NCBI GenBank assembly: GCA_025350915.1
Contig: JANXWX010000135.1
Location: forward strand, 1 to 63,077
Origin: Nitrosomonadales bacterium
GTDB taxonomy: Bacteria > Pseudomonadota > Gammaproteobacteria > Burkholderiales > Gallionellaceae
Length of the DNA: 63,077 nt
Direction of reading: 5' to 3'
Part shown: piece by piece, positions 1 to 63,077 of the stretch
How positions within the stretch are numbered: position 1 is the first letter of the stretch
Layout: the number at the start of each line of letters is the position of its first letter
Position numbers and translations under genes: made by a program
Notes under the pieces: generated by a model
Databases searched by the model: none
The model's input: only the letters and a program-made list of their open reading frames with translations
Told to the model about the DNA's origin: nothing

Positions 1-1
1 G

Positions 2-721
2 CGAGCCGATAGCGACATGCTGCTGCCACGGATTGATTTCTCTGCATTGTTTCCAGAACGTGCGGCCAAATACGTTAACAATCATGGCGGACAGGTACTT
101 CTGTCACATAGTGTTGAGGCCATCAACCGTGTTGGCCATGCATTTGAATTAACCACTTCTCAGGGTACTTATTCCGTTGATCACGTGATCTGTGCGGCCA
201 CCCCAGGCAATGCAGCGCGCCTGCTCAGGCAAATGCCCTTGCTGGATAAGCTGGCCGAGCAAATTGAAGCCCTGTCTTTCCAACCAATCTACACCGTATA
301 TCTGCAATACCCAGCCTCTGTGCGCCTGCCTCAGCCTATGCTTGGCCTCGATCGCTGCATCAGCCAGTGGCTGTTCGACCGCGGTCAGATTGCCTCACAA
401 CACGGCTTGATCGCGGTAGTCATTAGCGCGGAAGGGATACACCAGGATTTATCACAGGAAGATCTTGCGCTTAAGGTGATAGAAGAACTCAATTTGCATT
501 TGGGTATTTCAGAAGCGCCCCTGTGGCATCAGGTCATTGCCGAAAAACGTGCCACCTTCTCCTGTGAAGCTAACCTTTTAAGGCCGTCTCACCTGACCCT
601 CATTCCCAACCTGTTGCTTGCTGGCGATTACACCGCAGGTGACTATCCGGCTACTCTGGAAGGTGCTGTTGCCAGCGGCATCAAGTGTGCAAAGGAAATA
701 GTGAAAAAATATCAACGTTAA
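2..721 (+). CDS. hpnE: Hydroxysqualene dehydroxylase HpnE, 3' part (cut by window edge)
   Basis: The reading frame is open to the left edge, so only the C-terminal ~239 residues are present. HpnE is an FAD-dependent enzyme of the amine-oxidase/phytoene-desaturase type that reduces hydroxysqualene to squalene for hopanoid synthesis, after HpnC and HpnD. The visible part has the family's C-terminal FAD-binding segment (LAGDYTAGDYPATLEGAV) followed by a terminal helix with GIKCAKEI, and the middle stretch YTVYLQYP typical of squalene-associated desaturases. The Rossmann GxGxxG motif would lie outside the window. The ATG at 17 is internal. The gene converges on the GNAT gene on the other strand. 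Confidence 0.85.
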   Translation, partial: RADSDMLLPRIDFSALFPERAAKYVNNHGGQVLLSHSVEAINRVGHAFELTTSQGTYSVDHVICAATPGNAARLLRQMPLLDKLAEQIEALSFQPIYTVYLQYPASVRLPQPMLGLDRCISQWLFDRGQIASQHGLIAVVISAEGIHQDLSQEDLALKVIEELNLHLGISEAPLWHQVIAEKRATFSCEANLLRPSHLTLIPNLLLAGDYTAGDYPATLEGAVASGIKCAKEIVKKYQR

Positions 722-754
722 TTTTGGTGGTGTTTAATTACGCCGGTTGCCAGC

Positions 755-1240
755 TCAAAGATATTTTTCATAGACTTTAAACGTTCGTCCATTTTTTTCA
801 AAAACATCAAACTGGATAAAACCCAATCCCGAATAGATCTTTTGCGCCGCCGTCATGGTAGATTGCGTCCATAAAATTAGTTTTGTATAGCCACTGTGCT
901 TTGCATTTTCAATAGCGGCTTCAACTAGCCTACGCCCCAGACCCTGTTGTTGATATGCTGGCTTGACTCCCAGCAGATGAATTTCTACTTCATTTTTTTG
1001 CGCCAGTTTCCGTGCCGGTGACCCGGGTGGTACCACAATAACTAGTCCGGCCAGAATTCCTTTTTGTTTCTCACGCGCACCGATCAGCACGCCACGCTTT
1101 CTGACACTACTGGGGGCGAAAAGCGTAACCGCCTCTTCAGGATTGGTGTATCCACCCATTACATAGACTTGTGTGAGTAGCTCTCCTAATTCTTGATCAG
1201 TTATTGCGCTGGATACAGAAGAAAATAGTTCAAACTCCAT
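755..1240 (-). CDS. GNAT family N-acetyltransferase
   Basis: 161 residues, a single GNAT domain. The acetyl-CoA-binding motif A is visible around residues 85-115 (VEIHLLGVKPAYQQQGLGRR; Q/RxxGxG/A pattern as QQQGLG), followed by the motif B region ending GLGFIQFDVF. A purine-rich GGGGAG Shine-Dalgarno sits 8 nt upstream of the ATG at 1240. It is a stand-alone gene between hpnE (convergent) and the lipoprotein cluster. The acceptor substrate cannot be told from sequence. Confidence 0.8.
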   Translation of the reverse strand: MEFELFSSVSSAITDQELGELLTQVYVMGGYTNPEEAVTLFAPSSVRKRGVLIGAREKQKGILAGLVIVVPPGSPARKLAQKNEVEIHLLGVKPAYQQQGLGRRLVEAAIENAKHSGYTKLILWTQSTMTAAQKIYSGLGFIQFDVFEKNGRTFKVYEKYL

Positions 1241-1285
1241 TACTAACTCTCCCCAGGTAAGGTAAGCACAACAAGTGGTAAAACC

Positions 1286-1310
1286 AAAAAGGCGCCTCGC
1301 GGCGCCTTTA
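1286..1310 (-). terminator. Rho-independent terminator of the lipoprotein operon
   Basis: Read on the minus strand there is a perfect GGCGCC stem, GCGA loop and GGCGCC arm, followed by TTTTTGG and TTTT. It lies 20 nt after the stop codon of the LPP20-like gene at 1330 and would end transcription of the minus-strand lipoprotein genes before the GNAT gene. Confidence 0.85.
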
Positions 1311-1329
1311 CTATGACTTGAGTTAAGAA

Positions 1330-2346
1330 CTATTGGCTGATTGCCATGCCGACGATTGCTTTACCCAACTCTTTTTTCAGCACCGTATCGGCTTCATCCA
1401 GAGCACGTCTGAGTGCCGTTTCTTTATCTGTTGCATTGCTCTTGATAGGCCAGCGTTGTGTACCACGAACACGGCCTGTGACAACGTCCGACAAGGATAT
1501 TTCCAGATTTCCCCGTTGCCAGTACCAGCCATCCTTCAAACCCAGGTCGGTAAGGCTTAAACTTGCCTTGAGCAGAAACTCCGGCTTTTCACCCGTTTCG
1601 ATCAAGAAGCCCGCCTTGGAGACAGCGCCGGCAACTACCTCTTCAAACCCGGCTGCAGAACCATCCAGTACCTTGACTGCGATTCGAACCCGCTTTAGCA
1701 GGGCATCCATATCGACTTTCAAGCGTGCACTATTATATTTCGACTCCAGGCCACGTCCGGTAATATCAACCACCTGCAAGGCCTTTTGCAAGCCTTCACG
1801 TTCCATTTGAGAGTCGATGGCTTTGCTTGCTGCTGCAATTTTAACAAACAAGTCAGTGTTGTTTTTTGATTGGTCAACACTGGCCTGAGTTGCGTCATCC
1901 AGCTGATTGATCTGTTGTCTTAAACTTGCGGCAGCCTGCAAGCGTGGCAATACAGCCAGTACATGCTGGGTTTTACTTACCGGATCCTGGAAAATTTCAG
2001 CAATCTGTATACCGCGGATAATCTGGTCTGTACGGGTTGAGATGCGACGCGATGTTTCACTGGTATATTGACCTGCGCCGCCTGCAATAGTCGAATCGCT
2101 CTTGAAGTTTTGCGTATCGTCACTGTCTGCAGCAATGGCAACCTGGAAAATTTTGGATAAATCCGCACGTGCACGGTCTTTCGCATCTTCTGTATTTGCC
2201 GACTGACCGCGACCAATCAAATATTGTGAACTCTTGTATTTGTCACTGTCTCCATTAATCCAGACTGGCTGATTAGGATGTTTGGTGGCACAGCCTCCCA
2301 AAGATAAAAAGGCTGCGGCAAATATTATCGATAATGATAGTTTCAT
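1330..2346 (-). CDS. LPP20-like lipoprotein (338 aa)
   Basis: A lipoprotein signal peptide with lipobox LGGC (Cys19) is followed by QPVWINGD and YLIGRGQSANTEDAKDRARADL, the LPP20-type pattern in which a short 'sample-quality' strand precedes a helix rich in A/R/D. About 140 further residues, predicted to be mixed alpha/beta, end with a hydrophilic tail. The ATG at 2346 has a GGAG Shine-Dalgarno placed inside the last codons of the upstream gene (stop TAA 3 nt before the ATG), so translation is probably coupled. It closes the operon COG3014-LPP20 and is followed by a strong terminator. Its role is unknown; LPP20 members include outer-membrane and flagellar lipoproteins. Confidence 0.7.
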   Translation of the reverse strand: MKLSLSIIFAAAFLSLGGCATKHPNQPVWINGDSDKYKSSQYLIGRGQSANTEDAKDRARADLSKIFQVAIAADSDDTQNFKSDSTIAGGAGQYTSETSRRISTRTDQIIRGIQIAEIFQDPVSKTQHVLAVLPRLQAAASLRQQINQLDDATQASVDQSKNNTDLFVKIAAASKAIDSQMEREGLQKALQVVDITGRGLESKYNSARLKVDMDALLKRVRIAVKVLDGSAAGFEEVVAGAVSKAGFLIETGEKPEFLLKASLSLTDLGLKDGWYWQRGNLEISLSDVVTGRVRGTQRWPIKSNATDKETALRRALDEADTVLKKELGKAIVGMAISQ

Positions 2347-2348
2347 AC

Positions 2349-3755
2349 TTATCTCCTGTTAACTGAGTTTTGATTTGGCATCCAATGCTCGCTTAAAAAT
2401 GTCATGCGCGATTTTTTTACCGCTACGCCGGGATAATCCTGTGTTGCTACAATTTGCTTATTCACATCCAATAACTCGACCTTAACGTTATAGCTTCCCG
2501 GTGGCAAGGACATACGTCCCAGCTGGATACTGGAGGGCAAGGTTAGCCAGCTCCGTGTATCCGCTCTCTCGGTTACAACTGTTGCTACCTGTAATGCCAG
2601 GGCGCCCAACATACCCGCCATGGCATTATCGTTATTTTTATTATTCAGCGCTGCATCCCGTGCTTTTCTGTTTGCCGCCGTTTTGATTACGGCACGTGCA
2701 ACAGACCGGGCCATAATTGCCGGCATGTGATCTTCAAGGGACTTTCTTGCTATTGCATCGATATTTTCCATTAACTCGGTAGTGACTTGCTTGTCGTTTA
2801 CAATAATTCGCGCAGAGACAACCCTGCTACTGCGCGACTCATACTCCGGCAGCGCTATCCTCACCATAGCGCCACTTTTCGGATCAAACGAGTTTATCGA
2901 TTTTTCACGTTTGATTGGCGCCAATCCATTGTTCAGCACAAATACCAACTCACCCAGGTCTGCAGGTACCGTAGAGATGGCAGGGGAATCAACCCCAAAT
3001 TCCTTTTTATATTTATCCAGTTCGTCCGTCAGGCCCTGCCGTTTAGCCAAACGCATCAAGTCTGCCTTTAATAAAGCCGGCATTGGCAAACCATAATTGC
3101 CCAGGTATTTTTTGTAAACATTATAAGCGTTGCGATATGAGATCATCGCGTCGCTAAATTCACCCTCATCCTCGTAAATCAACCCGGCCAGATACAACAT
3201 AAATGCATCTTCTGCAATCTTGTTGCTGGAACTTTTTTCGGCAAAACTTCGCAGCAACACATCTACTTGCAATGCTTCGACCCGGGCTGAATCCGGATCG
3301 CCCAATTCCAGGTAATTGAGTGCCATATACATATGCAACAGGACACGTTCATAGTTGTCGCCGGAATAGCTGACAGTCGAATCGTTTACTATAACCGACA
3401 AGGTGTTTTCTGAAACACTGGACGCATATAAACGGTCTATCTCTGTCTTCGCAGCTTCAAATGCGACATTGGAAGCTGTGAAATCCCGCTTCATACGCAA
3501 CACCATACCCTTGTTTAGCAGATACAACACCCGATCCGTTTTTGAATCTGCGTCCTTCTCAAGATCTTTTAATGCTTCGTCATATTTTTGCGCGGCAAGT
3601 TTGTGCTCAATAACAGCAAATGAACCGCTATAGGTTGCACATCCACCCAAACCCAACACCAACGGAAGCGCCAGTAACAAGACCGGCTGGCACTTACTCA
3701 CTACCTCGGCGGGCTTGAAAATTGTTTTTATGCGCAATAACAATACCGCCCCCAT
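2349..3755 (-). CDS. COG3014-type lipoprotein with TPR-like N-terminal half
   Basis: 468 residues. Lipobox LGGC puts the lipidated cysteine at position 39 if the ATG at 3755 is used. This is a long signal sequence, and a start further in cannot be excluded. Residues ~50-260 are helical with TPR-like pairs (KYDEALKDLEKDADSKTDRV, MYMALNYLELGDPDSARVEA, AMISYRNAYNVYKKYLG). The C-terminal part is beta-rich and contains the stretch TRSWLTLPSSIQLGRMSLPPG. This matches the family often annotated as COG3014, which tends to sit next to LpoB and LPP20 genes, as here. It is probably an outer-membrane lipoprotein. Function unknown. Confidence 0.7.
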   Translation of the reverse strand: MGAVLLLRIKTIFKPAEVVSKCQPVLLLALPLVLGLGGCATYSGSFAVIEHKLAAQKYDEALKDLEKDADSKTDRVLYLLNKGMVLRMKRDFTASNVAFEAAKTEIDRLYASSVSENTLSVIVNDSTVSYSGDNYERVLLHMYMALNYLELGDPDSARVEALQVDVLLRSFAEKSSSNKIAEDAFMLYLAGLIYEDEGEFSDAMISYRNAYNVYKKYLGNYGLPMPALLKADLMRLAKRQGLTDELDKYKKEFGVDSPAISTVPADLGELVFVLNNGLAPIKREKSINSFDPKSGAMVRIALPEYESRSSRVVSARIIVNDKQVTTELMENIDAIARKSLEDHMPAIMARSVARAVIKTAANRKARDAALNNKNNDNAMAGMLGALALQVATVVTERADTRSWLTLPSSIQLGRMSLPPGSYNVKVELLDVNKQIVATQDYPGVAVKKSRMTFLSEHWMPNQNSVNRR

Positions 3756-3876
3756 AATTCATTCTTTTAATTTCACAAACAGTACAAAGTAACAGCTTAC
3801 AACTGACAACCATAAATAAATACACGGCCATTTCATGCCGTGTATTTACCTGCTAAAGATACATTGCGACCAATAT

Positions 3877-4485
3877 TTAGAAGCGCAAATTACTGCGGGC
3901 CACAAATTTCTTTATTTTCTTTTCGCCATTCCATACGATTTCATTATCAACCAGGCTAATCAGGGTCAAGTTAACTTGATAGTAACGCACTTGATCACTG
4001 CCATTGGCATCAATAATAGTGTTGATTGTGCCCTTAAGCATAAAATCTGCGCCTTTTTCCTTGCCCATGGCTTTGCGTGTTTCTTCAGTGGCGTTGATAT
4101 CCTGATCAGTACGCTCCCCACGAACTTCTTCGCGCTCGGTTGCAGAGGCCACAAATTTCACCTTGCCAGAATTGATCAAGTTGCGCTGCAATTCCTGCAC
4201 AAATGGGCTGACGGCGATATGCTCATGACTCAGGTTACGAACTTCGCCAACGATAACCGCAGGCTTGCGCTTCTTTTCGCTCTTGTATTCAACCAGCCAA
4301 TCACGGCTCAATACATCCTGCATCATTTCAGCTGCAACCATCTGTGAATCGGTATCGTTCCAGGCACCGCTCAGATCCTTCACCTCGCCAGTATCCATAC
4401 GGGTTACGGATGTTGAACACGCGCCCAGCGATAAAGACAACACTAATAATGCCGCCTTGCTATTTAATAGTGATGGGAAACGCAT
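3877..4485 (-). CDS. LpoB-like penicillin-binding protein activator lipoprotein
   Basis: 202 residues with a lipoprotein signal and lipobox LGAC (Cys23). The body carries the LpoB/PF13036 pattern: a conserved N-terminal DLSGAWND segment, then PAVIVGEVRNLSHEHIAV, LQRNLINSGKVKFV, the GADFMLKGTI strand and a C-terminal VNLTLISLVDNEIVWNGEKK. In Enterobacteria LpoB is an outer-membrane lipoprotein that stimulates PBP1b. Here the family match is clear but the partner is unknown. Its ATG overlaps the stop of the upstream LPP20 gene in a TAATG arrangement, so the two are probably made together. Confidence 0.75.
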   Translation of the reverse strand: MRFPSLLNSKAALLVLSLSLGACSTSVTRMDTGEVKDLSGAWNDTDSQMVAAEMMQDVLSRDWLVEYKSEKKRKPAVIVGEVRNLSHEHIAVSPFVQELQRNLINSGKVKFVASATEREEVRGERTDQDINATEETRKAMGKEKGADFMLKGTINTIIDANGSDQVRYYQVNLTLISLVDNEIVWNGEKKIKKFVARSNLRF

Positions 4486-5060
4486 TATTTTTTCTCCTTC
4501 GCACCCATGCGATCAAAAATATTGTCGGCTGATGTCTCAATGTATCGCTTTAAGTCAACATTCATATCTGTTACACCGGCCATGGTGGTTTTAACGTGCG
4601 TCATATCCAGCTCGGCAATAGACCAAATTGTGTTTGACTTGGGATCACGCCAGCTGCCAATTATGCGCGCACCGGCCAGGTTCACTCTTGTCGTGTTTTT
4701 AATCTGGCGCGTCACTGACTCCTCGTTCGCACCGGTATCGCCCGTTTTTGCCGAGGCCATATAGTCATTTGAAACGACATCCATAAAGGATGAGAACACG
4801 CGTGCCACTTCAGCTCTTGCCCTGTCGTCTGCCGTACCTTTTTGCAGCGCCATGTCGCCCATTTGAGAAGCAGAACCCACACCATGAAACAGGCGGCCAT
4901 CTTTTGTGCTCAGGATATTGCTGCCTTTATTTACCCAGTCTGGCGCACCCTTGATACCCAGGTTACTTTCAACCTGCGTTGGCTCGCTGGAACAACCCGT
5001 AAATACAGCAAACAATACTGGCAAAACCAAAAGCTTCACTACTGCATTCATATTTTTCAT
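4485..5060 (-). CDS. LPP20 family lipoprotein (paralogue of the gene at 5422)
   Basis: 191 residues from the ATG at 5060, chosen because GGAGAG lies 5 nt upstream; a TTG at 5072 in the same frame would place the Shine-Dalgarno inside the gene. The lipobox is FTGC. The domain starts GAPDWVNKGS, followed by RLFHGVGSASQMGDMALQK and TADDRARAEVARVF, and ends with GSWRDPKSNTIWSIAEL and DMNVDLKRYIETSADNIFDRM. It is clearly a tandem duplicate of the next gene upstream, but without that protein's ~75-residue helical insert. The stop overlaps the LpoB start. Confidence 0.75.
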   Translation of the reverse strand: MKNMNAVVKLLVLPVLFAVFTGCSSEPTQVESNLGIKGAPDWVNKGSNILSTKDGRLFHGVGSASQMGDMALQKGTADDRARAEVARVFSSFMDVVSNDYMASAKTGDTGANEESVTRQIKNTTRVNLAGARIIGSWRDPKSNTIWSIAELDMTHVKTTMAGVTDMNVDLKRYIETSADNIFDRMGAKEKK

Positions 5061-5421
5061 TGCTCTCTCCAATTTAATAATCCAGTTATATAATACATGA
5101 ATTTAATCAAGCGTGACGAACCCTACCGGTTGATCATATGTTAATTTAAATGTGTCTACAATAGTATTCTACACCTGTTACAAATGCCGGGATCAATCGA
5201 AATACGGCCTGCTACCATTATCTAGCCGATACTTCCAGCATTGTTGCAATACCAGGGACACAGCAATTTTGTATCGTTTATGATACAAATTTTTGTGTTT
5301 AGTTCAGGGGATTACGACCGATTGGGCTACTGGCATACACTGACAAGCTATCTGATATGCAGTGTATATGAAATTGATCACAACGAAATTTGCTAATACT
5401 GACCTTAATTTATTGACTTTA
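5061..5421. other. Non-coding gap between the two LPP20 paralogues
   Basis: About 360 bases without a credible gene on either strand. It contains two inverted repeats: TTTGTATC/GATACAAA with a 6-nt loop (5268-5289), and ATACACTG/CAGTGTAT with a 17-nt loop (5335-5367). Neither has a U-tract in the minus-strand direction, so they look more like protein-binding sites or an mRNA structure than terminators. The AT-rich end near 5085-5100 (minus strand TATTAT) could hold a -10 element for the LPP20-LpoB transcript; I see no good -35. Confidence 0.4.
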
Positions 5422-6252
5422 CTATTTGAACGAAAATGGATTCAAATTATTTCGCTCCCTGATAATTCGCTCAAAGGTGTTTTCGGCATTGATGTCAAAA
5501 TACTGTTTTAGCTCGACATTGATATCATTGACGCCAGACATTGTCTTTTTAACATTTTTCAGATTTAATTCGGAAATACTCCAGATCGCATTGGTACGGG
5601 GATCGCGCCAGTTACCGATATTACGCGCATTGGCTAAATGGGCCTGAGCAGTACTCTTCATTTGACGTGAAGCCGCTTCTTTCAGTTGCTTGGTAATTAC
5701 ATCTTCAACATGCCGTAAAAAATCTATCTGAAAAGATATCGACTCTTTTATATCTCGTGCAGACGCATCTGTTACGTTATTCGTTACATCTTCCTTGAAC
5801 TGGGTTGACACCCCCACCTTAAACTGGCGAGCAATCGCATCATCAATTTGTGAGGTAATGCTTTGTTTAACCAGCCTTGAAGCGTTGGCTTCTATACGCC
5901 GATAATTCGCATCCTCACGCGCACTGCTATCTTCATATCTGGAAGCGGAAAGAAACTCATAAGTTACCGCATCGAGAAAGGTAACCAGCACCCGCACAAC
6001 TTCTGCATTTGCCCTGTCATCGGCAATAGACTTTTGCAAGGCCAGGTCGCCCTGGGGGTTGGCTGAGCCAACACCATAAAACATGTTTCCATCCCGGTTA
6101 GTCGTAAAATAGCTGCCTTTATTCACCCAATCAGGCGCACCCATGATTATCTCACCACGATCAGACTGAAGTGGTTCAAGCGCGCAGGCGGCAAGGGCCA
6201 TCACACACGCTGCCAAAACAAGCTTTTTGATAATAAGGATGGCATTATTCAT
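5422..6252 (-). CDS. LPP20 family lipoprotein with helical repeat insert
   Basis: 276 residues. Lipobox LAAC follows a hydrophobic signal. It shares the LPP20 frame of its neighbour at 4485 almost segment by segment: GAPDWVNKGS, FYGVGSANPQGDLALQK, IADDRANAEVVRV, GNWRDPRTNAIWSISEL, DINVELKQYFDINAENTFER. Between residues ~110 and ~190 it carries an extra stretch of imperfect repeats of the form (S/T)xQ(I/F)x-D-x(I/V)xxQ(F/L)K, e.g. SQIDDAIARQFK, TQFKEDVTNNV and EDVITKQLKEAASRQMK, likely an extended amphipathic helix. This is absent from the paralogue. Function unknown. Confidence 0.72.
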   Translation of the reverse strand: MNNAILIIKKLVLAACVMALAACALEPLQSDRGEIIMGAPDWVNKGSYFTTNRDGNMFYGVGSANPQGDLALQKSIADDRANAEVVRVLVTFLDAVTYEFLSASRYEDSSAREDANYRRIEANASRLVKQSITSQIDDAIARQFKVGVSTQFKEDVTNNVTDASARDIKESISFQIDFLRHVEDVITKQLKEAASRQMKSTAQAHLANARNIGNWRDPRTNAIWSISELNLKNVKKTMSGVNDINVELKQYFDINAENTFERIIRERNNLNPFSFK

Positions 6253-6496
6253 TTTTTAGTTTTCAATCCTATTTAGTATTGCAAAGCCAATTTCATATCC
6301 AGGCATATAACAAATCGTTGACTGCCGATTTAATAATTTCCCGCAACTATCTTAGCATTCACTATTAATCATTCAATGTAACGAATAAGGATACAAAATA
6401 CCTTCATTTATCTGTTTAATCCCTTACGTATAAATAAGGCCGCACAACAGAAATTACACTCACACTGCAAAATTGACGAGACCGACCTGAATTGCT

Positions 6497-7696
6497 TTAT
6501 CGAATTTTTCTGATAATGTGATCAGTGGAATCCGTTACAAACAGCGAATAGCCATCCGTGGTGATACCCACGGGATCCTTAAAATGCGCATCCGTACCGA
6601 CACCGTCAATACTGTCTTCTTTATCCTCGGCCCCAGCGACCGCCGCCACTGCACCGCTGGATATCACAATTTTACGTATTGATCGATTAACGGTATCCGC
6701 CACGTATAGATTACGTCCATCCGTTGTGATACCCGATGGATAATTAAAACGCGCTACTTCTGTTTGCTCTTCAGCTTTGGCATCATTCACAACCGTCCCC
6801 GAGAGCGTATGTACTTCAGCACCCTTGATCGCAATTTTTCTGACCTGACTATTGCCAAAATCCGCCACATACAAAAAATGCCCATCGGTAGTAATTCCCT
6901 TGGGGTAGGCAAACCGCGCTTTGCTACCGATATCGTCAAAAAATCCCGGTGCGCCTGATAAACCGGCAATGGTGGAGACGGTGTGATTATTCAGGGAGAT
7001 TTTACGAATGGAGTGATTGTGTGTATCTGAAACGTACAGATTGCTGCCATAAACCGTGATGCCCTCAGGAATAAAAAACCGCGCCCGCTTTCCTTTACCA
7101 TCAACATAACCCACCTCGCCCACTTTGCCGGCCAGCGTTATCACTGCACCAGTGTCGATGTCGATCTGGCGTACGGTATGATTGTTCGAATCCGTTACAT
7201 ACAGATTTTTCCCATCCGTTGTCATACCAAAAGGGCGATTAAATCGTGCAGCTGATCCTATGCCGTCGTGACCGCCTTTTTTCCCCGCCGTACCGGCCAG
7301 CGTGGATACCATTCCCGTGGCTATATCTATTTTTCGTATCGTATGATTATTTGAATCCGCCAGGAAAAGGCTGACACCGTCGGTGGCAATTCCTTTTGGG
7401 GCATCAAACGCCGCTACAGTATCTCCGCCATCCGCAGAGCCTGCCGTACCAACCAGTCCCGAAATTGTACTGACACTGTTTTTCAACCCCAGTGTAACGC
7501 CCTGCCTGGCTCCGCCCAGTTGATTACCGATTACCGCCTTCTGGGTTTGTGTCGCAGCCGGGCTTCTGCTGACCACTTTCTCGGGGACAAAAACAGACTG
7601 CGGCTTGGGGACGGTAACACCCTTGCAGCCACTGAAGATTAATATCACAATTGTGAAAATAAAAAATAATAATCCGTTTGAATATTGTTTCAGCAT
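6497..7696 (-). CDS. NHL-repeat beta-propeller lipoprotein
   Basis: 399 residues. The signal peptide has lipobox FSGC (Cys24), then a ~65-residue linker. Six NHL repeats follow, each marked by P-x-G-I/M-x-T-D-G then LY/LFVxDxxNHxIRKI, at intervals of ~55 residues: PKGIATDG, PFGMTTDG, PEGITVYG, PKGITTDG, PSGITTDG, PVGITTDG. Six repeats fit one closed six-bladed propeller anchored to a membrane. It lies 30 nt downstream of speD and may be the last gene of that operon. NHL propellers bind proteins, RNA or carbohydrate; no ligand can be deduced. Confidence 0.8.
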   Translation of the reverse strand: MLKQYSNGLLFFIFTIVILIFSGCKGVTVPKPQSVFVPEKVVSRSPAATQTQKAVIGNQLGGARQGVTLGLKNSVSTISGLVGTAGSADGGDTVAAFDAPKGIATDGVSLFLADSNNHTIRKIDIATGMVSTLAGTAGKKGGHDGIGSAARFNRPFGMTTDGKNLYVTDSNNHTVRQIDIDTGAVITLAGKVGEVGYVDGKGKRARFFIPEGITVYGSNLYVSDTHNHSIRKISLNNHTVSTIAGLSGAPGFFDDIGSKARFAYPKGITTDGHFLYVADFGNSQVRKIAIKGAEVHTLSGTVVNDAKAEEQTEVARFNYPSGITTDGRNLYVADTVNRSIRKIVISSGAVAAVAGAEDKEDSIDGVGTDAHFKDPVGITTDGYSLFVTDSTDHIIRKIR

Positions 7697-7726
7697 AACG
7701 CCACCCCATCACCGGAACTATGTAAA

Positions 7727-8089
7727 TTAAATAATCTGTATTTCTTTACCCCTTGCGGCCTCGGTAACTTTCATCTTTTTAGGTTTAAAAAATTCATGCA
7801 GCACTGGCACTGCCCTGTGAGGGTCACTATTTCCGCATAAAAAAACATCGAGGGCGACATAATCAATTTCAGGCCAGGTGTGGATACTGATGTGCGATTC
7901 AGCCAATATTGCCACACCCGTCACACCAGAATTTTTACCGAAAGAATGCAGATGGACGGACAAAATTGTGGCACCGCAGGCCGTTGCTGCCTGTTTCAGT
8001 GCACGCTCAACATAATCGATTTCATCCAGATGGCTGGCTCCCCACAAATCGATCAGCAAGTGCATGCCGGGTGCGAATGGAGTATTCAT
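7727..8089 (-). CDS. speD: S-adenosylmethionine decarboxylase proenzyme (SpeD-type)
   Basis: 120 residues, the length of the short bacterial/archaeal pyruvoyl enzymes. The self-cleavage site is intact: LAESHISIHTWPE with Glu64-Ser65, where Ser65 becomes the pyruvoyl group; His70 and Cys85 (DVFLCG) fit the catalytic positions. It makes decarboxylated SAM, the aminopropyl donor. It starts 3 nt after the stop of the membrane-protein gene, inside an operon with a FAD oxidase rather than beside a soluble speE. A candidate aminopropyltransferase is encoded at 21322-22836. Confidence 0.9.
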   Translation of the reverse strand: MNTPFAPGMHLLIDLWGASHLDEIDYVERALKQAATACGATILSVHLHSFGKNSGVTGVAILAESHISIHTWPEIDYVALDVFLCGNSDPHRAVPVLHEFFKPKKMKVTEAARGKEIQII

Positions 8090-8092
8090 TGA

Positions 8093-9205
8093 TTACTTTG
8101 CATTTAGAAAAAGTATTTCTTTCCAGTTTGTGTTGGCCTGCTGCATGCGCCAGATAAACGCATCGAGCACATAATGCGTAATTTGCGGCATGGCAAGCAG
8201 GGGGACCAGCCAAACCAGTGTTTGCTCGGCATTTATTACCGATATGTGATCGGCAATAAACAAGACCGAGCCATGATCGTGCCACACCATACTATCCCAC
8301 ACGCTTTCTTCAACATAGGCCCAGCCGAATAACACGGCGAAATATACCGGCAACCACCTGCGTTGAAATAGTTTTGCGATCCAGCGGAATTGAAAACTGG
8401 GTTGACCGCCCTGCAATTGAACCTGATTATGCCCGTAGATCCACATCAATGCCAAATAGGGTATGCCATGCGAAATCACATTGATGGCCGTAAAGGCGAT
8501 ATCATTATTAAAAATAACAATCCCAACCAGCCATGACAAAGCAGTACCCGACAGCAGCAGATTGCGCGGTACGTTAAGCCGGCGCGTCATCAGCCATACG
8601 CGACCTTCCTTGATAACATAGCCTAACATTATTGCAATATAAAGACCCAGCGCAAATTGTTCGATAGCCGCCGGTTCAATCTTAAAAAAATCGCCATCAA
8701 TAAACCAGTCGAAATTTCTTTCATGCGCATGCCAGTAAATCAACGGATAGATTGTTGAGGTATAAATGGCCAACTTATCAATCCACTTGTAGCGTTGCTC
8801 TTCCTTTCTGGCATAGATCATCATAAAACCATATTGCTGCCGCACGAAATGAAATACGGCAAGATAGGCCAATGTGCGCCAGAATATCATGCTGCCCATG
8901 CTATATAACAGGCAACCAACTACCCAGGCTATCAACGGCGTAAGCAAATAAAGCGACTGTCGTTTTTGCATCTCCACTTTGTCAAAGTAAGTGCGGAAAA
9001 GCGTGCTGTATACGTGTGTGACATCAACCCCGACTACCAGCAACAGCCAAAGCCAGGGCGGAACATGGCTGATTGAAGCCAGCTGTCCACGAAATAAAAT
9101 GACTAATCCGGTAATCAGAAATGCAGGGCCGACGATAAATAGCAAATCAACCCTGGAAGAATATATCCAGGGTTGTGACAATGCTGGAGGCTTGGTGGAA
9201 TTCAT
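8093..9205 (-). CDS. Histidine-rich polytopic membrane protein of unknown function
   Basis: 370 residues from the ATG at 9205, which overlaps the stop of the FAD-oxidase gene as ATGA; the frame is open further upstream but lies within that gene. I count about nine to ten hydrophobic segments. Histidines sit in or near them in conserved-looking motifs: DVTHVYSTLFRTY, FHFVRQQYGF, YWHAHERN, ISHGIPYL, YGHNQ and a C-terminal ITHYVLDAFIWR. Clustered membrane histidines suggest metal binding, possibly a di-iron site as in membrane desaturases or hydroxylases, but none of their exact HxxHH boxes is present. I do not recognise the family. Position between the oxidase and speD suggests work on an amine or a lipid. 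Confidence 0.65.
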   Translation of the reverse strand: MNSTKPPALSQPWIYSSRVDLLFIVGPAFLITGLVILFRGQLASISHVPPWLWLLLVVGVDVTHVYSTLFRTYFDKVEMQKRQSLYLLTPLIAWVVGCLLYSMGSMIFWRTLAYLAVFHFVRQQYGFMMIYARKEEQRYKWIDKLAIYTSTIYPLIYWHAHERNFDWFIDGDFFKIEPAAIEQFALGLYIAIMLGYVIKEGRVWLMTRRLNVPRNLLLSGTALSWLVGIVIFNNDIAFTAINVISHGIPYLALMWIYGHNQVQLQGGQPSFQFRWIAKLFQRRWLPVYFAVLFGWAYVEESVWDSMVWHDHGSVLFIADHISVINAEQTLVWLVPLLAMPQITHYVLDAFIWRMQQANTNWKEILFLNAK

Positions 9206-10812
9206 ACTTTTATGAATTTTATTACATTCTCGGCAGCCTGCACTCCATGGGTACAGGCTTCCTCGAATATCGACATACCACTCATATCCGAATGTGCCAT
9301 AAATATGGGCGGCATCTGTTGTAACGCCTGGCGCCTGTGCTTGCCCCAGACAAATCCCGGTGTTGGCCGCACCATGGCATGCCCCCACAGCCACACATCC
9401 ACGCGTTGAACCTGACCCTCAAGCTCGGGGTGTAATGAGAACAATTCATCCAGGAATATTTTTTGCCACTCCATGTAAGTACGATTCAATGCTTCTTTTC
9501 TGGCTGCAACCGGGGGCAAATGACTCAACGGCCAATACCAGGTCAATACGGTCTGAGTAGGATGCATTTGCGGAATTTGATGTGTCGCATTCACATATCC
9601 CAGCTTGTCACCGTGATAGGACACGTTATCCCACGAAAGCGGTGCGCCCTTGCCACCGGGGAGGCGATTCACAGTAATATTGGCAACCACCCAGGGTGCA
9701 TAAGAAAACTCATCCGCGTTTATGGCATGTCGAGAAGACTGTATTAATCGCGCGGCCACAAAACGCGGTACCGCCATCACCACCGCTTTTGCCTCTATAC
9801 GCACCGTGTCACCACTGAGCTGATCCAGATATTCAACCACTGCCCCCTTACTGTGTTCAGTCACCCGATAAACCAGTGCCGCAGTTTGTATATTATTTTT
9901 AATCGGCTCGGCCAGTTTGCCTGCCAGCCAGCCATTTCCCTGTGGCCAGGTAATAACGTCTGCTGCCGACGCATTGGCGGCCATTCCGCTACGCGAGGAA
10001 AAATAGTGTATACCCGCCCATGCCGAAGTCTCCTCAAGTGTTGTACCAAAATCATCGCGGCAACAATAGTTCACATACCAGCGCAACTCGTTCGATACGA
10101 AACCCTGCCGCTGCATCCAGTCCCGCATGTTAAGCTTATCAAGCGCCAGCAGTTCAGCGTCTTGTGAACTTTTATCCAGCGGAATCGCAAATGCCTTTTT
10201 ACCATCCCTACCTGTCAGTTTTTTATATCCTTCAAGCAGCCCGAAGAAGCGTTTATATTCTTCCTCTACTTTTACACCGATACCCGTATTCGGCACCAGC
10301 CCATCCTGCCAGCGTCCTCGCATAAACAGCCTTTCATGCGGATCTGCGCAAAGAAAATACTCATCGTAGATGGGCAAGCTGTTTTTGTTATAACCTTTAA
10401 TAATGCCGAAGTCTTCAAACAGTTTCTTCGCCACCGTGGCTTCCTGTGTCAACAAGGGCACATAGTGTGCGCCCCACGGATACGCGGACACTTCATTCTT
10501 GCCGCTGCAGGAATTACCACCTGTTTGCGCTTCAAGCTCAAGCAGCATGAAATCTGTTTTGCCTGCCTTGGCCATCGTGTAACCGGCAGACAAACCTGCA
10601 ATGCCACCGCCGACGATCACCACCTCTTTTTTCAGGGTGCGTACAGGCTGCGGAAATTTACCCTCGCGTAATTGATGTCCTATCGCAGCAGACGCGCCCT
10701 GTATTTCACCTGCAATAGCCTTTTGTGAAAATAAGCCGGCATAGCCGGCAAATCCCGCCATCCCGGTTGCAACCAACCCCCCGGCAATAAAATCACGTCT
10801 GCTAATTTTCAT
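9202..10812 (-). CDS. Tat-exported FAD-dependent amine oxidase-like protein
   Basis: 536 residues. The N-terminus has a twin-arginine signal (SRRDFIAGG) followed by a hydrophobic stretch. The FAD dinucleotide-binding motif GGGIAGLSAGYTMAKAG lies at ~residues 67-83, with the acidic strand end LLELE and the second motif GGNS. The C-terminus has the flavin-family ending around HSDMSGMSIFEEACTHGVQAA. The fold is that of flavin monoamine oxidases and related desaturases. It is first in the operon oxidase-membrane protein-speD-NHL lipoprotein, so a polyamine or related amine in the periplasm is a reasonable but unproven substrate. Confidence 0.8.
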   Translation of the reverse strand: MKISRRDFIAGGLVATGMAGFAGYAGLFSQKAIAGEIQGASAAIGHQLREGKFPQPVRTLKKEVVIVGGGIAGLSAGYTMAKAGKTDFMLLELEAQTGGNSCSGKNEVSAYPWGAHYVPLLTQEATVAKKLFEDFGIIKGYNKNSLPIYDEYFLCADPHERLFMRGRWQDGLVPNTGIGVKVEEEYKRFFGLLEGYKKLTGRDGKKAFAIPLDKSSQDAELLALDKLNMRDWMQRQGFVSNELRWYVNYCCRDDFGTTLEETSAWAGIHYFSSRSGMAANASAADVITWPQGNGWLAGKLAEPIKNNIQTAALVYRVTEHSKGAVVEYLDQLSGDTVRIEAKAVVMAVPRFVAARLIQSSRHAINADEFSYAPWVVANITVNRLPGGKGAPLSWDNVSYHGDKLGYVNATHQIPQMHPTQTVLTWYWPLSHLPPVAARKEALNRTYMEWQKIFLDELFSLHPELEGQVQRVDVWLWGHAMVRPTPGFVWGKHRRQALQQMPPIFMAHSDMSGMSIFEEACTHGVQAAENVIKFIKV

Positions 10813-10888
10813 TTATACCCACACTGCATCCTGTATGAATGAAAGATAGTACGTATTATTACGGCAAGTGCCAAATTATTTTAGCTCC

Positions 10889-11848
10889 TCAAATATCGTT
10901 TCGAAACGCCCGCCGATAGTTAGACGGCGAGGTTTTAAACGCCAGATTGAAATGCTGGCGTAATGAAACAGCTGAACCAAAACCCGCCTTAACTGCGACT
11001 GTTTCAATCCCATAGCGGGTTGTTTCAAGCAGTTGCTGAGCCAGACCCAGCCGCTGACTCAGCATCCACTCGCCCAACGTAACCCCCATCACTTGTTTAA
11101 AGCGTCTGGTAAAAGTTCTGCGCGTCATCAAAGCACGGTTAGCCAAAGCATCCAGACTGTGTGGTTTGTCCAGATGGCCGCTAATCCAGTCCAGAACGTC
11201 TGCAAAGCGGTCGACCGTTGATACATCACGCACCGGTTGTGAAATATACTGTGCCTGGCCACCTTGTCGGTGTGGGGAAACTACCATGCGTCGTGCCACA
11301 TGGTTTGCCACTTCAGCACCATACTGACGTCGCAAAATATGCAGGCAGCAATCAATCGCGGCAGCGGTGCCAGCCGAGGTAATAATGTTGCCTTCGTCCA
11401 CATACAGTACATTGGGATTCACGCTAATAGCGGGATAACGGGTGGCAAGATCATTCGCCCAATGCCAGTGGGTGGTTGCGGCAAGCCCATCAAGCAAGCC
11501 TGCCGCCGCCAATACATATGAACCCAGACACAGGCCGACAATCAGTGCGCCTCGTTTATGCGCGCGACGAAGGGCATCCAGCAAAGCTTTGGGGGGTATC
11601 TCACTGGTATCTCGCCAGCTGGGCACAATGATGATCGCCGCCCTGGCAATATCCTTCAGGCCATAACGCGTCTCCAGCGAAAAACCGGCAGAAGTATTTA
11701 ATCTGTCTTGCTCGGCTGAACATACCCGCAGCTCAAATTTTGGCATATCCGTACCGGTGCGGTCCTCGCCAAAAATCGCACAGGGCACGGACAAATGAAA
11801 CGGGCTAATGCCTTCAAAAGCTATGATCGCAACTGTATTGGCGCGCAC
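10889..11848 (-). CDS. GlxA family transcriptional regulator (DJ-1/PfpI plus AraC HTH)
   Basis: I choose the GTG at 11848 because a GAGGGGGG Shine-Dalgarno lies 4 nt upstream and the DJ-1 fold begins at once (VAIIAFEGISPFHLSVP); an ATG at 11935 in frame would add 29 residues that look non-native. The resulting 319 residues fit the family. The DJ-1/PfpI-like domain comes first (nucleophile-elbow region GLCLGSYVLAAAGLLDG), then a two-helix AraC domain (LANRALMTRRTFTRRFKQVMG ... VAVKAGFGSAVSLRQHF). It is divergent from the cysteine-hydrolase gene 112 bp away, which it probably controls. Confidence 0.8.
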   Translation of the reverse strand: MRANTVAIIAFEGISPFHLSVPCAIFGEDRTGTDMPKFELRVCSAEQDRLNTSAGFSLETRYGLKDIARAAIIIVPSWRDTSEIPPKALLDALRRAHKRGALIVGLCLGSYVLAAAGLLDGLAATTHWHWANDLATRYPAISVNPNVLYVDEGNIITSAGTAAAIDCCLHILRRQYGAEVANHVARRMVVSPHRQGGQAQYISQPVRDVSTVDRFADVLDWISGHLDKPHSLDALANRALMTRRTFTRRFKQVMGVTLGEWMLSQRLGLAQQLLETTRYGIETVAVKAGFGSAVSLRQHFNLAFKTSPSNYRRAFRNDI

Positions 11849-11960
11849 ATTACCCCCCTCTAACAATGGCCCGATCTTATCGATAGATGTCTTACAGGCC
11901 ACTATTATACAACACCTCAAGCTTTCATAATGCAACCGTCACTAACCCCAGGAGAACACC

Positions 11961-12602
11961 ATGACAACGAAAAACCGCCGCGCTCTAATCGTGATTGATG
12001 TACAAAATGAATATGAATCCGGCAACCTGATGATCGAATATCCGGATATCAGGCAGTCCCTTGCCAACATTGGCACGGCGATGGATGCCGCCAGGACATC
12101 AGACATCCCCATCATTGTGGTGCAACAGTATGCACCGGCCGATTCGCCGATATTTGCGGCGGGAACGCATGCGTGGGCTTTGCATGAGGTCGTGCAATCC
12201 CGCCAGTGGCAACATTATATTGAAAAGAAACTGCCCAGCGCCTTTGCCGGTACCGATCTAGCCTCATGGCTGGCAGAAAACAAAATAGACACGCTGGCAG
12301 TTACCGGCTACATGACTCACAACTGCGTGGACTCCACGATCAAGCATGCTTTCCACAGCGGGCTTGCGGTGGAATACTTGTCTGATGCTTCGGGCTCCTT
12401 GTCCTATATCAACAAAGCCGGCTCCGCCACGGGAGAGGAAATACACCGGACATTCTGTGTCGTGATGCAGGCGCGATTTGCGGCGGTGATGAGTACCAAT
12501 GAATGGTTACAGGTGATAAGCGACAAGGCTGTTGCCGAACGGGACGGGATTTACAAATCCAATCTGCGGGCACGCAATGCAGCGGTGAAAATAGCCGCGT
12601 AA
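11961..12602 (+). CDS. Cysteine hydrolase, isochorismatase superfamily
   Basis: 213 residues. The catalytic triad of the family is visible: Asp13 in VIDVQNEY, Lys89 in EKKLPSAF, and Cys122 in GYMTHNCVDST, with the usual cis-peptide region before the cysteine. Members hydrolyse amides or imides such as nicotinamide, N-carbamoyl compounds or ureido acids; the substrate is not readable. AGGAGA is placed 7 nt before the ATG. The gene is divergent from a GlxA-type regulator and followed after 10 nt by a GNAT gene, forming a likely two-gene unit. Confidence 0.85.
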   Translation: MTTKNRRALIVIDVQNEYESGNLMIEYPDIRQSLANIGTAMDAARTSDIPIIVVQQYAPADSPIFAAGTHAWALHEVVQSRQWQHYIEKKLPSAFAGTDLASWLAENKIDTLAVTGYMTHNCVDSTIKHAFHSGLAVEYLSDASGSLSYINKAGSATGEEIHRTFCVVMQARFAAVMSTNEWLQVISDKAVAERDGIYKSNLRARNAAVKIAA

Positions 12603-12612
12603 AGGTTAGATC

Positions 12613-13083
12613 ATGACGGAAATTCGCTATCGCAAATTCAAACCGTCCGATCAGACCGCCATTCAACAATGGCCGACCTATCCACGGGAATTTTCCGAAC
12701 TGGATTATGCGTTGCGCAACAACGGCTGGCTGGACGAGTTTCATGTAGCAACAGAAACCACCATCTACATAGCAGAACAGGATAATGAGATTGTTGCGTT
12801 TACCCTGCTTGCCAAAACCGGTCACGCCGCGGCAGAGTTCCGCATAGCTGTCCGCGCGGATAAACTGGGAACGGGGATAGGCAAATTATTTACGGGCTTC
12901 ACCCTGACTACTGGCTTTATGCAGCCAGGCATATTACGCATTCATCTGGTCGTCAGAAAAAATAATCCGCGCGCGATCCGCCTGTACAAACAAGCCGGAT
13001 TCCATGCAGACGGTGAATGCACAAAAATAATTAATGGTAAACCTGTCGATTTTTGGATAATGGCCATTTTGAAATCTGCCTGA
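12613..13083 (+). CDS. GNAT family N-acetyltransferase
   Basis: 156 residues. Acetyl-CoA site: AEFRIAVRADKLGTGIGKLF (motif A, with the GTGIGK loop) and RLYKQAGFHADGE (motif B), resembling RimI/RimL-like enzymes. AAGG precedes the ATG and the gap to the cysteine hydrolase is only 10 nt, so co-transcription is likely. Substrate unknown. Confidence 0.8.
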   Translation: MTEIRYRKFKPSDQTAIQQWPTYPREFSELDYALRNNGWLDEFHVATETTIYIAEQDNEIVAFTLLAKTGHAAAEFRIAVRADKLGTGIGKLFTGFTLTTGFMQPGILRIHLVVRKNNPRAIRLYKQAGFHADGECTKIINGKPVDFWIMAILKSA

Positions 13084-13153
13084 TACAGCCCTAAGTGGTA
13101 AACTGTTCCCCTGTTTACACAACTCTACTTACTGGAAATTTCAGCACAAGACG

Positions 13154-13825
13154 ATGAATATTCTTCTGATTGAAGATAACCGTGATCTTGCAACGAATCT
13201 GTTCGATTATTTTGAAGCCAAGGGACACGCGATGGACCTTGCTGCCGATGGCATCTCCGGCCTGCATTTCGCCGCCGCCAACCAATACGACGTGCTGATT
13301 CTGGATGTCATGTTGCCGGGTATGGACGGGCTCACGTTGTGCAAACGTTTGCGTGAAGCCGGCAAACTCACCCCCATCTTAATGCTGACCGCGCGCGATT
13401 CACTGGATGACAAAATTGCCGGTCTGGAAGCGGGCGCGGATGATTATGTGGTCAAACCCTTTTCGCTGCGTGAAGTTGACGCGCGTTTGCAGGCCTTGGT
13501 ACGACGCTCGATTGCGCATGAATCCGGCTCAAAGTTACAGGTAGGAGATTTAATTTTCGACACCCTTACTTTTAGGGTCATGCGCGGAGAGCGCGGCATA
13601 GAACTCCCTCCCGTCCCCTTAAAATTGCTGGAAATTTTGATGCGGCAATCTCCACGGGTATTACCCCGAGAGGAAATCGAAAAAGCTATCTGGGGAGACT
13701 CTCCGCCTGACAGTGATGCCTTGCGCGCGCATCTGTATATATTACGAAACGCAATCGATAAAAATTCGGACAAACCATTGCTCAAAACACTTCGTGGCAT
13801 CGGTTACCAAATCAGCAATGTATAG
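13154..13825 (+). CDS. OmpR/PhoB-family response regulator
   Basis: 223 residues. Receiver domain 1-~115 with acidic pocket EDN near position 7, phosphoacceptor Asp51 (LILDVMLPGMDG), the Thr/Ala switch at MLTARD, and Lys in VVKPF. The C-terminal winged helix (~130-223) ends HTLRGIGYQIS-like (TLRGIGYQISNV). Its stop overlaps the start of the kinase gene by 8 nt, so the two are coupled. It most resembles the QseB/PmrA-like regulators; the signal is unknown. Confidence 0.92.
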   Translation: MNILLIEDNRDLATNLFDYFEAKGHAMDLAADGISGLHFAAANQYDVLILDVMLPGMDGLTLCKRLREAGKLTPILMLTARDSLDDKIAGLEAGADDYVVKPFSLREVDARLQALVRRSIAHESGSKLQVGDLIFDTLTFRVMRGERGIELPPVPLKLLEILMRQSPRVLPREEIEKAIWGDSPPDSDALRAHLYILRNAIDKNSDKPLLKTLRGIGYQISNV

Positions 13826-15086
13826 CATACATCATAGCTTCAGGTTTCGGCTGGCCATCACCTTCGCTTTTTTTGGCGCCATGATCAGCCTGATATTGTC
13901 ATTGGGGCTTTCTTTTACGGCACATAACCTCAGTGACAGGCTGATCGATGAAACATTGCGCGCTGAAATTGAAGACTATATTTCAAGACGCGCACGCAAC
14001 CCGAATTCGCACCCTCCCGCCACCATCAGTATCCGCGGATATCTATTCCACCCCGATCAGAATAATCCGGATATTCCACCCGCTTTGCTTGAACTGACCC
14101 CAGGGAAATATCAACTAGCACTCGACAGCATTCCGTATCGAGTCGCGGTTATCGATAAATCAGATGAACGTTATGTAATGATGTTCAACGAAATGAGGCA
14201 ACGCGAACGTGAGTCGACATTCCTGACTTATCTGGTCACTGGTGCACTGATTATGACATTGCTTTCCGCCTGGATAGGCTGGTGGCTGGCTGGCAGGGTC
14301 GTCGCACCCATTGCAGAGCTTGGCTTGCGTGTCGGCAAGGCCAGCCCTGAAGATAACATACTGGACATTGACAAAGGATTTGAACCCGATGAAATCGGTA
14401 AACTTGCAAACGTTTTCGCCGGATACCTCAGACGTATGCGCGCATTTATTGAGAGGGAACGCGCCTTCACCTCGGACGTAAGCCATGAACTCAGGACACC
14501 GCTCGCAATCGTGCTTGGTGTAGTAGAGTTGATGGAAGAGGATAGCCATCTGCAGAACAAGCAACAAGAACGCATTGCCAGAATCGGGCGTGCCACCCGT
14601 GGCATGATAGATATGACCGAGGCCCTGTTGTTGATGGGCAGAGAAGCCAGCAACGATGAACCAGTCAGACAAAAATGTGATGTATGTGACATCGTCAATC
14701 ACGCAATTGACATTCACCGCCATTTGCTCGGCACGCAAACTACGGTAAATCTAATTTGTCACAATCACCCGCATATTGCAGCCGAGCGGGCTTTATTCGG
14801 CATTGTCGTTGCCAACCTGGTACGAAATGCCTTTGCCTACACACCTTCGGGTTCGGTCACGATAAAGGTATCGGAGGACTCACTAACCGTCATCGATACT
14901 GGTATCGGTATCCATAGCGAAGAGATCGGCAATGTTTTCCAGCGCCATTTCAAGGGATCTGGCAGTACAGGCTCAGGCATAGGCTTATCACTGGTTAAAC
15001 GTATTTGTGACCGCTATGGCTGGGAAACCATTATCGACAGTACCGAAGGTGAAGGTACTTCAGCACAACTGATATTTATCGTATAA
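13818..15086 (+). CDS. Sensor histidine kinase, partner of the upstream response regulator
   Basis: 422 residues from the ATG at 13818, which overlaps the regulator's stop; the frame is open further left but that part is inside the regulator. TM1 ~10-34, periplasmic sensor ~35-134, TM2 ~135-158, HAMP ~159-210, then HisKA with phosphoacceptor His223 (DVSHELRTPLA). The HATPase domain has the N box (VVANLVRNAFAYT), G1 (VIDTGIGI) and G2 (GSGIGLSLVKRI). The short periplasmic loop has no recognisable ligand fold. Contains the Cys pair CDVC after the HisKA domain. Confidence 0.92.
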   Translation: MYSIHHSFRFRLAITFAFFGAMISLILSLGLSFTAHNLSDRLIDETLRAEIEDYISRRARNPNSHPPATISIRGYLFHPDQNNPDIPPALLELTPGKYQLALDSIPYRVAVIDKSDERYVMMFNEMRQRERESTFLTYLVTGALIMTLLSAWIGWWLAGRVVAPIAELGLRVGKASPEDNILDIDKGFEPDEIGKLANVFAGYLRRMRAFIERERAFTSDVSHELRTPLAIVLGVVELMEEDSHLQNKQQERIARIGRATRGMIDMTEALLLMGREASNDEPVRQKCDVCDIVNHAIDIHRHLLGTQTTVNLICHNHPHIAAERALFGIVVANLVRNAFAYTPSGSVTIKVSEDSLTVIDTGIGIHSEEIGNVFQRHFKGSGSTGSGIGLSLVKRICDRYGWETIIDSTEGEGTSAQLIFIV

Positions 15087-15157
15087 TGCTGATTTATAAT
15101 ATTATTTTTTAAGTTTTTTGCTTGGCTAAAATTACTTTATTTGTATCAATTTTGTCG

Positions 15158-15185
15158 CATTGCCCGACGAATGCGGCGCTATAAT
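15158..15185 (+). promoter_or_regulatory. Candidate promoter and inverted repeat ahead of the small secreted protein
   Basis: A perfect TATAAT (15180-15185) lies 33 nt before the ATG at 15219. Just upstream is GCATT-8 nt-AATGC (15158-15175), which could be an operator. No convincing -35 is at the usual distance, so the promoter may need an activator. Confidence 0.4.
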
Positions 15186-15218
15186 CCGCAACCTCTGTTT
15201 TATGATCCGGGAAGATAT

Positions 15219-15479
15219 ATGAAATTAAATGTAGTCATCGCTTTTGTACTTGGATTTGCTTGTGTCTCCGCCTATGCCGAAAAAGCACCCGCAACACCGC
15301 AAACAGATGAACAATGTAAAAAAAGTGTCGAGAAAATTATCGATGACCACAAAGCGTTGTCTAATCCTGCCAACCCCAATAGCGTACCGGATGATGTTTT
15401 CGTCATCGATCTGAAAAAACTGCAACAGCAAAAGGGCAATTGTGAAGCCTATAACCAGCTTTTGGACAGCTATAACTAA
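15219..15479 (+). CDS. Small secreted protein of unknown function (86 aa)
   Basis: A clean signal peptide (MKLNVVIAFVLGFACVSAYA, cleavage after AYA) leaves a 66-residue mature protein with two cysteines (EQCKKS and GNCEAY) that could form a disulphide. GGGAAG sits ahead of the ATG at 15219; the open frame further left is not preceded by a good site. Helical and charged. I do not recognise the family. Confidence 0.6.
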   Translation: MKLNVVIAFVLGFACVSAYAEKAPATPQTDEQCKKSVEKIIDDHKALSNPANPNSVPDDVFVIDLKKLQQQKGNCEAYNQLLDSYN

Positions 15480-15647
15480 CCACCTTACCGCAACCACATA
15501 TTTAACTGGTTAAACTATTGCAGCGGCCTGCTGCCGCAAACTCCCCTTACCCGCCTTAACACTCCCTTCACCTTGCGTTGACATAAGCACTACACGGCAC
15601 AACGTACTATTTGCCTTAGTGTGCATATATCCAAAAGGAGAATTCAA

Positions 15648-15863
15648 ATGAAAGTATCTTCTATATCAGAGCATTCATTAGAGACAGGTTACTTAACCGC
15701 CCATCAAGGCAAAACAGCATTTAATGCTGTACAAAAAATGATTTCTGCGCTGTTGTCTGCCATTAATCAAATTGGTACGGCCATTGCCCTGGGCGAAAAA
15801 GGCGATCTTGATGCCATGCATCACTTTCGAACCGAAAATATCGGAACTAAATATCGGAACTAA
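15648..15863 (+). CDS. Small hypothetical protein (71 aa) upstream of SulP
   Basis: AAAAGGAG is placed 8 nt before the ATG at 15648, an excellent ribosome site, which is the main support for this gene. The product is soluble with a central hydrophobic helix (MISALLSAINQIGTAIALGE). The stop is 4 nt before the SulP start, so the two are likely co-translated. The last residues (KYRN) arise from a 13-bp tandem duplication. No family recognised. Confidence 0.55.
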   Translation: MKVSSISEHSLETGYLTAHQGKTAFNAVQKMISALLSAINQIGTAIALGEKGDLDAMHHFRTENIGTKYRN

Positions 15864-15866
15864 ATA
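15836..15866 (+). repeat. 13-bp tandem duplication at a gene junction
   Basis: The unit AAATATCGGAACT (period 13) occurs about 2.4 times, from the last codons of the small gene to 1 nt before the SulP ATG. With one unit removed the small protein would end IGTK instead of IGTKYRN, and the spacing to SulP would be unchanged. Confidence 0.9.
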
Positions 15867-15867
15867 A

Positions 15868-17628
15868 ATGGATACCTGGGTTCGTCAATTACCCGTCACC
15901 AGGATTTTTGCTGATTATTTCAAAACTTTTTCTTTTTTGCCGGGCTCCTTAAAGCAAGACCTGCTCGCAGGCGTTACCGTCTCACTTGTTGCAATACCCC
16001 AATCGCTGGCTTATGCCCAACTTGCAGGCGTACCCGCCTATTATGGCCTCTATGCGGCCTTGATCCCCACCATCGTTGGTGCGCTGTTCGGCTCATCCCG
16101 GCAGCTTTCAACCGGACCGGTTGCCATGACCTCCCTGCTCACCGCTGCAAGTGTTGCCCCCTTTGCTGCGGCAGGCAGCGAAATGTTCTTTTCCTACGTC
16201 ATTCTGCTTGCGATGTTATCCGGCATTTTTCAGGTGCTTTTCGGGGCCTTGCGTATGGGTGTGCTACTCAACTTTCTGTCACATCCGGTGCTGATGGGAT
16301 TTATTAATGCCGCTGCTATTATCATCGGGTTATCGCAAATTCCGACGCTGCTTGGCATATCTGTCAAACAATCAGAACATTTTCTCGTTGATATCTGGCA
16401 GGTTTTCAGCCATATCGACACCATGCATGAAGTGTCTGTGGCATTTGGCGTTACAGCGATTGTCATGCTGCTGTTGCTCAAAAAATTTGCGCCAAAAATT
16501 CCCGGCGTGCTGGTGACTGTTGTCACCCTAACCTTAGTCAGTTATTTCATCGGTTATGCCAGCATGGGTGGCAAGGTCGTTGGGCTGGTTCCCAGCGGCT
16601 TACCCAGCATTGGCCTGCCCTTGCTTGACTGGCACGCAACAACATTGTTGCTGCCGGCAGCCTTTATCATTGCCCTGATCAGCTTTATGGAGGCCATGTC
16701 CAGTTCCAAGGTGATCGCCATCAAGACACGTCAGCCATGGGATGGAAACAAGGAACTCATCGGTCAGGGTCTGGCCAAAATTGCATCTTCATTGTGCCAT
16801 TCGATGCCTGTCAGCGGCTCATTCTCACGTTCGGCACTTAATCTGGCGACCAATTCACAAACCTCCTTTTCATCGGTCGTTTCGGCTATTTTCGTTTTGC
16901 TGACACTGCTCTTTTTCACCACATTGCTTTATCATCTGCCTAAACCGGTGTTGGCTGCCGTTATCATCATGGCTGTGATCGGCCTGATCAACTTCAGGGC
17001 AATTACCAAGGCCTGGAAAGCCAGCAAAGATGACGGCATTACTTCTGTCATCACCTTCGTTACCACACTTGCCTTCGCACCCAATATTCAAAACGGCATC
17101 ATCACCGGCATAATTCTTTCACTGGTATTGCTGCTTTATCGCATGATGCAGCCGCGCGTGGCCGGTCTTGGCATGCACAGTGATGGCACGCTGCGTGATG
17201 CAGCGCGCCATCGTCTCCCGCCGCTGCATTCAAAGCTGGGGGCCCTTCGATTTGATGGTGCGCTCAGATTCATGAATGTTTCCTACTTTGAAGATGCCCT
17301 GCTAACGCTGGAAAGAAAAGACCCGAACGTAAGTTATATTTTGATAAAAAGTGACGGGATTAACTATCTGGACGCTTCCGGCGTTGAGATGCTCTTCAGC
17401 CTGGTTACCCGGTTTAAAAGCAATGGCATCACCCTGGGCTTTAGCGGTCTTAAAAAACAGGTACGGGAAGTAATCGATAAAACCAGATTAACCGAAACCA
17501 TCGGCCAGGAGAATATATTTGCGACCGATCAGATCGCATTTGACAGCTTGTTTGACAGGGGGATAATTGACGCCAGAATCAATACCAATACCAGCAAGCA
17601 AGTTACTGACGAACTGGTACCAGCCTGA
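15868..17628 (+). CDS. SulP family anion transporter with STAS domain (first copy)
   Basis: 586 residues. N-terminal core of 12-14 membrane segments with the SulP signature GVTVSLVAIPQSLAYAQLAG (near residue 35) and GLYAALIPTIVGALFGSSR, then TGPVAMTSLL. The second hallmark is GQGLAKIASSLCHSMPVSGS. The C-terminal ~130 residues form a cytosolic STAS domain (DGINYLDASGVEMLFSL). Substrates in the family include sulphate, bicarbonate and dicarboxylates; the sequence does not decide. The gene is followed by an intrinsic terminator and by a second, divergent SulP gene. Confidence 0.9.
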   Translation: MDTWVRQLPVTRIFADYFKTFSFLPGSLKQDLLAGVTVSLVAIPQSLAYAQLAGVPAYYGLYAALIPTIVGALFGSSRQLSTGPVAMTSLLTAASVAPFAAAGSEMFFSYVILLAMLSGIFQVLFGALRMGVLLNFLSHPVLMGFINAAAIIIGLSQIPTLLGISVKQSEHFLVDIWQVFSHIDTMHEVSVAFGVTAIVMLLLLKKFAPKIPGVLVTVVTLTLVSYFIGYASMGGKVVGLVPSGLPSIGLPLLDWHATTLLLPAAFIIALISFMEAMSSSKVIAIKTRQPWDGNKELIGQGLAKIASSLCHSMPVSGSFSRSALNLATNSQTSFSSVVSAIFVLLTLLFFTTLLYHLPKPVLAAVIIMAVIGLINFRAITKAWKASKDDGITSVITFVTTLAFAPNIQNGIITGIILSLVLLLYRMMQPRVAGLGMHSDGTLRDAARHRLPPLHSKLGALRFDGALRFMNVSYFEDALLTLERKDPNVSYILIKSDGINYLDASGVEMLFSLVTRFKSNGITLGFSGLKKQVREVIDKTRLTETIGQENIFATDQIAFDSLFDRGIIDARINTNTSKQVTDELVPA

Positions 17629-17646
17629 TTCTATGAACTTAACTAC

Positions 17647-17669
17647 ACCAGCATTTGATGCTGGTTTTT
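17647..17669 (+). terminator. Intrinsic terminator after the first SulP gene
   Basis: ACCAGCAT-TTG-ATGCTGGT stem followed by TTTTG, 19 nt beyond the SulP stop. It separates the two SulP genes into different transcripts, at least in part. Confidence 0.75.
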
Positions 17670-17760
17670 GTCTTCAGGACGGCAAATTGGATTTAATGTT
17701 TCGGTTCACTTATCACCCAGCAATATTCACCTCAATTCATAAAATAAAGAGTCAACTATC

Positions 17761-19467
17761 ATGATCGTTGCTAAGGAAGCTTGGAATGCCGGTTTATTCA
17801 AGCGCGAAAACTGGTTGCCCAATATTATCTCGGGCATTATTGTCGGTGTCGTTGCGCTACCACTGGCAATGGCTTTTGCGATCGCATCCGGTGTTAAACC
17901 TGAACAGGGGCTGTACACCGCGATCATTGCCGGACTTGCCGTTTCATTGTTCGGTGGCAGCCGATTACAAATTGCGGGGCCTACCGGGGCATTCATCGTT
18001 ATCCTCGCCGCCATTACCGCAAAATATGGCGTCGATGGTTTGCAAATAGCGACAGTGATGGCCGGTATCATGCTGCTGTTTTTGGGTTTCGCACGCTTTG
18101 GCAGCATTATAAAATTCATCCCCGATCAGGTCATCGTCGGCTTCACTGCCGGCATTGGTGTCGTCATCTGGGTTGGTCAGTGGCCGGATTTTTTCGGATT
18201 GCAAAAGGTGAGTGGCGCGCACTTCCACGAAAAATTCTGGCACCTTTTGCAAGCCTTGCCCCATATGCAGTTCAACACCACGGCGTTGGCATTGCTAAGC
18301 ATCATACTGGTGATATTTTCCCAACGGTTGCCCGGCATGCGCCGTGTACCGGGGCCGCTGGTGGCAATGGTCGTGGTAACGCTGATTCAATATATCTTTC
18401 AATTTGAAGGCGTCGCCACCATAGGCAGCACGTTCGGCGGTATTCCGCAGGGGCTGCCCGGATTTAACGTTCCCACCATCACCATGCCGCGTATCATCGA
18501 ATTAATAGGCCCTGCTTTTACCATTGCCATGCTTGGAACCATAGAGTCATTGCTCTCGGCCGTGGTAGCGGATGGTATGGCCGGCACCAAACATAACTCA
18601 AATCAGGAGTTGATCGGTCAGGGCATAGCAAATATTGCCGCCCCATTTTTTGGGGGATTCGCGGCCACCGGCGGCATCGCCCGCACCGCTACCAACATCC
18701 GCAACGGCGGCAATAGTCCGCTTGCAGGCATTATTCACGTCACGACGCTTGTGCTCGTGCTGTTATTTCTTGCGCCGCTCGCGGCCAGCATTCCCTTGGC
18801 GGCACTGGCGGCGATCCTGTTTGTCGTGGCTTACAATATGAGCGAAGCCAAGCACTTTGTGCGCATGGTAAAGCGTGCGCCCCATGCGGATGTGGCGATT
18901 CTGCTTATTACCTTTTTGCTAACTGTGTTTGCCGATCTCGTTGTGGCGGTAAATATCGGCGTTGTCCTTGCGATGCTGCATTTCATGCGGCGCATGGCTG
19001 CCTCAGTAGAAACGCAGCAGCTTACCGCACAAGACTTGCAGTCCGAACTTCAACATGAGGGACTGGCCAAACTGCCTGAGGGTGTGATGGTATACGCAAT
19101 TGAAGGCCCCTTCTTCTTTGGCGCTGTTGAAAATTTTGAACAAACCCTGGCACAAACCCATGCCGACCCACATACCCTGATACTGCGCCTGCGACGTGTC
19201 CCTTTTATGGATGTGACCGGTCTTCAAACACTGGAGGATGCTATCGAGCGCATGCAGAAACGGGGAGTCACCATTCTGCTGTGTGAAGCAAATGAACGCG
19301 TTTATGCAAAACTGGTTAAATCCGGCATCATGGCGATGATAGGCACGCATAATTACTTCAAGCTATTTTCTGCTGCACTGAGCCAAAGCAATGCTAAAAT
19401 TAGCGCTGCGACACCCAAACCGGGACTGCCTTCTAACCAACTGAAGGATACAAAGGACGCTACATAG
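17761..19467 (+). CDS. SulP family anion transporter with STAS domain (second copy)
   Basis: 568 residues. SulP core with GIIVGVVALPLAMAFAIASG (~25-45), GLYTAIIAGLAVSLFGGSR, and QIAGPTGAFIVILA. The mid-protein GQGIANIAAPFFGGFAATG signature is intact. The C-terminal STAS domain contains VPFMDVTGLQTLEDAIERM. It belongs to a different branch from the first copy (GVKPEQGLYT type), so this is not a recent duplication. A class I cytochrome c gene follows 84 nt downstream. The ion carried is unknown. Confidence 0.9.
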   Translation: MIVAKEAWNAGLFKRENWLPNIISGIIVGVVALPLAMAFAIASGVKPEQGLYTAIIAGLAVSLFGGSRLQIAGPTGAFIVILAAITAKYGVDGLQIATVMAGIMLLFLGFARFGSIIKFIPDQVIVGFTAGIGVVIWVGQWPDFFGLQKVSGAHFHEKFWHLLQALPHMQFNTTALALLSIILVIFSQRLPGMRRVPGPLVAMVVVTLIQYIFQFEGVATIGSTFGGIPQGLPGFNVPTITMPRIIELIGPAFTIAMLGTIESLLSAVVADGMAGTKHNSNQELIGQGIANIAAPFFGGFAATGGIARTATNIRNGGNSPLAGIIHVTTLVLVLLFLAPLAASIPLAALAAILFVVAYNMSEAKHFVRMVKRAPHADVAILLITFLLTVFADLVVAVNIGVVLAMLHFMRRMAASVETQQLTAQDLQSELQHEGLAKLPEGVMVYAIEGPFFFGAVENFEQTLAQTHADPHTLILRLRRVPFMDVTGLQTLEDAIERMQKRGVTILLCEANERVYAKLVKSGIMAMIGTHNYFKLFSAALSQSNAKISAATPKPGLPSNQLKDTKDAT

Positions 19468-19550
19468 CTCCATCTCGCAAAGCCGCAACACTAAATTGTA
19501 TTTACCTTTAACACCATTTTGTTTTTAATAACGCACTAAAGGAGAAACGC

Positions 19551-19880
19551 ATGAAATTATTGATGGGTACTATCGCCGCAGCTGCTGTCATGTTAACAAC
19601 TCAGGCTTACGCCGCAGGCAAGGTGGATATGGCGGCTGGCCAGGCTCTGGCACAAAAAAGTGGCTGCATGGCTTGCCATAAACCCGCAGGTAAATTGGTT
19701 GGCCCCGGCTTCAAGGAAGTCGCTGCCAAATACAAGGGTGATAAGAAGGCGGAAGACATGCTGATCGACAAAGTCACAAAAGGTGGCAAAGGTGTATGGG
19801 GCACAATACCCATGCCGCCCAATGCCGCCGTCAAGCCTGCTGACATGAAGACATTAGTGGAATGGATTTTGGCGCACTAA
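19551..19880 (+). CDS. Class I c-type cytochrome (c551/c552-like)
   Basis: 109 residues with signal peptide (MKLLMGTIAAAAVMLTTQAYA) and a single haem site, Cys39-x-x-Cys42-His43 (GCMACHK). The distal ligand is most likely Met88 in IPMPPN, the usual position for the c551/c552 family. It is a periplasmic one-haem electron carrier. AAAGGAG precedes the ATG. The preceding SulP gene ends 83 nt upstream and a terminator follows. The partner complex is not in the window. Confidence 0.9.
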   Translation: MKLLMGTIAAAAVMLTTQAYAAGKVDMAAGQALAQKSGCMACHKPAGKLVGPGFKEVAAKYKGDKKAEDMLIDKVTKGGKGVWGTIPMPPNAAVKPADMKTLVEWILAH

Positions 19881-19901
19881 TTCTGTTTGTTTGTGGCCAC
19901 C

Positions 19902-19926
19902 AAAAGCCGGCATTTGCCGGTTTTTG
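19902..19926 (+). terminator. Intrinsic terminator of the cytochrome c gene
   Basis: CCGGC-ATTT-GCCGG stem, flanked by A-rich and T-rich arms and ending in TTTTTG, 22 nt after the cytochrome stop codon. Confidence 0.8.
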
Positions 19927-20054
19927 TCATTGAGCACGCCCATGTAATAGAAATAAATGAAGTAAAGCGTTCTGGTGTAAAATAATTGGGTTTCAGAAAC
20001 CATACTGCCTCAATCATTTACCCCAACCATTCCTCCATTACGCTCGTCATAGAA

Positions 20055-21314
20055 ATGAAAAGATACCTCGCTCTCTGCCTACTGATTTCCGCCTCGACAC
20101 TCCTTTCTGGCTGCTATAAGGCTGGTACATCAGCACCGGCGCCAACCAATGTTCAAGTTGCGGCGGGCGACACGAGTGCCACGCTCACTTGGGATATGAC
20201 ACCGGGGGTTGAATACTGGATATTTAAAGCAGCCACGACTTCGCTCACACCGCAGGATTGCCTCTCCTTAACGGAATGCGGCATCACAATGAAAGCTGTT
20301 TCACCCACTGTGGTTGCTGGTCTGGTCAATGGCACCGTGTATTCGTTTACAATTAACGGCAGAATAGACGGTGGTAAAGGTGGGGCAGGCTCGCCCTCAG
20401 CTCAAGCTACGCCCAGACTGGCAGGCGCAACATGGAGTTTAAGCGGTACACCGCTGGGAACAAACTTGAATGGCGTGGGAACAAACTTGAATGGCGTTGG
20501 ATTTGGCAGTGTATTTGTGGCTGCTGGTGATAGCGGAGTAATGTATTCAAGTACTGATGGAATAAGCTGGACTTTACTCAGCAGTCCTGTAACCACCAAG
20601 CTCAATGCGGTAAGTTATTACGGTGGAAATTATCTGGTAGCGGGTGCAGGTGGTGTTATTTTGCGCAGCTTGGATGCAACCGTAACGTGGCCGCAACAAA
20701 CAAGCGGAACAACAAATGATCTCTATGCAATTTCCAACTACGGTAGTGCCGGCTTTGTTGCAACGGGTGCCAGTGGCACGATCATTCATAGTGGTGACGG
20801 TATAACCTGGACCAGTGCCATCACGCCCAATCCAGCAAACAACTTATACAGCGTAACCTACGGAAATAACATGTATGTAGCGGTTGGTGCAGCTGGAGCT
20901 TTGCTTAGCAGCACAAATGGAGGAGTTACCTGGAATCCCCTGACACCCACCACGCCAATTTCATTAATTACACTGAGAAGTATTGCATATGCACCGCCTG
21001 CAACTGGAACAATAGGGACAGGTACCTTCGTGGCTGTGGGTTCCGGCGGTACGATTGTTACCAGCGCAGACGGCGGAACAACATGGACTCCAATTTCATC
21101 GACACCGTTCACCGCAACGATCAATGCCATAACCTACGGAAGACAGTTTGTTGCTGTCGCTGTAGATGGCAGTGTCAATACCAGCATTGACGGTATAAAC
21201 TGGGCTGCAACGACAACAACGCCTGCCAACTCTTCTCCGATATATGCCGTAACTCGCGGACTGTATGACTATACCGCGGTGGGCGCGGGTGGCTTGAATC
21301 TGCACTCTAAATAG
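20055..21314 (+). CDS. Lipoprotein with FN3-like domain and YCF48/BNR-type propeller repeats
   Basis: 419 residues from the ATG at 20055, chosen for the signal peptide MKRYLALCLLISAST ending in lipobox LSGC (Cys20); an open frame extends 69 nt left. Residues ~28-125 look like a fibronectin type III domain (PTNVQVAAGDTSATLTWD ... SFTINGR). Six asp-box-like repeats follow (S-x-DG-x-x-W: SSTDGISWTL, SGDGITWTSA, SSTNGGVTWNP, SADGGTTWTP, SIDGINWAAT and a diverged copy), giving a propeller as in YCF48/sialidase-type proteins. It is an exported surface or periplasmic protein with an unknown ligand. It converges on the aminopropyltransferase operon. Confidence 0.75.
   Translation: MKRYLALCLLISASTLLSGCYKAGTSAPAPTNVQVAAGDTSATLTWDMTPGVEYWIFKAATTSLTPQDCLSLTECGITMKAVSPTVVAGLVNGTVYSFTINGRIDGGKGGAGSPSAQATPRLAGATWSLSGTPLGTNLNGVGTNLNGVGFGSVFVAAGDSGVMYSSTDGISWTLLSSPVTTKLNAVSYYGGNYLVAGAGGVILRSLDATVTWPQQTSGTTNDLYAISNYGSAGFVATGASGTIIHSGDGITWTSAITPNPANNLYSVTYGNNMYVAVGAAGALLSSTNGGVTWNPLTPTTPISLITLRSIAYAPPATGTIGTGTFVAVGSGGTIVTSADGGTTWTPISSTPFTATINAITYGRQFVAVAVDGSVNTSIDGINWAATTTTPANSSPIYAVTRGLYDYTAVGAGGLNLHSK
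20455..20497 (+). repeat. 21-bp in-frame tandem duplication inside the propeller lipoprotein
   Basis: Two exact copies of a 21-bp unit encode GTNLNGV twice in a row at the junction between the FN3-like domain and the first propeller blade. Identity at DNA level suggests a recent slippage event. Confidence 0.9.
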
Positions 21315-21321
21315 GGAATCG

Positions 21322-22836
21322 TTAGTACACTAAATACTCCGACCATTCTTTATCAAAATATCTAACCAGCGCCTGATCATCCAGGCGCTGAATTTTGGTT
21401 GCCACCTTTGCCATATCTGCGGGGAAATGAAACATTTCCCTTGCCGTGTCAAAGCTCACATATTTCAACCCTGCCGGGTAATTTTTTGGCGGCGTATAGC
21501 GCTGTTCCGATGCGATGACGTAACCCCACTCACCAAATGAAGGTACATAAGCATGATAGGGCGTGGTGTTGAACCCGGCGGCTTCCAGCGTATTATTCAC
21601 GCACCAGAACGACTTGCGCGCCACCAATGGTGAGGTGCTTTGCACGACAACAAGGCTGTGCGGTGTCATTACCTGATGCAACATGTGATAGAACGAGATT
21701 GAGTAGAGTTTGCCTATTGAATAATTTGACGGATCGGGCAGATCAATCAGGATAGCGTCATATTTTTTTCTCGTTTCTTCTCCAGCCTGTTCTTTAAGCC
21801 AGATAAAGGCATCGCGGTTGATCACACCCAGCTTGGGCGACAACAGCGAATTCCGGTTTAGCTCCGTCAGCATTTCATTGGAAGAAAATAACCGCGTCAT
21901 TTCCGGGTCGAGGTCAACCAGCGTCACCGTTTTAATGCCGGTATATTTCAGTACCTCGCGCAGTGCCAAACCGTCGCCACCGCCGATGATCAAAATATGC
22001 CGGGGGTCATGTAACGCAGACAGCGCGGGATGCACCAGTGCTTCATGGTAACGGTATTCATCGACAGAACTGAATTGCAGGTTGCCGTTCAAAAAAAGCC
22101 TGAGGTCACGTGAGGCTTTGGTCAGGACGATGCGCTGATACGGAGTCGTTTCTGAAAATATCACTTTACCCTGGTAAGTGCTGTGTTCGGCATAGCCCAT
22201 GATGCTGTCGGAATAGACGAAGCCCATAGTCAAACCAACGATCACCGCAATCGCGGACATTTTATGCAAGCGGTTTAACGGCGAATTTTCCTGCAACGCA
22301 TACAGCACCCACAACGCGACACTCGCATTCAAAATACCAAACAGAAAACTGGTTTTAATCAGCCCCAGATAGGGAATCAGCACCAGCGGAAACAGGATGG
22401 AGGCAAACAGCGCACCGATGTAATCGAAAGAAAGCACCTTGGAGACGAGGTCGCTGAATTCAAATTTATCCTTGAGTATGCGCAGCAGCAACGGAATTTC
22501 AATACCTACCAGCACGCCGATAAGGCCGACCTGAAAATACAGAAGAAAGCGAAAGGAATGAACGTGGTCGAACAGCAAAAATAAAACTGCTGCAGAACAA
22601 CCACCCACTGCCCCCAGTAAAATTTCCACCTTCACAAAAAATGCGAGCAAGTTTTTTGTGACGTAACGCGACAGCCAGGAACCCACACCCATCGCAAACA
22701 GGTAACAGCCTATGATGGTAGAAAACTGGGTAACCGAATCACCCAACAGATAACTTGCCGCCGTCCCAGCAATCAGTTCATAAATCAGACCACAGGTCGC
22801 GATGATAACGACCGAAAAAAACAGGACGGGTGCCAA
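21322..22836 (-). CDS. Membrane-anchored polyamine aminopropyltransferase (spermidine synthase-like)
   Basis: 504 residues. The first ~205 form seven hydrophobic segments; the rest is a spermidine-synthase Rossmann domain. Family marks are present: QFSSVDEYRYHEALVHP (254-270), GGGDGLALREVLKY (285-298) binding decarboxylated SAM, LVDLDPEM (D308, D310), and the catalytic-loop segment AILIDLPDPSNYSIGKLYS. Such fusions transfer aminopropyl groups, but the acceptor may be a membrane-bound substrate. It is the last gene of the SPFH/DUF4178/DUF350 operon, 12 nt after the DUF350 stop. SpeD at 7727 could supply its donor. Confidence 0.85.
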   Translation of the reverse strand: MAPVLFFSVVIIATCGLIYELIAGTAASYLLGDSVTQFSTIIGCYLFAMGVGSWLSRYVTKNLLAFFVKVEILLGAVGGCSAAVLFLLFDHVHSFRFLLYFQVGLIGVLVGIEIPLLLRILKDKFEFSDLVSKVLSFDYIGALFASILFPLVLIPYLGLIKTSFLFGILNASVALWVLYALQENSPLNRLHKMSAIAVIVGLTMGFVYSDSIMGYAEHSTYQGKVIFSETTPYQRIVLTKASRDLRLFLNGNLQFSSVDEYRYHEALVHPALSALHDPRHILIIGGGDGLALREVLKYTGIKTVTLVDLDPEMTRLFSSNEMLTELNRNSLLSPKLGVINRDAFIWLKEQAGEETRKKYDAILIDLPDPSNYSIGKLYSISFYHMLHQVMTPHSLVVVQSTSPLVARKSFWCVNNTLEAAGFNTTPYHAYVPSFGEWGYVIASEQRYTPPKNYPAGLKYVSFDTAREMFHFPADMAKVATKIQRLDDQALVRYFDKEWSEYLVY

Positions 22837-22848
22837 TGGCTACTCTGC

Positions 22849-23070
22849 TTAACCGTGTATCGCCGAGGCGATAATTGTCGCGATACCATAGGCGAGCGCA
22901 CCCAGGAAAATCGCAAGCGCGACATTCTGTTTCTCGATTAGCTCTTTCCAGATGTTTGCTTTGGGTGTGAGGATATCGAGCAACATAAAGCCAATCACAT
23001 ATACAGCCAGACCGACACCGGCAAAAATTACCGCACTGACCAGATATTTCAGACTGATAAATTCATCCAT
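22849..23070 (-). CDS. DUF350 family membrane protein
   Basis: 73 residues with two hydrophobic helices and the DUF350 pattern: GFMLLDILTPKANIWKELIE, then KQNVALAIFLGALAYGIATIIA. E. coli YjfL has this domain twice; here one unit is present, so it may form dimers. A good GGAG site lies ahead of the ATG. In many genomes DUF350 is linked to spermidine-synthase-like and DUF4178 genes, as here. Molecular function unknown. Confidence 0.85.
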   Translation of the reverse strand: MDEFISLKYLVSAVIFAGVGLAVYVIGFMLLDILTPKANIWKELIEKQNVALAIFLGALAYGIATIIASAIHG

Positions 23071-23081
23071 GCTGTTCTCCT

Positions 23082-23219
23082 TTATTTATGATAATGGTTG
23101 GCTGATTTGTTGGCGCCAGACTGGCTGCCAAACACATTACTAAATACATAGCCCTGGTAATTGGCATAGGCCAGTATCGCAATGAGGCAGGCACAATACA
23201 CGGCAAATATTCTAATCAT
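23082..23219 (-). CDS. Single-pass membrane peptide of 45 residues
   Basis: Starting at the ATG at 23219 (overlapping the DUF4178 stop by 8 nt), it encodes one membrane helix (MIRIFAVYCACLIAILAYA) and a polar C-terminus NKSANHYHK. Overlap with the upstream gene and an 11-nt gap to DUF350 argue for a real, coupled gene. An upstream in-frame extension to 23321 is inside the DUF4178 gene and unlikely. No family recognised. Confidence 0.55.
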   Translation of the reverse strand: MIRIFAVYCACLIAILAYANYQGYVFSNVFGSQSGANKSANHYHK

Positions 23220-24477
23220 CGCTCTCTCCACTCCGGTAGATAGCCGGGGCATAGTCACTATTTTCCCAGCGCTTGTTTTCAAAATACCAGCGATAAAAAA
23301 ACGCATATGCAGGAAAGACAAGTATCAGAATAAATATTATCCAGAAATTACCCCACACGGCCACATTGCGCTTGATTTCAAGTGAGGCATCCAGACCATT
23401 TTTCCCCAGCTGGCCGGGAGAGGGGTCAATCAACAGGCGGTAATTACCCGCAGGAATAGCGGAAAAAGATGTCTCTGCCACCTGCCCGCCTTCACTCCAG
23501 TAATCCCCGCCATCGTAACCGCTGTAGTATTCGATCGACTGTAAAGCATCATAGGCTTCATTGGTCTCCTCATTCACCAGCGACAGACCCAATTCCATCC
23601 AGTCATTACTTAACGGTACCCGGCTCTTCACAAAAAGATTGGAACGCTTTGGATTGTTGAAAGTCAGCGTACTGAAGGTCTTGTCGCGTGTGCTCGGTTC
23701 GATGTGAAACCGGGAAGTAGCAAGCGATGTTCCACTACCCGTACTCCACTGCATCAACAAGGCAACAAATATCGACAGGCCGGCAATTTTCCATATCGTG
23801 AATAGATTGCCGTAGAAAGGTGCCGGTTGATTGGGTGCGATGCCGGATTTTTTTAACAACTCGATGCCGAAGGCCTTTTCCACGACATCAGCTTCCAAGT
23901 ATTCTGCCAGCGTCTCGCTCACTTCTTGTCTGCTCTTTTCAACCGTCAGCATTCTAGGCGGTGCGATGTAGTCCACATACTTGTCTTCATCTCCTTTGCG
24001 TACGCGCCAGTAAAATTCGCCTTTAACATACTCGACAACAGACTGACCTCTGCAGTACACGCTGTATTTTTCTCTATCCAGCTCTACTTCACTGGCTGAA
24101 CCCGCAAGAGGTGAATAGCGCTTGATCACCGAGGCTAAATTCCAGTGACCCTCAGACTGCACCAGAAAACGAAAACCAAAGTAGGGATTGAACAACAGGT
24201 ACTCGTCCCAGTAACTCATGGAGGATTTGTCCTTTTTCTCCACATAACCGATCACTTCCCACTTGATACTGTCGAGGACTCCCTTTGCACCTATTGGTAT
24301 CTCAGTTGGCCGGCTCGCCTCATGTTCTTTCTTGATGATTTTAAAATTGTCATTGGCAGTATCAATGACCGAAGAACAATGTGTACACACCGCGCTGATG
24401 GAATGACCCGCCGCGCGTATCTCCACGGTGCCGCCGCATGCAGGACAACTGAACGATTTAACCGGTTTACCAACCAT
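23212..24477 (-). CDS. DUF4178 protein with zinc ribbon and membrane helices
   Basis: 421 residues from the ATG at 24477 (a TTG one codon earlier is in frame). The N-terminus is a four-cysteine zinc ribbon: FSCPACGG ... AVCTHCSS. A DUF4178 beta domain follows (GVLDSIKWEVIGYVEK, WDEYLLFNP, GHWNLASV). Then come two hydrophobic stretches around residues 230-250 and 375-400, with an extracytoplasmic beta-like region between. The start overlaps the end of the smaller DUF4178 gene by 11 nt. Probably a membrane-bound adaptor; molecular role unknown. Confidence 0.75.
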   Translation of the reverse strand: MVGKPVKSFSCPACGGTVEIRAAGHSISAVCTHCSSVIDTANDNFKIIKKEHEASRPTEIPIGAKGVLDSIKWEVIGYVEKKDKSSMSYWDEYLLFNPYFGFRFLVQSEGHWNLASVIKRYSPLAGSASEVELDREKYSVYCRGQSVVEYVKGEFYWRVRKGDEDKYVDYIAPPRMLTVEKSRQEVSETLAEYLEADVVEKAFGIELLKKSGIAPNQPAPFYGNLFTIWKIAGLSIFVALLMQWSTGSGTSLATSRFHIEPSTRDKTFSTLTFNNPKRSNLFVKSRVPLSNDWMELGLSLVNEETNEAYDALQSIEYYSGYDGGDYWSEGGQVAETSFSAIPAGNYRLLIDPSPGQLGKNGLDASLEIKRNVAVWGNFWIIFILILVFPAYAFFYRWYFENKRWENSDYAPAIYRSGESDD

Positions 24478-25120
24478 CAAAGGTCCTTACGTTAGAGCAG
24501 CGCATCGCTTTCCAGTCAACATAACGTCCGCTGTAGGCGCGCAGCTTGCCTGTCTCAATTTCCACGCTGGCAAATTCACCGTAAGCACCCAGCAAATCAA
24601 CCGACACAATCATGCGACCCTGCGGCGCAGCCAGCGGCAACTCGCCTTCACTGCCTATACAAGTCGCTTTTTTTGCATCGACAATATGGAGCTTCTGGCT
24701 ATTAAAAACCAGTGCGGAACCAATAAATTGATTGTCCTGTTTTTGGCTTTGAATCGCGCGAACGGCGAATTCCAGTGGCGGTGGATCGACTTCAAAACAG
24801 ATGGAATAGAAACCCTGTGCTTCGGCTAACCAGCCCTTGCGGCCGTCATCCGTTGCCATAAACCATTCGTTCCATGACCCGTCTTCCCAGCCCATTTTCA
24901 TGCGTCCGACCAATGAAAAATGCGTGCCCTGATAATAGCCTTCCGTACCGATTTGAAACGGGCTCATATCCCCGGGCAGGTTGGCCATGGTACCGATGGA
25001 CTCGACATCGAGATCATGACGAACAATCATCGAATGGCAAAACTTACACACTGCATAGACAGAATGGTTGGAATTGAACACCACTTCTGCCCCGCATGAA
25101 GGGCAGTTAAACTTCTTCAT
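24467..25120 (-). CDS. DUF4178 protein with zinc ribbon, soluble
   Basis: 217 residues. N-terminal zinc ribbon FNCPSCGAEVVF ... AVCKFCHSMI with the same Cys spacing as its neighbour, then one DUF4178 domain (GTHFSLVGRMKMGWEDGSWNEWF). No membrane segment. It starts 1 nt after the stop of the SPFH gene with no clear Shine-Dalgarno of its own, so it depends on coupling. The pair of DUF4178 proteins, one soluble and one membrane-bound, may be subunits of one assembly. Confidence 0.75.
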   Translation of the reverse strand: MKKFNCPSCGAEVVFNSNHSVYAVCKFCHSMIVRHDLDVESIGTMANLPGDMSPFQIGTEGYYQGTHFSLVGRMKMGWEDGSWNEWFMATDDGRKGWLAEAQGFYSICFEVDPPPLEFAVRAIQSQKQDNQFIGSALVFNSQKLHIVDAKKATCIGSEGELPLAAPQGRMIVSVDLLGAYGEFASVEIETGKLRAYSGRYVDWKAMRCSNVRTFDGW

Positions 25121-25121
25121 G

Positions 25122-26117
25122 CTATTTGATCTTGTTCAGCAGTTCAGCTTTTTTGTTATCAAACTCGGCCTGGGTCAACACGCCTTTTTTGAACAGTTCA
25201 CCCAGCTTTTCAATCTGCTGTATCGGATCTTCCTGTGGAGCGGAAGCAGCGTTACCGGATGGATGCATCATATTCTGCGCCATTATCTGCCCCATGCCGA
25301 TACCCGCACCGATGCCTACACCTGCCCCAGCACCGCCATTCGGATTGGCTGCCGCAATCGCGATACTGTCGGCGGTCTGAAACTGGCTGTAAGCCTGTAA
25401 ATTACCAACCAGACGCATCGATGTAGCCTTGTCCAGATGTTCCTGCAGCTCTTCCGGCAAGGAAATACTTTGCACATAAAATGTACGCAGCTCCAAACCA
25501 AATTCTCTCAAGGCCGGTGCTACAGCTTCTGCCAGCAGTTTTGAAAACACATCCTGCTTCGACGCCATATCCACAAACGCGACATCACTGCCACCGAGGA
25601 AAGTGGCCAGTGAGGCCAGAATAGCCGAGCGTATCTGTCCTTCTACATCCTGTATGGTATAAATTTCTGCGGTACCACACAGCTTGGTCCAGAACGGCAC
25701 GATGTCGACGACTTTGTACGAGTAGGTACCGAAGGCACGAATGCGCAAAGGCCCGTATTCCTTGTCACGTATGGTGATGGGCTGGGTGGTGCCCCATTTC
25801 TGGTCTAGCTGTTCGCGATGGCTGAAATAGTAAACGTCTGACTTGAAGGGGGACTCGAAGAACTTGTCCCAGTTCTGCAGATAGGTGAGGATGGGGAGTG
25901 TTTTGGTGCTGAGCGTATAGGTACCCGCACCAAACTGGTCGGCCCATTTTCCCTCATTGAAAAAAGCCGCACGCTGGGTTTCACGTACTACGAGTTGCGC
26001 GCCGTTCTGGATTTCCTTGTCCTGCATCGGATAGCGATAAGCCAGTACACCCGGCTGGTCTTCTGTCCATTGAATGACATCAATAAACTGTTTCGACAAA
26101 AAGCTCATTAATCCCAT
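25122..26117 (-). CDS. SPFH-domain protein with C-terminal SHOCT (YdjI / virion-core-protein type)
   Basis: 331 residues. Residues ~1-250 form an SPFH/band-7 domain of the YdjI class (VIQWTEDQPGVLAYRYP, GAQLVVRETQRAAFFNEGK, GFGLELRTFYVQSISLP-like: EFGLELRTFYVQSISLPEE). A Gly/Ala-rich linker (~258-283) leads to a SHOCT motif (IEKLGELFKKGVLTQAEFDN), a short helical hairpin that mediates oligomer contacts. AAGGGG precedes the ATG; it is the first gene of the six-gene operon. Such proteins scaffold at membranes; here the likely clients are the aminopropyltransferase and DUF350. Confidence 0.85.
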   Translation of the reverse strand: MGLMSFLSKQFIDVIQWTEDQPGVLAYRYPMQDKEIQNGAQLVVRETQRAAFFNEGKWADQFGAGTYTLSTKTLPILTYLQNWDKFFESPFKSDVYYFSHREQLDQKWGTTQPITIRDKEYGPLRIRAFGTYSYKVVDIVPFWTKLCGTAEIYTIQDVEGQIRSAILASLATFLGGSDVAFVDMASKQDVFSKLLAEAVAPALREFGLELRTFYVQSISLPEELQEHLDKATSMRLVGNLQAYSQFQTADSIAIAAANPNGGAGAGVGIGAGIGMGQIMAQNMMHPSGNAASAPQEDPIQQIEKLGELFKKGVLTQAEFDNKKAELLNKIK

Positions 26118-26166
26118 ACCGCCCCTTTGGAAGTAAATCAGATTTTAATTGTACCCGTTTGCTTTG

Positions 26167-26907
26167 TTAACCAGTTGCGCGCTGCCTTCTAGCCTCGTAC
26201 AGAAACACGCCGGTACTTACCGAGACGTTCAAACTTTCCACGCTGCCCAGCATCGGTATACGCACCAGTTGATCACACGTCTCTTTGGTTAATCTGCGCA
26301 GACCTTCACCTTCGGCACCCAGAACAAACGCTAATGGGCCAGTATGCTTGAAGCTATGAAGATCAGCGTCTGCTTCTCCATCCGCACCCACTACCCAGAT
26401 ATCACGCTCCTTAAGTTCTCGCAGCGTGCGAGAGATATTGGTGACGGTAATATAGGGAACGGTTTCTGCAGCACCGCACGCCACTTTTTCTACTGTACTG
26501 GTAATACCCACCGCACGGTCTTTGGGTGCAATGACGGCATGCACACCAAACGCATCGGCGCTGCGCAGACAGGCGCCAAGATTGTGCGGATCCTGCACGC
26601 CATCCAGCACCAGTATCAATGCGGGTTCGGTCAGGGTATCCAGCACATCGTCCAGATGCTGGACGCGCTGTGCCGCATCAACCCGCGCTGCAACGCCCTG
26701 ATGGCGCGTATTGCCTGCCATCCCATCGAGGCGCTTGCCATCTACCGGCACCACGCGTACATCGTGAGATTCTGCCAGTTTCAGCAAGTCTTTTGCACGG
26801 GGATCACGGCGTTGTGAGTCTACATATATTTCAGACACGCTGTCCGCATTTTGGCGGATGCGCGCGATCACGGCATGGAAGCCGTGAATGATACGGGTTT
26901 CAGCCAT
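26167..26907 (-). CDS. rlmB: 23S rRNA (guanosine(2251)-2'-O)-methyltransferase RlmB
   Basis: 246 residues from the ATG at 26907; the open frame further left lies in rnr. Substrate-binding N-terminal domain begins [12 protein letters not shown]; the SPOUT catalytic domain has [14 protein letters not shown] (motif 1), [10 protein letters not shown] (motif 2) and [22 protein letters not shown] (motif 3). It methylates G2251 in the P loop of 23S rRNA. The start overlaps the rnr stop by 8 nt, the usual rnr-rlmB pairing. Confidence 0.93.
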
Positions 26908-29191
26908 GGTGTTTGTGTGCTTTCTTCGGCTTCTTCGGTGCGTGACTGCCGCCCCATGCACCGGCTTTTTTGCTTACATCCAGCTCACCGGCTTCGCCCG
27001 GAGTACCGGCTGGAGATTCAGAAATAACACTTTCCAGCACAAAATCGATCTTGGTGCTTTCCATATCGACACGCACCACTTGCACACGTACCCGATCACC
27101 CAGACGGTAGCGTTTACCCGAATGCTCGCCCAGCATCTGGTGTTTGGTTGCATCGAAGTGGAAATAGTCTGAACCGAGTTCAGACACATGCACCAGACCT
27201 TCTACAAACAGATCGTCCAGCGTGATAAACAGACCAAAGCCGGTAACGGATGAAATCGTGCCATCATAAACATTACCGAGATGGTCACGCATATAGAAGC
27301 ACTTGAGCCAGGCTTCCACATCGCGGGTTGCATCATCGGCACGGCGTTCATTCTGCGAACAGTGCACACCGAGTGCGTCCCATTTTTCGGAAGGCTTGTA
27401 TTGCGAACCCTTTAGCACCGCCTTGATCGCACGGTGCACCAGCAGATCGGGGTAGCGGCGGATAGGCGAAGTAAAGTGCGCATAGGCTTCATAACCCAGA
27501 CCGAAGTGACCGGCGTTTTCGGGTGCATAACGTGCCTGGCGCAGTGAGCGCAGCATCACGGTTTGCAACAACGCATAATCGGGGCGGCCTTTAATTTGCT
27601 TCAGCAATTTTGCATAGTCACCCGCTTGCGGCTCGTCACCACCGCCCAGCTCAAGACCGAATTCCTTGAAAAATTCGCGCACGGCTTCCAGTTTTTCCGG
27701 TGTAGGACCTTCATGCACACGATACAGAACCGGATGTTCATGGTCATGCAGGAAACCTGCCGCGCACACGTTGGCAGCCAGCATGCATTCCTCAATCAGC
27801 TTGTGCGCATCGTTACGGTGCACAGGCACGATCTTTTCTATCTTGCCCTGATCATTGAAGATCATCTGCGTTTCGACGGTCTCAAAATCAATTGCGCCAC
27901 GCTTGCCACGCGCCAGGAGCAATGTCTGGAACAGGGTATAGAGGTGATTGATATGTGGCAGTACGCCGGCATATTGCTGTGCAATTTCGCCTTGCGGATT
28001 GGCCAGCATATCGGCAACCTGGTTATAGGTAAGCCGCGCTTTGGAAACCATAACCGAGGGATAAAAACGGTATCTCTCGATGACGCCATCCGCGCTAATC
28101 TGCATATCGCAGACCATGCACAGACGCTCAACATTCGGGTTGATCGAGCATAGTCCATTTGAAAGCTCTTCCGGCAACATCGGAATCACGCGGCGCGGGA
28201 AATAAACCGAGGTACTGCGATTCAATGCTTCTTTATCCAGCGGATCACCGGGCTGCACATAGGCGCTGACGTCGGCAATCGCCACCACCAGACGGAAGCC
28301 GGAACCGGAGGGTTCGCAATATACCGCATCATCGAAATCGCGTGCGGTTTCGCCGTCTATCGTCACCAGCGGCAATTCGCGCACATCCTCGCGCCCTGCG
28401 TAACTTTCTGCCTGAACCTGCGCTGAAAACTGCTCGGCCTGATGTTTCGCATCATGCGGGAATTCATAGGGCAAATCGTGCTTGCGCAGGGCAATTTCAA
28501 TCTCCATACCGGAATCGCCGTAATTACCCAGCACTTCCACGACTCGGCCTATCGGCTGCGCATGCTTGTTCGGTTGCTGCATGATTTCCAGTATCACCAC
28601 CTGGCCGGCCAGCGCGCCGTTTTGCTCACCCGGCGCAACCAGAATATCCTGACTGATGCGGCGATTTTCAGCTACCACAAACAGGATGCCGTGATCTTCA
28701 TATAATCGACCAACCACGCGTGTATTTGCATGCTCCAATACTTCGACGATGCTGGCTTCACGGCGGCCGCGGCGGTCAGTGCCGCCCACGCGCACCATCA
28801 CGATATCACCGTGCAGCGCCTTGTGCATTTCCTTTGCGCTCAACACCAGATCATCACTGCCATCTTCAGGAATCAGGAAGCCGAATCCATCCGGATGCCC
28901 CTGTACTTTTCCCTTAACCAGGTCTAGTTTGTCCATCACACAAATGGCACGCTTGCGGTTGCGCATGATCTGCCCGTCCCGCTCCATTGCGCGTAAGCGG
29001 CGGGTAAATAGCTCTTCCTCGTGCAGCTCGATTTGCAGCAAGGCACACAGGTCTTCCTGCTCGATCGGCACACCATGTTCGGCCAGAACCTGCAGAATAT
29101 ATTCGCGGCTGGGCAGTGGATGTTCATACTGTTCGCGTTCGCGTTCCAGGAATGGATCGAGTGCACGAATATTATTTTTATTATTTGTCAT
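26900..29191 (-). CDS. rnr: Ribonuclease R
   Basis: 763 residues. Order: N-terminal HTH (~25-85), two cold-shock domains, the RNB catalytic domain with [17 protein letters not shown] (catalytic aspartates) and the [23 protein letters not shown] region, C-terminal S1 domain ([25 protein letters not shown]), then a basic tail [11 protein letters not shown]. RNase R degrades structured RNA 3' to 5'. Its start region overlaps the promoter of the divergent tRNA-Leu gene. Confidence 0.95.
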
Positions 29192-29219
29192 TGACAGCTT
29201 ATCCTATAGCAATTAAAGT
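29191..29219 (+). promoter_or_regulatory. Promoter of tRNA-Leu
   Basis: Consensus -35 TTGACA (29191-29196), 17-bp spacer, -10 TAAAGT (29214-29219), then a GC-rich discriminator (ACGCGCC), as in stringently controlled stable-RNA promoters. Start would be ~15 nt before the tRNA. The -35 lies right at the rnr start codon on the other strand. Confidence 0.6.
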
Positions 29220-29241
29220 ACGCGCCCTCAAGCAATCTAAT

Positions 29242-29326
29242 GCCCGGATGGCGGAATTGGTAGACGCGCACGGTTCAGGTCCGTGTGCCGCAAGGTGTGG
29301 AGGTTCGAGTCCTCTTCCGGGCACCA
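29242..29326 (+). tRNA. tRNA-Leu (anticodon CAG), CCA encoded
   Basis: Acceptor stem GCCCGGA/TCCGGGC, discriminator A, and encoded CCA at 29324-29326. Anticodon loop TTCAGGT gives CAG (29276-29278), reading CUG. There is a class II variable arm (TGCCGCAAGGTGT) and the T-loop GGTTCGAGTCC. It runs opposite to its neighbours rnr and purA. Confidence 0.97.
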
Positions 29327-29420
29327 AGCTTTAGACTTGTTATCAGCTTTGGTTCTCGCAAATTCAAGAACCCATTCGGTCTTAACGACCAAACCAGTTT
29401 CAAATCCCCACGATTTATTC

Positions 29421-29457
29421 AAAAAACTCAAACACTCACTGCCTGTCAGGCCCTGAG
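29421..29457 (-). terminator. Possible terminator downstream of purA
   Basis: On the minus strand, CTCA-GG-GCC/GGC-AG-TGAG can form an imperfect hairpin with a TGACA loop, followed after eight bases by TTTTTT. It lies ~28 nt after the purA stop. The distance to the U-tract makes this a weak call. Confidence 0.3.
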
Positions 29458-29484
29458 CATTGATTTCTCCTGTTTCAAACAATT

Positions 29485-31977
<2,493 letters not shown>

Positions 31978-31978
<1 letters not shown>

Positions 31979-32163
31979 TATTTGATCCAGTAAATCAGCA
32001 GCAATCCGCACAACATCAGCGTCAACCCGACAAAGCGAGTCTGACCATCCTGCAGTTGAGACAGCTTGCTCAAACCTGCCCGCCAAGCTGCCGGCAACAG
32101 AAAAGGCATCAAACCTTCTATCACCAGCATCAGGCCGAATGCAGTTAATAAATATTCCAGCAT
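31978..32163 (-). CDS. DUF2065 family small membrane protein
   Basis: 61 residues with two membrane helices (LLTAFGLMLVIEGLMPFLLP and GLTLMLCGLLLIYWI). DUF2065 proteins are regularly encoded between hflC and hisZ/purA in proteobacteria. The stop overlaps the hisZ ATG. Function unknown, possibly an accessory of HflKC. Confidence 0.88.
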
Positions 32164-32201
32164 GGGATCGCCTTTAAAAATTCAAACTCAAAGCGTGTAA
32201 T

Positions 32202-33080
32202 TTACTTGCCACCCTTGCTGGCGCTCTTCAAATACTTGAAGAACGATGAGCTGGGGTCAACCACCATCACATCGCTCTTATTCTTGAAACTTTGTTTATA
32301 GGCTTCCATGCTGCGATAGAACGCATAAAACTCGGAGTTGCGGCCATAGGCTGAGGCATACAGCGCCGAGGCTTTAGCATCGCCATCACCCTTGATTTTT
32401 TGCGCTTCACGGTAGGCATTGGCCAGCGTTACTTCGCGCTGCCTGTCGGCATCAGCGCGTATCTTCTCGCTTTCAGCATTACCGGTTGCACGCAACTCAT
32501 TGGCAACACGTTTGCGTTCTGCATCCATACGGCGATACACAGAATCACTGATCTCAACAGGAAAATCCACACGCTTGAGGCGCACATCCATTACCTGCAC
32601 ACCGATTTTGCGCGCATCGGCATCCGCTTTTTCACGCAGCACTTCCATGATCTTATTGCGTTCGCCGGAGATCACATCGGTGACACTGCGCTTGCCGAAC
32701 TCCTCGCGCATGATCGAGTTAACGGTTTGCATCAAACGGGTTTGTGCCATCTGTTCGTCACCTCGCACGCTGATGTAATATTGTTTCACATCGTCAATTT
32801 TCCATTTGACGAATGAATCCACCATCACATTTTTCTTTTCTGCTGTGATAAAACGCTCGGGCTCCACACTATCCATGGTCAGTATGCGTGAATCAAAATA
32901 GCGCACGTTCTGTATCAGTGGCCATTTCCAATACAGACCCGGGGTTTTTTTTACACTGACCAGTTCGCCCAACTGTAAAACGATAGCGGTTTGGCGCTGA
33001 TCGACTACAAACAGACTCATACTGACGATAATCAATACTACGATACCGCCCACCAGAAAATTAATTGTATTTGCTTTCAT
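32202..33080 (-). CDS. hflC: HflC, FtsH protease modulator subunit
   Basis: 292 residues. One N-terminal membrane helix (~7-25), then an SPFH domain (VDQRQTAIVLQLGELV, VKKTPGLYWKWPLIQNV) and a long helical part (VMDVRLKRVDFP, VYRRMDAERKRVANELRATG). HflC with HflK forms the cage around FtsH. ATG overlaps the hflK stop (TAATG). Confidence 0.96.
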   Translation of the reverse strand: MKANTINFLVGGIVVLIIVSMSLFVVDQRQTAIVLQLGELVSVKKTPGLYWKWPLIQNVRYFDSRILTMDSVEPERFITAEKKNVMVDSFVKWKIDDVKQYYISVRGDEQMAQTRLMQTVNSIMREEFGKRSVTDVISGERNKIMEVLREKADADARKIGVQVMDVRLKRVDFPVEISDSVYRRMDAERKRVANELRATGNAESEKIRADADRQREVTLANAYREAQKIKGDGDAKASALYASAYGRNSEFYAFYRSMEAYKQSFKNKSDVMVVDPSSSFFKYLKSASKGGK

Positions 33081-34261
33081 TAATGTGACTCCCTATCACG
33101 ACCACGAGTAATTTCACGCCCGCGAGTCGGTGCTGCAGCCTCATTCACCGTTGCCGACGATGATGTTGCCTGATCCATGTTTGAAGTAGCTGTTGTATCC
33201 GGTGGTTGAGCTGAATTTTGAATCAACTTATCCAAAGGCAGATAGAGGAGATTGTTGCCATTCTTTTGATCCACCATAACCTTGCTACTATTGGTCATGA
33301 CCTGTTGCATCATGTCGATATACATACGTTCACGGGTAACGCCCGGCGCCTTTTCATATTCCACCAGCACCTGCTTGAAACGACTCGCATCACCTTCCGC
33401 ATTGGCGATCACGCGCTGGCGATAACCTTCCGATTCCTCTTTCAGGCGTGCCGCCGCACCCTTGGCTCTGGGCACGACATCGTTTGCATAAGCCTGGCCT
33501 TCATTCTTCTGGCGTTCCCTGTCCTGTCCTGCTTTCACCGCATCATCAAAAGCCGCCTGAACCTGCTCGGGTGGCTGCGCATTCTGCATGGTGACCTTGC
33601 TTACCAGGATGCCTGTTTTATAGCGATCCAGAATATCCTGAATCAACTTGGTTGTTGCCGCAGCCACCTGCTCGCGCCCTTCGTACAGCACAAAGTCCAT
33701 CTTGTTTTTGCCGACGATTTCGCGGAGGGCCGTTTCCGCAGCCTGACGCACGTTCTCGTCCGGTTTGCGGTTATTGAACAGATAATCAGTAGGCTCTTTC
33801 AGGAAGTACTGAACGGCAAATTGGATGTCGATGATATTTTCATCAGAAGTCAGCATCAGCGATTCGCGCAACATCTTGTTCTTCACGTTTTCGCGATAGC
33901 CGATTTCAACCGTTCTGACCTGGCTTAAACTCACCACCTCGACCGACTCAATCGGGTAAGGCATATGCCAGCGCGGGCCGGGCTGTGTCGTATCGACATA
34001 CTTGCCAAAACGCAGCACCACACCACGTGAACTCGCATCAACGATGTAGAAACCACTCGCGCCCCAGATCAGCAATACGATGCTCAGAATCAGGCCGATC
34101 CCAACACCAAACCCCTGCGGAGTACCCGTACCCTTGTTGCCTGCATTACCTTTGCCGCCAAATATACCATTCAGCTTCTTGTTGAAGTTGCGCAGCAATT
34201 CATCCAGATCTGGCGGACCACCGGCGTTTTTCTTACCCCATTGCGGATCATTCAATCCCAT
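33080..34261 (-). CDS. hflK: HflK, FtsH protease modulator subunit
   Basis: 393 residues from the ATG at 34261 (GGAGGT 9 nt upstream; a TTG two codons earlier would be only 3 nt from the Shine-Dalgarno). It begins MGLNDPQWGKK, has a Gly-rich cytosolic segment, one membrane helix (~53-73) and an SPFH domain (GVVLRFGKYVDTTQPGPRWH). The C-terminus is Ser/Thr/Arg-rich. It is coupled to hflC. Confidence 0.95.
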   Translation of the reverse strand: MGLNDPQWGKKNAGGPPDLDELLRNFNKKLNGIFGGKGNAGNKGTGTPQGFGVGIGLILSIVLLIWGASGFYIVDASSRGVVLRFGKYVDTTQPGPRWHMPYPIESVEVVSLSQVRTVEIGYRENVKNKMLRESLMLTSDENIIDIQFAVQYFLKEPTDYLFNNRKPDENVRQAAETALREIVGKNKMDFVLYEGREQVAAATTKLIQDILDRYKTGILVSKVTMQNAQPPEQVQAAFDDAVKAGQDRERQKNEGQAYANDVVPRAKGAAARLKEESEGYRQRVIANAEGDASRFKQVLVEYEKAPGVTRERMYIDMMQQVMTNSSKVMVDQKNGNNLLYLPLDKLIQNSAQPPDTTATSNMDQATSSSATVNEAAAPTRGREITRGRDRESH

Positions 34262-34284
34262 AGTCAATCTACCTCCATATTATT

Positions 34285-35418
34285 TCAGTCATTAAGTGGA
34301 TGCCACTGCTCTACTGCCACATCCTGTTTGTCGGCATCACGAACCTCGGCTAATGCCGCGCGCAAATCCTCTATACCCGCACCGGTCTTCGCACTCAGAT
34401 TTATCGAGACTATTTTACCATAGTCGTCGCGTTTCACGCCCGCGGGCAAGTCCTGCAAATCAATCTTGTTATAAATCAGGATCTGCGGAATCTTGTCCGC
34501 ACCGATTTCATGCAGGACTTTATTCACTTCAGCCACCTGATCATGCCGCTCTGGGCTGTTGGCATCGACCACATGCAATAACAAGTCTGCCATCGCGGTT
34601 TCTTCGAGCGTGCTGCGAAAAGCCGCCACCAGTCCGTGCGGCAGATGTCGAATGAAGCCCACCGTATCAGATAACACTACCTGGCCCGTGCCTTCAATAA
34701 AAACCCGCCGTGCGGTGGTATCAAGCGTGGCGAACAGTTGATCAGCCGCATAGACATTGGCATGCGTCATTTTGTTGAATAACGTAGACTTTCCCGCATT
34801 CGTGTATCCCACGATGGAAACCGACAATACTTCCGATCGATCTCTTGATTTGCGCAATACCTGACGATGCTTGCGAAGTTTTTCAAGTCGTTCGTTCAAC
34901 AACACAACACGTTTGTCCAGCTTGCGTCTGTCCAATTCCAGTTGGGTTTCGCCAGGGCCGCGTGCGCCCACTGCAAATTTTTGCTGGCCCATGTCCTGAT
35001 TCATGCCGGACAGGCGCGTGGACAGATATTTGAGCTGGGCCAGCTCCACCTGAACTTTGCCCTCGTGGCTCTGCGCGCGCAAGGCAAAAATATCCAGGAT
35101 CAGCATTGTGCGGTCTATCACCCGGGCATTTAATACAGCCGCCAGGTTGCGCATTTGTGCAGGAGACAGATCGTGGTTGAAAATAACCAGCGGCACCTCC
35201 CTCTCTTCAACCATCAGGGCGATTTCATCGACCTTGCCGCTACCGGCAAACAATTTTGGATCCGGCTTTTGTCGCTTGCCACCAACAATGGCTATGCTGT
35301 TTACACCGGCACTTTCCACCAGCAAGCGGAACTCTTCCAGGCTTTCCTGATAATCCGGCGCGCCGAGATCCAGGCTGACCAGAATGGCCTCATTCGAAGC
35401 CGTCGTAGACTCGTGCAT
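34285..35418 (-). CDS. hflX: GTPase HflX
   Basis: 377 residues. N-terminal nucleotide-binding HflX domain ending with the glycine-rich loop VGARGPGETQLELDRR, then the GTPase domain: G1 GYTNAGKSTLFN, G3 DTVGFI, G4 NKIDL, G5 SAKTG. HflX rescues stalled ribosomes under stress by splitting 70S. ATG overlaps the hfq stop as TAATG. Confidence 0.96.
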   Translation of the reverse strand: MHESTTASNEAILVSLDLGAPDYQESLEEFRLLVESAGVNSIAIVGGKRQKPDPKLFAGSGKVDEIALMVEEREVPLVIFNHDLSPAQMRNLAAVLNARVIDRTMLILDIFALRAQSHEGKVQVELAQLKYLSTRLSGMNQDMGQQKFAVGARGPGETQLELDRRKLDKRVVLLNERLEKLRKHRQVLRKSRDRSEVLSVSIVGYTNAGKSTLFNKMTHANVYAADQLFATLDTTARRVFIEGTGQVVLSDTVGFIRHLPHGLVAAFRSTLEETAMADLLLHVVDANSPERHDQVAEVNKVLHEIGADKIPQILIYNKIDLQDLPAGVKRDDYGKIVSINLSAKTGAGIEDLRAALAEVRDADKQDVAVEQWHPLND

Positions 35419-35651
35419 TACTCTGTGTCGTACGGGATATTGATAGCACGCGCGGGAACGATAGTAGAAATGGCATGCTTATAAACCATCTGGATCAACG
35501 TGGAATTCTTCAATAACACCACGTACTGGTCAAACGATTCAACTTGTCCCTGTAATTTAATGCCATTTACCAGGTAGATTGCGACCTGCACATGCTCCTT
35601 GCGTAGTGCGTTCAGGAACGGGTCTTGTAGTTGTTGCCCTTTTGCGCTCAT
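35418..35651 (-). CDS. hfq: RNA chaperone Hfq
   Basis: 77 residues, almost only the Sm core: [20 protein letters not shown] (Sm1) and [12 protein letters not shown] (Sm2, with the YKH uridine-binding motif), with a short C-terminal tail. The hexamer pairs small RNAs with mRNAs. GAAGAA precedes the ATG; coupled to hflX. Confidence 0.97.
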
Positions 35652-35715
35652 TATTATTCTTCTCTATGTTTTTATTGGGGAGATTACTTTACTGGATTTT
35701 GGGCTGGCTGGCCAG

Positions 35716-37152
35716 TTACTTATCCGAGCCGGCCAACTTGCGATTGGGAAGTCGGCGAGCTTTATTGCGCACCCGGTTGGCCAGTTCGATGCCTTTGCGC
35801 CGCTCACTTTCAGTGATTCTTTTCGTGGTTTTGTCGGCAAACGGGTTTGCACCGGCCCTGAATTCCACCTTGAGCGGCGTTCCCTGCAATTTAAACGCAT
35901 CACAGAAGGTTTTTTCCAGGTAACGCCTATAGCTTTCAGGCACTTTATCCAGAGCACTGCCATGGATAATGATCAGCGGGGGATTACTGCCACCCTGGTG
36001 GGCATAACGCATCTTGGGGCGAAATACACCGCCGCGGGGTGGCTGCTGCTTTTCGACCGCATCCATTAATACTCGCGTCAGCAACGGCGTGGGCAATTTC
36101 GCCATTGCTGCGGCATAGGCTTCGTTAACTGACTTGAGCAGCGAGGGCACGCCATCGCCTTTCAGGGCTGAAATAAAATGTTGCTTCGCAAAGCTGAGAA
36201 AATGCAGTTTGCGCTCAATGTCACGCTTGGCGGTTGAGCGCTTGTACTCGTCCAGTCCGTCCCACTTGTTCACCGCCAGCACCAGCGCACGGCCCGCTTG
36301 CAGCACAAAGTCGGCCAAATGCGCATCCTGCTCGGTGATCTGGTCGCGTGCATCCACCACCAGAATCACCACATTGGCATCCTCAATCGCCTGCATGGTT
36401 TTAACCACGGAAAACTTTTCAATCGCCTCGTCTATCTTGCCGCGACGGCGCACACCGGCCGTGTCGATAATGGTGTATTGCCTGCCCTCACGCTCAAAAT
36501 CAATGTAGATACTGTCGCGTGTCGTACCCGGCTGATCAAATGCAATCACCCTTTCTTCACCCAGGATGGCATTCACCAGGGTGGACTTTCCCACATTCGG
36601 ACGACCCACTATGGCCAGCTTGGGGTGATCCGATTGTTCGTCCACCACTTCTTCCTCTGGTGGCAACTCTTCAAATATAAGCGCGATCACTTCGGTAACA
36701 TTATCGCCATGCGCCGACGAAATCGGAATCGGCTCGCCCAGGCCCAATTCAAAGAATTCATTGGTTACCTTGGTACGCTGCATGCCTTCCGCCTTATTCA
36801 CCAGCAGCTGTACGGGTCGACCAGTCTTGCGCAACAAGTTGGCAATAATTTTATCCTGCGGGGTCAACCCTTGGCGACCATCTACCAGAAACAGCACCAT
36901 ATCCGCCTCGTCTATGGCCTGTAGCGTCTGCTTGGCCATTTCGTGCATGATGCCTTCTTTTGCAACCGGCTCAAGCCCTCCCGTATCCACCACCAGATAG
37001 GGACGCTCACCGACGCGACCGCGACCATAGTGACGATCACGGGTTAAGCCAGGCAAGTCTGCAACCAGTGCGTCGCGACTGCGCGTTAAACGATTGAACA
37101 GCGTCGATTTGCCCACATTCGGACGACCAACTAAAACCAGTGTGGGCAACAT
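35716..37152 (-). CDS. der: Ribosome-assembly GTPase Der (EngA)
   Basis: 478 residues with two tandem GTPase domains. The first has G1 [14 protein letters not shown] (~8-21), DTGG and NKAE. The second has [15 protein letters not shown] (~181-195), [11 protein letters not shown] and NKWD. A C-terminal KH-like domain ends in the basic tail [13 protein letters not shown]. Der is needed for 50S maturation. Confidence 0.97.
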
Positions 37153-37167
37153 ATAGAATTTCTCGAT

Positions 37168-38295
37168 TTAATTTATTTCAACGGAATAAACACCGCCGTC
37201 ACGGGTTTGCAACACAAAACCTTTACCGAGTTGCACGGGTGCAAACAGAATCTGGCTTCCATCGGTTTTTGCACGTGCAACCAAGCTACCGTCCACGCGA
37301 CTCAAGGCATGCAGCCGACCTTTAAAATCACCCACAACGACATATTTGTCCGTCAGGTACGGCGCTGAAACCTGCCGCATAAACAATTGATCATTTTTCC
37401 ACACGGTGCTGCCACTGGCTTTATCCATCGCGAGTACCGTACCGTCAGCGTCGGTGGCAAAAAGTACTTTGCCAGCCAAACTCAGGCCCTTATCACTCGA
37501 TATTTCGCGACTCCACAGCATCGCCCCCTGCTTGCTGTCAAAGCAGGCGAGGCGCCCCTGAAACGCCACCGCGCAGACACTTTCGCCGTCGACTACCGGC
37601 AGGCTGGTGATATCGCTGATGCGCTCAAGCTCGGTATTGCCGCGGGGTTGAGATACGGCAGATTCCCAAATTAGCGCGCCATTGCTCAAGTTGATCGCGA
37701 CAAGTTTTCCCGCCGCAAAGCCGGCGTACACCACACCGCGGCGCACAACGACACCAGCATGATTTCTGACGGTAAGCGTTGGCGTAGAGCGCTCGTACAA
37801 CCACTGGCGGATACCGTCCCGCAAACTTAAAGCGGCAATACGACCGTCACTGGTGCGTACCACCACCAGTCCATCAACGATCTGGGGAGCACTCAATACT
37901 TCGCTTGATACCCTGGTTAGCCAGCGTAATTTACCGTCCGCATCGTATGCGGCGAGTTCACTTTTCAAACCGCCGATAACAACATAGCCTTCTCCCGTCC
38001 CCACTGCACCGGAAATATTAAAGCCGCTTTTCACTTTCCATATTTTGCTGCCGTTAACAGGGTCAAGTCTGTACAACTCACCCTCGGCATTGGCAGCATA
38101 AACTGCGTTACCCGTCACCGCGGGTTGCAAACCGGCATTATCTACATCACCCACATTCCGGTTCCAGCGCTTTTCAAAAACAGCACTTTCCTTGAAACTG
38201 TGCAGTTCAGCCGGTTCCCTGCCTGTAGGTGTACTGGAACAGGCTGCCGTCAGCAACACACACGCCAGCGCAACGACAATGCGGCTTAATGTCAC
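37168..38295 (-). CDS. bamB: Outer membrane assembly lipoprotein BamB
   Basis: 375 residues with a GTG start at 38295 that overlaps the yfgM stop as GTGA. Lipobox TAAC (Cys19), then PQQ-type propeller repeats (NAVYAANAEGELYRLDPVNG, GYVVIGGLKSELAAYDADGK, KVLFATDADGTVLAMDKASG). BamB assists BamA in folding outer-membrane proteins. Lies between yfgM and der, as expected. Confidence 0.95.
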   Translation of the reverse strand: MTLSRIVVALACVLLTAACSSTPTGREPAELHSFKESAVFEKRWNRNVGDVDNAGLQPAVTGNAVYAANAEGELYRLDPVNGSKIWKVKSGFNISGAVGTGEGYVVIGGLKSELAAYDADGKLRWLTRVSSEVLSAPQIVDGLVVVRTSDGRIAALSLRDGIRQWLYERSTPTLTVRNHAGVVVRRGVVYAGFAAGKLVAINLSNGALIWESAVSQPRGNTELERISDITSLPVVDGESVCAVAFQGRLACFDSKQGAMLWSREISSDKGLSLAGKVLFATDADGTVLAMDKASGSTVWKNDQLFMRQVSAPYLTDKYVVVGDFKGRLHALSRVDGSLVARAKTDGSQILFAPVQLGKGFVLQTRDGGVYSVEIN

Positions 38296-38945
38296 TTTGC
38301 ATCACCCGCGCGGGCAGTACCCAATCCATCAAGCTTGAGCTGGATAAGGTTACGATAAGCGCTTTTATTGTCCATCTTGTCGAAAGCCAACTTGTAAGCA
38401 GCGCGAGCATCTTCAGTCTTACCCTGGGCTGCGAGTACGTCACCTTTAAGATCCGAATATAAGCCCACAAAAGCATCAGAATGCGTTGCATCAAGCAATT
38501 TCATCGCTTCATCATATTTTTTTTCATCCAGCAGGATGCTGGATAACTTCAATCTGGCAGTATCCTGCAATCCGCTTTCACCGGCTTTGGCGATCACCCA
38601 CTCCAGTTGGGATTTGGCCAGGGTCATATCTTTTGCCTGAACGTTGGCCTGAACAGCCAGCAATTGCGCTCGTGGTGCATATGCCGTGCTGCTGTATTTT
38701 GTTACCAGCACCGCAACGGCATCGTTGATACGCTTCGGATCATTGCTGGCGACTTGCTTAAGCACCTCGGCATACAGGGTGGCTGCTTCTGCAGATTGTT
38801 TGCCCTGATAGCTTTTCCACACTGTAAATGCAGCATATCCCGCCAACAACACAACCAGTGTTATCGTCAACCATTTGCGGTTATCTTTCCACCAGGCCTT
38901 AAGTGCATCCAATTGTTCCTGCTCTTGCAAATCTATCATCGCCAT
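38292..38945 (-). CDS. yfgM: YfgM-family ancillary SecYEG translocon subunit
   Basis: 217 residues. A cytosolic N-terminus (IDLQEQEQLDALKAWWKDN), one membrane helix (~23-42) and a periplasmic TPR-like domain (LAKSQLEWVIAKAGESGL, KYDEAMKLLDATHSDA, KTEDARAAYKLAFDKM). YfgM joins PpiD at the SecYEG exit and hands over periplasmic clients. Confidence 0.92.
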   Translation of the reverse strand: MAMIDLQEQEQLDALKAWWKDNRKWLTITLVVLLAGYAAFTVWKSYQGKQSAEAATLYAEVLKQVASNDPKRINDAVAVLVTKYSSTAYAPRAQLLAVQANVQAKDMTLAKSQLEWVIAKAGESGLQDTARLKLSSILLDEKKYDEAMKLLDATHSDAFVGLYSDLKGDVLAAQGKTEDARAAYKLAFDKMDNKSAYRNLIQLKLDGLGTARAGDAK

Positions 38946-38949
38946 TTTC

Positions 38950-40239
38950 TTATCCTCGTTGAAATGCCCTATTAATTTGTTTGTTAATCATTTGCGCAAG
39001 CTCAATTTGTGCAATTCGCGCTTGCTCCCCTTCGCCACGCAACGGCTTGAGCGTTGCCTGACCGGTTTGCGCCTCATCATCCCCGACGATGACCGCAAAT
39101 TGCGCGCCACTGGCGTCTGCTTTTTTCATTTGCGATTTGAAACCGCCATCTCCACAGTGCAACACCACACGCAATCCTGCATCGCGCAATTGTTCGGCCA
39201 ACACGCCCGCCATCGCATCAGCCAACTCGCCCTGGTGCACCAGATAGACATCGAGCGGTGAAGCAAGCACAACTTTCGGCTCTGCCTGCAACAGGGATAA
39301 CAAGCGCTCTACACCCATCGCAAAACCACAGGCTGCCGAAGGCTTGCCGCCTATTTGCTCAATCAGGCCATCATAGCGACCACCGGCACAGATCGTTCCC
39401 TGCGCACCCAGGCTTGTTGTCACCCATTCGAAAACAGTACGATTGTAATAATCAAGTCCCCGCACCAATCTGGGATTAATTTCATAAGCGACACCGTGTT
39501 GCTTCAGAACGCTTTTGACAGCTTCAAAATGCAAAATGGCATCCTCATGCAACTCATCCATCAGCTTGGGCGCAGCTGCAATCAATTCCTGCATTTGTGG
39601 ATTTTTACTGTCCAGGATACGCAGCGGATTACTGTGCAAGCGTCGTGTTGCATCTTCATCCAGCAGATCTTCATACTGTGCAAAATAGGCAATCAATTTT
39701 TCACGATGTTGCTTGCGTGCCGCCGCATCACCCAGTGTGTTAATTTGCAAAGTCACATCGGTGAGGCCAAGCTTGCGCCACAAACGTGCGCACATAAGAA
39801 TTTGTTCGGCATCTATGTCGGGCGATGCAAAACCCATCGCTTCCACACCGATTTGATGGAATTGCCGGTAGCGTCCTTTTTGCGGACGTTCATGGCGAAA
39901 CATCGGGCCGCTGTAATACAAACGCTGCGGTGCATTGTACAACAGGTTATGTTGCAGGACTGCACGCACACAGGAAGCTGTGCCTTCGGGGCGCAGCGTC
40001 AGATGATCGCCATTCAGGCTGTCTTCAAAACTGTACATCTCTTTTTCAACAATATCGGTTACTTCACCGATCGCGCGTTTAAACAGCGCGGTCGGTTCTA
40101 CCAGCGGCATACGAATATTTCGGTAACCGTATGAATCAAGCCATTCCCGCACGGTGTCTTCAAACCACAACCAGAGCTGTGCCTCATCTGGCAGGATATC
40201 ATTCATGCCGCGTACGGCTTGCAGGGAAGGGTTGCTCAT
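38950..40239 (-). CDS. hisS: Histidyl-tRNA synthetase
   Basis: 429 residues. Class II motifs: [20 protein letters not shown], motif 2 in [20 protein letters not shown], the HisA motif [15 protein letters not shown], and motif 3 [14 protein letters not shown]-terminal anticodon-binding domain ~330-429. It is 4 nt upstream of yfgM. Confidence 0.97.
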
Positions 40240-40285
40240 AAGATCTCTAAATCAATATTACTAAAGGACTAAACATTAACAGTCG

Positions 40286-41512
40286 TTATCGTTTTGCATA
40301 CTTGCGTGAGATATAGTCATCCACTATTTTTTTAAAATCGCCGGCGATATTGTCGCCGCGCAAGGTCACCGTTTTCTCGCCATCCACATACACGGGTGCT
40401 GCCGGTGTTTCACCTGTACCCGGTAAACTGATGCCGATATTCGCCATCTTGCTTTCGCCGGGGCCGTTTACAATACAACCCATGACTGCCACGTTCATTT
40501 CTTCCACACCTATGTATTTCTTGCGCCATACCGGCATTTCAGAACGCAAATAAGACTGAATACTTTGCGCGAGTTCCTGAAATACGGTGCTGGTAGTCCG
40601 CCCACAACCCGGGCAGGCAGTGACCATCGGCGTAAAAGCACGCAAACCCATGGTCTGCAAAATTTCCTGCGCCACGACGACCTCCTGAGTGCGATCACCA
40701 CCCGGCTCTGGCGTAAGCGATATTCGTATGGTGTCGCCGATGCCTTCCTGCAATAACACAGACAAGGCTGCCGTCGACGCTACAATTCCCTTTGAGCCCA
40801 TGCCAGCTTCGGTCAAACCCAGGTGCAAGGGATAGTCGCAGCGCTGCGCCAGATCCCGGTAAACCATTATCAGATCCTGCACACCGCTTACCTTGCATGA
40901 CAGGATAATTCGGTCATGATTCATGCCCAATGTTTCTGCGCGTTTGGCGCTATTCAAAGCAGATATGATCAGCGCTTCACGGGTCACTTCAGCAGCCGTA
41001 TGCGGCTTGGGCAGCTTTGCATTGTCATCCATCATGCGCACAATCAGATCCGAATCCAGGCTGCCCCAATTGACGCCTATACGTACCGGTTTGTCATAAC
41101 GACAAGCAACTTCTATCATCATCCCGAACTGATCTTCATCTTTGCGGCTGCGACCGACATTCCCCGGATTGATGCGATATTTAGCCAACGCCTGGGCGCA
41201 CTCAGGATAATCGCGCAGCAGCCGATGACCGTTGTAATGAAAATCACCCACCAGCGGCACAGCACAACCCATACTATCCAATAGCTCACGTATGCGTGGC
41301 ACTTGTGCCGCCGCTTCCGGCGTATTGACTGTGATGCGCACCACCTCCGAGCCGGCCTTGGCCAACTCGAATACCTGCTGTGCTGTTCCTTTAGCGTCGA
41401 CAGTGTCTGTATTGGTCATCGACTGGACTGCTATCGGCGCATCACTGCCCACGGCAACCGTGCCCACCATGACACGCTGCGTAAAGCGGCGTGGTATTAA
41501 GGAATTACTCAT
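40286..41512 (-). CDS. ispG: 4-hydroxy-3-methylbut-2-en-1-yl diphosphate synthase IspG
   Basis: 408 residues, the two-domain bacterial form. The TIM barrel comes first. The 4Fe-4S cluster ligands are Cys300 and Cys303 (ACPGCGRT) and Cys346 ([10 protein letters not shown]), with the conserved Glu353 after NGPG. It makes HMBPP in the MEP isoprenoid pathway. It lies 2 nt after rodZ. Confidence 0.97.
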
Positions 41513-41514
41513 GA

Positions 41515-42648
41515 TTATTTCAGCTTAACCTTGGCCACTTCTGCAGTGGTATATTTTTCCAATTTTATTTTTTTACCGTTATCGAACAGACGCACTGCGC
41601 GCGCATTGCCCAGGGTTACCAACATGGGCGCTTTGCCCGCAACACGAATCAAACTGCCCGCCCTGTGCATTTTGGATATCAGCAACTTGTCGCTGCCATC
41701 CTTCACCTCTACCCATGCATCCTCATCCAGCTCTATACGTAACGCATGCTCGGTTGCACTGACTTCAATATTTTCCTTTGGTTGCGCGTCAACCGCAGGG
41801 GTAGGCCTGCCATGTGCCGGTGCACTCGCAACTGCCTGCGGTGCAGAGGTCTTTGGCGCAAGGGTTGTTACCGCGGGTGAAACCCTAACCGCTGCCTGTA
41901 ACTCGGGTTGGCGCGATATTGCTTGCTTAGCCGCACCGACCTCAGCTTTCACTGCACCCTGCTTTGGTTTAGCAGGTTTAGTCTCGGATACCTGCACGAC
42001 ACTTTCAACAGGTTTCGATGCTGACTTACGAGTATCGGCTACCTTCTCAGCCGGGCTGACTGCCCGCTCATCACCTGAATTTTCTGAAGCTGCATTATCT
42101 AAAACTGTATTTTCTGACGAGGGTGCAGTCAAGGGGTCAGTTGTGCCGTCAGTTGCAACCTTGGGTAACTCAAGCGGCTCAACCGCATTTTTCACGACTG
42201 CTTTATTGGCTACAGTTGAACGATCATGGACGCGGTCAAAAATTGCCAATGACAGCGCAACTACCAGCGCCGCCGCAAGCCAGATTACATTATGTTTACG
42301 TGCAGTAAATGCCGTGGGCATGGGCACATCCACAGACTTCACAGATTGAGCCGACGCAGGTGTTACATGCGTTGTTGGCAAGCTAGCCAACAACGCAACA
42401 GGGTCAAGTTCCAGCAGACGTGCATAACTGCGAACAAATCCACGCACGAAAGCCGCTTCAGGCAACCTGACATAATCATCAGCCTCAAGTGACTCAATCT
42501 GCCGTGGCGCGAACTTGATACGGTTGGCCACATCATTCACACTCATGCCCAACTGCTCGCGTGCTTCACGCAAAGTGTTGCCCACACTTGGCGTGCGTCC
42601 TGACATGTTATTTATTTCTGCAACCTTGCTGTCTTCCTGATTATTCAT
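41515..42648 (-). CDS. rodZ: Cytoskeletal protein RodZ
   Basis: 377 residues. N-terminal Cro/C1-type HTH (~23-85: [32 protein letters not shown]), one membrane helix (~117-135), a long Lys/Pro/Ala-rich periplasmic linker, and a C-terminal DUF4115 beta domain ([20 protein letters not shown] ... [13 protein letters not shown]). RodZ ties MreB to the elongasome. Start overlaps the pilF stop by 4 nt. Confidence 0.94.
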
Positions 42649-43409
42649 CTGTCACCACTTAACATTAATTGAGTTTCCCTTGAATCAGGGAAACGTTTAC
42701 GCAACTGCAGTTTATAGCTTGCTTCCGCATTCTTGTCGCCCAGCTTCTTTTCCACCCGGATTGCCAACAAAAGATCTGCAGCAGACAACTCGGCACCATT
42801 ACGGGCCAGCTTCAGCAAATATGATTTTGCGCCCGCATAATCCGCTTTGGTAAAACTGATATCTGCCATCCCCATTAGTGCCTCTGACATCTTTGGCTGA
42901 ATATATAAAGCCTGCTGCAGATAGGTCTCCGCATCTTTTATTTTCCCGGATTTTCTCGAACACAGTCCCGCATTCAAATATGCTTTCTCAGGCGTAGCGT
43001 AAAGGGGATTTTTCACCGCCTCCATGAATTGCCCCATCGCTTCTTTCTCGCGGCCACGCTGACACAAAAACCAGCCATAATTGTTGCGTGTGCCCGAATC
43101 TTTACTGTCCAGATCCAGGCTGCGTGAAAAATCATCATCCGCTTTTCTATCTTCGAGCAGCGCCATATGTACCAGGCCACGCACTCCGTATGCCGGGGCA
43201 TACTTGCTGTTCATTCGCAAAGCATATTTCAGCTCATCCAGCGCAATAGCATAGCGCTGTTGCCCGTAATACAACGCGGCCAGTTCTGTATGAATTTTTG
43301 CACTCGCCTCTGTATCGACTGTGTTCTGTTGTTCGCCCCCCGCGCCTCCTCCGGATGATGCGCAGCCAGCAATCCACGACAACAACATAATCATGACGAC
43401 ACGTTTCAT
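42645..43409 (-). CDS. pilF: Type IV pilus secretin assembly lipoprotein PilF/PilW
   Basis: 254 residues. Lipobox IAGC (Cys16), then about six TPR repeats ([54 protein letters not shown]). PilF is the outer-membrane pilotin for PilQ. It lies between rlmN and rodZ with 4-nt overlaps on both sides. Confidence 0.92.
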
Positions 43410-44488
43410 ACATTCACCCCGGTTAAACTACGCGTTCTTTTTGTTTTATCCAGCACCTGCCCGGCCAGTTGACCGCAAGCACCGGCTATATCATCACCCC
43501 GTGTTTTGCGCGTGGTAGTGACAATATCGGCCTGCATCAATACATCGCGGAAGCGTCGAATTGTTTCTGAATCAGAACGCTGATAGGGCGCCTGCGGAAT
43601 CGGATTAAACGGAATCAGGTTAAACTTGCATGGCACATCACGTACCAGCGCAACCAGTTCCCGCGCCTGCTGCTCGCTATCGTTTACGCCTGCCAGCATC
43701 ACATACTCGAAAGTAATAAAATCGCGTGGCGCTTTGTCGAGATAACGATTGCAGGCCGCAAGTAACTCGCGCAATGGATATTTCTGGTTAACCGGCACCA
43801 ATACGTCGCGCAGTGCGTCATTCGGTGCATGCAGCGATACCGCCAACGCCACCGGGCACTCTTCGCGCAGCCTGTCCATCGCCGGTACGATACCCGATGT
43901 AGAAACCGTCACACGACGACGCGACAAACCGTAGGCGTTGTCGTCCAGCATAAGGCGCAACGCGCTGACCGTGTTATTAAAATTCAGCAACGGCTCGCCC
44001 ATTCCCATGAATACCACATTACTGATCGGCCAGTTGCCATTGGTATCCTTGCCGATTTGGCGATTGGCCCACCATAACTGGCCGATAATTTCAGCCACAC
44101 TCAGGTTACGGTTGAAACCCTGCTTGCCGGTAGAACAGAATGAACAGTTCAGCGCACAGCCTGCCTGGGTAGAAACACACAAAGTTCCGCGCTCACTCTC
44201 GGGAATGTACACGGTCTCAATCGCGTTACCGGTACCCACATTCAACAGCCACTTGCGCGTACCGTCGGTAGATAATTCCTCGCGCTGCACCACGGGTGCA
44301 GTTATGCACGCCTGCTGCTGCAATTTTTCGCGCAAGGAGTTGGCAATATCGGTCATTGCCGTAAATTCGGGCTCCCCCATTTTGTGTATCCAGCGCAGCA
44401 CCTGGCGGGCGCGGAAAGGCTTTTCACCTTGTCCGGCAAACCAGTCAGCCATTTGCTGAGCATCAAAATTAAGGAGGTTTTCCGCCAT
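43406..44488 (-). CDS. rlmN: Dual-specificity 23S rRNA/tRNA methyltransferase RlmN
   Basis: 360 residues, radical SAM. Cluster cysteines Cys111, Cys115 and Cys118 ([15 protein letters not shown]), and the methyl-carrying and resolving cysteines near ACGQLAG (Cys338). [10 protein letters not shown] is the family's SAM-binding loop. It methylates C2 of A2503 in 23S rRNA and A37 in some tRNAs. 13 nt after ndk. Confidence 0.97.
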
Positions 44489-44501
44489 GCTCTTCTGACG
44501 A

Positions 44502-44927
44502 TTAGCGTGTGTAAACGTTCATTGCCGGAAAGAAATATGCGATTTCCACTGCAGCTGTTTCAGCCGCATCGGAACCGTGCACGGCATTTGCGTCGATACT
44601 TGCAGCAAAGTCAGCGCGGATTGTTCCTTTGTCGGCCTTCTTCGGATCAGTTGCGCCCATCAGTTCACGATTTTTCAGAATTGCGTTCTCGCCTTCCAGC
44701 GCCTGGATCATCACCGGGCCGGAGATCATGAATTCAACCAGATCCTTAAAGAAAGGACGCGCGCGGTGAACGGCATAAAAACCTTCCGCTTCCTGACGAG
44801 ACAGATGCACCATACGCGCAGCAATCACTTTCAAGCCGGCGCCTTCAAAACGGGAATAAATCTGACCAATTACATTTTTTGCAACTGCATCAGGCTTGAT
44901 AATAGACAGGGTACGTTCAACGGCCAT
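44502..44927 (-). CDS. ndk: Nucleoside diphosphate kinase
   Basis: 141 residues from the ATG at 44927 (GGAG 8 nt ahead); the open frame to 44966 is an untranslated leader. [15 protein letters not shown] and the phosphohistidine site His117 in [12 protein letters not shown] are intact. It equilibrates nucleoside di- and triphosphates. First gene of the long minus-strand housekeeping block. Confidence 0.97.
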
Positions 44928-45141
44928 CGTGCTTCTCCAGATAATATTAAGGTTAATAGAAAACAAGCCGCGTATTTTATCAGGCTTTGACTCCCTTGTC
45001 GCTTATGGACTTGGCGTAAAGTTATTACTGAATCAACTCTCTATGGCTTGTACTGCAAACGACAACATGCAGAAATCAGAGGAGTACTGATGTCAGCTTA
45101 TAACTTTGTGAACACAACAACCAATGGCATCCACTTAAGTG

Positions 45142-45191
45142 TTGACTAATATAGAATCCCTCTGCTACATTACTGACTGACCAGTCGGTAA
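45142..45191 (+). promoter_or_regulatory. Promoter and TetR operator of the efflux operon
   Basis: TTGACT (45142-45147) and TACATT (45166-45171) are 18 bp apart. Overlapping the -10 and running downstream is a 22-bp near-palindrome (45170-45191; half-sites TTACTGACTGA and CCAGTCGGTAA, 18 of 22 positions symmetric). It ends 17 nt before the TetR ATG, where a bound repressor would block initiation. Confidence 0.6.
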
Positions 45192-45208
45192 TTAATTTTA
45201 ACCTAAAT

Positions 45209-45850
45209 ATGACAACAACCTCAACTGATACAAGGAAACGGCGCAAAGAAGCACGTCCTGCGGAATTATTATCTGCAGCACTTGAGCTATTTGTTGAGCG
45301 GGGCTTTGCCGCAACAAAACTGGAGGATGTAGCGTCACGGGCTGGCGTTTCGAAGGGCACGCTCTACTTGTATTTTGACAGCAAAGAATCCCTGTTCAAG
45401 GCTGTAATCGAGCAGGGAATCGTGCCTTTACTGGATGAAGGCGAGCAAATGTTATTACAGCACCGCGACAATGCCCACTCCTTGTTGCAGGAAATGATCA
45501 TGCGCTGGTGGCAATTACTGGATGGCAGTTCATTGGGTGGCATTCCCAAACTGATGATTTCCGAAGCCGGCAACTTCCCCGATGTAGCCACTTATTACTA
45601 TGACAACGTCATCGTGCGCGGGCGCGAATTAATGCGACAGGCATTATTGCGCGGCATTAGTACCGGCGAATTTCGAAAACTGGATATTGAATCGGCCATC
45701 GACGTCGTAATGGCACCCGTATTAATGCTGGCGGTTTGGCGTTATTCACTCGCACCCTGTGGCTGCGGTAAACAAGATCCGCAAGCCTATATGCAAACCT
45801 ATCTGGATATCTTAATGAATGGAATTTTGAACAAGGAGCAGCACAAATGA
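45209..45850 (+). CDS. TetR family transcriptional repressor
   Basis: 213 residues. N-terminal HTH ~18-65 (LSAALELFVERGFAATKLED, VSKGTLYLYFDSKESLF). The C-terminal ligand domain is all-helical with a late Cys pair (PCGCGKQ). Its stop overlaps the adaptor's ATG (ATGA). A palindromic operator directly upstream suggests self-repression together with control of the RND genes. Confidence 0.92.
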   Translation: MTTTSTDTRKRRKEARPAELLSAALELFVERGFAATKLEDVASRAGVSKGTLYLYFDSKESLFKAVIEQGIVPLLDEGEQMLLQHRDNAHSLLQEMIMRWWQLLDGSSLGGIPKLMISEAGNFPDVATYYYDNVIVRGRELMRQALLRGISTGEFRKLDIESAIDVVMAPVLMLAVWRYSLAPCGCGKQDPQAYMQTYLDILMNGILNKEQHK

Positions 45851-46905
45851 AATATATATTATGGATAACAATGCTGCCCTTGCTTCTGAGCGCCTGCAGT
45901 AAAGATCAAAAAGTTACCGGGGCCTCTATTGAAAGGCCCGCCTATACCGTTATCGTTGAATCGACCAGTGAAGACCAAAGCAACGAATATAGTGGTGACA
46001 TACGTGCACGTTATGAAACGTCACTGGGCTTTCGCATCGGCGGAAAAATCATTGAGCGTTTGGTTGACGTAGGTACACAGGTTAAAAAGGGTCAAATACT
46101 CGCCAGGCTGGATGCCGCCGATAGCGGACTACAGGCAACGGCCGCCAATGCACAGTTACAGCTGGCCGAAGATGAGGCAAAGCGTTATCGTGAGTTGCGT
46201 GACAAGGGTTTTGTCAGTCAATCCATTCTGGATGCGAAAGAAACTGCATTGAATTCAGCCTCTGCACAGGCGGGCCTGGCACAGAATCAGCAGGCGTATT
46301 CCAGTTTGCTGGCCGACCGTGATGGGGTGGTATCGGCCACGCTTGCCGAAGTTGGACAAGTCGTCACCTCCGGGCAAACCGTTGTACGTCTCGCACAGGA
46401 TGGAAAACGCGAAGTGGCCATTGCCATACCCGAAAGCAGTTTTAACTCGGTCCGGGTAGGCATGTCTGCACAAGTAACCTTGAACGCAATTAAAAATGGC
46501 ACGCAAAATTTTCCCGGCCACGTTCGAGAATTGTCGCCTGCTGCAGATCCAGCCAGCCGTACTTATGCAGCCAGAATTTCCCTGGATAACGACAGCGCCA
46601 ATGTGGCACTGGGTATGACAGCCAGTGTAAAAATAAATACAAACACAAAAGCTGGGACGCATAAAAACTTGGTCAGCCTCATACCACTGTCAGCAATTTT
46701 CCAGCAAGGTGATAAAACGGCAGTCTGGATTGTTGGTGCCGACCACAGCGTGACATTACGCCCGGTTGTGGTTAAAACCTATCTTGATGAGGGTGCTCTC
46801 ATTTCCTCTGGCATCACAGCAGGTGAACGCATCATCAGTGCAGGCGTGCATATGATTAATGCTGGCGAAAAAATAAAGCCGGTCGACAACGGTATAACAC
46901 AATGA
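45847..46905 (+). CDS. RND efflux periplasmic adaptor lipoprotein
   Basis: 352 residues. Lipobox LSAC (Cys17). It has the membrane-fusion-protein order: barrel start YSGDIRARYETSLGFRIGGK, lipoyl half-motif VGTQVKKGQILARLDAAD, helical hairpin (residues ~85-145), second lipoyl half (RDGVVSATLAEVGQVV), and C-terminal beta-barrel and membrane-proximal domains. It bridges the inner-membrane pump and an outer-membrane factor not encoded here. 4-nt overlap with the pump gene. Confidence 0.92.
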   Translation: MKYILWITMLPLLLSACSKDQKVTGASIERPAYTVIVESTSEDQSNEYSGDIRARYETSLGFRIGGKIIERLVDVGTQVKKGQILARLDAADSGLQATAANAQLQLAEDEAKRYRELRDKGFVSQSILDAKETALNSASAQAGLAQNQQAYSSLLADRDGVVSATLAEVGQVVTSGQTVVRLAQDGKREVAIAIPESSFNSVRVGMSAQVTLNAIKNGTQNFPGHVRELSPAADPASRTYAARISLDNDSANVALGMTASVKINTNTKAGTHKNLVSLIPLSAIFQQGDKTAVWIVGADHSVTLRPVVVKTYLDEGALISSGITAGERIISAGVHMINAGEKIKPVDNGITQ

Positions 46906-49900
46906 ACATGCCAAACCTCTCAGAATGGGCACTGAAACACCAGCAGATGGTGATCTTTATGATTGTTGTGTTATCGATCGCGGGTGTTGTTTCGTTCTTT
47001 AATTTGGGACGCGCTGAAGATCCGGCTTTTACCTTTAAGGTAATGGTCGTTCGTACATTATGGCCGGGCGCAACCGCACTGGAAGTAGAGCGTGAACTGA
47101 CCGAGCGCATCGAGAAAAAATTGCAGGAAACGCCATGGGTGGATGTACTTCGTTCGGCCTCAAAACCGGGAGAATCTCTTGTATTTGTCGTATTGAAAGA
47201 TTACACACCCAAACTGGAAGTACCCGAGTCTTGGCGCCAGGTACGAAAAAAACTGGATGACATTCGCTACACTTTACCCGCGGGTGTGCAGGGCCCATTC
47301 CCGAATGACGAGTTTGGTGATGTGCAAATCAATGTATTTGCACTGACAGGGGACGGCATAGGCCTGGCGGCATTACGCCGCTATGCAGACCGTATGGCAC
47401 TCGAACTACGTCGCGTGGCCGATGTCAAACGTGTTGAAATGATAGGCGTGCAGGATGAAAAAATATTTATCAACGTAGCCCCTGCCCGTCTTGCAAGTCT
47501 GGGCATTACGCCCGCTCAAATCGCTGAAGTATTACAAAAGCAGAATACAGTCAACCCTTCCGGTTTCATCGAAACAAAAACGGACCGTATCCGTATGCGT
47601 GTAAGTGGCGCTTTGGATAGTGTTGAAAAAGTTCGCGATACTGATTTACTGGTTAATGGCCGTCACTTCAAGCTGGGAGATATTGCACAGGTAAGTCGCA
47701 GTCTGTCCGACCCACCCAGTCCGCAAATGCGTGTGGGTGGACAACCCGCTATCGGCATGGGTGTCGTCATGGACAAGGGCGGCAATGTCATCGAGCTGGG
47801 TGAAAGTTTGCGTAAAGAGATGCAGCGCATCAGCGCAACCTTACCGGTGGGCATCCAGGTGCATGTGGTAGCCAATCAGCCCGCTGTAGTGCAGGATTCC
47901 ATCCACCTGTTTCAAAGCTCCTTGGGCGAGGCCATACTGATCGTGCTGGCGGTATCTTTCCTGAGTCTCGGCTGGCGCACCGGTACCGTCGTGGCACTAT
48001 CGATACCACTGGTACTGGCAATCACTTTCTTTTCCATGAAAATATTGGGCATAGACCTGCAGCGTATCTCGCTGGGCGCACTGGTTATCGCGCTGGGTTT
48101 GCTGGTTGACGACGCGATTATCGCCGTTGAAATGATGGTGGTAAAAATGGAACAGGGGTGGGATCGCTTCAAGGCCGCGACCTTTGCCTATACTTCAACC
48201 GCATTTCCGATGTTAACCGGCACCCTGATCACGGCTGCCGCATTTACGCCTGTGGGCTTTTCCAAATCGGCAGCGAGCGAATACACCATATCCATCTTTC
48301 AGGTGGTGACGATTGCACTGGTGACCTCCTGGATCGTCGCCGTCGTGTTTACCCCCTACATCGGCTATAAACTGCTCGATGCCAAAAAACTGGTCGCCAA
48401 GGCACAAAAACACGGGGAAGATATTTATGACACGCCCTTCTATCGCGGCTTGCGCAATGTATTGACCTGGACCTTGCGTAACCGCTGGAAAGTCATCCTC
48501 GCTACCGTACTGATCTTTGTGCTGTCCATCGTTGCGTTTGGAAAATTTGTACAGCAGCAGTTCTTCCCCTCTGCCAGCAGACTGGAGTTGATGGTAGATG
48601 TCTGGTTACCGCAAGGCGCTTCGATACGCGCAACCAAGCAGGATGTGCTGCGCATTGAAAGCTTGTTGAAAAATGATCCGGCCGTCGATTCCTATTCGTC
48701 ATACATTGGCAATGGTGCACCGCGATTCTTTTTATCACTCGATCAGCAGTTGTTCGCGGATAATTTCGGCCAACTGGTCATCGTCACCAAAAACTTGCAG
48801 GCACGCGAGGAAATCAAAAAAAGGCTGGAAGAAAAATTTGCAGGAGATAACTTTGCCGGCATCAGAGTAAGGGTTGTTCGGCTTGAAAACGGGCCACCGA
48901 TAGGCTACCCGGTGCAATTTCGCGTGATGGGCGATGACTTGGTCAAGTTGCGTTCAATATCTGCTGAAGTCGCCAGGCTGATGCGTAAAGATACCTCACT
49001 GGAAAAAGTCAATTTTGACTGGAACGAGAAAATCAAGAGTGTCAAAATCGAAGTTGACCAGGATAAAGCCCGTCTGTTAGGGACCTCAAGCCAGGAGATA
49101 TCACAGATACTGCAGGGCTGGCTAAACGGCGTTGCACTGACCCAATACAGGGAAGGTGATCAGTTAATCGATGTTGTATGGCGTGGCGATACTGAAAAGG
49201 ATGTACGCTCCCTGCAGCGTTTGCCTAACCTGGATATTCCGCTGTCCGGCGGCCGGCACGTGCCATTGGCCCAGGTTGCAAAATTGATCCCTGCCCTGGA
49301 AGAAGGTGTCATTTGGCGGCGCAATCGTCTGCCAACCATGATCATACGGGCAGATATGGCAGATAACACGCAACCCGCTACCGCGTCGGAACGCTTGAAC
49401 AAGCAGCTGGATACAATACGCGCAAAACTGCCAACCGGTTTTAGAATTGAAATGGGCGGCAGCATCGAAGAATCGGCCAAGGGTAGCACGGCCATTGCGG
49501 CTGTCATGCCGCTGATGTTGGTGGGCGTCATTACCCTGCTGATGATCCAGTTGCAAAATATAAGCCGCACGATAATGGTATTGCTGACAGCACCGCTCGG
49601 TTTGATTGGCGTGGCGCTGGCACTGCTGATATTTCAGGTACCGTTTGGTTTTGTTGCCAACCTCGGCTTTATCGCCCTGGCCGGCATGATCATGCGCAAC
49701 TCGGTGATTCTGGTTGATCAGATAAGGCAGGATGAAGAAGCGGGTAAGCCGCTGTGGGAAGCCATTATTGGTTCAACCATACGTCGCTTCCGCCCGATAG
49801 TGCTCACTGCCTCTGCTGCGATTCTGGCAATGATACCGCTGACGCGCCAGGTATTCTGGGGACCGATGGCGGTTTCCATTATGGGTGGGCTGGTCGTGGC

Positions 49901-49967
49901 AACCTTGCTGACCTGCCTGTTTTTGCCTGCACTATATGCAGCCTGGTACAGGGTAAAAGAAGAATAG
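46902..49967 (+). CDS. RND efflux transporter permease
   Basis: 1021 residues, full length for the AcrB/MdtB-like class. TM1 near residue 15-35, large periplasmic domain, TM4 with the proton-relay pair in LGLLVDDAIIAVEMM, second large loop, and TM12. The chemical class (HAE-type drug pump) is likely; substrates cannot be read. No outer-membrane channel gene follows, so TolC-like help must come from elsewhere. Confidence 0.93.
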   Translation: MNMPNLSEWALKHQQMVIFMIVVLSIAGVVSFFNLGRAEDPAFTFKVMVVRTLWPGATALEVERELTERIEKKLQETPWVDVLRSASKPGESLVFVVLKDYTPKLEVPESWRQVRKKLDDIRYTLPAGVQGPFPNDEFGDVQINVFALTGDGIGLAALRRYADRMALELRRVADVKRVEMIGVQDEKIFINVAPARLASLGITPAQIAEVLQKQNTVNPSGFIETKTDRIRMRVSGALDSVEKVRDTDLLVNGRHFKLGDIAQVSRSLSDPPSPQMRVGGQPAIGMGVVMDKGGNVIELGESLRKEMQRISATLPVGIQVHVVANQPAVVQDSIHLFQSSLGEAILIVLAVSFLSLGWRTGTVVALSIPLVLAITFFSMKILGIDLQRISLGALVIALGLLVDDAIIAVEMMVVKMEQGWDRFKAATFAYTSTAFPMLTGTLITAAAFTPVGFSKSAASEYTISIFQVVTIALVTSWIVAVVFTPYIGYKLLDAKKLVAKAQKHGEDIYDTPFYRGLRNVLTWTLRNRWKVILATVLIFVLSIVAFGKFVQQQFFPSASRLELMVDVWLPQGASIRATKQDVLRIESLLKNDPAVDSYSSYIGNGAPRFFLSLDQQLFADNFGQLVIVTKNLQAREEIKKRLEEKFAGDNFAGIRVRVVRLENGPPIGYPVQFRVMGDDLVKLRSISAEVARLMRKDTSLEKVNFDWNEKIKSVKIEVDQDKARLLGTSSQEISQILQGWLNGVALTQYREGDQLIDVVWRGDTEKDVRSLQRLPNLDIPLSGGRHVPLAQVAKLIPALEEGVIWRRNRLPTMIIRADMADNTQPATASERLNKQLDTIRAKLPTGFRIEMGGSIEESAKGSTAIAAVMPLMLVGVITLLMIQLQNISRTIMVLLTAPLGLIGVALALLIFQVPFGFVANLGFIALAGMIMRNSVILVDQIRQDEEAGKPLWEAIIGSTIRRFRPIVLTASAAILAMIPLTRQVFWGPMAVSIMGGLVVATLLTCLFLPALYAAWYRVKEE

Positions 49968-50063
49968 CTATTGAGGACACTGCAAAAAAGTCGTCAATCA
50001 ACAACTCAGCAGCAGCTTTGACACTCGCACAAAACCCGGCAACCTGGGATACGCTTAACCTGT

Positions 50064-51350
50064 TTACTTGATGCCATACATCAGATGAGGCAGCCAAAGC
50101 GCTATCTGCGGCACATAGGTTACCAGAATCAGAACAGCGGTTACTACCAGTATCCACGGCGCTGCGGCCAGCGTAACCTCAGTGAGCCCCATACGCGCGA
50201 GGCCACTGGCCACATACAGATTGAGCCCGACGGGAGGCGTAATCATGCCCAGCTCCATATTGATGGTCATCACAATACCCAGATGGATAGGATCAATACC
50301 CAGCTTAATTGCCACCGGCAAAAAGATCGGTGCCAGAATCAATATAATTGAACTGGGCTCCATAAAATCGCCCGCAAAAAACAGCAGCACGTTAACAAAC
50401 AACAGGAACATCCAGGGTGACAAGCCCTGCTCAACGATCCACTGTGCCAGTTGTTGCGGAATATTTTCACTGGTTAACAGGAAAGAAAACAGGATGGCAT
50501 TGGTGATGATATACAACAGCATTGCACTCATATTCGCCGATTCGAGCAATACACGGGGTATGTCTTTCAATTTCAGGTCACCGTAAATAAATACGGCCAC
50601 GATAAAAGCGTAAACAGCACTCACCGCTGCGGCCTCGGTGGGCGTAAAAACACCTCCATAGATACCGCCGATCACGATAACAACGATCAGCAACCCCCAG
50701 GCCGAGTCGCGGAAGGCCTGCCAGATTTCACGCAAGCTTGCCTGTGGTAAAGTCGGATAGTTGTGTTTTTTTGCCACCAGCCAGGTTACCAACATCAAGG
50801 TAAATGCCATCAGCACACCGGGTACGATACCTGCAATAAACAACTGCCCCACGCTGGTATTGGTACTCACCGCATAAATGATCATCACAATCGAGGGTGG
50901 TATCAGAATTCCCAACCCCCCTGAAGTTGCAATCACACCCACACCAAATTTTTTAGGGTAACCCTGTTTCACCATTGCCGGAATCATGATGGAACCGATC
51001 GCCACTACCGTAGCCGGACTGGAGCCTGACAGTGCGGCAAAAAATGCGCACGACAACACTGCCGACAATGCCAATCCGCCCCGCATGGCTCCCACCAGCG
51101 TAGTCGCAAAATTAACGATACGCCTGGCCACGCCACCCGAGGTAAGCAATCCACCCGCCAGAATAAAAAATGGAATCGCCATGATCGCAAACTGATCCAG
51201 GCCGGTGAATAAACGCTGCGACACAATCTCGACCGGTATAGTGGAAAAAACATATAAAAATGTCAGCACCGACATCCCCAGCGCAATTGAAATCGGCATA
51301 CCGGTAAGCAATAATGCCACTAACAATACGAAAATAATGAGCGAGTTCAT
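50064..51350 (-). CDS. dctM: TRAP transporter large permease DctM
   Basis: 428 residues, about 12 hydrophobic segments, starting MNSLIIFVLLVALLLTGMP. Family landmarks: GSSPATVVAIGSIMIPAMV, SGGLGILIPPSIVMIIYAV, the mid-protein TPTEAAAVSAVYA, and MELGMITPPVGLNLYVAS near the end. Forms the sodium-coupled channel with DctQ. Start overlaps the dctQ stop by 4 nt. Confidence 0.95.
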   Translation of the reverse strand: MNSLIIFVLLVALLLTGMPISIALGMSVLTFLYVFSTIPVEIVSQRLFTGLDQFAIMAIPFFILAGGLLTSGGVARRIVNFATTLVGAMRGGLALSAVLSCAFFAALSGSSPATVVAIGSIMIPAMVKQGYPKKFGVGVIATSGGLGILIPPSIVMIIYAVSTNTSVGQLFIAGIVPGVLMAFTLMLVTWLVAKKHNYPTLPQASLREIWQAFRDSAWGLLIVVIVIGGIYGGVFTPTEAAAVSAVYAFIVAVFIYGDLKLKDIPRVLLESANMSAMLLYIITNAILFSFLLTSENIPQQLAQWIVEQGLSPWMFLLFVNVLLFFAGDFMEPSSIILILAPIFLPVAIKLGIDPIHLGIVMTINMELGMITPPVGLNLYVASGLARMGLTEVTLAAAPWILVVTAVLILVTYVPQIALWLPHLMYGIK

Positions 51351-51886
51351 ACGGCTTCCTCCAACTCACCACCGTAAGTATGAACCGGCAACTCACCACT
51401 TTTAAGGTAATGCCACATCACCTGTAAAAAGCGATAACACATAAGAGAAGAACCCAGGGGAATAGCAAGATAAATTATCCACATCGGCATTTCAAGATCT
51501 GGCGAAATCTGTCCGGTGACGTAAATAAAATGTACAAATTTCCCACCCAGCAATGCAATGGTCGCGGTAAAAAAAGCGCCGCTGGCCAAACTAAGTACCA
51601 CAAAAAACCGCTGCTTGGCTGGTGCCAGGTTGCGCACCAGCACATCAACCCCCACATGAATACCAGTACGCACGCCATAAGCGGCGCCAAATTTCGCCAT
51701 CCAGATAAACAGATAAATACACAACTCCTGCGTCCAGCTTGTGCTTAAATGCCGTGTGTATTCCCATACCCAAGGGATGCCTGACGTATATCGATGCACG
51801 ACGGCAAAGAATATAACCAAGGTTGCCAGCCCCATGAAAGTAGCTATCAGCCACTCTTCCAGATTGTCCAGAATTCGATTAATCAT
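51347..51886 (-). CDS. dctQ: TRAP transporter small permease DctQ
   Basis: 179 residues from the ATG at 51886 (GCGGAAG ahead). The open frame to 51922 would overlap the dctP terminator, so it was not used. Four membrane helices and the family motif WTQELCIYLFIWMAKFGAAYG. Partner of DctM. Confidence 0.9.
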   Translation of the reverse strand: MINRILDNLEEWLIATFMGLATLVIFFAVVHRYTSGIPWVWEYTRHLSTSWTQELCIYLFIWMAKFGAAYGVRTGIHVGVDVLVRNLAPAKQRFFVVLSLASGAFFTATIALLGGKFVHFIYVTGQISPDLEMPMWIIYLAIPLGSSLMCYRFLQVMWHYLKSGELPVHTYGGELEEAV

Positions 51887-51920
51887 TTTGACTTCCGCAA
51901 ACTTATGCAATGTACGATAC

Positions 51921-51944
51921 AAAAAACCCCGGCATTTCCGGGGC
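51921..51944 (-). terminator. Intrinsic terminator/attenuator between dctP and dctQ
   Basis: On the minus strand CCCCGG-AAATG-CCGGGG is followed by TTTTTT, 14 nt after the dctP stop and 35 nt before the dctQ start. Partial read-through would give more binding protein than permease. Confidence 0.85.
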
Positions 51945-51957
51945 TCGTACTAAACAA

Positions 51958-52995
51958 TTATTTCTTTTTATTTGTTGACGGTTTTTGTTCAGCCGCTTCT
52001 TCTTTCGCTACCTGTGCGGCAATATCATAAACTTCCTGCAAACTTTCTTTACCAACTACACTTTCAAATTCCTTGTGTACCGGCAACAGCGCTTTCATCC
52101 ACTCGGCACGCTCGGCGGGTGTCAGCGTATAAATTTCCGTTGTCTTTGCTTCACGTATCTTGGCCAGTGAATCATCATTTTCCTGTTGCGCAATACCGCG
52201 TTCGAATACCGTCGCTTCCTTCATCGCTTGCGCTAACAAATTACGCTGATCTACTGTCAACCCATCCCAGAATTTTTTGTTTGTTATGACTGCATAACCC
52301 AAATAACCATGGGCAGACAGCGTTAGGTTTTTCTGCACCTCATGCATTTTCTGGGTATAGATATTTGACAGCGGGTTCTCGGTTCCATCCACTACCCCCT
52401 GCTGCAAGGCGGTATAAACTTCACTGAAGGCCATCACCTGCGGCATCGCACCCAAGGCTTTCATTTGTGCATCCAGCACTTTGGACGACTGAATACGCAT
52501 TTTCATACCATTAAAATCAGCCACCTTGCGCAAAGGCTTGTTGGCACTCATATGCTTAAAGCCGTTATCCCAAAACGCTAGCCCGGTAATGCCCTTGGTT
52601 TCAAGTTTGCTGAATAAGCGTTTCCCAACTTCGCCATCCATCGTGCGATACAACGTTTCCTTGTTGGGAAAAATATAGGGCAGATCAAACAGCTCAAATT
52701 CACGTGCGCCCAGCGGACCAAACTTGGCCATTGATGGTGCCAGTATTTGCACTGCGCCCAGCTGAAGCGCTTCCAGCTCTTCGCGATCTTTGTAGAGCTG
52801 GCTGTTTGGATAAATCTCGACTTTGAACGCCCCCTTACTGCGCTCTTCGACCAACTGCTTGAATTTTTCAGCAGCTTTGCCTTTGGGTGTATCGGGTGCA
52901 ACCACATGGCTGAATTTAATGACGATCGGTTCGGCTAAAACCACATTGAAAAAGGACAATGACAAAATGCCCAACATCATAATTATTATTTTCAT
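51958..52995 (-). CDS. dctP: TRAP transporter solute-binding protein DctP
   Basis: 345 residues from the ATG at 52995 (GAGGAGAG ahead). Signal peptide ends NVVLA. The DctP fold follows: IKFSHVVAPDTPKGKAAEKF, then MKMRIQSSKVLDAQMKALGA with the conserved Arg that binds the substrate carboxylate, and QQGVVDGTENPLSNI. C4-dicarboxylates such as succinate or malate are the likely ligands. First gene of dctPQM. Confidence 0.93.
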   Translation of the reverse strand: MKIIIMMLGILSLSFFNVVLAEPIVIKFSHVVAPDTPKGKAAEKFKQLVEERSKGAFKVEIYPNSQLYKDREELEALQLGAVQILAPSMAKFGPLGAREFELFDLPYIFPNKETLYRTMDGEVGKRLFSKLETKGITGLAFWDNGFKHMSANKPLRKVADFNGMKMRIQSSKVLDAQMKALGAMPQVMAFSEVYTALQQGVVDGTENPLSNIYTQKMHEVQKNLTLSAHGYLGYAVITNKKFWDGLTVDQRNLLAQAMKEATVFERGIAQQENDDSLAKIREAKTTEIYTLTPAERAEWMKALLPVHKEFESVVGKESLQEVYDIAAQVAKEEAAEQKPSTNKKK

Positions 52996-53056
52996 AATTT
53001 CTCTCCTCAAGTGATGGTACAAAGTAATTCCTGACTTAATCTATCCAAATTGCAGC

Positions 53057-54427
53057 TTACATAATTGATTTTGCAACTGGCACCTTAGTCCAATAATGCC
53101 ACTGAACCAATACCCCCTCTTCATTCTCTTTCGCCAAATAATTTTCAGCACATGCCAGGCCCGGTATACACACCAATTCTTTTCCACAAAACAACAAGGG
53201 TAATAGTTCGCGTTGCCAGGGAGGTACCCCCATTTGTGGCAACAGATTACGCAAACTCTGATGTGGCCTGGCCGTTTCCAGCTGTATGCTTTCACTGCCA
53301 CGGCGAGGGCGTATCAGCACCTTTCCTTGTTGCAAACTTGAGAGACTTAATCCTTGCCCCACCACCTGTTGAAAATACAGAATTCCGTGGGATGCAGGCA
53401 ATGCAATTTCAGCTTCACCTTGCCAGGCGATCTCAAAATCGACGGCAGGTAACGTTATCGGCATCGCGCAGGCATAATCTTGATAACAACGCAATTGCCA
53501 GTCCTGCCAAACAATATGAATCTGCGCACCCTCACCCGCTTCACATAACTGCCGCAGCATTTCAGTTAGCCGCGTCGTATCCGGCAGGGGCGCGCCCAGT
53601 TGAGTCAAAAAATATCGCAGCAAATTTTTACCTCGCGCGCTACTTAACAGGCGCAATGCAGCGACACTCAAACGCTCGTCCTGTATTGCGTTCGCCGCAT
53701 CCTGCAATGCCAGTTCATCCAGAAGCGCTGCCGCCTCGGCAAAGTGGCTGGCACTGCGTGCCATCGTGTTGCGGTATGAGGGAAAGCGCTGTGCGAGTAC
53801 CGGAAACACACGATGACGCAGATAATTACGCGGGTAACTTTCATCCGCATTGCTGTCGTCTTCCACCCAATACAACGTATTTTCCTGCGCATAAATCTCC
53901 AGTTCGCTACGCGTCACCTGCAGCAAGGGGCGCAACAAAGCCGGAACAGCCTTGCGCTGTTTCAAGACAGCCATCGCGCTGACGCCACGCACGCCAGCTC
54001 CGCGCAAAAGCTGCAACAACATGGTTTCAACCTGATCATCACGATGATGCGCCAGTGCAATAAAGTCCACTTGTTGACGCGCAAGCGCAGCATGGCGCAG
54101 CTGCCTGGCGGCCGCTTCTATGCCCATTTCGCGCAGCGGGGCGATATCAACATGTTCAATTTTGAGTGGGATAGCGTATGTCGCACACAGCTCAGTGCAA
54201 AAAGCAGCCCAGCTATCTGCCTGCTGACTGATGCCATGATGCACATGCAGCGCAGATATACGCAAAGGAAAGGACTGAGCTATATGATACAACACATGCA
54301 GCAGCACGACCGAATCGACGCCGCCGCTGAGGGCAACCAACAGGGAACTACCGGAGGGAACGACAGAAGTAAGCGTGCCGCTAACACGCTTTACGAGATC
54401 AGACTTCAACTTCCTTGAATTTGCCAT
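53057..54427 (-). CDS. tilS: tRNA(Ile)-lysidine synthetase TilS
   Basis: 456 residues. PP-loop SGGVDS at 34-39, then [12 protein letters not shown] and the [19 protein letters not shown] motif; substrate-binding and C-terminal domains follow. It converts C34 of tRNA-Ile(CAU) to lysidine so that it reads AUA. The ATG lies 29 nt inside the end of accA, an overlap often seen for this gene pair. Confidence 0.95.
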
Positions 54428-55364
54428 AGCTCATCAAGCGGGCAAAACGGGCCTGCAACATCTCGTCCATGGTTTGACCCTGTACTTGCTTGAGCGACTC
54501 CTGCAACGCTTTTTTCAACGTTTGCATCATCGCTGGATAGTCACGATGTGCACCACCCAGTGGCTCGCTGATAATTTTGTCCACAATGCCCAGCGCTTTC
54601 AAACGCGTCGCGGTGATACCCAGTGTTTCTGCAGCGTCTGGCGCCTTTTCTGCGCTCTTCCACAGAATTGAAGCACAGCCTTCGGGTGAGATAACCGAAT
54701 ATGTCGCATACTGCAGCATTAACATGGTATCGCCCACCGCAATCGCCAAAGCGCCACCCGAACCACCTTCGCCGATAATGGTGCAGATCAACGGCACACG
54801 CAGCTCTGCCATCACATACAGGTTTTTACCGATCGCTTCGGACTGGCCGCGCTCTTCCGCGCCCACGCCGGGATAGGCACCCGGTGTGTCGACGAATGTC
54901 ATAATAGGAATGCCGAATTTTTCTGCCAGACGCATCAAACGCATCGCCTTGCGGTAACCCTCGGGGCGTGGCATACCAAAGTTGCGGAACTGGCGTTCCT
55001 TGGTGTCGCGCCCCTTCTGGTGGCCGATGACCATCACACTCTGCCCATTAAAACGGGCCAAGCCACCAACAATCGCGGTATCGTCAGCATAGTTACGATC
55101 ACCATGCAGCTCTTCGAAATCAGTAAACAGGTGCTCGATATAATCCAGCGTGTAAGGGCGTTGCGGGTGGCGTGATACTTGCGAAATTTGCCAGGGCGTC
55201 AGCTTGGCGTAGATATCTTTGGTGAGCGTCTGGCTCTTTTTTTGCAGTTGGCTGATCTCGGTCGAAATATCGACTGCGGAATCATCCTGCGCAAAACGAA
55301 GCTGCTCAATTTTATTTTCCAGATCGGAAACGGGTTGCTCAAAATCTAAAAAGGTAACTTTCAT
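54399..55364 (-). CDS. accA: Acetyl-CoA carboxylase carboxyltransferase subunit alpha
   Basis: 321 residues, full length. Motifs [57 protein letters not shown] and [15 protein letters not shown] (oxyanion-hole glycines). With AccD it transfers CO2 from carboxybiotin to acetyl-CoA. Overlaps tilS. Confidence 0.96.
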
Positions 55365-55446
55365 GGGTAACGTTATCTATTGGGACAAACGATATGATAC
55401 AGGATAGATCAAATTTGAATAAGGGGTATATGACTCACGAATATGA

Positions 55447-56454
55447 TCAAGCTAAAGCGTAATGCAACAAGGGCTTAGGTAAAATCCAGAATTTCCGCAA
55501 CGCGGCACGGGTCAGTACAAAACGTCGACTGGCGTTTTCACCCAACACATCGAACGTAACTTTTTCGATCTGGCCAGCCGCCAGTTGCGCCAGCAAAGGC
55601 GCGGCATAATTTGTTTCAAACAATTGCAATGCTGCTCGCCACTGGCCAATATCTGCTTTTTGCAGGGCAACACGCAGGCTTTCATACACCAGCAGCAAAG
55701 CCTCTTCGTCGGTCACAGTGAATGCGGGAATAGCGTCGCCCCCCGGCACGAAAGGAATTCCTGCTGCCTGCGCAAAGGCAAGGGTTAACTCGCTATCACC
55801 CGCCATTATCGAGAAAGGTTTAGATAAGGCGGCTTGATACTTTCCGCCGCCCCATAACCAAACCGCATTGATTGCTGGCTTGCCGCTCAAAGCACGCGCC
55901 TCGTTCACCGCATGTTCATAAAACAGCATCTGTATCTCATTCAACACGCTATGCCAGTGCAGCGCATCGGCGCCAAAGGGTAAATGCGCATGCATATCCG
56001 CACCCACCACTTGTGATAAGGGATGGGTGTTAATGTCCGGCTGATGCGCCAGCTGCAAATACCAGCGCAGCGGATGGGGTGCCATGAAGCGCAGGCCGTC
56101 AGCTGCGAAATGCGAATTCAGGCTGGCGCATAACTGCTCTGCTTCCGCTGCACTTATTTCAAGATTACCCTGCAAGGCCATCTGCTCACGCTGCATGCTG
56201 ATACCCACCGGATCAGCCCTCAGCCAATAGGCATCTCCTGGCGGTACGCCATCAGCCCGCAGCGTAAGCGGCGCAATGGCATCCACATTAAAAGCGTCAC
56301 ACAGCCAAGCCTCTAGTGAGTCGAGTCGCAAGGTAGACTCCTGTGCCCGTGCCAGCAATTTCTCCAGTGCGGGTACACGCAAATCGCCCATTGCGTAACC
56401 TGCCAGTTGTTGTGGCAGAAACAAGTCTGGAATAACGATATGTGCGTTTTTCAT
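55447..56454 (-). CDS. ApgM-like (cofactor-independent phosphoglycerate mutase-related) protein
   Basis: 335 residues, the type labelled COG4255 in betaproteobacteria. Landmarks: IVIPDLFLPQQL at the N-terminus, YWLRADPVGI, GLRFMAPHPLRWYL, NEIQMLFYEHAVNEARA and the WLWGGGKYQA segment. These resemble parts of ApgM-type mutases, but the usual metal-binding DG and DxNxH motifs are not apparent, so a catalytic mutase role is doubtful. It lies 2 nt after the HxHxQ gene, with which it is probably translated. Confidence 0.65.
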   Translation of the reverse strand: MKNAHIVIPDLFLPQQLAGYAMGDLRVPALEKLLARAQESTLRLDSLEAWLCDAFNVDAIAPLTLRADGVPPGDAYWLRADPVGISMQREQMALQGNLEISAAEAEQLCASLNSHFAADGLRFMAPHPLRWYLQLAHQPDINTHPLSQVVGADMHAHLPFGADALHWHSVLNEIQMLFYEHAVNEARALSGKPAINAVWLWGGGKYQAALSKPFSIMAGDSELTLAFAQAAGIPFVPGGDAIPAFTVTDEEALLLVYESLRVALQKADIGQWRAALQLFETNYAAPLLAQLAAGQIEKVTFDVLGENASRRFVLTRAALRKFWILPKPLLHYALA

Positions 56455-56456
56455 GT

Positions 56457-57488
56457 TTATACAGCGAGCCTGGCCAGCTCCCGTGCGATCGTATCCTCGT
56501 CCAGATTCAGGAAGCTTTCCCGGTTAAACGTAATCATTCCTCCCGCCATTTCCAGCCACGCAAATCCGCTGGTCCAGTCTGGTTGCGGGTAACAGCCCTG
56601 CTTCTGCCGGGGGAAAACATAGAGCCTGTTCTTGCAGTAAAGCAAGTTATAAGGTGTATTTTTATCATGTAGCGTACTCAGAAATTGCCAGGCACTGACA
56701 GCGGTATCAAACACTTCACAAACAGTTGGGTATGCCTCATTCCCGCCGTTATGCTGCCAAGTTGCAGACATTACCGGTAAACCCGCCGGTTTTACAAACA
56801 TCTGGAAATGCAGATGATTCACTGATGCAAAAGCGCCCAGCGAGTTATAGCCAAAACCCACACCGGCCAAGGTACGAGACAAATCCAGCATAGCTTGCCA
56901 CAAGTAATGGTGATGCGCTTCTGTCATAAACTGCGGCAAACAACCCTCTCGTTCCGGCACCAGCAGCCCATGAAAATCGGCGAAGGGATATTTGTTGTAA
57001 TAGAGCGTGGCATGACGCCCGCTCAGCTTGCCTGTCCAGAATGCTTCTTTCTGCATAAATGGCTTGTTGAAGTGAAAACTCGTTTCTTCGAACGACACAT
57101 GCAAAGTCTTCGGCACCTGGGTGGTAATGCGCCTGGGGCGAAACGAACGCAACTGGTTAAACTGCACTTCCCAAGGCCCAACTCTGCGTGTTTCAGTCTG
57201 CTGCAGCCGCTCAAAGCCCACCGCATGCAGCTTTAAAAACACCAGCAAATCCTCCTCGACCGCCTGAATGGGTTTACCGTTAGTCAGCGCATCTACATAT
57301 TCAGCACTGAGTTTATCATACAAATTGCGCAATCCTGCCGCAGTAGTGGCTTCAACCCTTTTATCAAAACTGGCATTTGCACATACCAGAATGAATGCTC
57401 CCAATCCACCTTTTTTCAACAGGCCGGACAAGCCTGAGGTAAAGGCATGCTGAAAGGATTCCGGGGTAATAAACGGGTTATCGGACAT
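56457..57488 (-). CDS. HxHxQ nucleotidyltransferase/phosphorylase-like protein (VTC2/GDP-sugar phosphorylase-related)
   Basis: 343 residues from the ATG at 57488; upstream frame lacks a ribosome site. The key motif is NHLHFQMF: His225-x-His227-x-Gln229, as in GalT-type transferases, Ap4A phosphorylase and GDP-L-galactose (VTC2) or GDP-D-glucose phosphorylases. The preceding strand FHGLLVPER and FGYNSLGAFASV fit those families. It may degrade or salvage a nucleotide sugar. A betaproteobacterial member is not well studied to my knowledge. Pairs with the ApgM-like gene. Confidence 0.6.
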   Translation of the reverse strand: MSDNPFITPESFQHAFTSGLSGLLKKGGLGAFILVCANASFDKRVEATTAAGLRNLYDKLSAEYVDALTNGKPIQAVEEDLLVFLKLHAVGFERLQQTETRRVGPWEVQFNQLRSFRPRRITTQVPKTLHVSFEETSFHFNKPFMQKEAFWTGKLSGRHATLYYNKYPFADFHGLLVPEREGCLPQFMTEAHHHYLWQAMLDLSRTLAGVGFGYNSLGAFASVNHLHFQMFVKPAGLPVMSATWQHNGGNEAYPTVCEVFDTAVSAWQFLSTLHDKNTPYNLLYCKNRLYVFPRQKQGCYPQPDWTSGFAWLEMAGGMITFNRESFLNLDEDTIARELARLAV

Positions 57489-57593
57489 GACAAATAATGT
57501 GTAATAAAGTGCACGGATTATAACGTTATGTCGCCATACCCAGACCATATATGGCAAACTAGCGCCTTATTCAATAAAAAAACTGAGTCCATC

Positions 57594-58838
57594 TTGTCCC
57601 CCTACGAACTCTTTATCGGCCTGCGTTATACTCGTGCCAAAAAACGCAACCATTTCATTTCCTTTATTTCAATGATTTCCATGCTCGGCATCGCACTGGG
57701 GGTGGCCGCCCTGATCATTGTGCTGTCGGTGATGAACGGATTCCAGAAAGAAATACGCGCCCGCATACTCGGCGTGACACCTCACCTGCAAGTTGCCAGC
57801 GACACGGGTTCTATCAGCCAATGGCAGCCTATCGAAAAAATTGTCGCCACCCATCCCGAAGTCAGTGCAGCCGCACCGTTTATCAGCGGCCAGGGCATGT
57901 TGTCGCAGAATGAAAATGTGCAGGGTGTGATGGTGCGAGGCATTCTGCCCGAGGAAGAAGACAAACTCACGCACCTGAGCGAAAAAATGAAATATGGCAA
58001 ACTGGAGAACCTGCGCGCGGGTGAATTTGGTATTGTGCTAGGGGTAGACTTGGCACGTTCCCTTGGTGCCCGTGTTGGCGAAAGCATCTTGCTGATCACC
58101 CCACAGGGTCAGATTACCCCTGCCGGTATGGTGCCGCGCCTGAAACAGTTTCATGTAGTGGGTGTGTTCGAAGTTGGCATGTCACCCTACGATAACGCAC
58201 TCGCGCTGATCAATATGAGTGATGCACAGAAACTATATCGCATGGGTGAGGACGTAACTGGTATCAGCGCACGACTGAATGATCTGGACAAAGCCAGAAC
58301 AGTTGCTGCCGATATTAACACCAACTTACCGCACAATCTCTACACCAGCGACTGGACCAGACAGAACGCAAACTACTTCAGCGCCGTGCAGATGGAAAAG
58401 AAAATGATGTTTATTATTCTTTCATTGATTGTTGCGGTAGCCGCCTTCAACATTGTTTCTACCCTGGTGATGGCGGTCACCGACAAGCAGGCCGATATCG
58501 CCATACTGCGCACACTGGGCGCCTCGCCACTCAGCATCATGAAAATATTTATGGTGCAGGGTGTGGTGATCGGCCTCACCGGTCTGTTGATCGGCGTGGT
58601 TAGCGGCATACTGGTAGCCGTAAACATCGGTACGATTGTTCCCTTCATCGAACATCTGTTCGGCGTGCAATTTCTGGCCAAAGATGTTTACTTTATCAGC
58701 GAACTTCCCTCAGACCTGCAGCGCAGTGATGTGTTGGTGGTTTCCATCTTCTCGTTTGTGATCAGCATACTCGCCACGCTCTACCCAAGCTGGCGCGCTG
58801 CACAAACCCAACCTGCCGAGGCTTTACGCTATGAGTGA
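57594..58838 (+). CDS. lolC: Lipoprotein-releasing ABC transporter permease LolC/LolE family
   Basis: 414 residues if the TTG at 57594 is the start ([21 protein letters not shown], matching the usual N-terminus of homologues); an ATG at 57528 adds 22 residues unlike the family. TM1 ~20-45 ([20 protein letters not shown]), a periplasmic domain ~46-265 and three C-terminal helices ([37 protein letters not shown]). Ends [10 protein letters not shown]. Only one such permease is present, so a homodimer or LolF-type arrangement is likely. Overlaps lolD by 8 nt. Confidence 0.9.
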
Positions 58839-59535
58839 GCCTATCAATAATATGAACAACGAACCAGTTATCTCCTGCCGCAATTTGAGTAAAACTTTTT
58901 CTCAGGGCAAACTCAATGTACCCGTATTGAATAGCATCAATCTCGAAGTTGCACGTGGCGAACGCATTGCAATTGTCGGCGCTTCCGGCTCAGGAAAAAG
59001 TACCCTGCTGCATTTGCTGGGCGGGCTGGATAACGCCAGCAGTGGCAGCGTTGCGATACTCGGCCAGGATGTACAGGCGATGAATGAAACGCAGCGAGGA
59101 AAGCTGCGCAATCACTCCCTGGGTTTCGTGTACCAGTTTCACCACCTGCTGCCTGAATTCACCGCGCTGGAAAATGTCGCCATGCCGCTGCTGATACGCG
59201 GTATGAAAATGGCACAGGCTGCCCCCATCGCCGCTGAAATGCTGAAAAATGTCGGCCTGGAAAAACGCTTACCGCATAACCCCGCCGAGCTTTCCGGTGG
59301 TGAACGTCAGCGTGTTGCGGTAGCCCGTGCTCTAGTAACCGAGCCCGCCTGTGTACTGGCTGATGAGCCCACCGGCAATCTGGATCGGGCCAGTGCCTCA
59401 GCCCTGTTTGACTTGATGCAAGAGTTGAATGAAAGGCTGAAGACCAGCTTTATAGTCGTAACCCATGACCTTGAACTGGCCGGAAGAATGCAAAGGAAAC
59501 TCACCCTGCTGGATGGTGAACTAAAAACGGTGTAA
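58831..59535 (+). CDS. lolD: Lipoprotein-releasing ABC transporter ATPase LolD
   Basis: 234 residues. Walker [10 protein letters not shown] (50-58), Q-loop [15 protein letters not shown] with the LolD-specific LPEF pattern, signature [15 protein letters not shown], Walker [12 protein letters not shown], and switch His in VVTHD. It powers lipoprotein extraction from the inner membrane, matching the many lipoprotein genes in this window. Confidence 0.96.
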
Positions 59536-59567
59536 ATTTTATATTTATCTGACTGAGAAAGTACAAC

Positions 59568-61146
59568 ATGAAAAAATGGAGTGCGGCAAAATGTTACACT
59601 GTTTACGGCGTAATATTCGGCATTTGTTTCCCTCTGTCAGCCTTTGTTCTTTTATATTTTACGCCGAGTAACAATAGTTTAGCAGCCCTAATCTACGCTG
59701 CACACACCGACCCTTTGCTCTACCTTATTTATACTGCCCCGCTGGTACTTGGCATCATTGCACGCATTGCGGGGATAAGGCAGGACAAGATTCATCATCT
59801 TGCCGAAGGGCTGGAAGATCTGGTTAAAGTTAAAACCGCTTCGCTTGTTCAGGCGCTGGAGGAAGCCAAACAAGCGAACGAGCTGGTTGGTCATATCGCC
59901 AACCATGACGCGCTGACAGGCCTGTTTAACCGCCGCCATTTCCAGGCAACACTGGATGGATGGGTGGGCTTTGCAACACGCTATCAACGCCAAGGCTCAC
60001 TGGTCTTTATCGATCTGGATAAATTCAAATACGTCAGACACCTTCGGTCATAGTTTTGGCGATCAATATCTGAACGCGGTTGCCAAATTGCTGGTTGAAA
60101 ATCTGCGCACCACCGATATTGTTGCACGTTGGGGTGGCGATGAATTTATCGTGTTTTTACCCGAAACTGTCGGTGCCGAAGCACACCTCGTCGGCGACAA
60201 ACTGTTGAAAGCATTTAATGAAGCCAAAATATATTTTGGTGATAATTTATTTCACCCGGCTTCCAGCATAGGCATCAGCTCTTTCCCTGAACACGCCACC
60301 ACTGCCGATGATCTTATTCTGTTTGCCGATGCCGCGATGTATGAAGCCAAAAAGGCCGGAAGGGGCTGCTGGCGTATGTATAGCTCAACAGCCGCAGAGA
60401 TTGAGCATAGCCAGAACCATCTGCAATGGGGTGGGCGTATTCGCCGGGCGCTGGATAATGATCAATTTCTGCTGTTATATCAGCCTGTGTTAAATCTCAA
60501 GACAGGCAACACCGAGGGTTACGAGGCGTTATTGCGCATGGAGGATGTCAAGGGACACCTGATAACCCCGGGCCAGTTTCTGGAGTCGGCCGAACGCGCC
60601 AATTTAAGCACCTCTCTGGATATGATGGCCACGCGCAAAGCTGCGCGCAGGGTCAGCCATATCGGTAATATTGAAGTATCGATTAACCTTTCCTCCAAAA
60701 CCCTGCTAGATAGAACGCTTATCGATAAAATTTCCGAAATATTGCTGGAGTTTCCCGATATAAGTCATAAACTACGCTTTGAAATTGCCGATGTTTCGGC
60801 TATGCAAAATCTGGCGCAAGTTCGCAGTGCAGTTGCACAAATCAAAAAGTTGGGCTGCAAAATAACGCTGGATGATTTTGGCCTCGGGCAAATTTCCATG
60901 CAATATCTGGAGCAATTATCAGTCGACCTGGTAAAAATACACCCCAGCTTGACCCGAAAAATGAACGAATCCAAAGATGTTATCTTTATCCAGAGCCTGA
61001 CAGAAATGTTGCATGGATTTAATCTTAGTGTTTGCGCAAAATCCGTAGAGGACCCGGTCATTATGGATAAACTGCTGGAAATCGGCATGGACTATGCCCA
61101 GGGCTTTGCAATTGGAAAACCTTTGGAATCATTGGAAGAGTACTAA
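59568..61146 (+). pseudogene. GGDEF-EAL protein gene disrupted by a frameshift
   Basis: The first frame (59568-60053) gives two membrane helices (residues ~10-32 and ~50-68), a short coiled coil and the GGDEF start (ANHDALTGLFNRRHF ... LVFIDLDKFKYV). The frame then breaks at 60036: the expected VNDTFGH continues only in the next frame (GACACCTTCGGTCAT). The Asn codon is reduced to a single A, which fits a 2-base deletion. Downstream the GGDEF site (RWGGDEF) and an EAL domain are intact in frame to 61146. In the EAL part the AEGVE motif reads AKSVE, KID reads KIH and loop 6 is DDFGLGQIS, so phosphodiesterase activity is unlikely. A sequencing error remains possible. Confidence 0.8.
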
Positions 61147-61239
61147 AGGAATGGCGAGGATATCGCTCAATTGATCAAACGGGCAGATCTGAATCTTTAC
61201 CAGGCCAAGGACGCAGGCAGGAACAGAATTGTCGCCTAG
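61147..61239 (+). pseudogene. Remnant of a GGDEF domain C-terminus
   Basis: Directly after the EAL stop, and in the same frame, about 30 codons encode NGEDIAQLIKRADLNLYQAK and DAGRNRIVA up to a TAG. This is the classic tail of diguanylate cyclases (L-x-x-AD-x-LY-x-AK-x-x-GRN). No start or GGDEF core belongs to it. It is likely the scar of a deletion that removed most of a second cyclase gene. Confidence 0.75.
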
Positions 61240-61311
61240 AAAGTTAGCAGATAAATTTTGTATTTCCGGTTAAGATAGCGCTGTGATCACTTGTATGGAG
61301 CATTAATCAAA

Positions 61312-61497
61312 ATGGCAAAGATATTGGTGGTAGATGACTCTGAAACCGCGAGGGTTCAAGTTAAGCTGGACTTGGTTGGCGCGGGTCATGACGTCGTTGA
61401 GGCAGAGAACGGCATAAAAGGTCTGGAAGCACTTAACGCCAACCTTACGGTCAAGAGGGACGGGCGAGAAGCCGCCCGCCCCTTACCTCAACGTTAG
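61312..61497 (+). pseudogene. Response-regulator receiver gene truncated at an attC site
   Basis: From the ATG at 61312, 43 residues of a CheY-type receiver are readable (MAKILVVDDSETARVQVKLD ... EAENGIKGLEALNANL), with the acidic pair DD at 8-9. Before the phosphoacceptor Asp is reached, the frame enters the attC-like site and ends 18 codons later (VKRDGREAARPLPQR) at a TAG that is part of its second core, GTTAGAC. So about two thirds of the receiver and everything behind it are missing. The peptide may still be made but cannot be a working receiver. Confidence 0.75.
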
Positions 61498-61499
61498 AC
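61437..61499 (+). other. Integron attC (59-be) recombination site
   Basis: About 63 bp. Right core CGTTAGAC fits GTTRRRY (61493-61499); left core is CGCCAAC (61437-61443, imperfect RYYYAAC), with ACTTAAC at 61431 as a second candidate. Inside, AAG(A)GGG pairs with CCCCTT (61453-61459 with 61479-61484) leaving one unpaired A, and CGGGCG pairs with CGCCCG across the loop AGAAGC. An imperfect stem with an extrahelical base is the structural hallmark used by integron integrases. Right side TTACCTCAACGTTAGAC is very like the known aadA site. Orientation is that of a left-to-right cassette array. Confidence 0.7.
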
Positions 61500-61583
61500 T
61501 CACTTGCATATTTTTGCGGCGAATATAGATTTACGGCTAAATGGCACGTTGCCAAAACTTGTTATTGAATTAACAGGATTCAG

Positions 61584-63023
61584 ATGAGCATCTGGGAAAA
61601 GATCGAGAAACTGGCTAGGGAGATTCTGGGTGATGCAGCGCCCAAGCCTAAAAACCTCTCAAAAATTGATGCGACCATTATTCCTGATCATGGCAAGCGC
61701 CAGCAAAAGAAATACACATCTTTTGCTGTGCCGCTGCAGGATATTGAGGTTCTTCCAGAATACGAGTTTATCTACCAGGCATTACAGCAGGGGTGTCCAT
61801 CTATCTTTGTTACAGGCAAGGCCGGCACAGGTAAGTCCACGCTGATACAGTGGTTGCGGCAAAAGCTGGAGGGCTGTGCAGTGGTGGCCCCCACAGCTAT
61901 TGCCGCAATCAATGTGCAAGGCGACACCATCCATTCATTTTTCGGTTTGCCGCCTGTTCATATTGACCCGGATGATGAATTTCACCCCAAAGAAAAAAAC
62001 CGTCTTGTTTTTGAGAATATCCGTTACCTGATTGTGGATGAAGTCTCTATGGTGTTGCCGAATATGGTTGATGCGATGAGCAATATCCTAAAGGACGTGC
62101 GCCGCAACAACCTGCCATTTGGTGGTGTGTCCACGATATTTATTGGCGATCTTTTTCAATTACCGCCAGTAGTAAGCAGCCAAGAGGAAGCCGTTTATTT
62201 CTCGCACCGCTACAGGTCGCATCATTTTTATTCAGCCGATGTTTTCAAAGAACAACAAATCATTCCTGTTAACCTGACTAAAGTCAGGCGGCAGACGGAT
62301 GTGGAATTTATCGAAGCACTGAACCACATCCGTCTGAACGACAATTGCCGGGAGCATGTGGCACTGCTCAACAGACGCTGCTTCAGGGATAAACCTGAGG
62401 GCTCTGCTGCGGGTATTTATCTGGTGCCCACTAATGTGGCCGCAAAGAAGATCAACACCCGTGAACTGGATATCTTGCAGGGAAATGTGCAGGTTTACGA
62501 GGCAACGGTCACTGGCAATTTGCCAGCCAACAAATGGAAGCTGAATGTATCAGACCGGCTGGAGCTGAAAATTGGCGCAAAGGTAATCTTCCTGAAAAAC
62601 AATAAACCGCAGTGGATCAATGGTGACTTGGGTGAAGTGGTTGGACTGGAGCATGACCACATTCGAGTGAAAAAACAGAGCAGCGACAATGTGCTAATCG
62701 TCGGCAAGGAAACTTGGTACAAATATAAGTACACCTATGACTACGAGACACGAAAAATTGAACGTCAGGAAGTGGCTTCCTTCAAGCAGCTTCCTGTCGC
62801 CTTGGGCTGGGCGATTACTATCCACAAGTCACAGGGATTGACTATCGAGCATTTGACACTGGATTTAGGCAATGGCGCCTTCTGCGAAGGGCAGACCTAT
62901 GTGGCACTGTCACGCGCTAAAACCATGGAGGGTATAACTCTAACCAAACCAATTTCAATGAGTGATGTAAAAGTGGATCATGCAGTGCTGGCGTTTTATG
63001 GGCAGATGGGTATTGAGCGGTAA
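61584..63023 (+). CDS. Pif1/RecD-like superfamily 1 helicase carried on a putative gene cassette
   Basis: 479 residues. Walker A VTGKAGTGKSTL (77-88), motif Ia VVAPTAIAAINVQG, TIHSFFGLP, Walker B YLIVDEVSM (DEVSM), motif III GGVSTIFIGDLFQLPPVV, arginine-containing motif KVRRQTDVEF, a UvrD-C-2-like insert, motif V/VI WAITIHKSQGLTIEHLTLDL and YVALSRAKTMEGI. This is a 5'-3' SF1B helicase close to Pif1 and the helicase part of RecD/TraA, without extra nuclease. AGGA lies 7 nt ahead of the ATG. It sits 85 bp after the attC-like site and 47 bp before a GCCTAAC core, the expected place for a cassette gene. Confidence 0.85.
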   Translation: MSIWEKIEKLAREILGDAAPKPKNLSKIDATIIPDHGKRQQKKYTSFAVPLQDIEVLPEYEFIYQALQQGCPSIFVTGKAGTGKSTLIQWLRQKLEGCAVVAPTAIAAINVQGDTIHSFFGLPPVHIDPDDEFHPKEKNRLVFENIRYLIVDEVSMVLPNMVDAMSNILKDVRRNNLPFGGVSTIFIGDLFQLPPVVSSQEEAVYFSHRYRSHHFYSADVFKEQQIIPVNLTKVRRQTDVEFIEALNHIRLNDNCREHVALLNRRCFRDKPEGSAAGIYLVPTNVAAKKINTRELDILQGNVQVYEATVTGNLPANKWKLNVSDRLELKIGAKVIFLKNNKPQWINGDLGEVVGLEHDHIRVKKQSSDNVLIVGKETWYKYKYTYDYETRKIERQEVASFKQLPVALGWAITIHKSQGLTIEHLTLDLGNGAFCEGQTYVALSRAKTMEGITLTKPISMSDVKVDHAVLAFYGQMGIER

Positions 63024-63070
63024 GTGCTGAATGAGAACCTCAGAATCAAACACGACGGGGTTCATTAAAA

Positions 63071-63077
63071 GCCTAAC
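63071..63077 (+). other. Likely start of a second attC site (first core), cut by window edge
   Basis: GCCTAAC, the commonest form of the attC left core RYYYAAC, is the last seven bases of the window. It pairs with the right core GTTAGAC at 61493 in six of seven positions, as the ends of a single cassette should. Only the sequence beyond the window can prove the site. Confidence 0.45.

Follow-up and report, generated by a model that had tools for sequence, protein, structure and literature searches.

A Pif1-like helicase gene in a putative mobile integron cassette of a Gallionellaceae bacterium

We analysed a stretch of 63,077 nucleotides (the window) from a draft genome of a Nitrosomonadales bacterium of the family Gallionellaceae (GCA_025350915.1; here G000). 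The window is an entire contig, JANXWX010000135.1 (G000:C181, positions 1-63077), and the draft comprises 2.97 Mb in 263 contigs, with a completeness of 99.93% and a contamination of 1.96%. Towards its right end the window runs from two genes that we take to be lolC and lolD through a GGDEF-EAL gene, a GGDEF-like remnant and the start of a receiver domain into an attC site, which is followed by a helicase gene and the end of the contig (Table 1). A preliminary description of this DNA had listed lolC-lolD and GGDEF debris on the left side and a 479-residue helicase ORF behind the attC site, and both were found in place. The two overlapping frames of the GGDEF-EAL gene may reflect a frameshift or an assembly error. 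A Pfam search with the short receiver ORF gave no match, and receiver-like ORFs resembling it occur in three of 40 other genomes. This ORF is probably the content of a preceding cassette, the other reading being that the array interrupts a chromosomal gene. At gathering thresholds a tRNA is the sole RNA-family match in the window, in a database (Rfam) that may hold no attC model.

Table 1. Features at the right end of the window (positions are those of the window).
Feature	Position	Strand	Basis
GGDEF-EAL gene in two overlapping frames, chromosomal left flank	59568..61146	+	ORF list, Pfam
Remnant like the C terminus of a GGDEF domain	61147..61239	+	read from sequence
Short ORF with the first ~43 residues of a response-regulator receiver, running into attC	61312..61497	+	55-56% identity to receiver-like ORFs
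attC site	61437..61499	+	covariance model E 4.3e-14 (7.7e-13 whole genome), fold
Helicase cassette, ~1.58 kb seen, from TTAGAC of R', open at contig end	61494..63077	+	L029 block
Pif1-like SF1B helicase, 479 aa, apparently intact	61584..63023	+	Pfam, PHROG, Pif1 structures, motifs
GCCTAAC, probably the R'' core of the attC that belongs to the helicase cassette, truncated at contig end	63071..63077	+	sequence, pairing

The 63-bp site had been proposed as attC-like on account of its cores, internal stems and an unpaired base. Its left core R'' (CGCCAAC, 61437-61443) agrees only weakly with RYYYAAC, the right core R' (GTTAGAC, 61493-61499) fits GTTRRRY, and the two pair at four of seven positions. 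The proposal was said to fall if no covariance model matched the site and no attC-like fold followed GCCTAAC. The genus model (R1) scores it at 55.6 bits, with an E-value of 4.3e-14 over 165,432 bases and 7.7e-13 over the whole genome, values that are somewhat flattered because the motif used to collect the training sites was partly taken from this site, though the site itself stands outside the training set. The same model finds no further attC in the 63-kb window at E up to 10. For the bottom strand of the site the fold has an energy of -14.9 kcal/mol (z -2.98), a value reached by 2 of 200 shuffles. In it the R boxes pair and are followed by an unpaired spacer, the L boxes pair but leave single bases unpaired, and a hairpin forms the tip. 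Folding of the top strand is weaker (-12.3 kcal/mol, z -2.32). The bottom strand is the folding strand, and the cassettes run from left to right. The same kind of fold (z -6.02) is formed by the attC site on L029, a contig of another bacterium that is introduced below. Folding alone is modest evidence, since the minimum-energy bottom-strand folds of two other sites of the genus, L002 (z -0.88) and L043 (z -1.64), leave the R boxes unpaired and do not form the full stack of R and L boxes. Model match and bottom-strand fold together bear the proposal out.

The covariance model was built from sites of the genus itself. The motif TCAAGNGGGAC...GNCCCTTA, derived from the window site and from a site on contig C201 of the same genome, occurs four times in G000 and 19 times, forward or reverse, in five genomes of the genus, against no match in the reversed control. 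Fifteen of the 19 sites entered the model, which has 63 positions and 15 pairs. The other four did not: the window site, the C201 site, which is truncated at the contig end, and two sites, G004:C7:6691 and G002:C15:264886, whose R'' or R' could not be identified. At E up to 0.01 the model recovers at least 8 sites in G000, at least 33 in G002, at least 14 in G003 and at least 14 in G004, and none among the 150 candidates scored in G001; the counts are lower bounds, as scoring covered 150 candidates per genome out of the 864 to 1432 found at first look. The model is checked independently by its matches on C105, C16 and L029, in which the exact collecting motif is absent. Besides the window site, G000 has at least seven attC sites, one of which adjoins the integron integrase gene on C201. 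Other attC-flanked contigs of G000 carry BrnT-type toxin-antitoxin and glyoxalase-family ORFs, which are usual cargo of integron cassettes.

Several further sites in G000 are recorded here as observations in their own right. An attC-like stem between CCCTAAC and GTTAGAT follows a transposase-like ORF on C105 (L100, 829-900); it was identified by reading and is missed by the genus model. Two contigs with phage-type genes carry model matches, C116 (L040, 14825-14887, 67.8 bits) and C212 (L012, 660-720, 60.3 bits): C212 encodes a terminase and a portal protein, and C116 has a weak terminase match together with a DNA methyltransferase. On L040 a perfect 96-base repeat (14073-14168 and 14740-14835) ends in GCCTAACCCGG before two different attC-like stems, and the short ORFs at the repeats seem to be opposed to the attC direction. 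The occurrence of attC sites on phages is already on record (PMC9892861).

A full integron integrase gene (intI) lies on C201 at 472-1437 and matches TIGR02249 with 479.8 bits (cut-off 265). Matches above the cut-off were obtained in all five genomes of the genus and in none of 14 control genomes; the G001 gene is interrupted by a stop codon in frame, and in G003 the match is limited to positions 1-215. On C201 the attC site occupies positions 1-61 on the strand opposite to intI, and the contig ends inside it. An attI-like junction in front of intI, at about 333-345, is read here as the putative attI. The divergent layout of intI and attC is common to G000:C201, G004:C6 and G003:C66. The presence of model attC sites beside intI, in the same layout in three genomes, indicates that this attC type belongs to the integrons of the genus. 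A whole-genome search of G000 with TIGR02249 (E up to 1e-30) found matches on C201 and C172 and none on C181. The array had been described as lacking a visible integrase, which holds for the window contig but not for the genome, where an intact IntI (C201) and a split copy (C172) are found. This second copy (L011, 111-1105) is split over two frames beside flagellar genes, which were identified by reading the ORFs.

The limits of the helicase cassette became apparent from a second copy. One genome per species (genome_contigs) and a collection of viral contigs (viral_contigs) were scanned for the helicase, in searches that detect close relatives only: the former contained one locus, with a 92% identical protein, and the latter none. 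The 41 genomes of relatives, G000 among them, yielded nothing beyond the copy in the window and a single match in G038, which is short and weak. The single close relative lies on JAIOPT010000107.1 (L029), from a betaproteobacterial metagenome-assembled genome named after Lake Fargette/Lac Pavin. In a BLAST alignment, positions 61477-63074 of the window match L029 4892-6492 with 94.3% identity over 1602 columns. The block of homology starts inside the attC site, 16 bases before R', and stops at 63074, inside the terminal GCCTAAC. In both genomes the cassette stands directly behind an attC, and the copies share 92% of the protein and 94% of the DNA sequence, whereas what precedes them differs: L029 has another attC (4847-4914, E 2.7e-5) and another ORF of 183 aa that has no Pfam match. 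Behind the L029 helicase the genus model detects no attC. The final GCCTAAC of the window pairs at six of seven positions with GTTAGAC, the core at the 5' end of the same cassette, and the end of the homology at this point agrees with the earlier view that the window closes on the left core of the cassette's own attC. In a search for the continuation of the array past 63077, the last 118 bases matched other contigs over stretches of 15-19 bases at most. The presence of the same helicase cassette in two settings, delimited at the cores, suggests that it is mobile, and on these sequence comparisons we read the unit as a mobile integron cassette. The attC model, the fold and the copy bounded at the cores all agree with the original description of an integron-type gene cassette.

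The helicase matches the Pfam family PIF1 (PF05970; 6.5e-28), the Dda-like helicases of PHROG 325 (phrog_325; 1.8e-80) and solved Pif1 structures (best three 4.7e-83 to 2.4e-70, the best over residues 70-472). It contains the helicase motifs GKAGTGKST (78-86), DEVSM, FIGDLFQLPPV (186-196), AITIHKSQG (410-418) and YVALSRAK (439-446). Pif1-like enzymes unwind DNA 5' to 3'. The window and L029 copies differ at 28 synonymous and 39 non-synonymous positions, and the resulting dN/dS of 0.39 (Fisher p 2.8e-4) indicates that the gene is under purifying selection. The helicase relatives found on plasmids and phages all have less than 60% identity, and the annotation tables of two of the 75 records (H1 and H8) list no integron integrase near plasmid relatives. 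No promoter-like site was found on the plus strand between 61100 and 63077. The absence of such a site in front of the gene makes it likely that the helicase, if it is expressed at all, would be transcribed by read-through from the left.

Cassette groups that stand apart from an integrase are normal in this genus, and the array in the window appears to be of the same sort. In the 3.3-Mb genome G002 the attC matches (at least 33) fall into 12 groups at a limit of 4 kb, against one integrase match. They are carried by contigs C2, C4, C9, C10, C11, C12, C13 and C15, and three of the 12 groups lie close to the end of a contig. In the group L114, some 6.7 kb beyond lolD, the order is ORF, attC, ORF, attC, ORF, flanked by genes that by reading are pepN-like and amidohydrolase-like. 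The gene lolC is present in all five genomes of the genus. A BLAST comparison of its surroundings revealed no clean empty site, and in none of the four other genomes does this GGDEF-EAL gene directly follow lolD.

Taken together, positions 61437-63077 very probably represent the left portion of an array of integron cassettes in a draft genome, consisting of the attC site and a Pif1-like helicase cassette of about 1.6 kb that ends in its own attC core. The IntI encoded on C201 would work in trans: it would cut the folded bottom strand of the attC site at the R' core, and the helicase cassette would be excised or inserted as a circle. On the left flank, with its GGDEF-EAL and lolCD-like genes, there is neither intI nor attI beside the array, and IntI is encoded on other contigs. 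Since the array adjoins chromosomal genes on the left, a cluster away from attI is likely, and it may have arisen through entry of cassettes at a secondary site or through loss of the attI end. By default, IntegronFinder 2 is described as calling a CALIN from at least two attC sites (PMC9024848). The chromosomal left flank makes the label CALIN, which the preliminary description had used, plausible, but the window holds one complete attC, the second being cut by the contig end, so that fewer sites are visible than this default asks for.

Stems also occur as transcription terminators or by chance, and a crude core-and-stem scan did yield many false sites. That the stem at 61437-61499 is of this kind is scarcely credible: the genus model scores it far beyond chance expectation, the specific motif was silent in the reversed control, terminator-like sites are absent from the stretch, and the second copy of the cassette is bounded at the cores. 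The function of the cargo is open to another reading as well, namely that the cassette carries an anti-phage defence gene, as had been suggested at the outset. Integron cassettes with defence genes have been reported, and PADLOC returns weak matches to the helicase, the best with 51.1 bits. These matches, however, are partial, involve long multi-domain proteins and fall mostly within the shared ATPase core (residues ~75-196), while the full-length protein is nearer to Pif1 and phage Dda-like helicases. The cassette contains neither a strong defence-family match nor a defence neighbour. The suggestion gained no specific support, and we consider a defence role very improbable. As judged from its sequence the protein is most likely an accessory replication/repair helicase, a general role being the default.

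The array might be a part of an ordinary chromosomal integron that was split by the assembly and lies inverted or near the C201 integrase. The draft is fragmented, C201 and the window both end inside an attC, and draft genomes are described as splitting integrons and inflating the number of CALINs, some of which are spurious (PMC9024848). But read from IntI, C201 is a left end, as is the window, each with chromosomal genes 5' and cassettes reading away from them, so that the two are not the two ends of one uninverted array. We regard such a split as unlikely. A deletion of the attI end, by which an internal attC of a degraded integron was joined to the beginning of a chromosomal receiver gene, is a serious possibility, if somewhat short of even. 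It would account for a receiver ORF that is cut exactly at the attC, and the adjoining GGDEF-EAL gene, which stands in two frames and is followed by a GGDEF remnant, also fits. A first cassette of about 250 bp beginning at GTTAGCA (61243; five of seven pairs with R'') fits equally well, however, and G002 has intact-looking cassettes without an integrase about 6.7 kb after lolD. There are six GTT heptamers in 61101-61440. Of these positions, GTTGGCG at 61375, a 7/7 complement of R'', was considered as a left boundary and was taken as chance, as it lies inside the receiver ORF and the similarity to receivers is continuous across it. A broader reading, which we put forward with considerable reserve and think rather improbable, is that in this genus a single integrase, acting in trans, has spread cassettes throughout the chromosome and into resident phages, that phages carry them from cell to cell, and that most attC clusters, the one in the window included, stand alone.

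The cassette in the window is a clear case of one large cassette, with a Pif1-like helicase, common to two bacteria at different sites. Through this analysis a group of betaproteobacteria is added in which an integrase occurs together with a recognisable attC type and numerous scattered attC sites. If scattering by one integrase in trans were true, the genus would offer an obvious system in which to test the insertion of cassettes at secondary sites of the genome (attG), a term that reportedly figures in a title by Loot et al. (2024). Compared with known helicases, the N-terminal 50-60 residues of the protein have no match in Pif1-like or Dda-like enzymes, whereas residues ~52-474 align end to end with Pif1-like helicases of Thermus and Bacteroides (structures 6s3e and 5fhd) and with phage Dda-like helicases. 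Compared with chromosomal integrons and CALINs, the window differs in its single complete attC, in having no attI or IntI within it and in its helicase cargo. With chromosomal integron cassettes, CALINs and single-attC elements it shares the R and L boxes, the boundaries at the cores, the single direction of the genes and an intact IntI in the genome.
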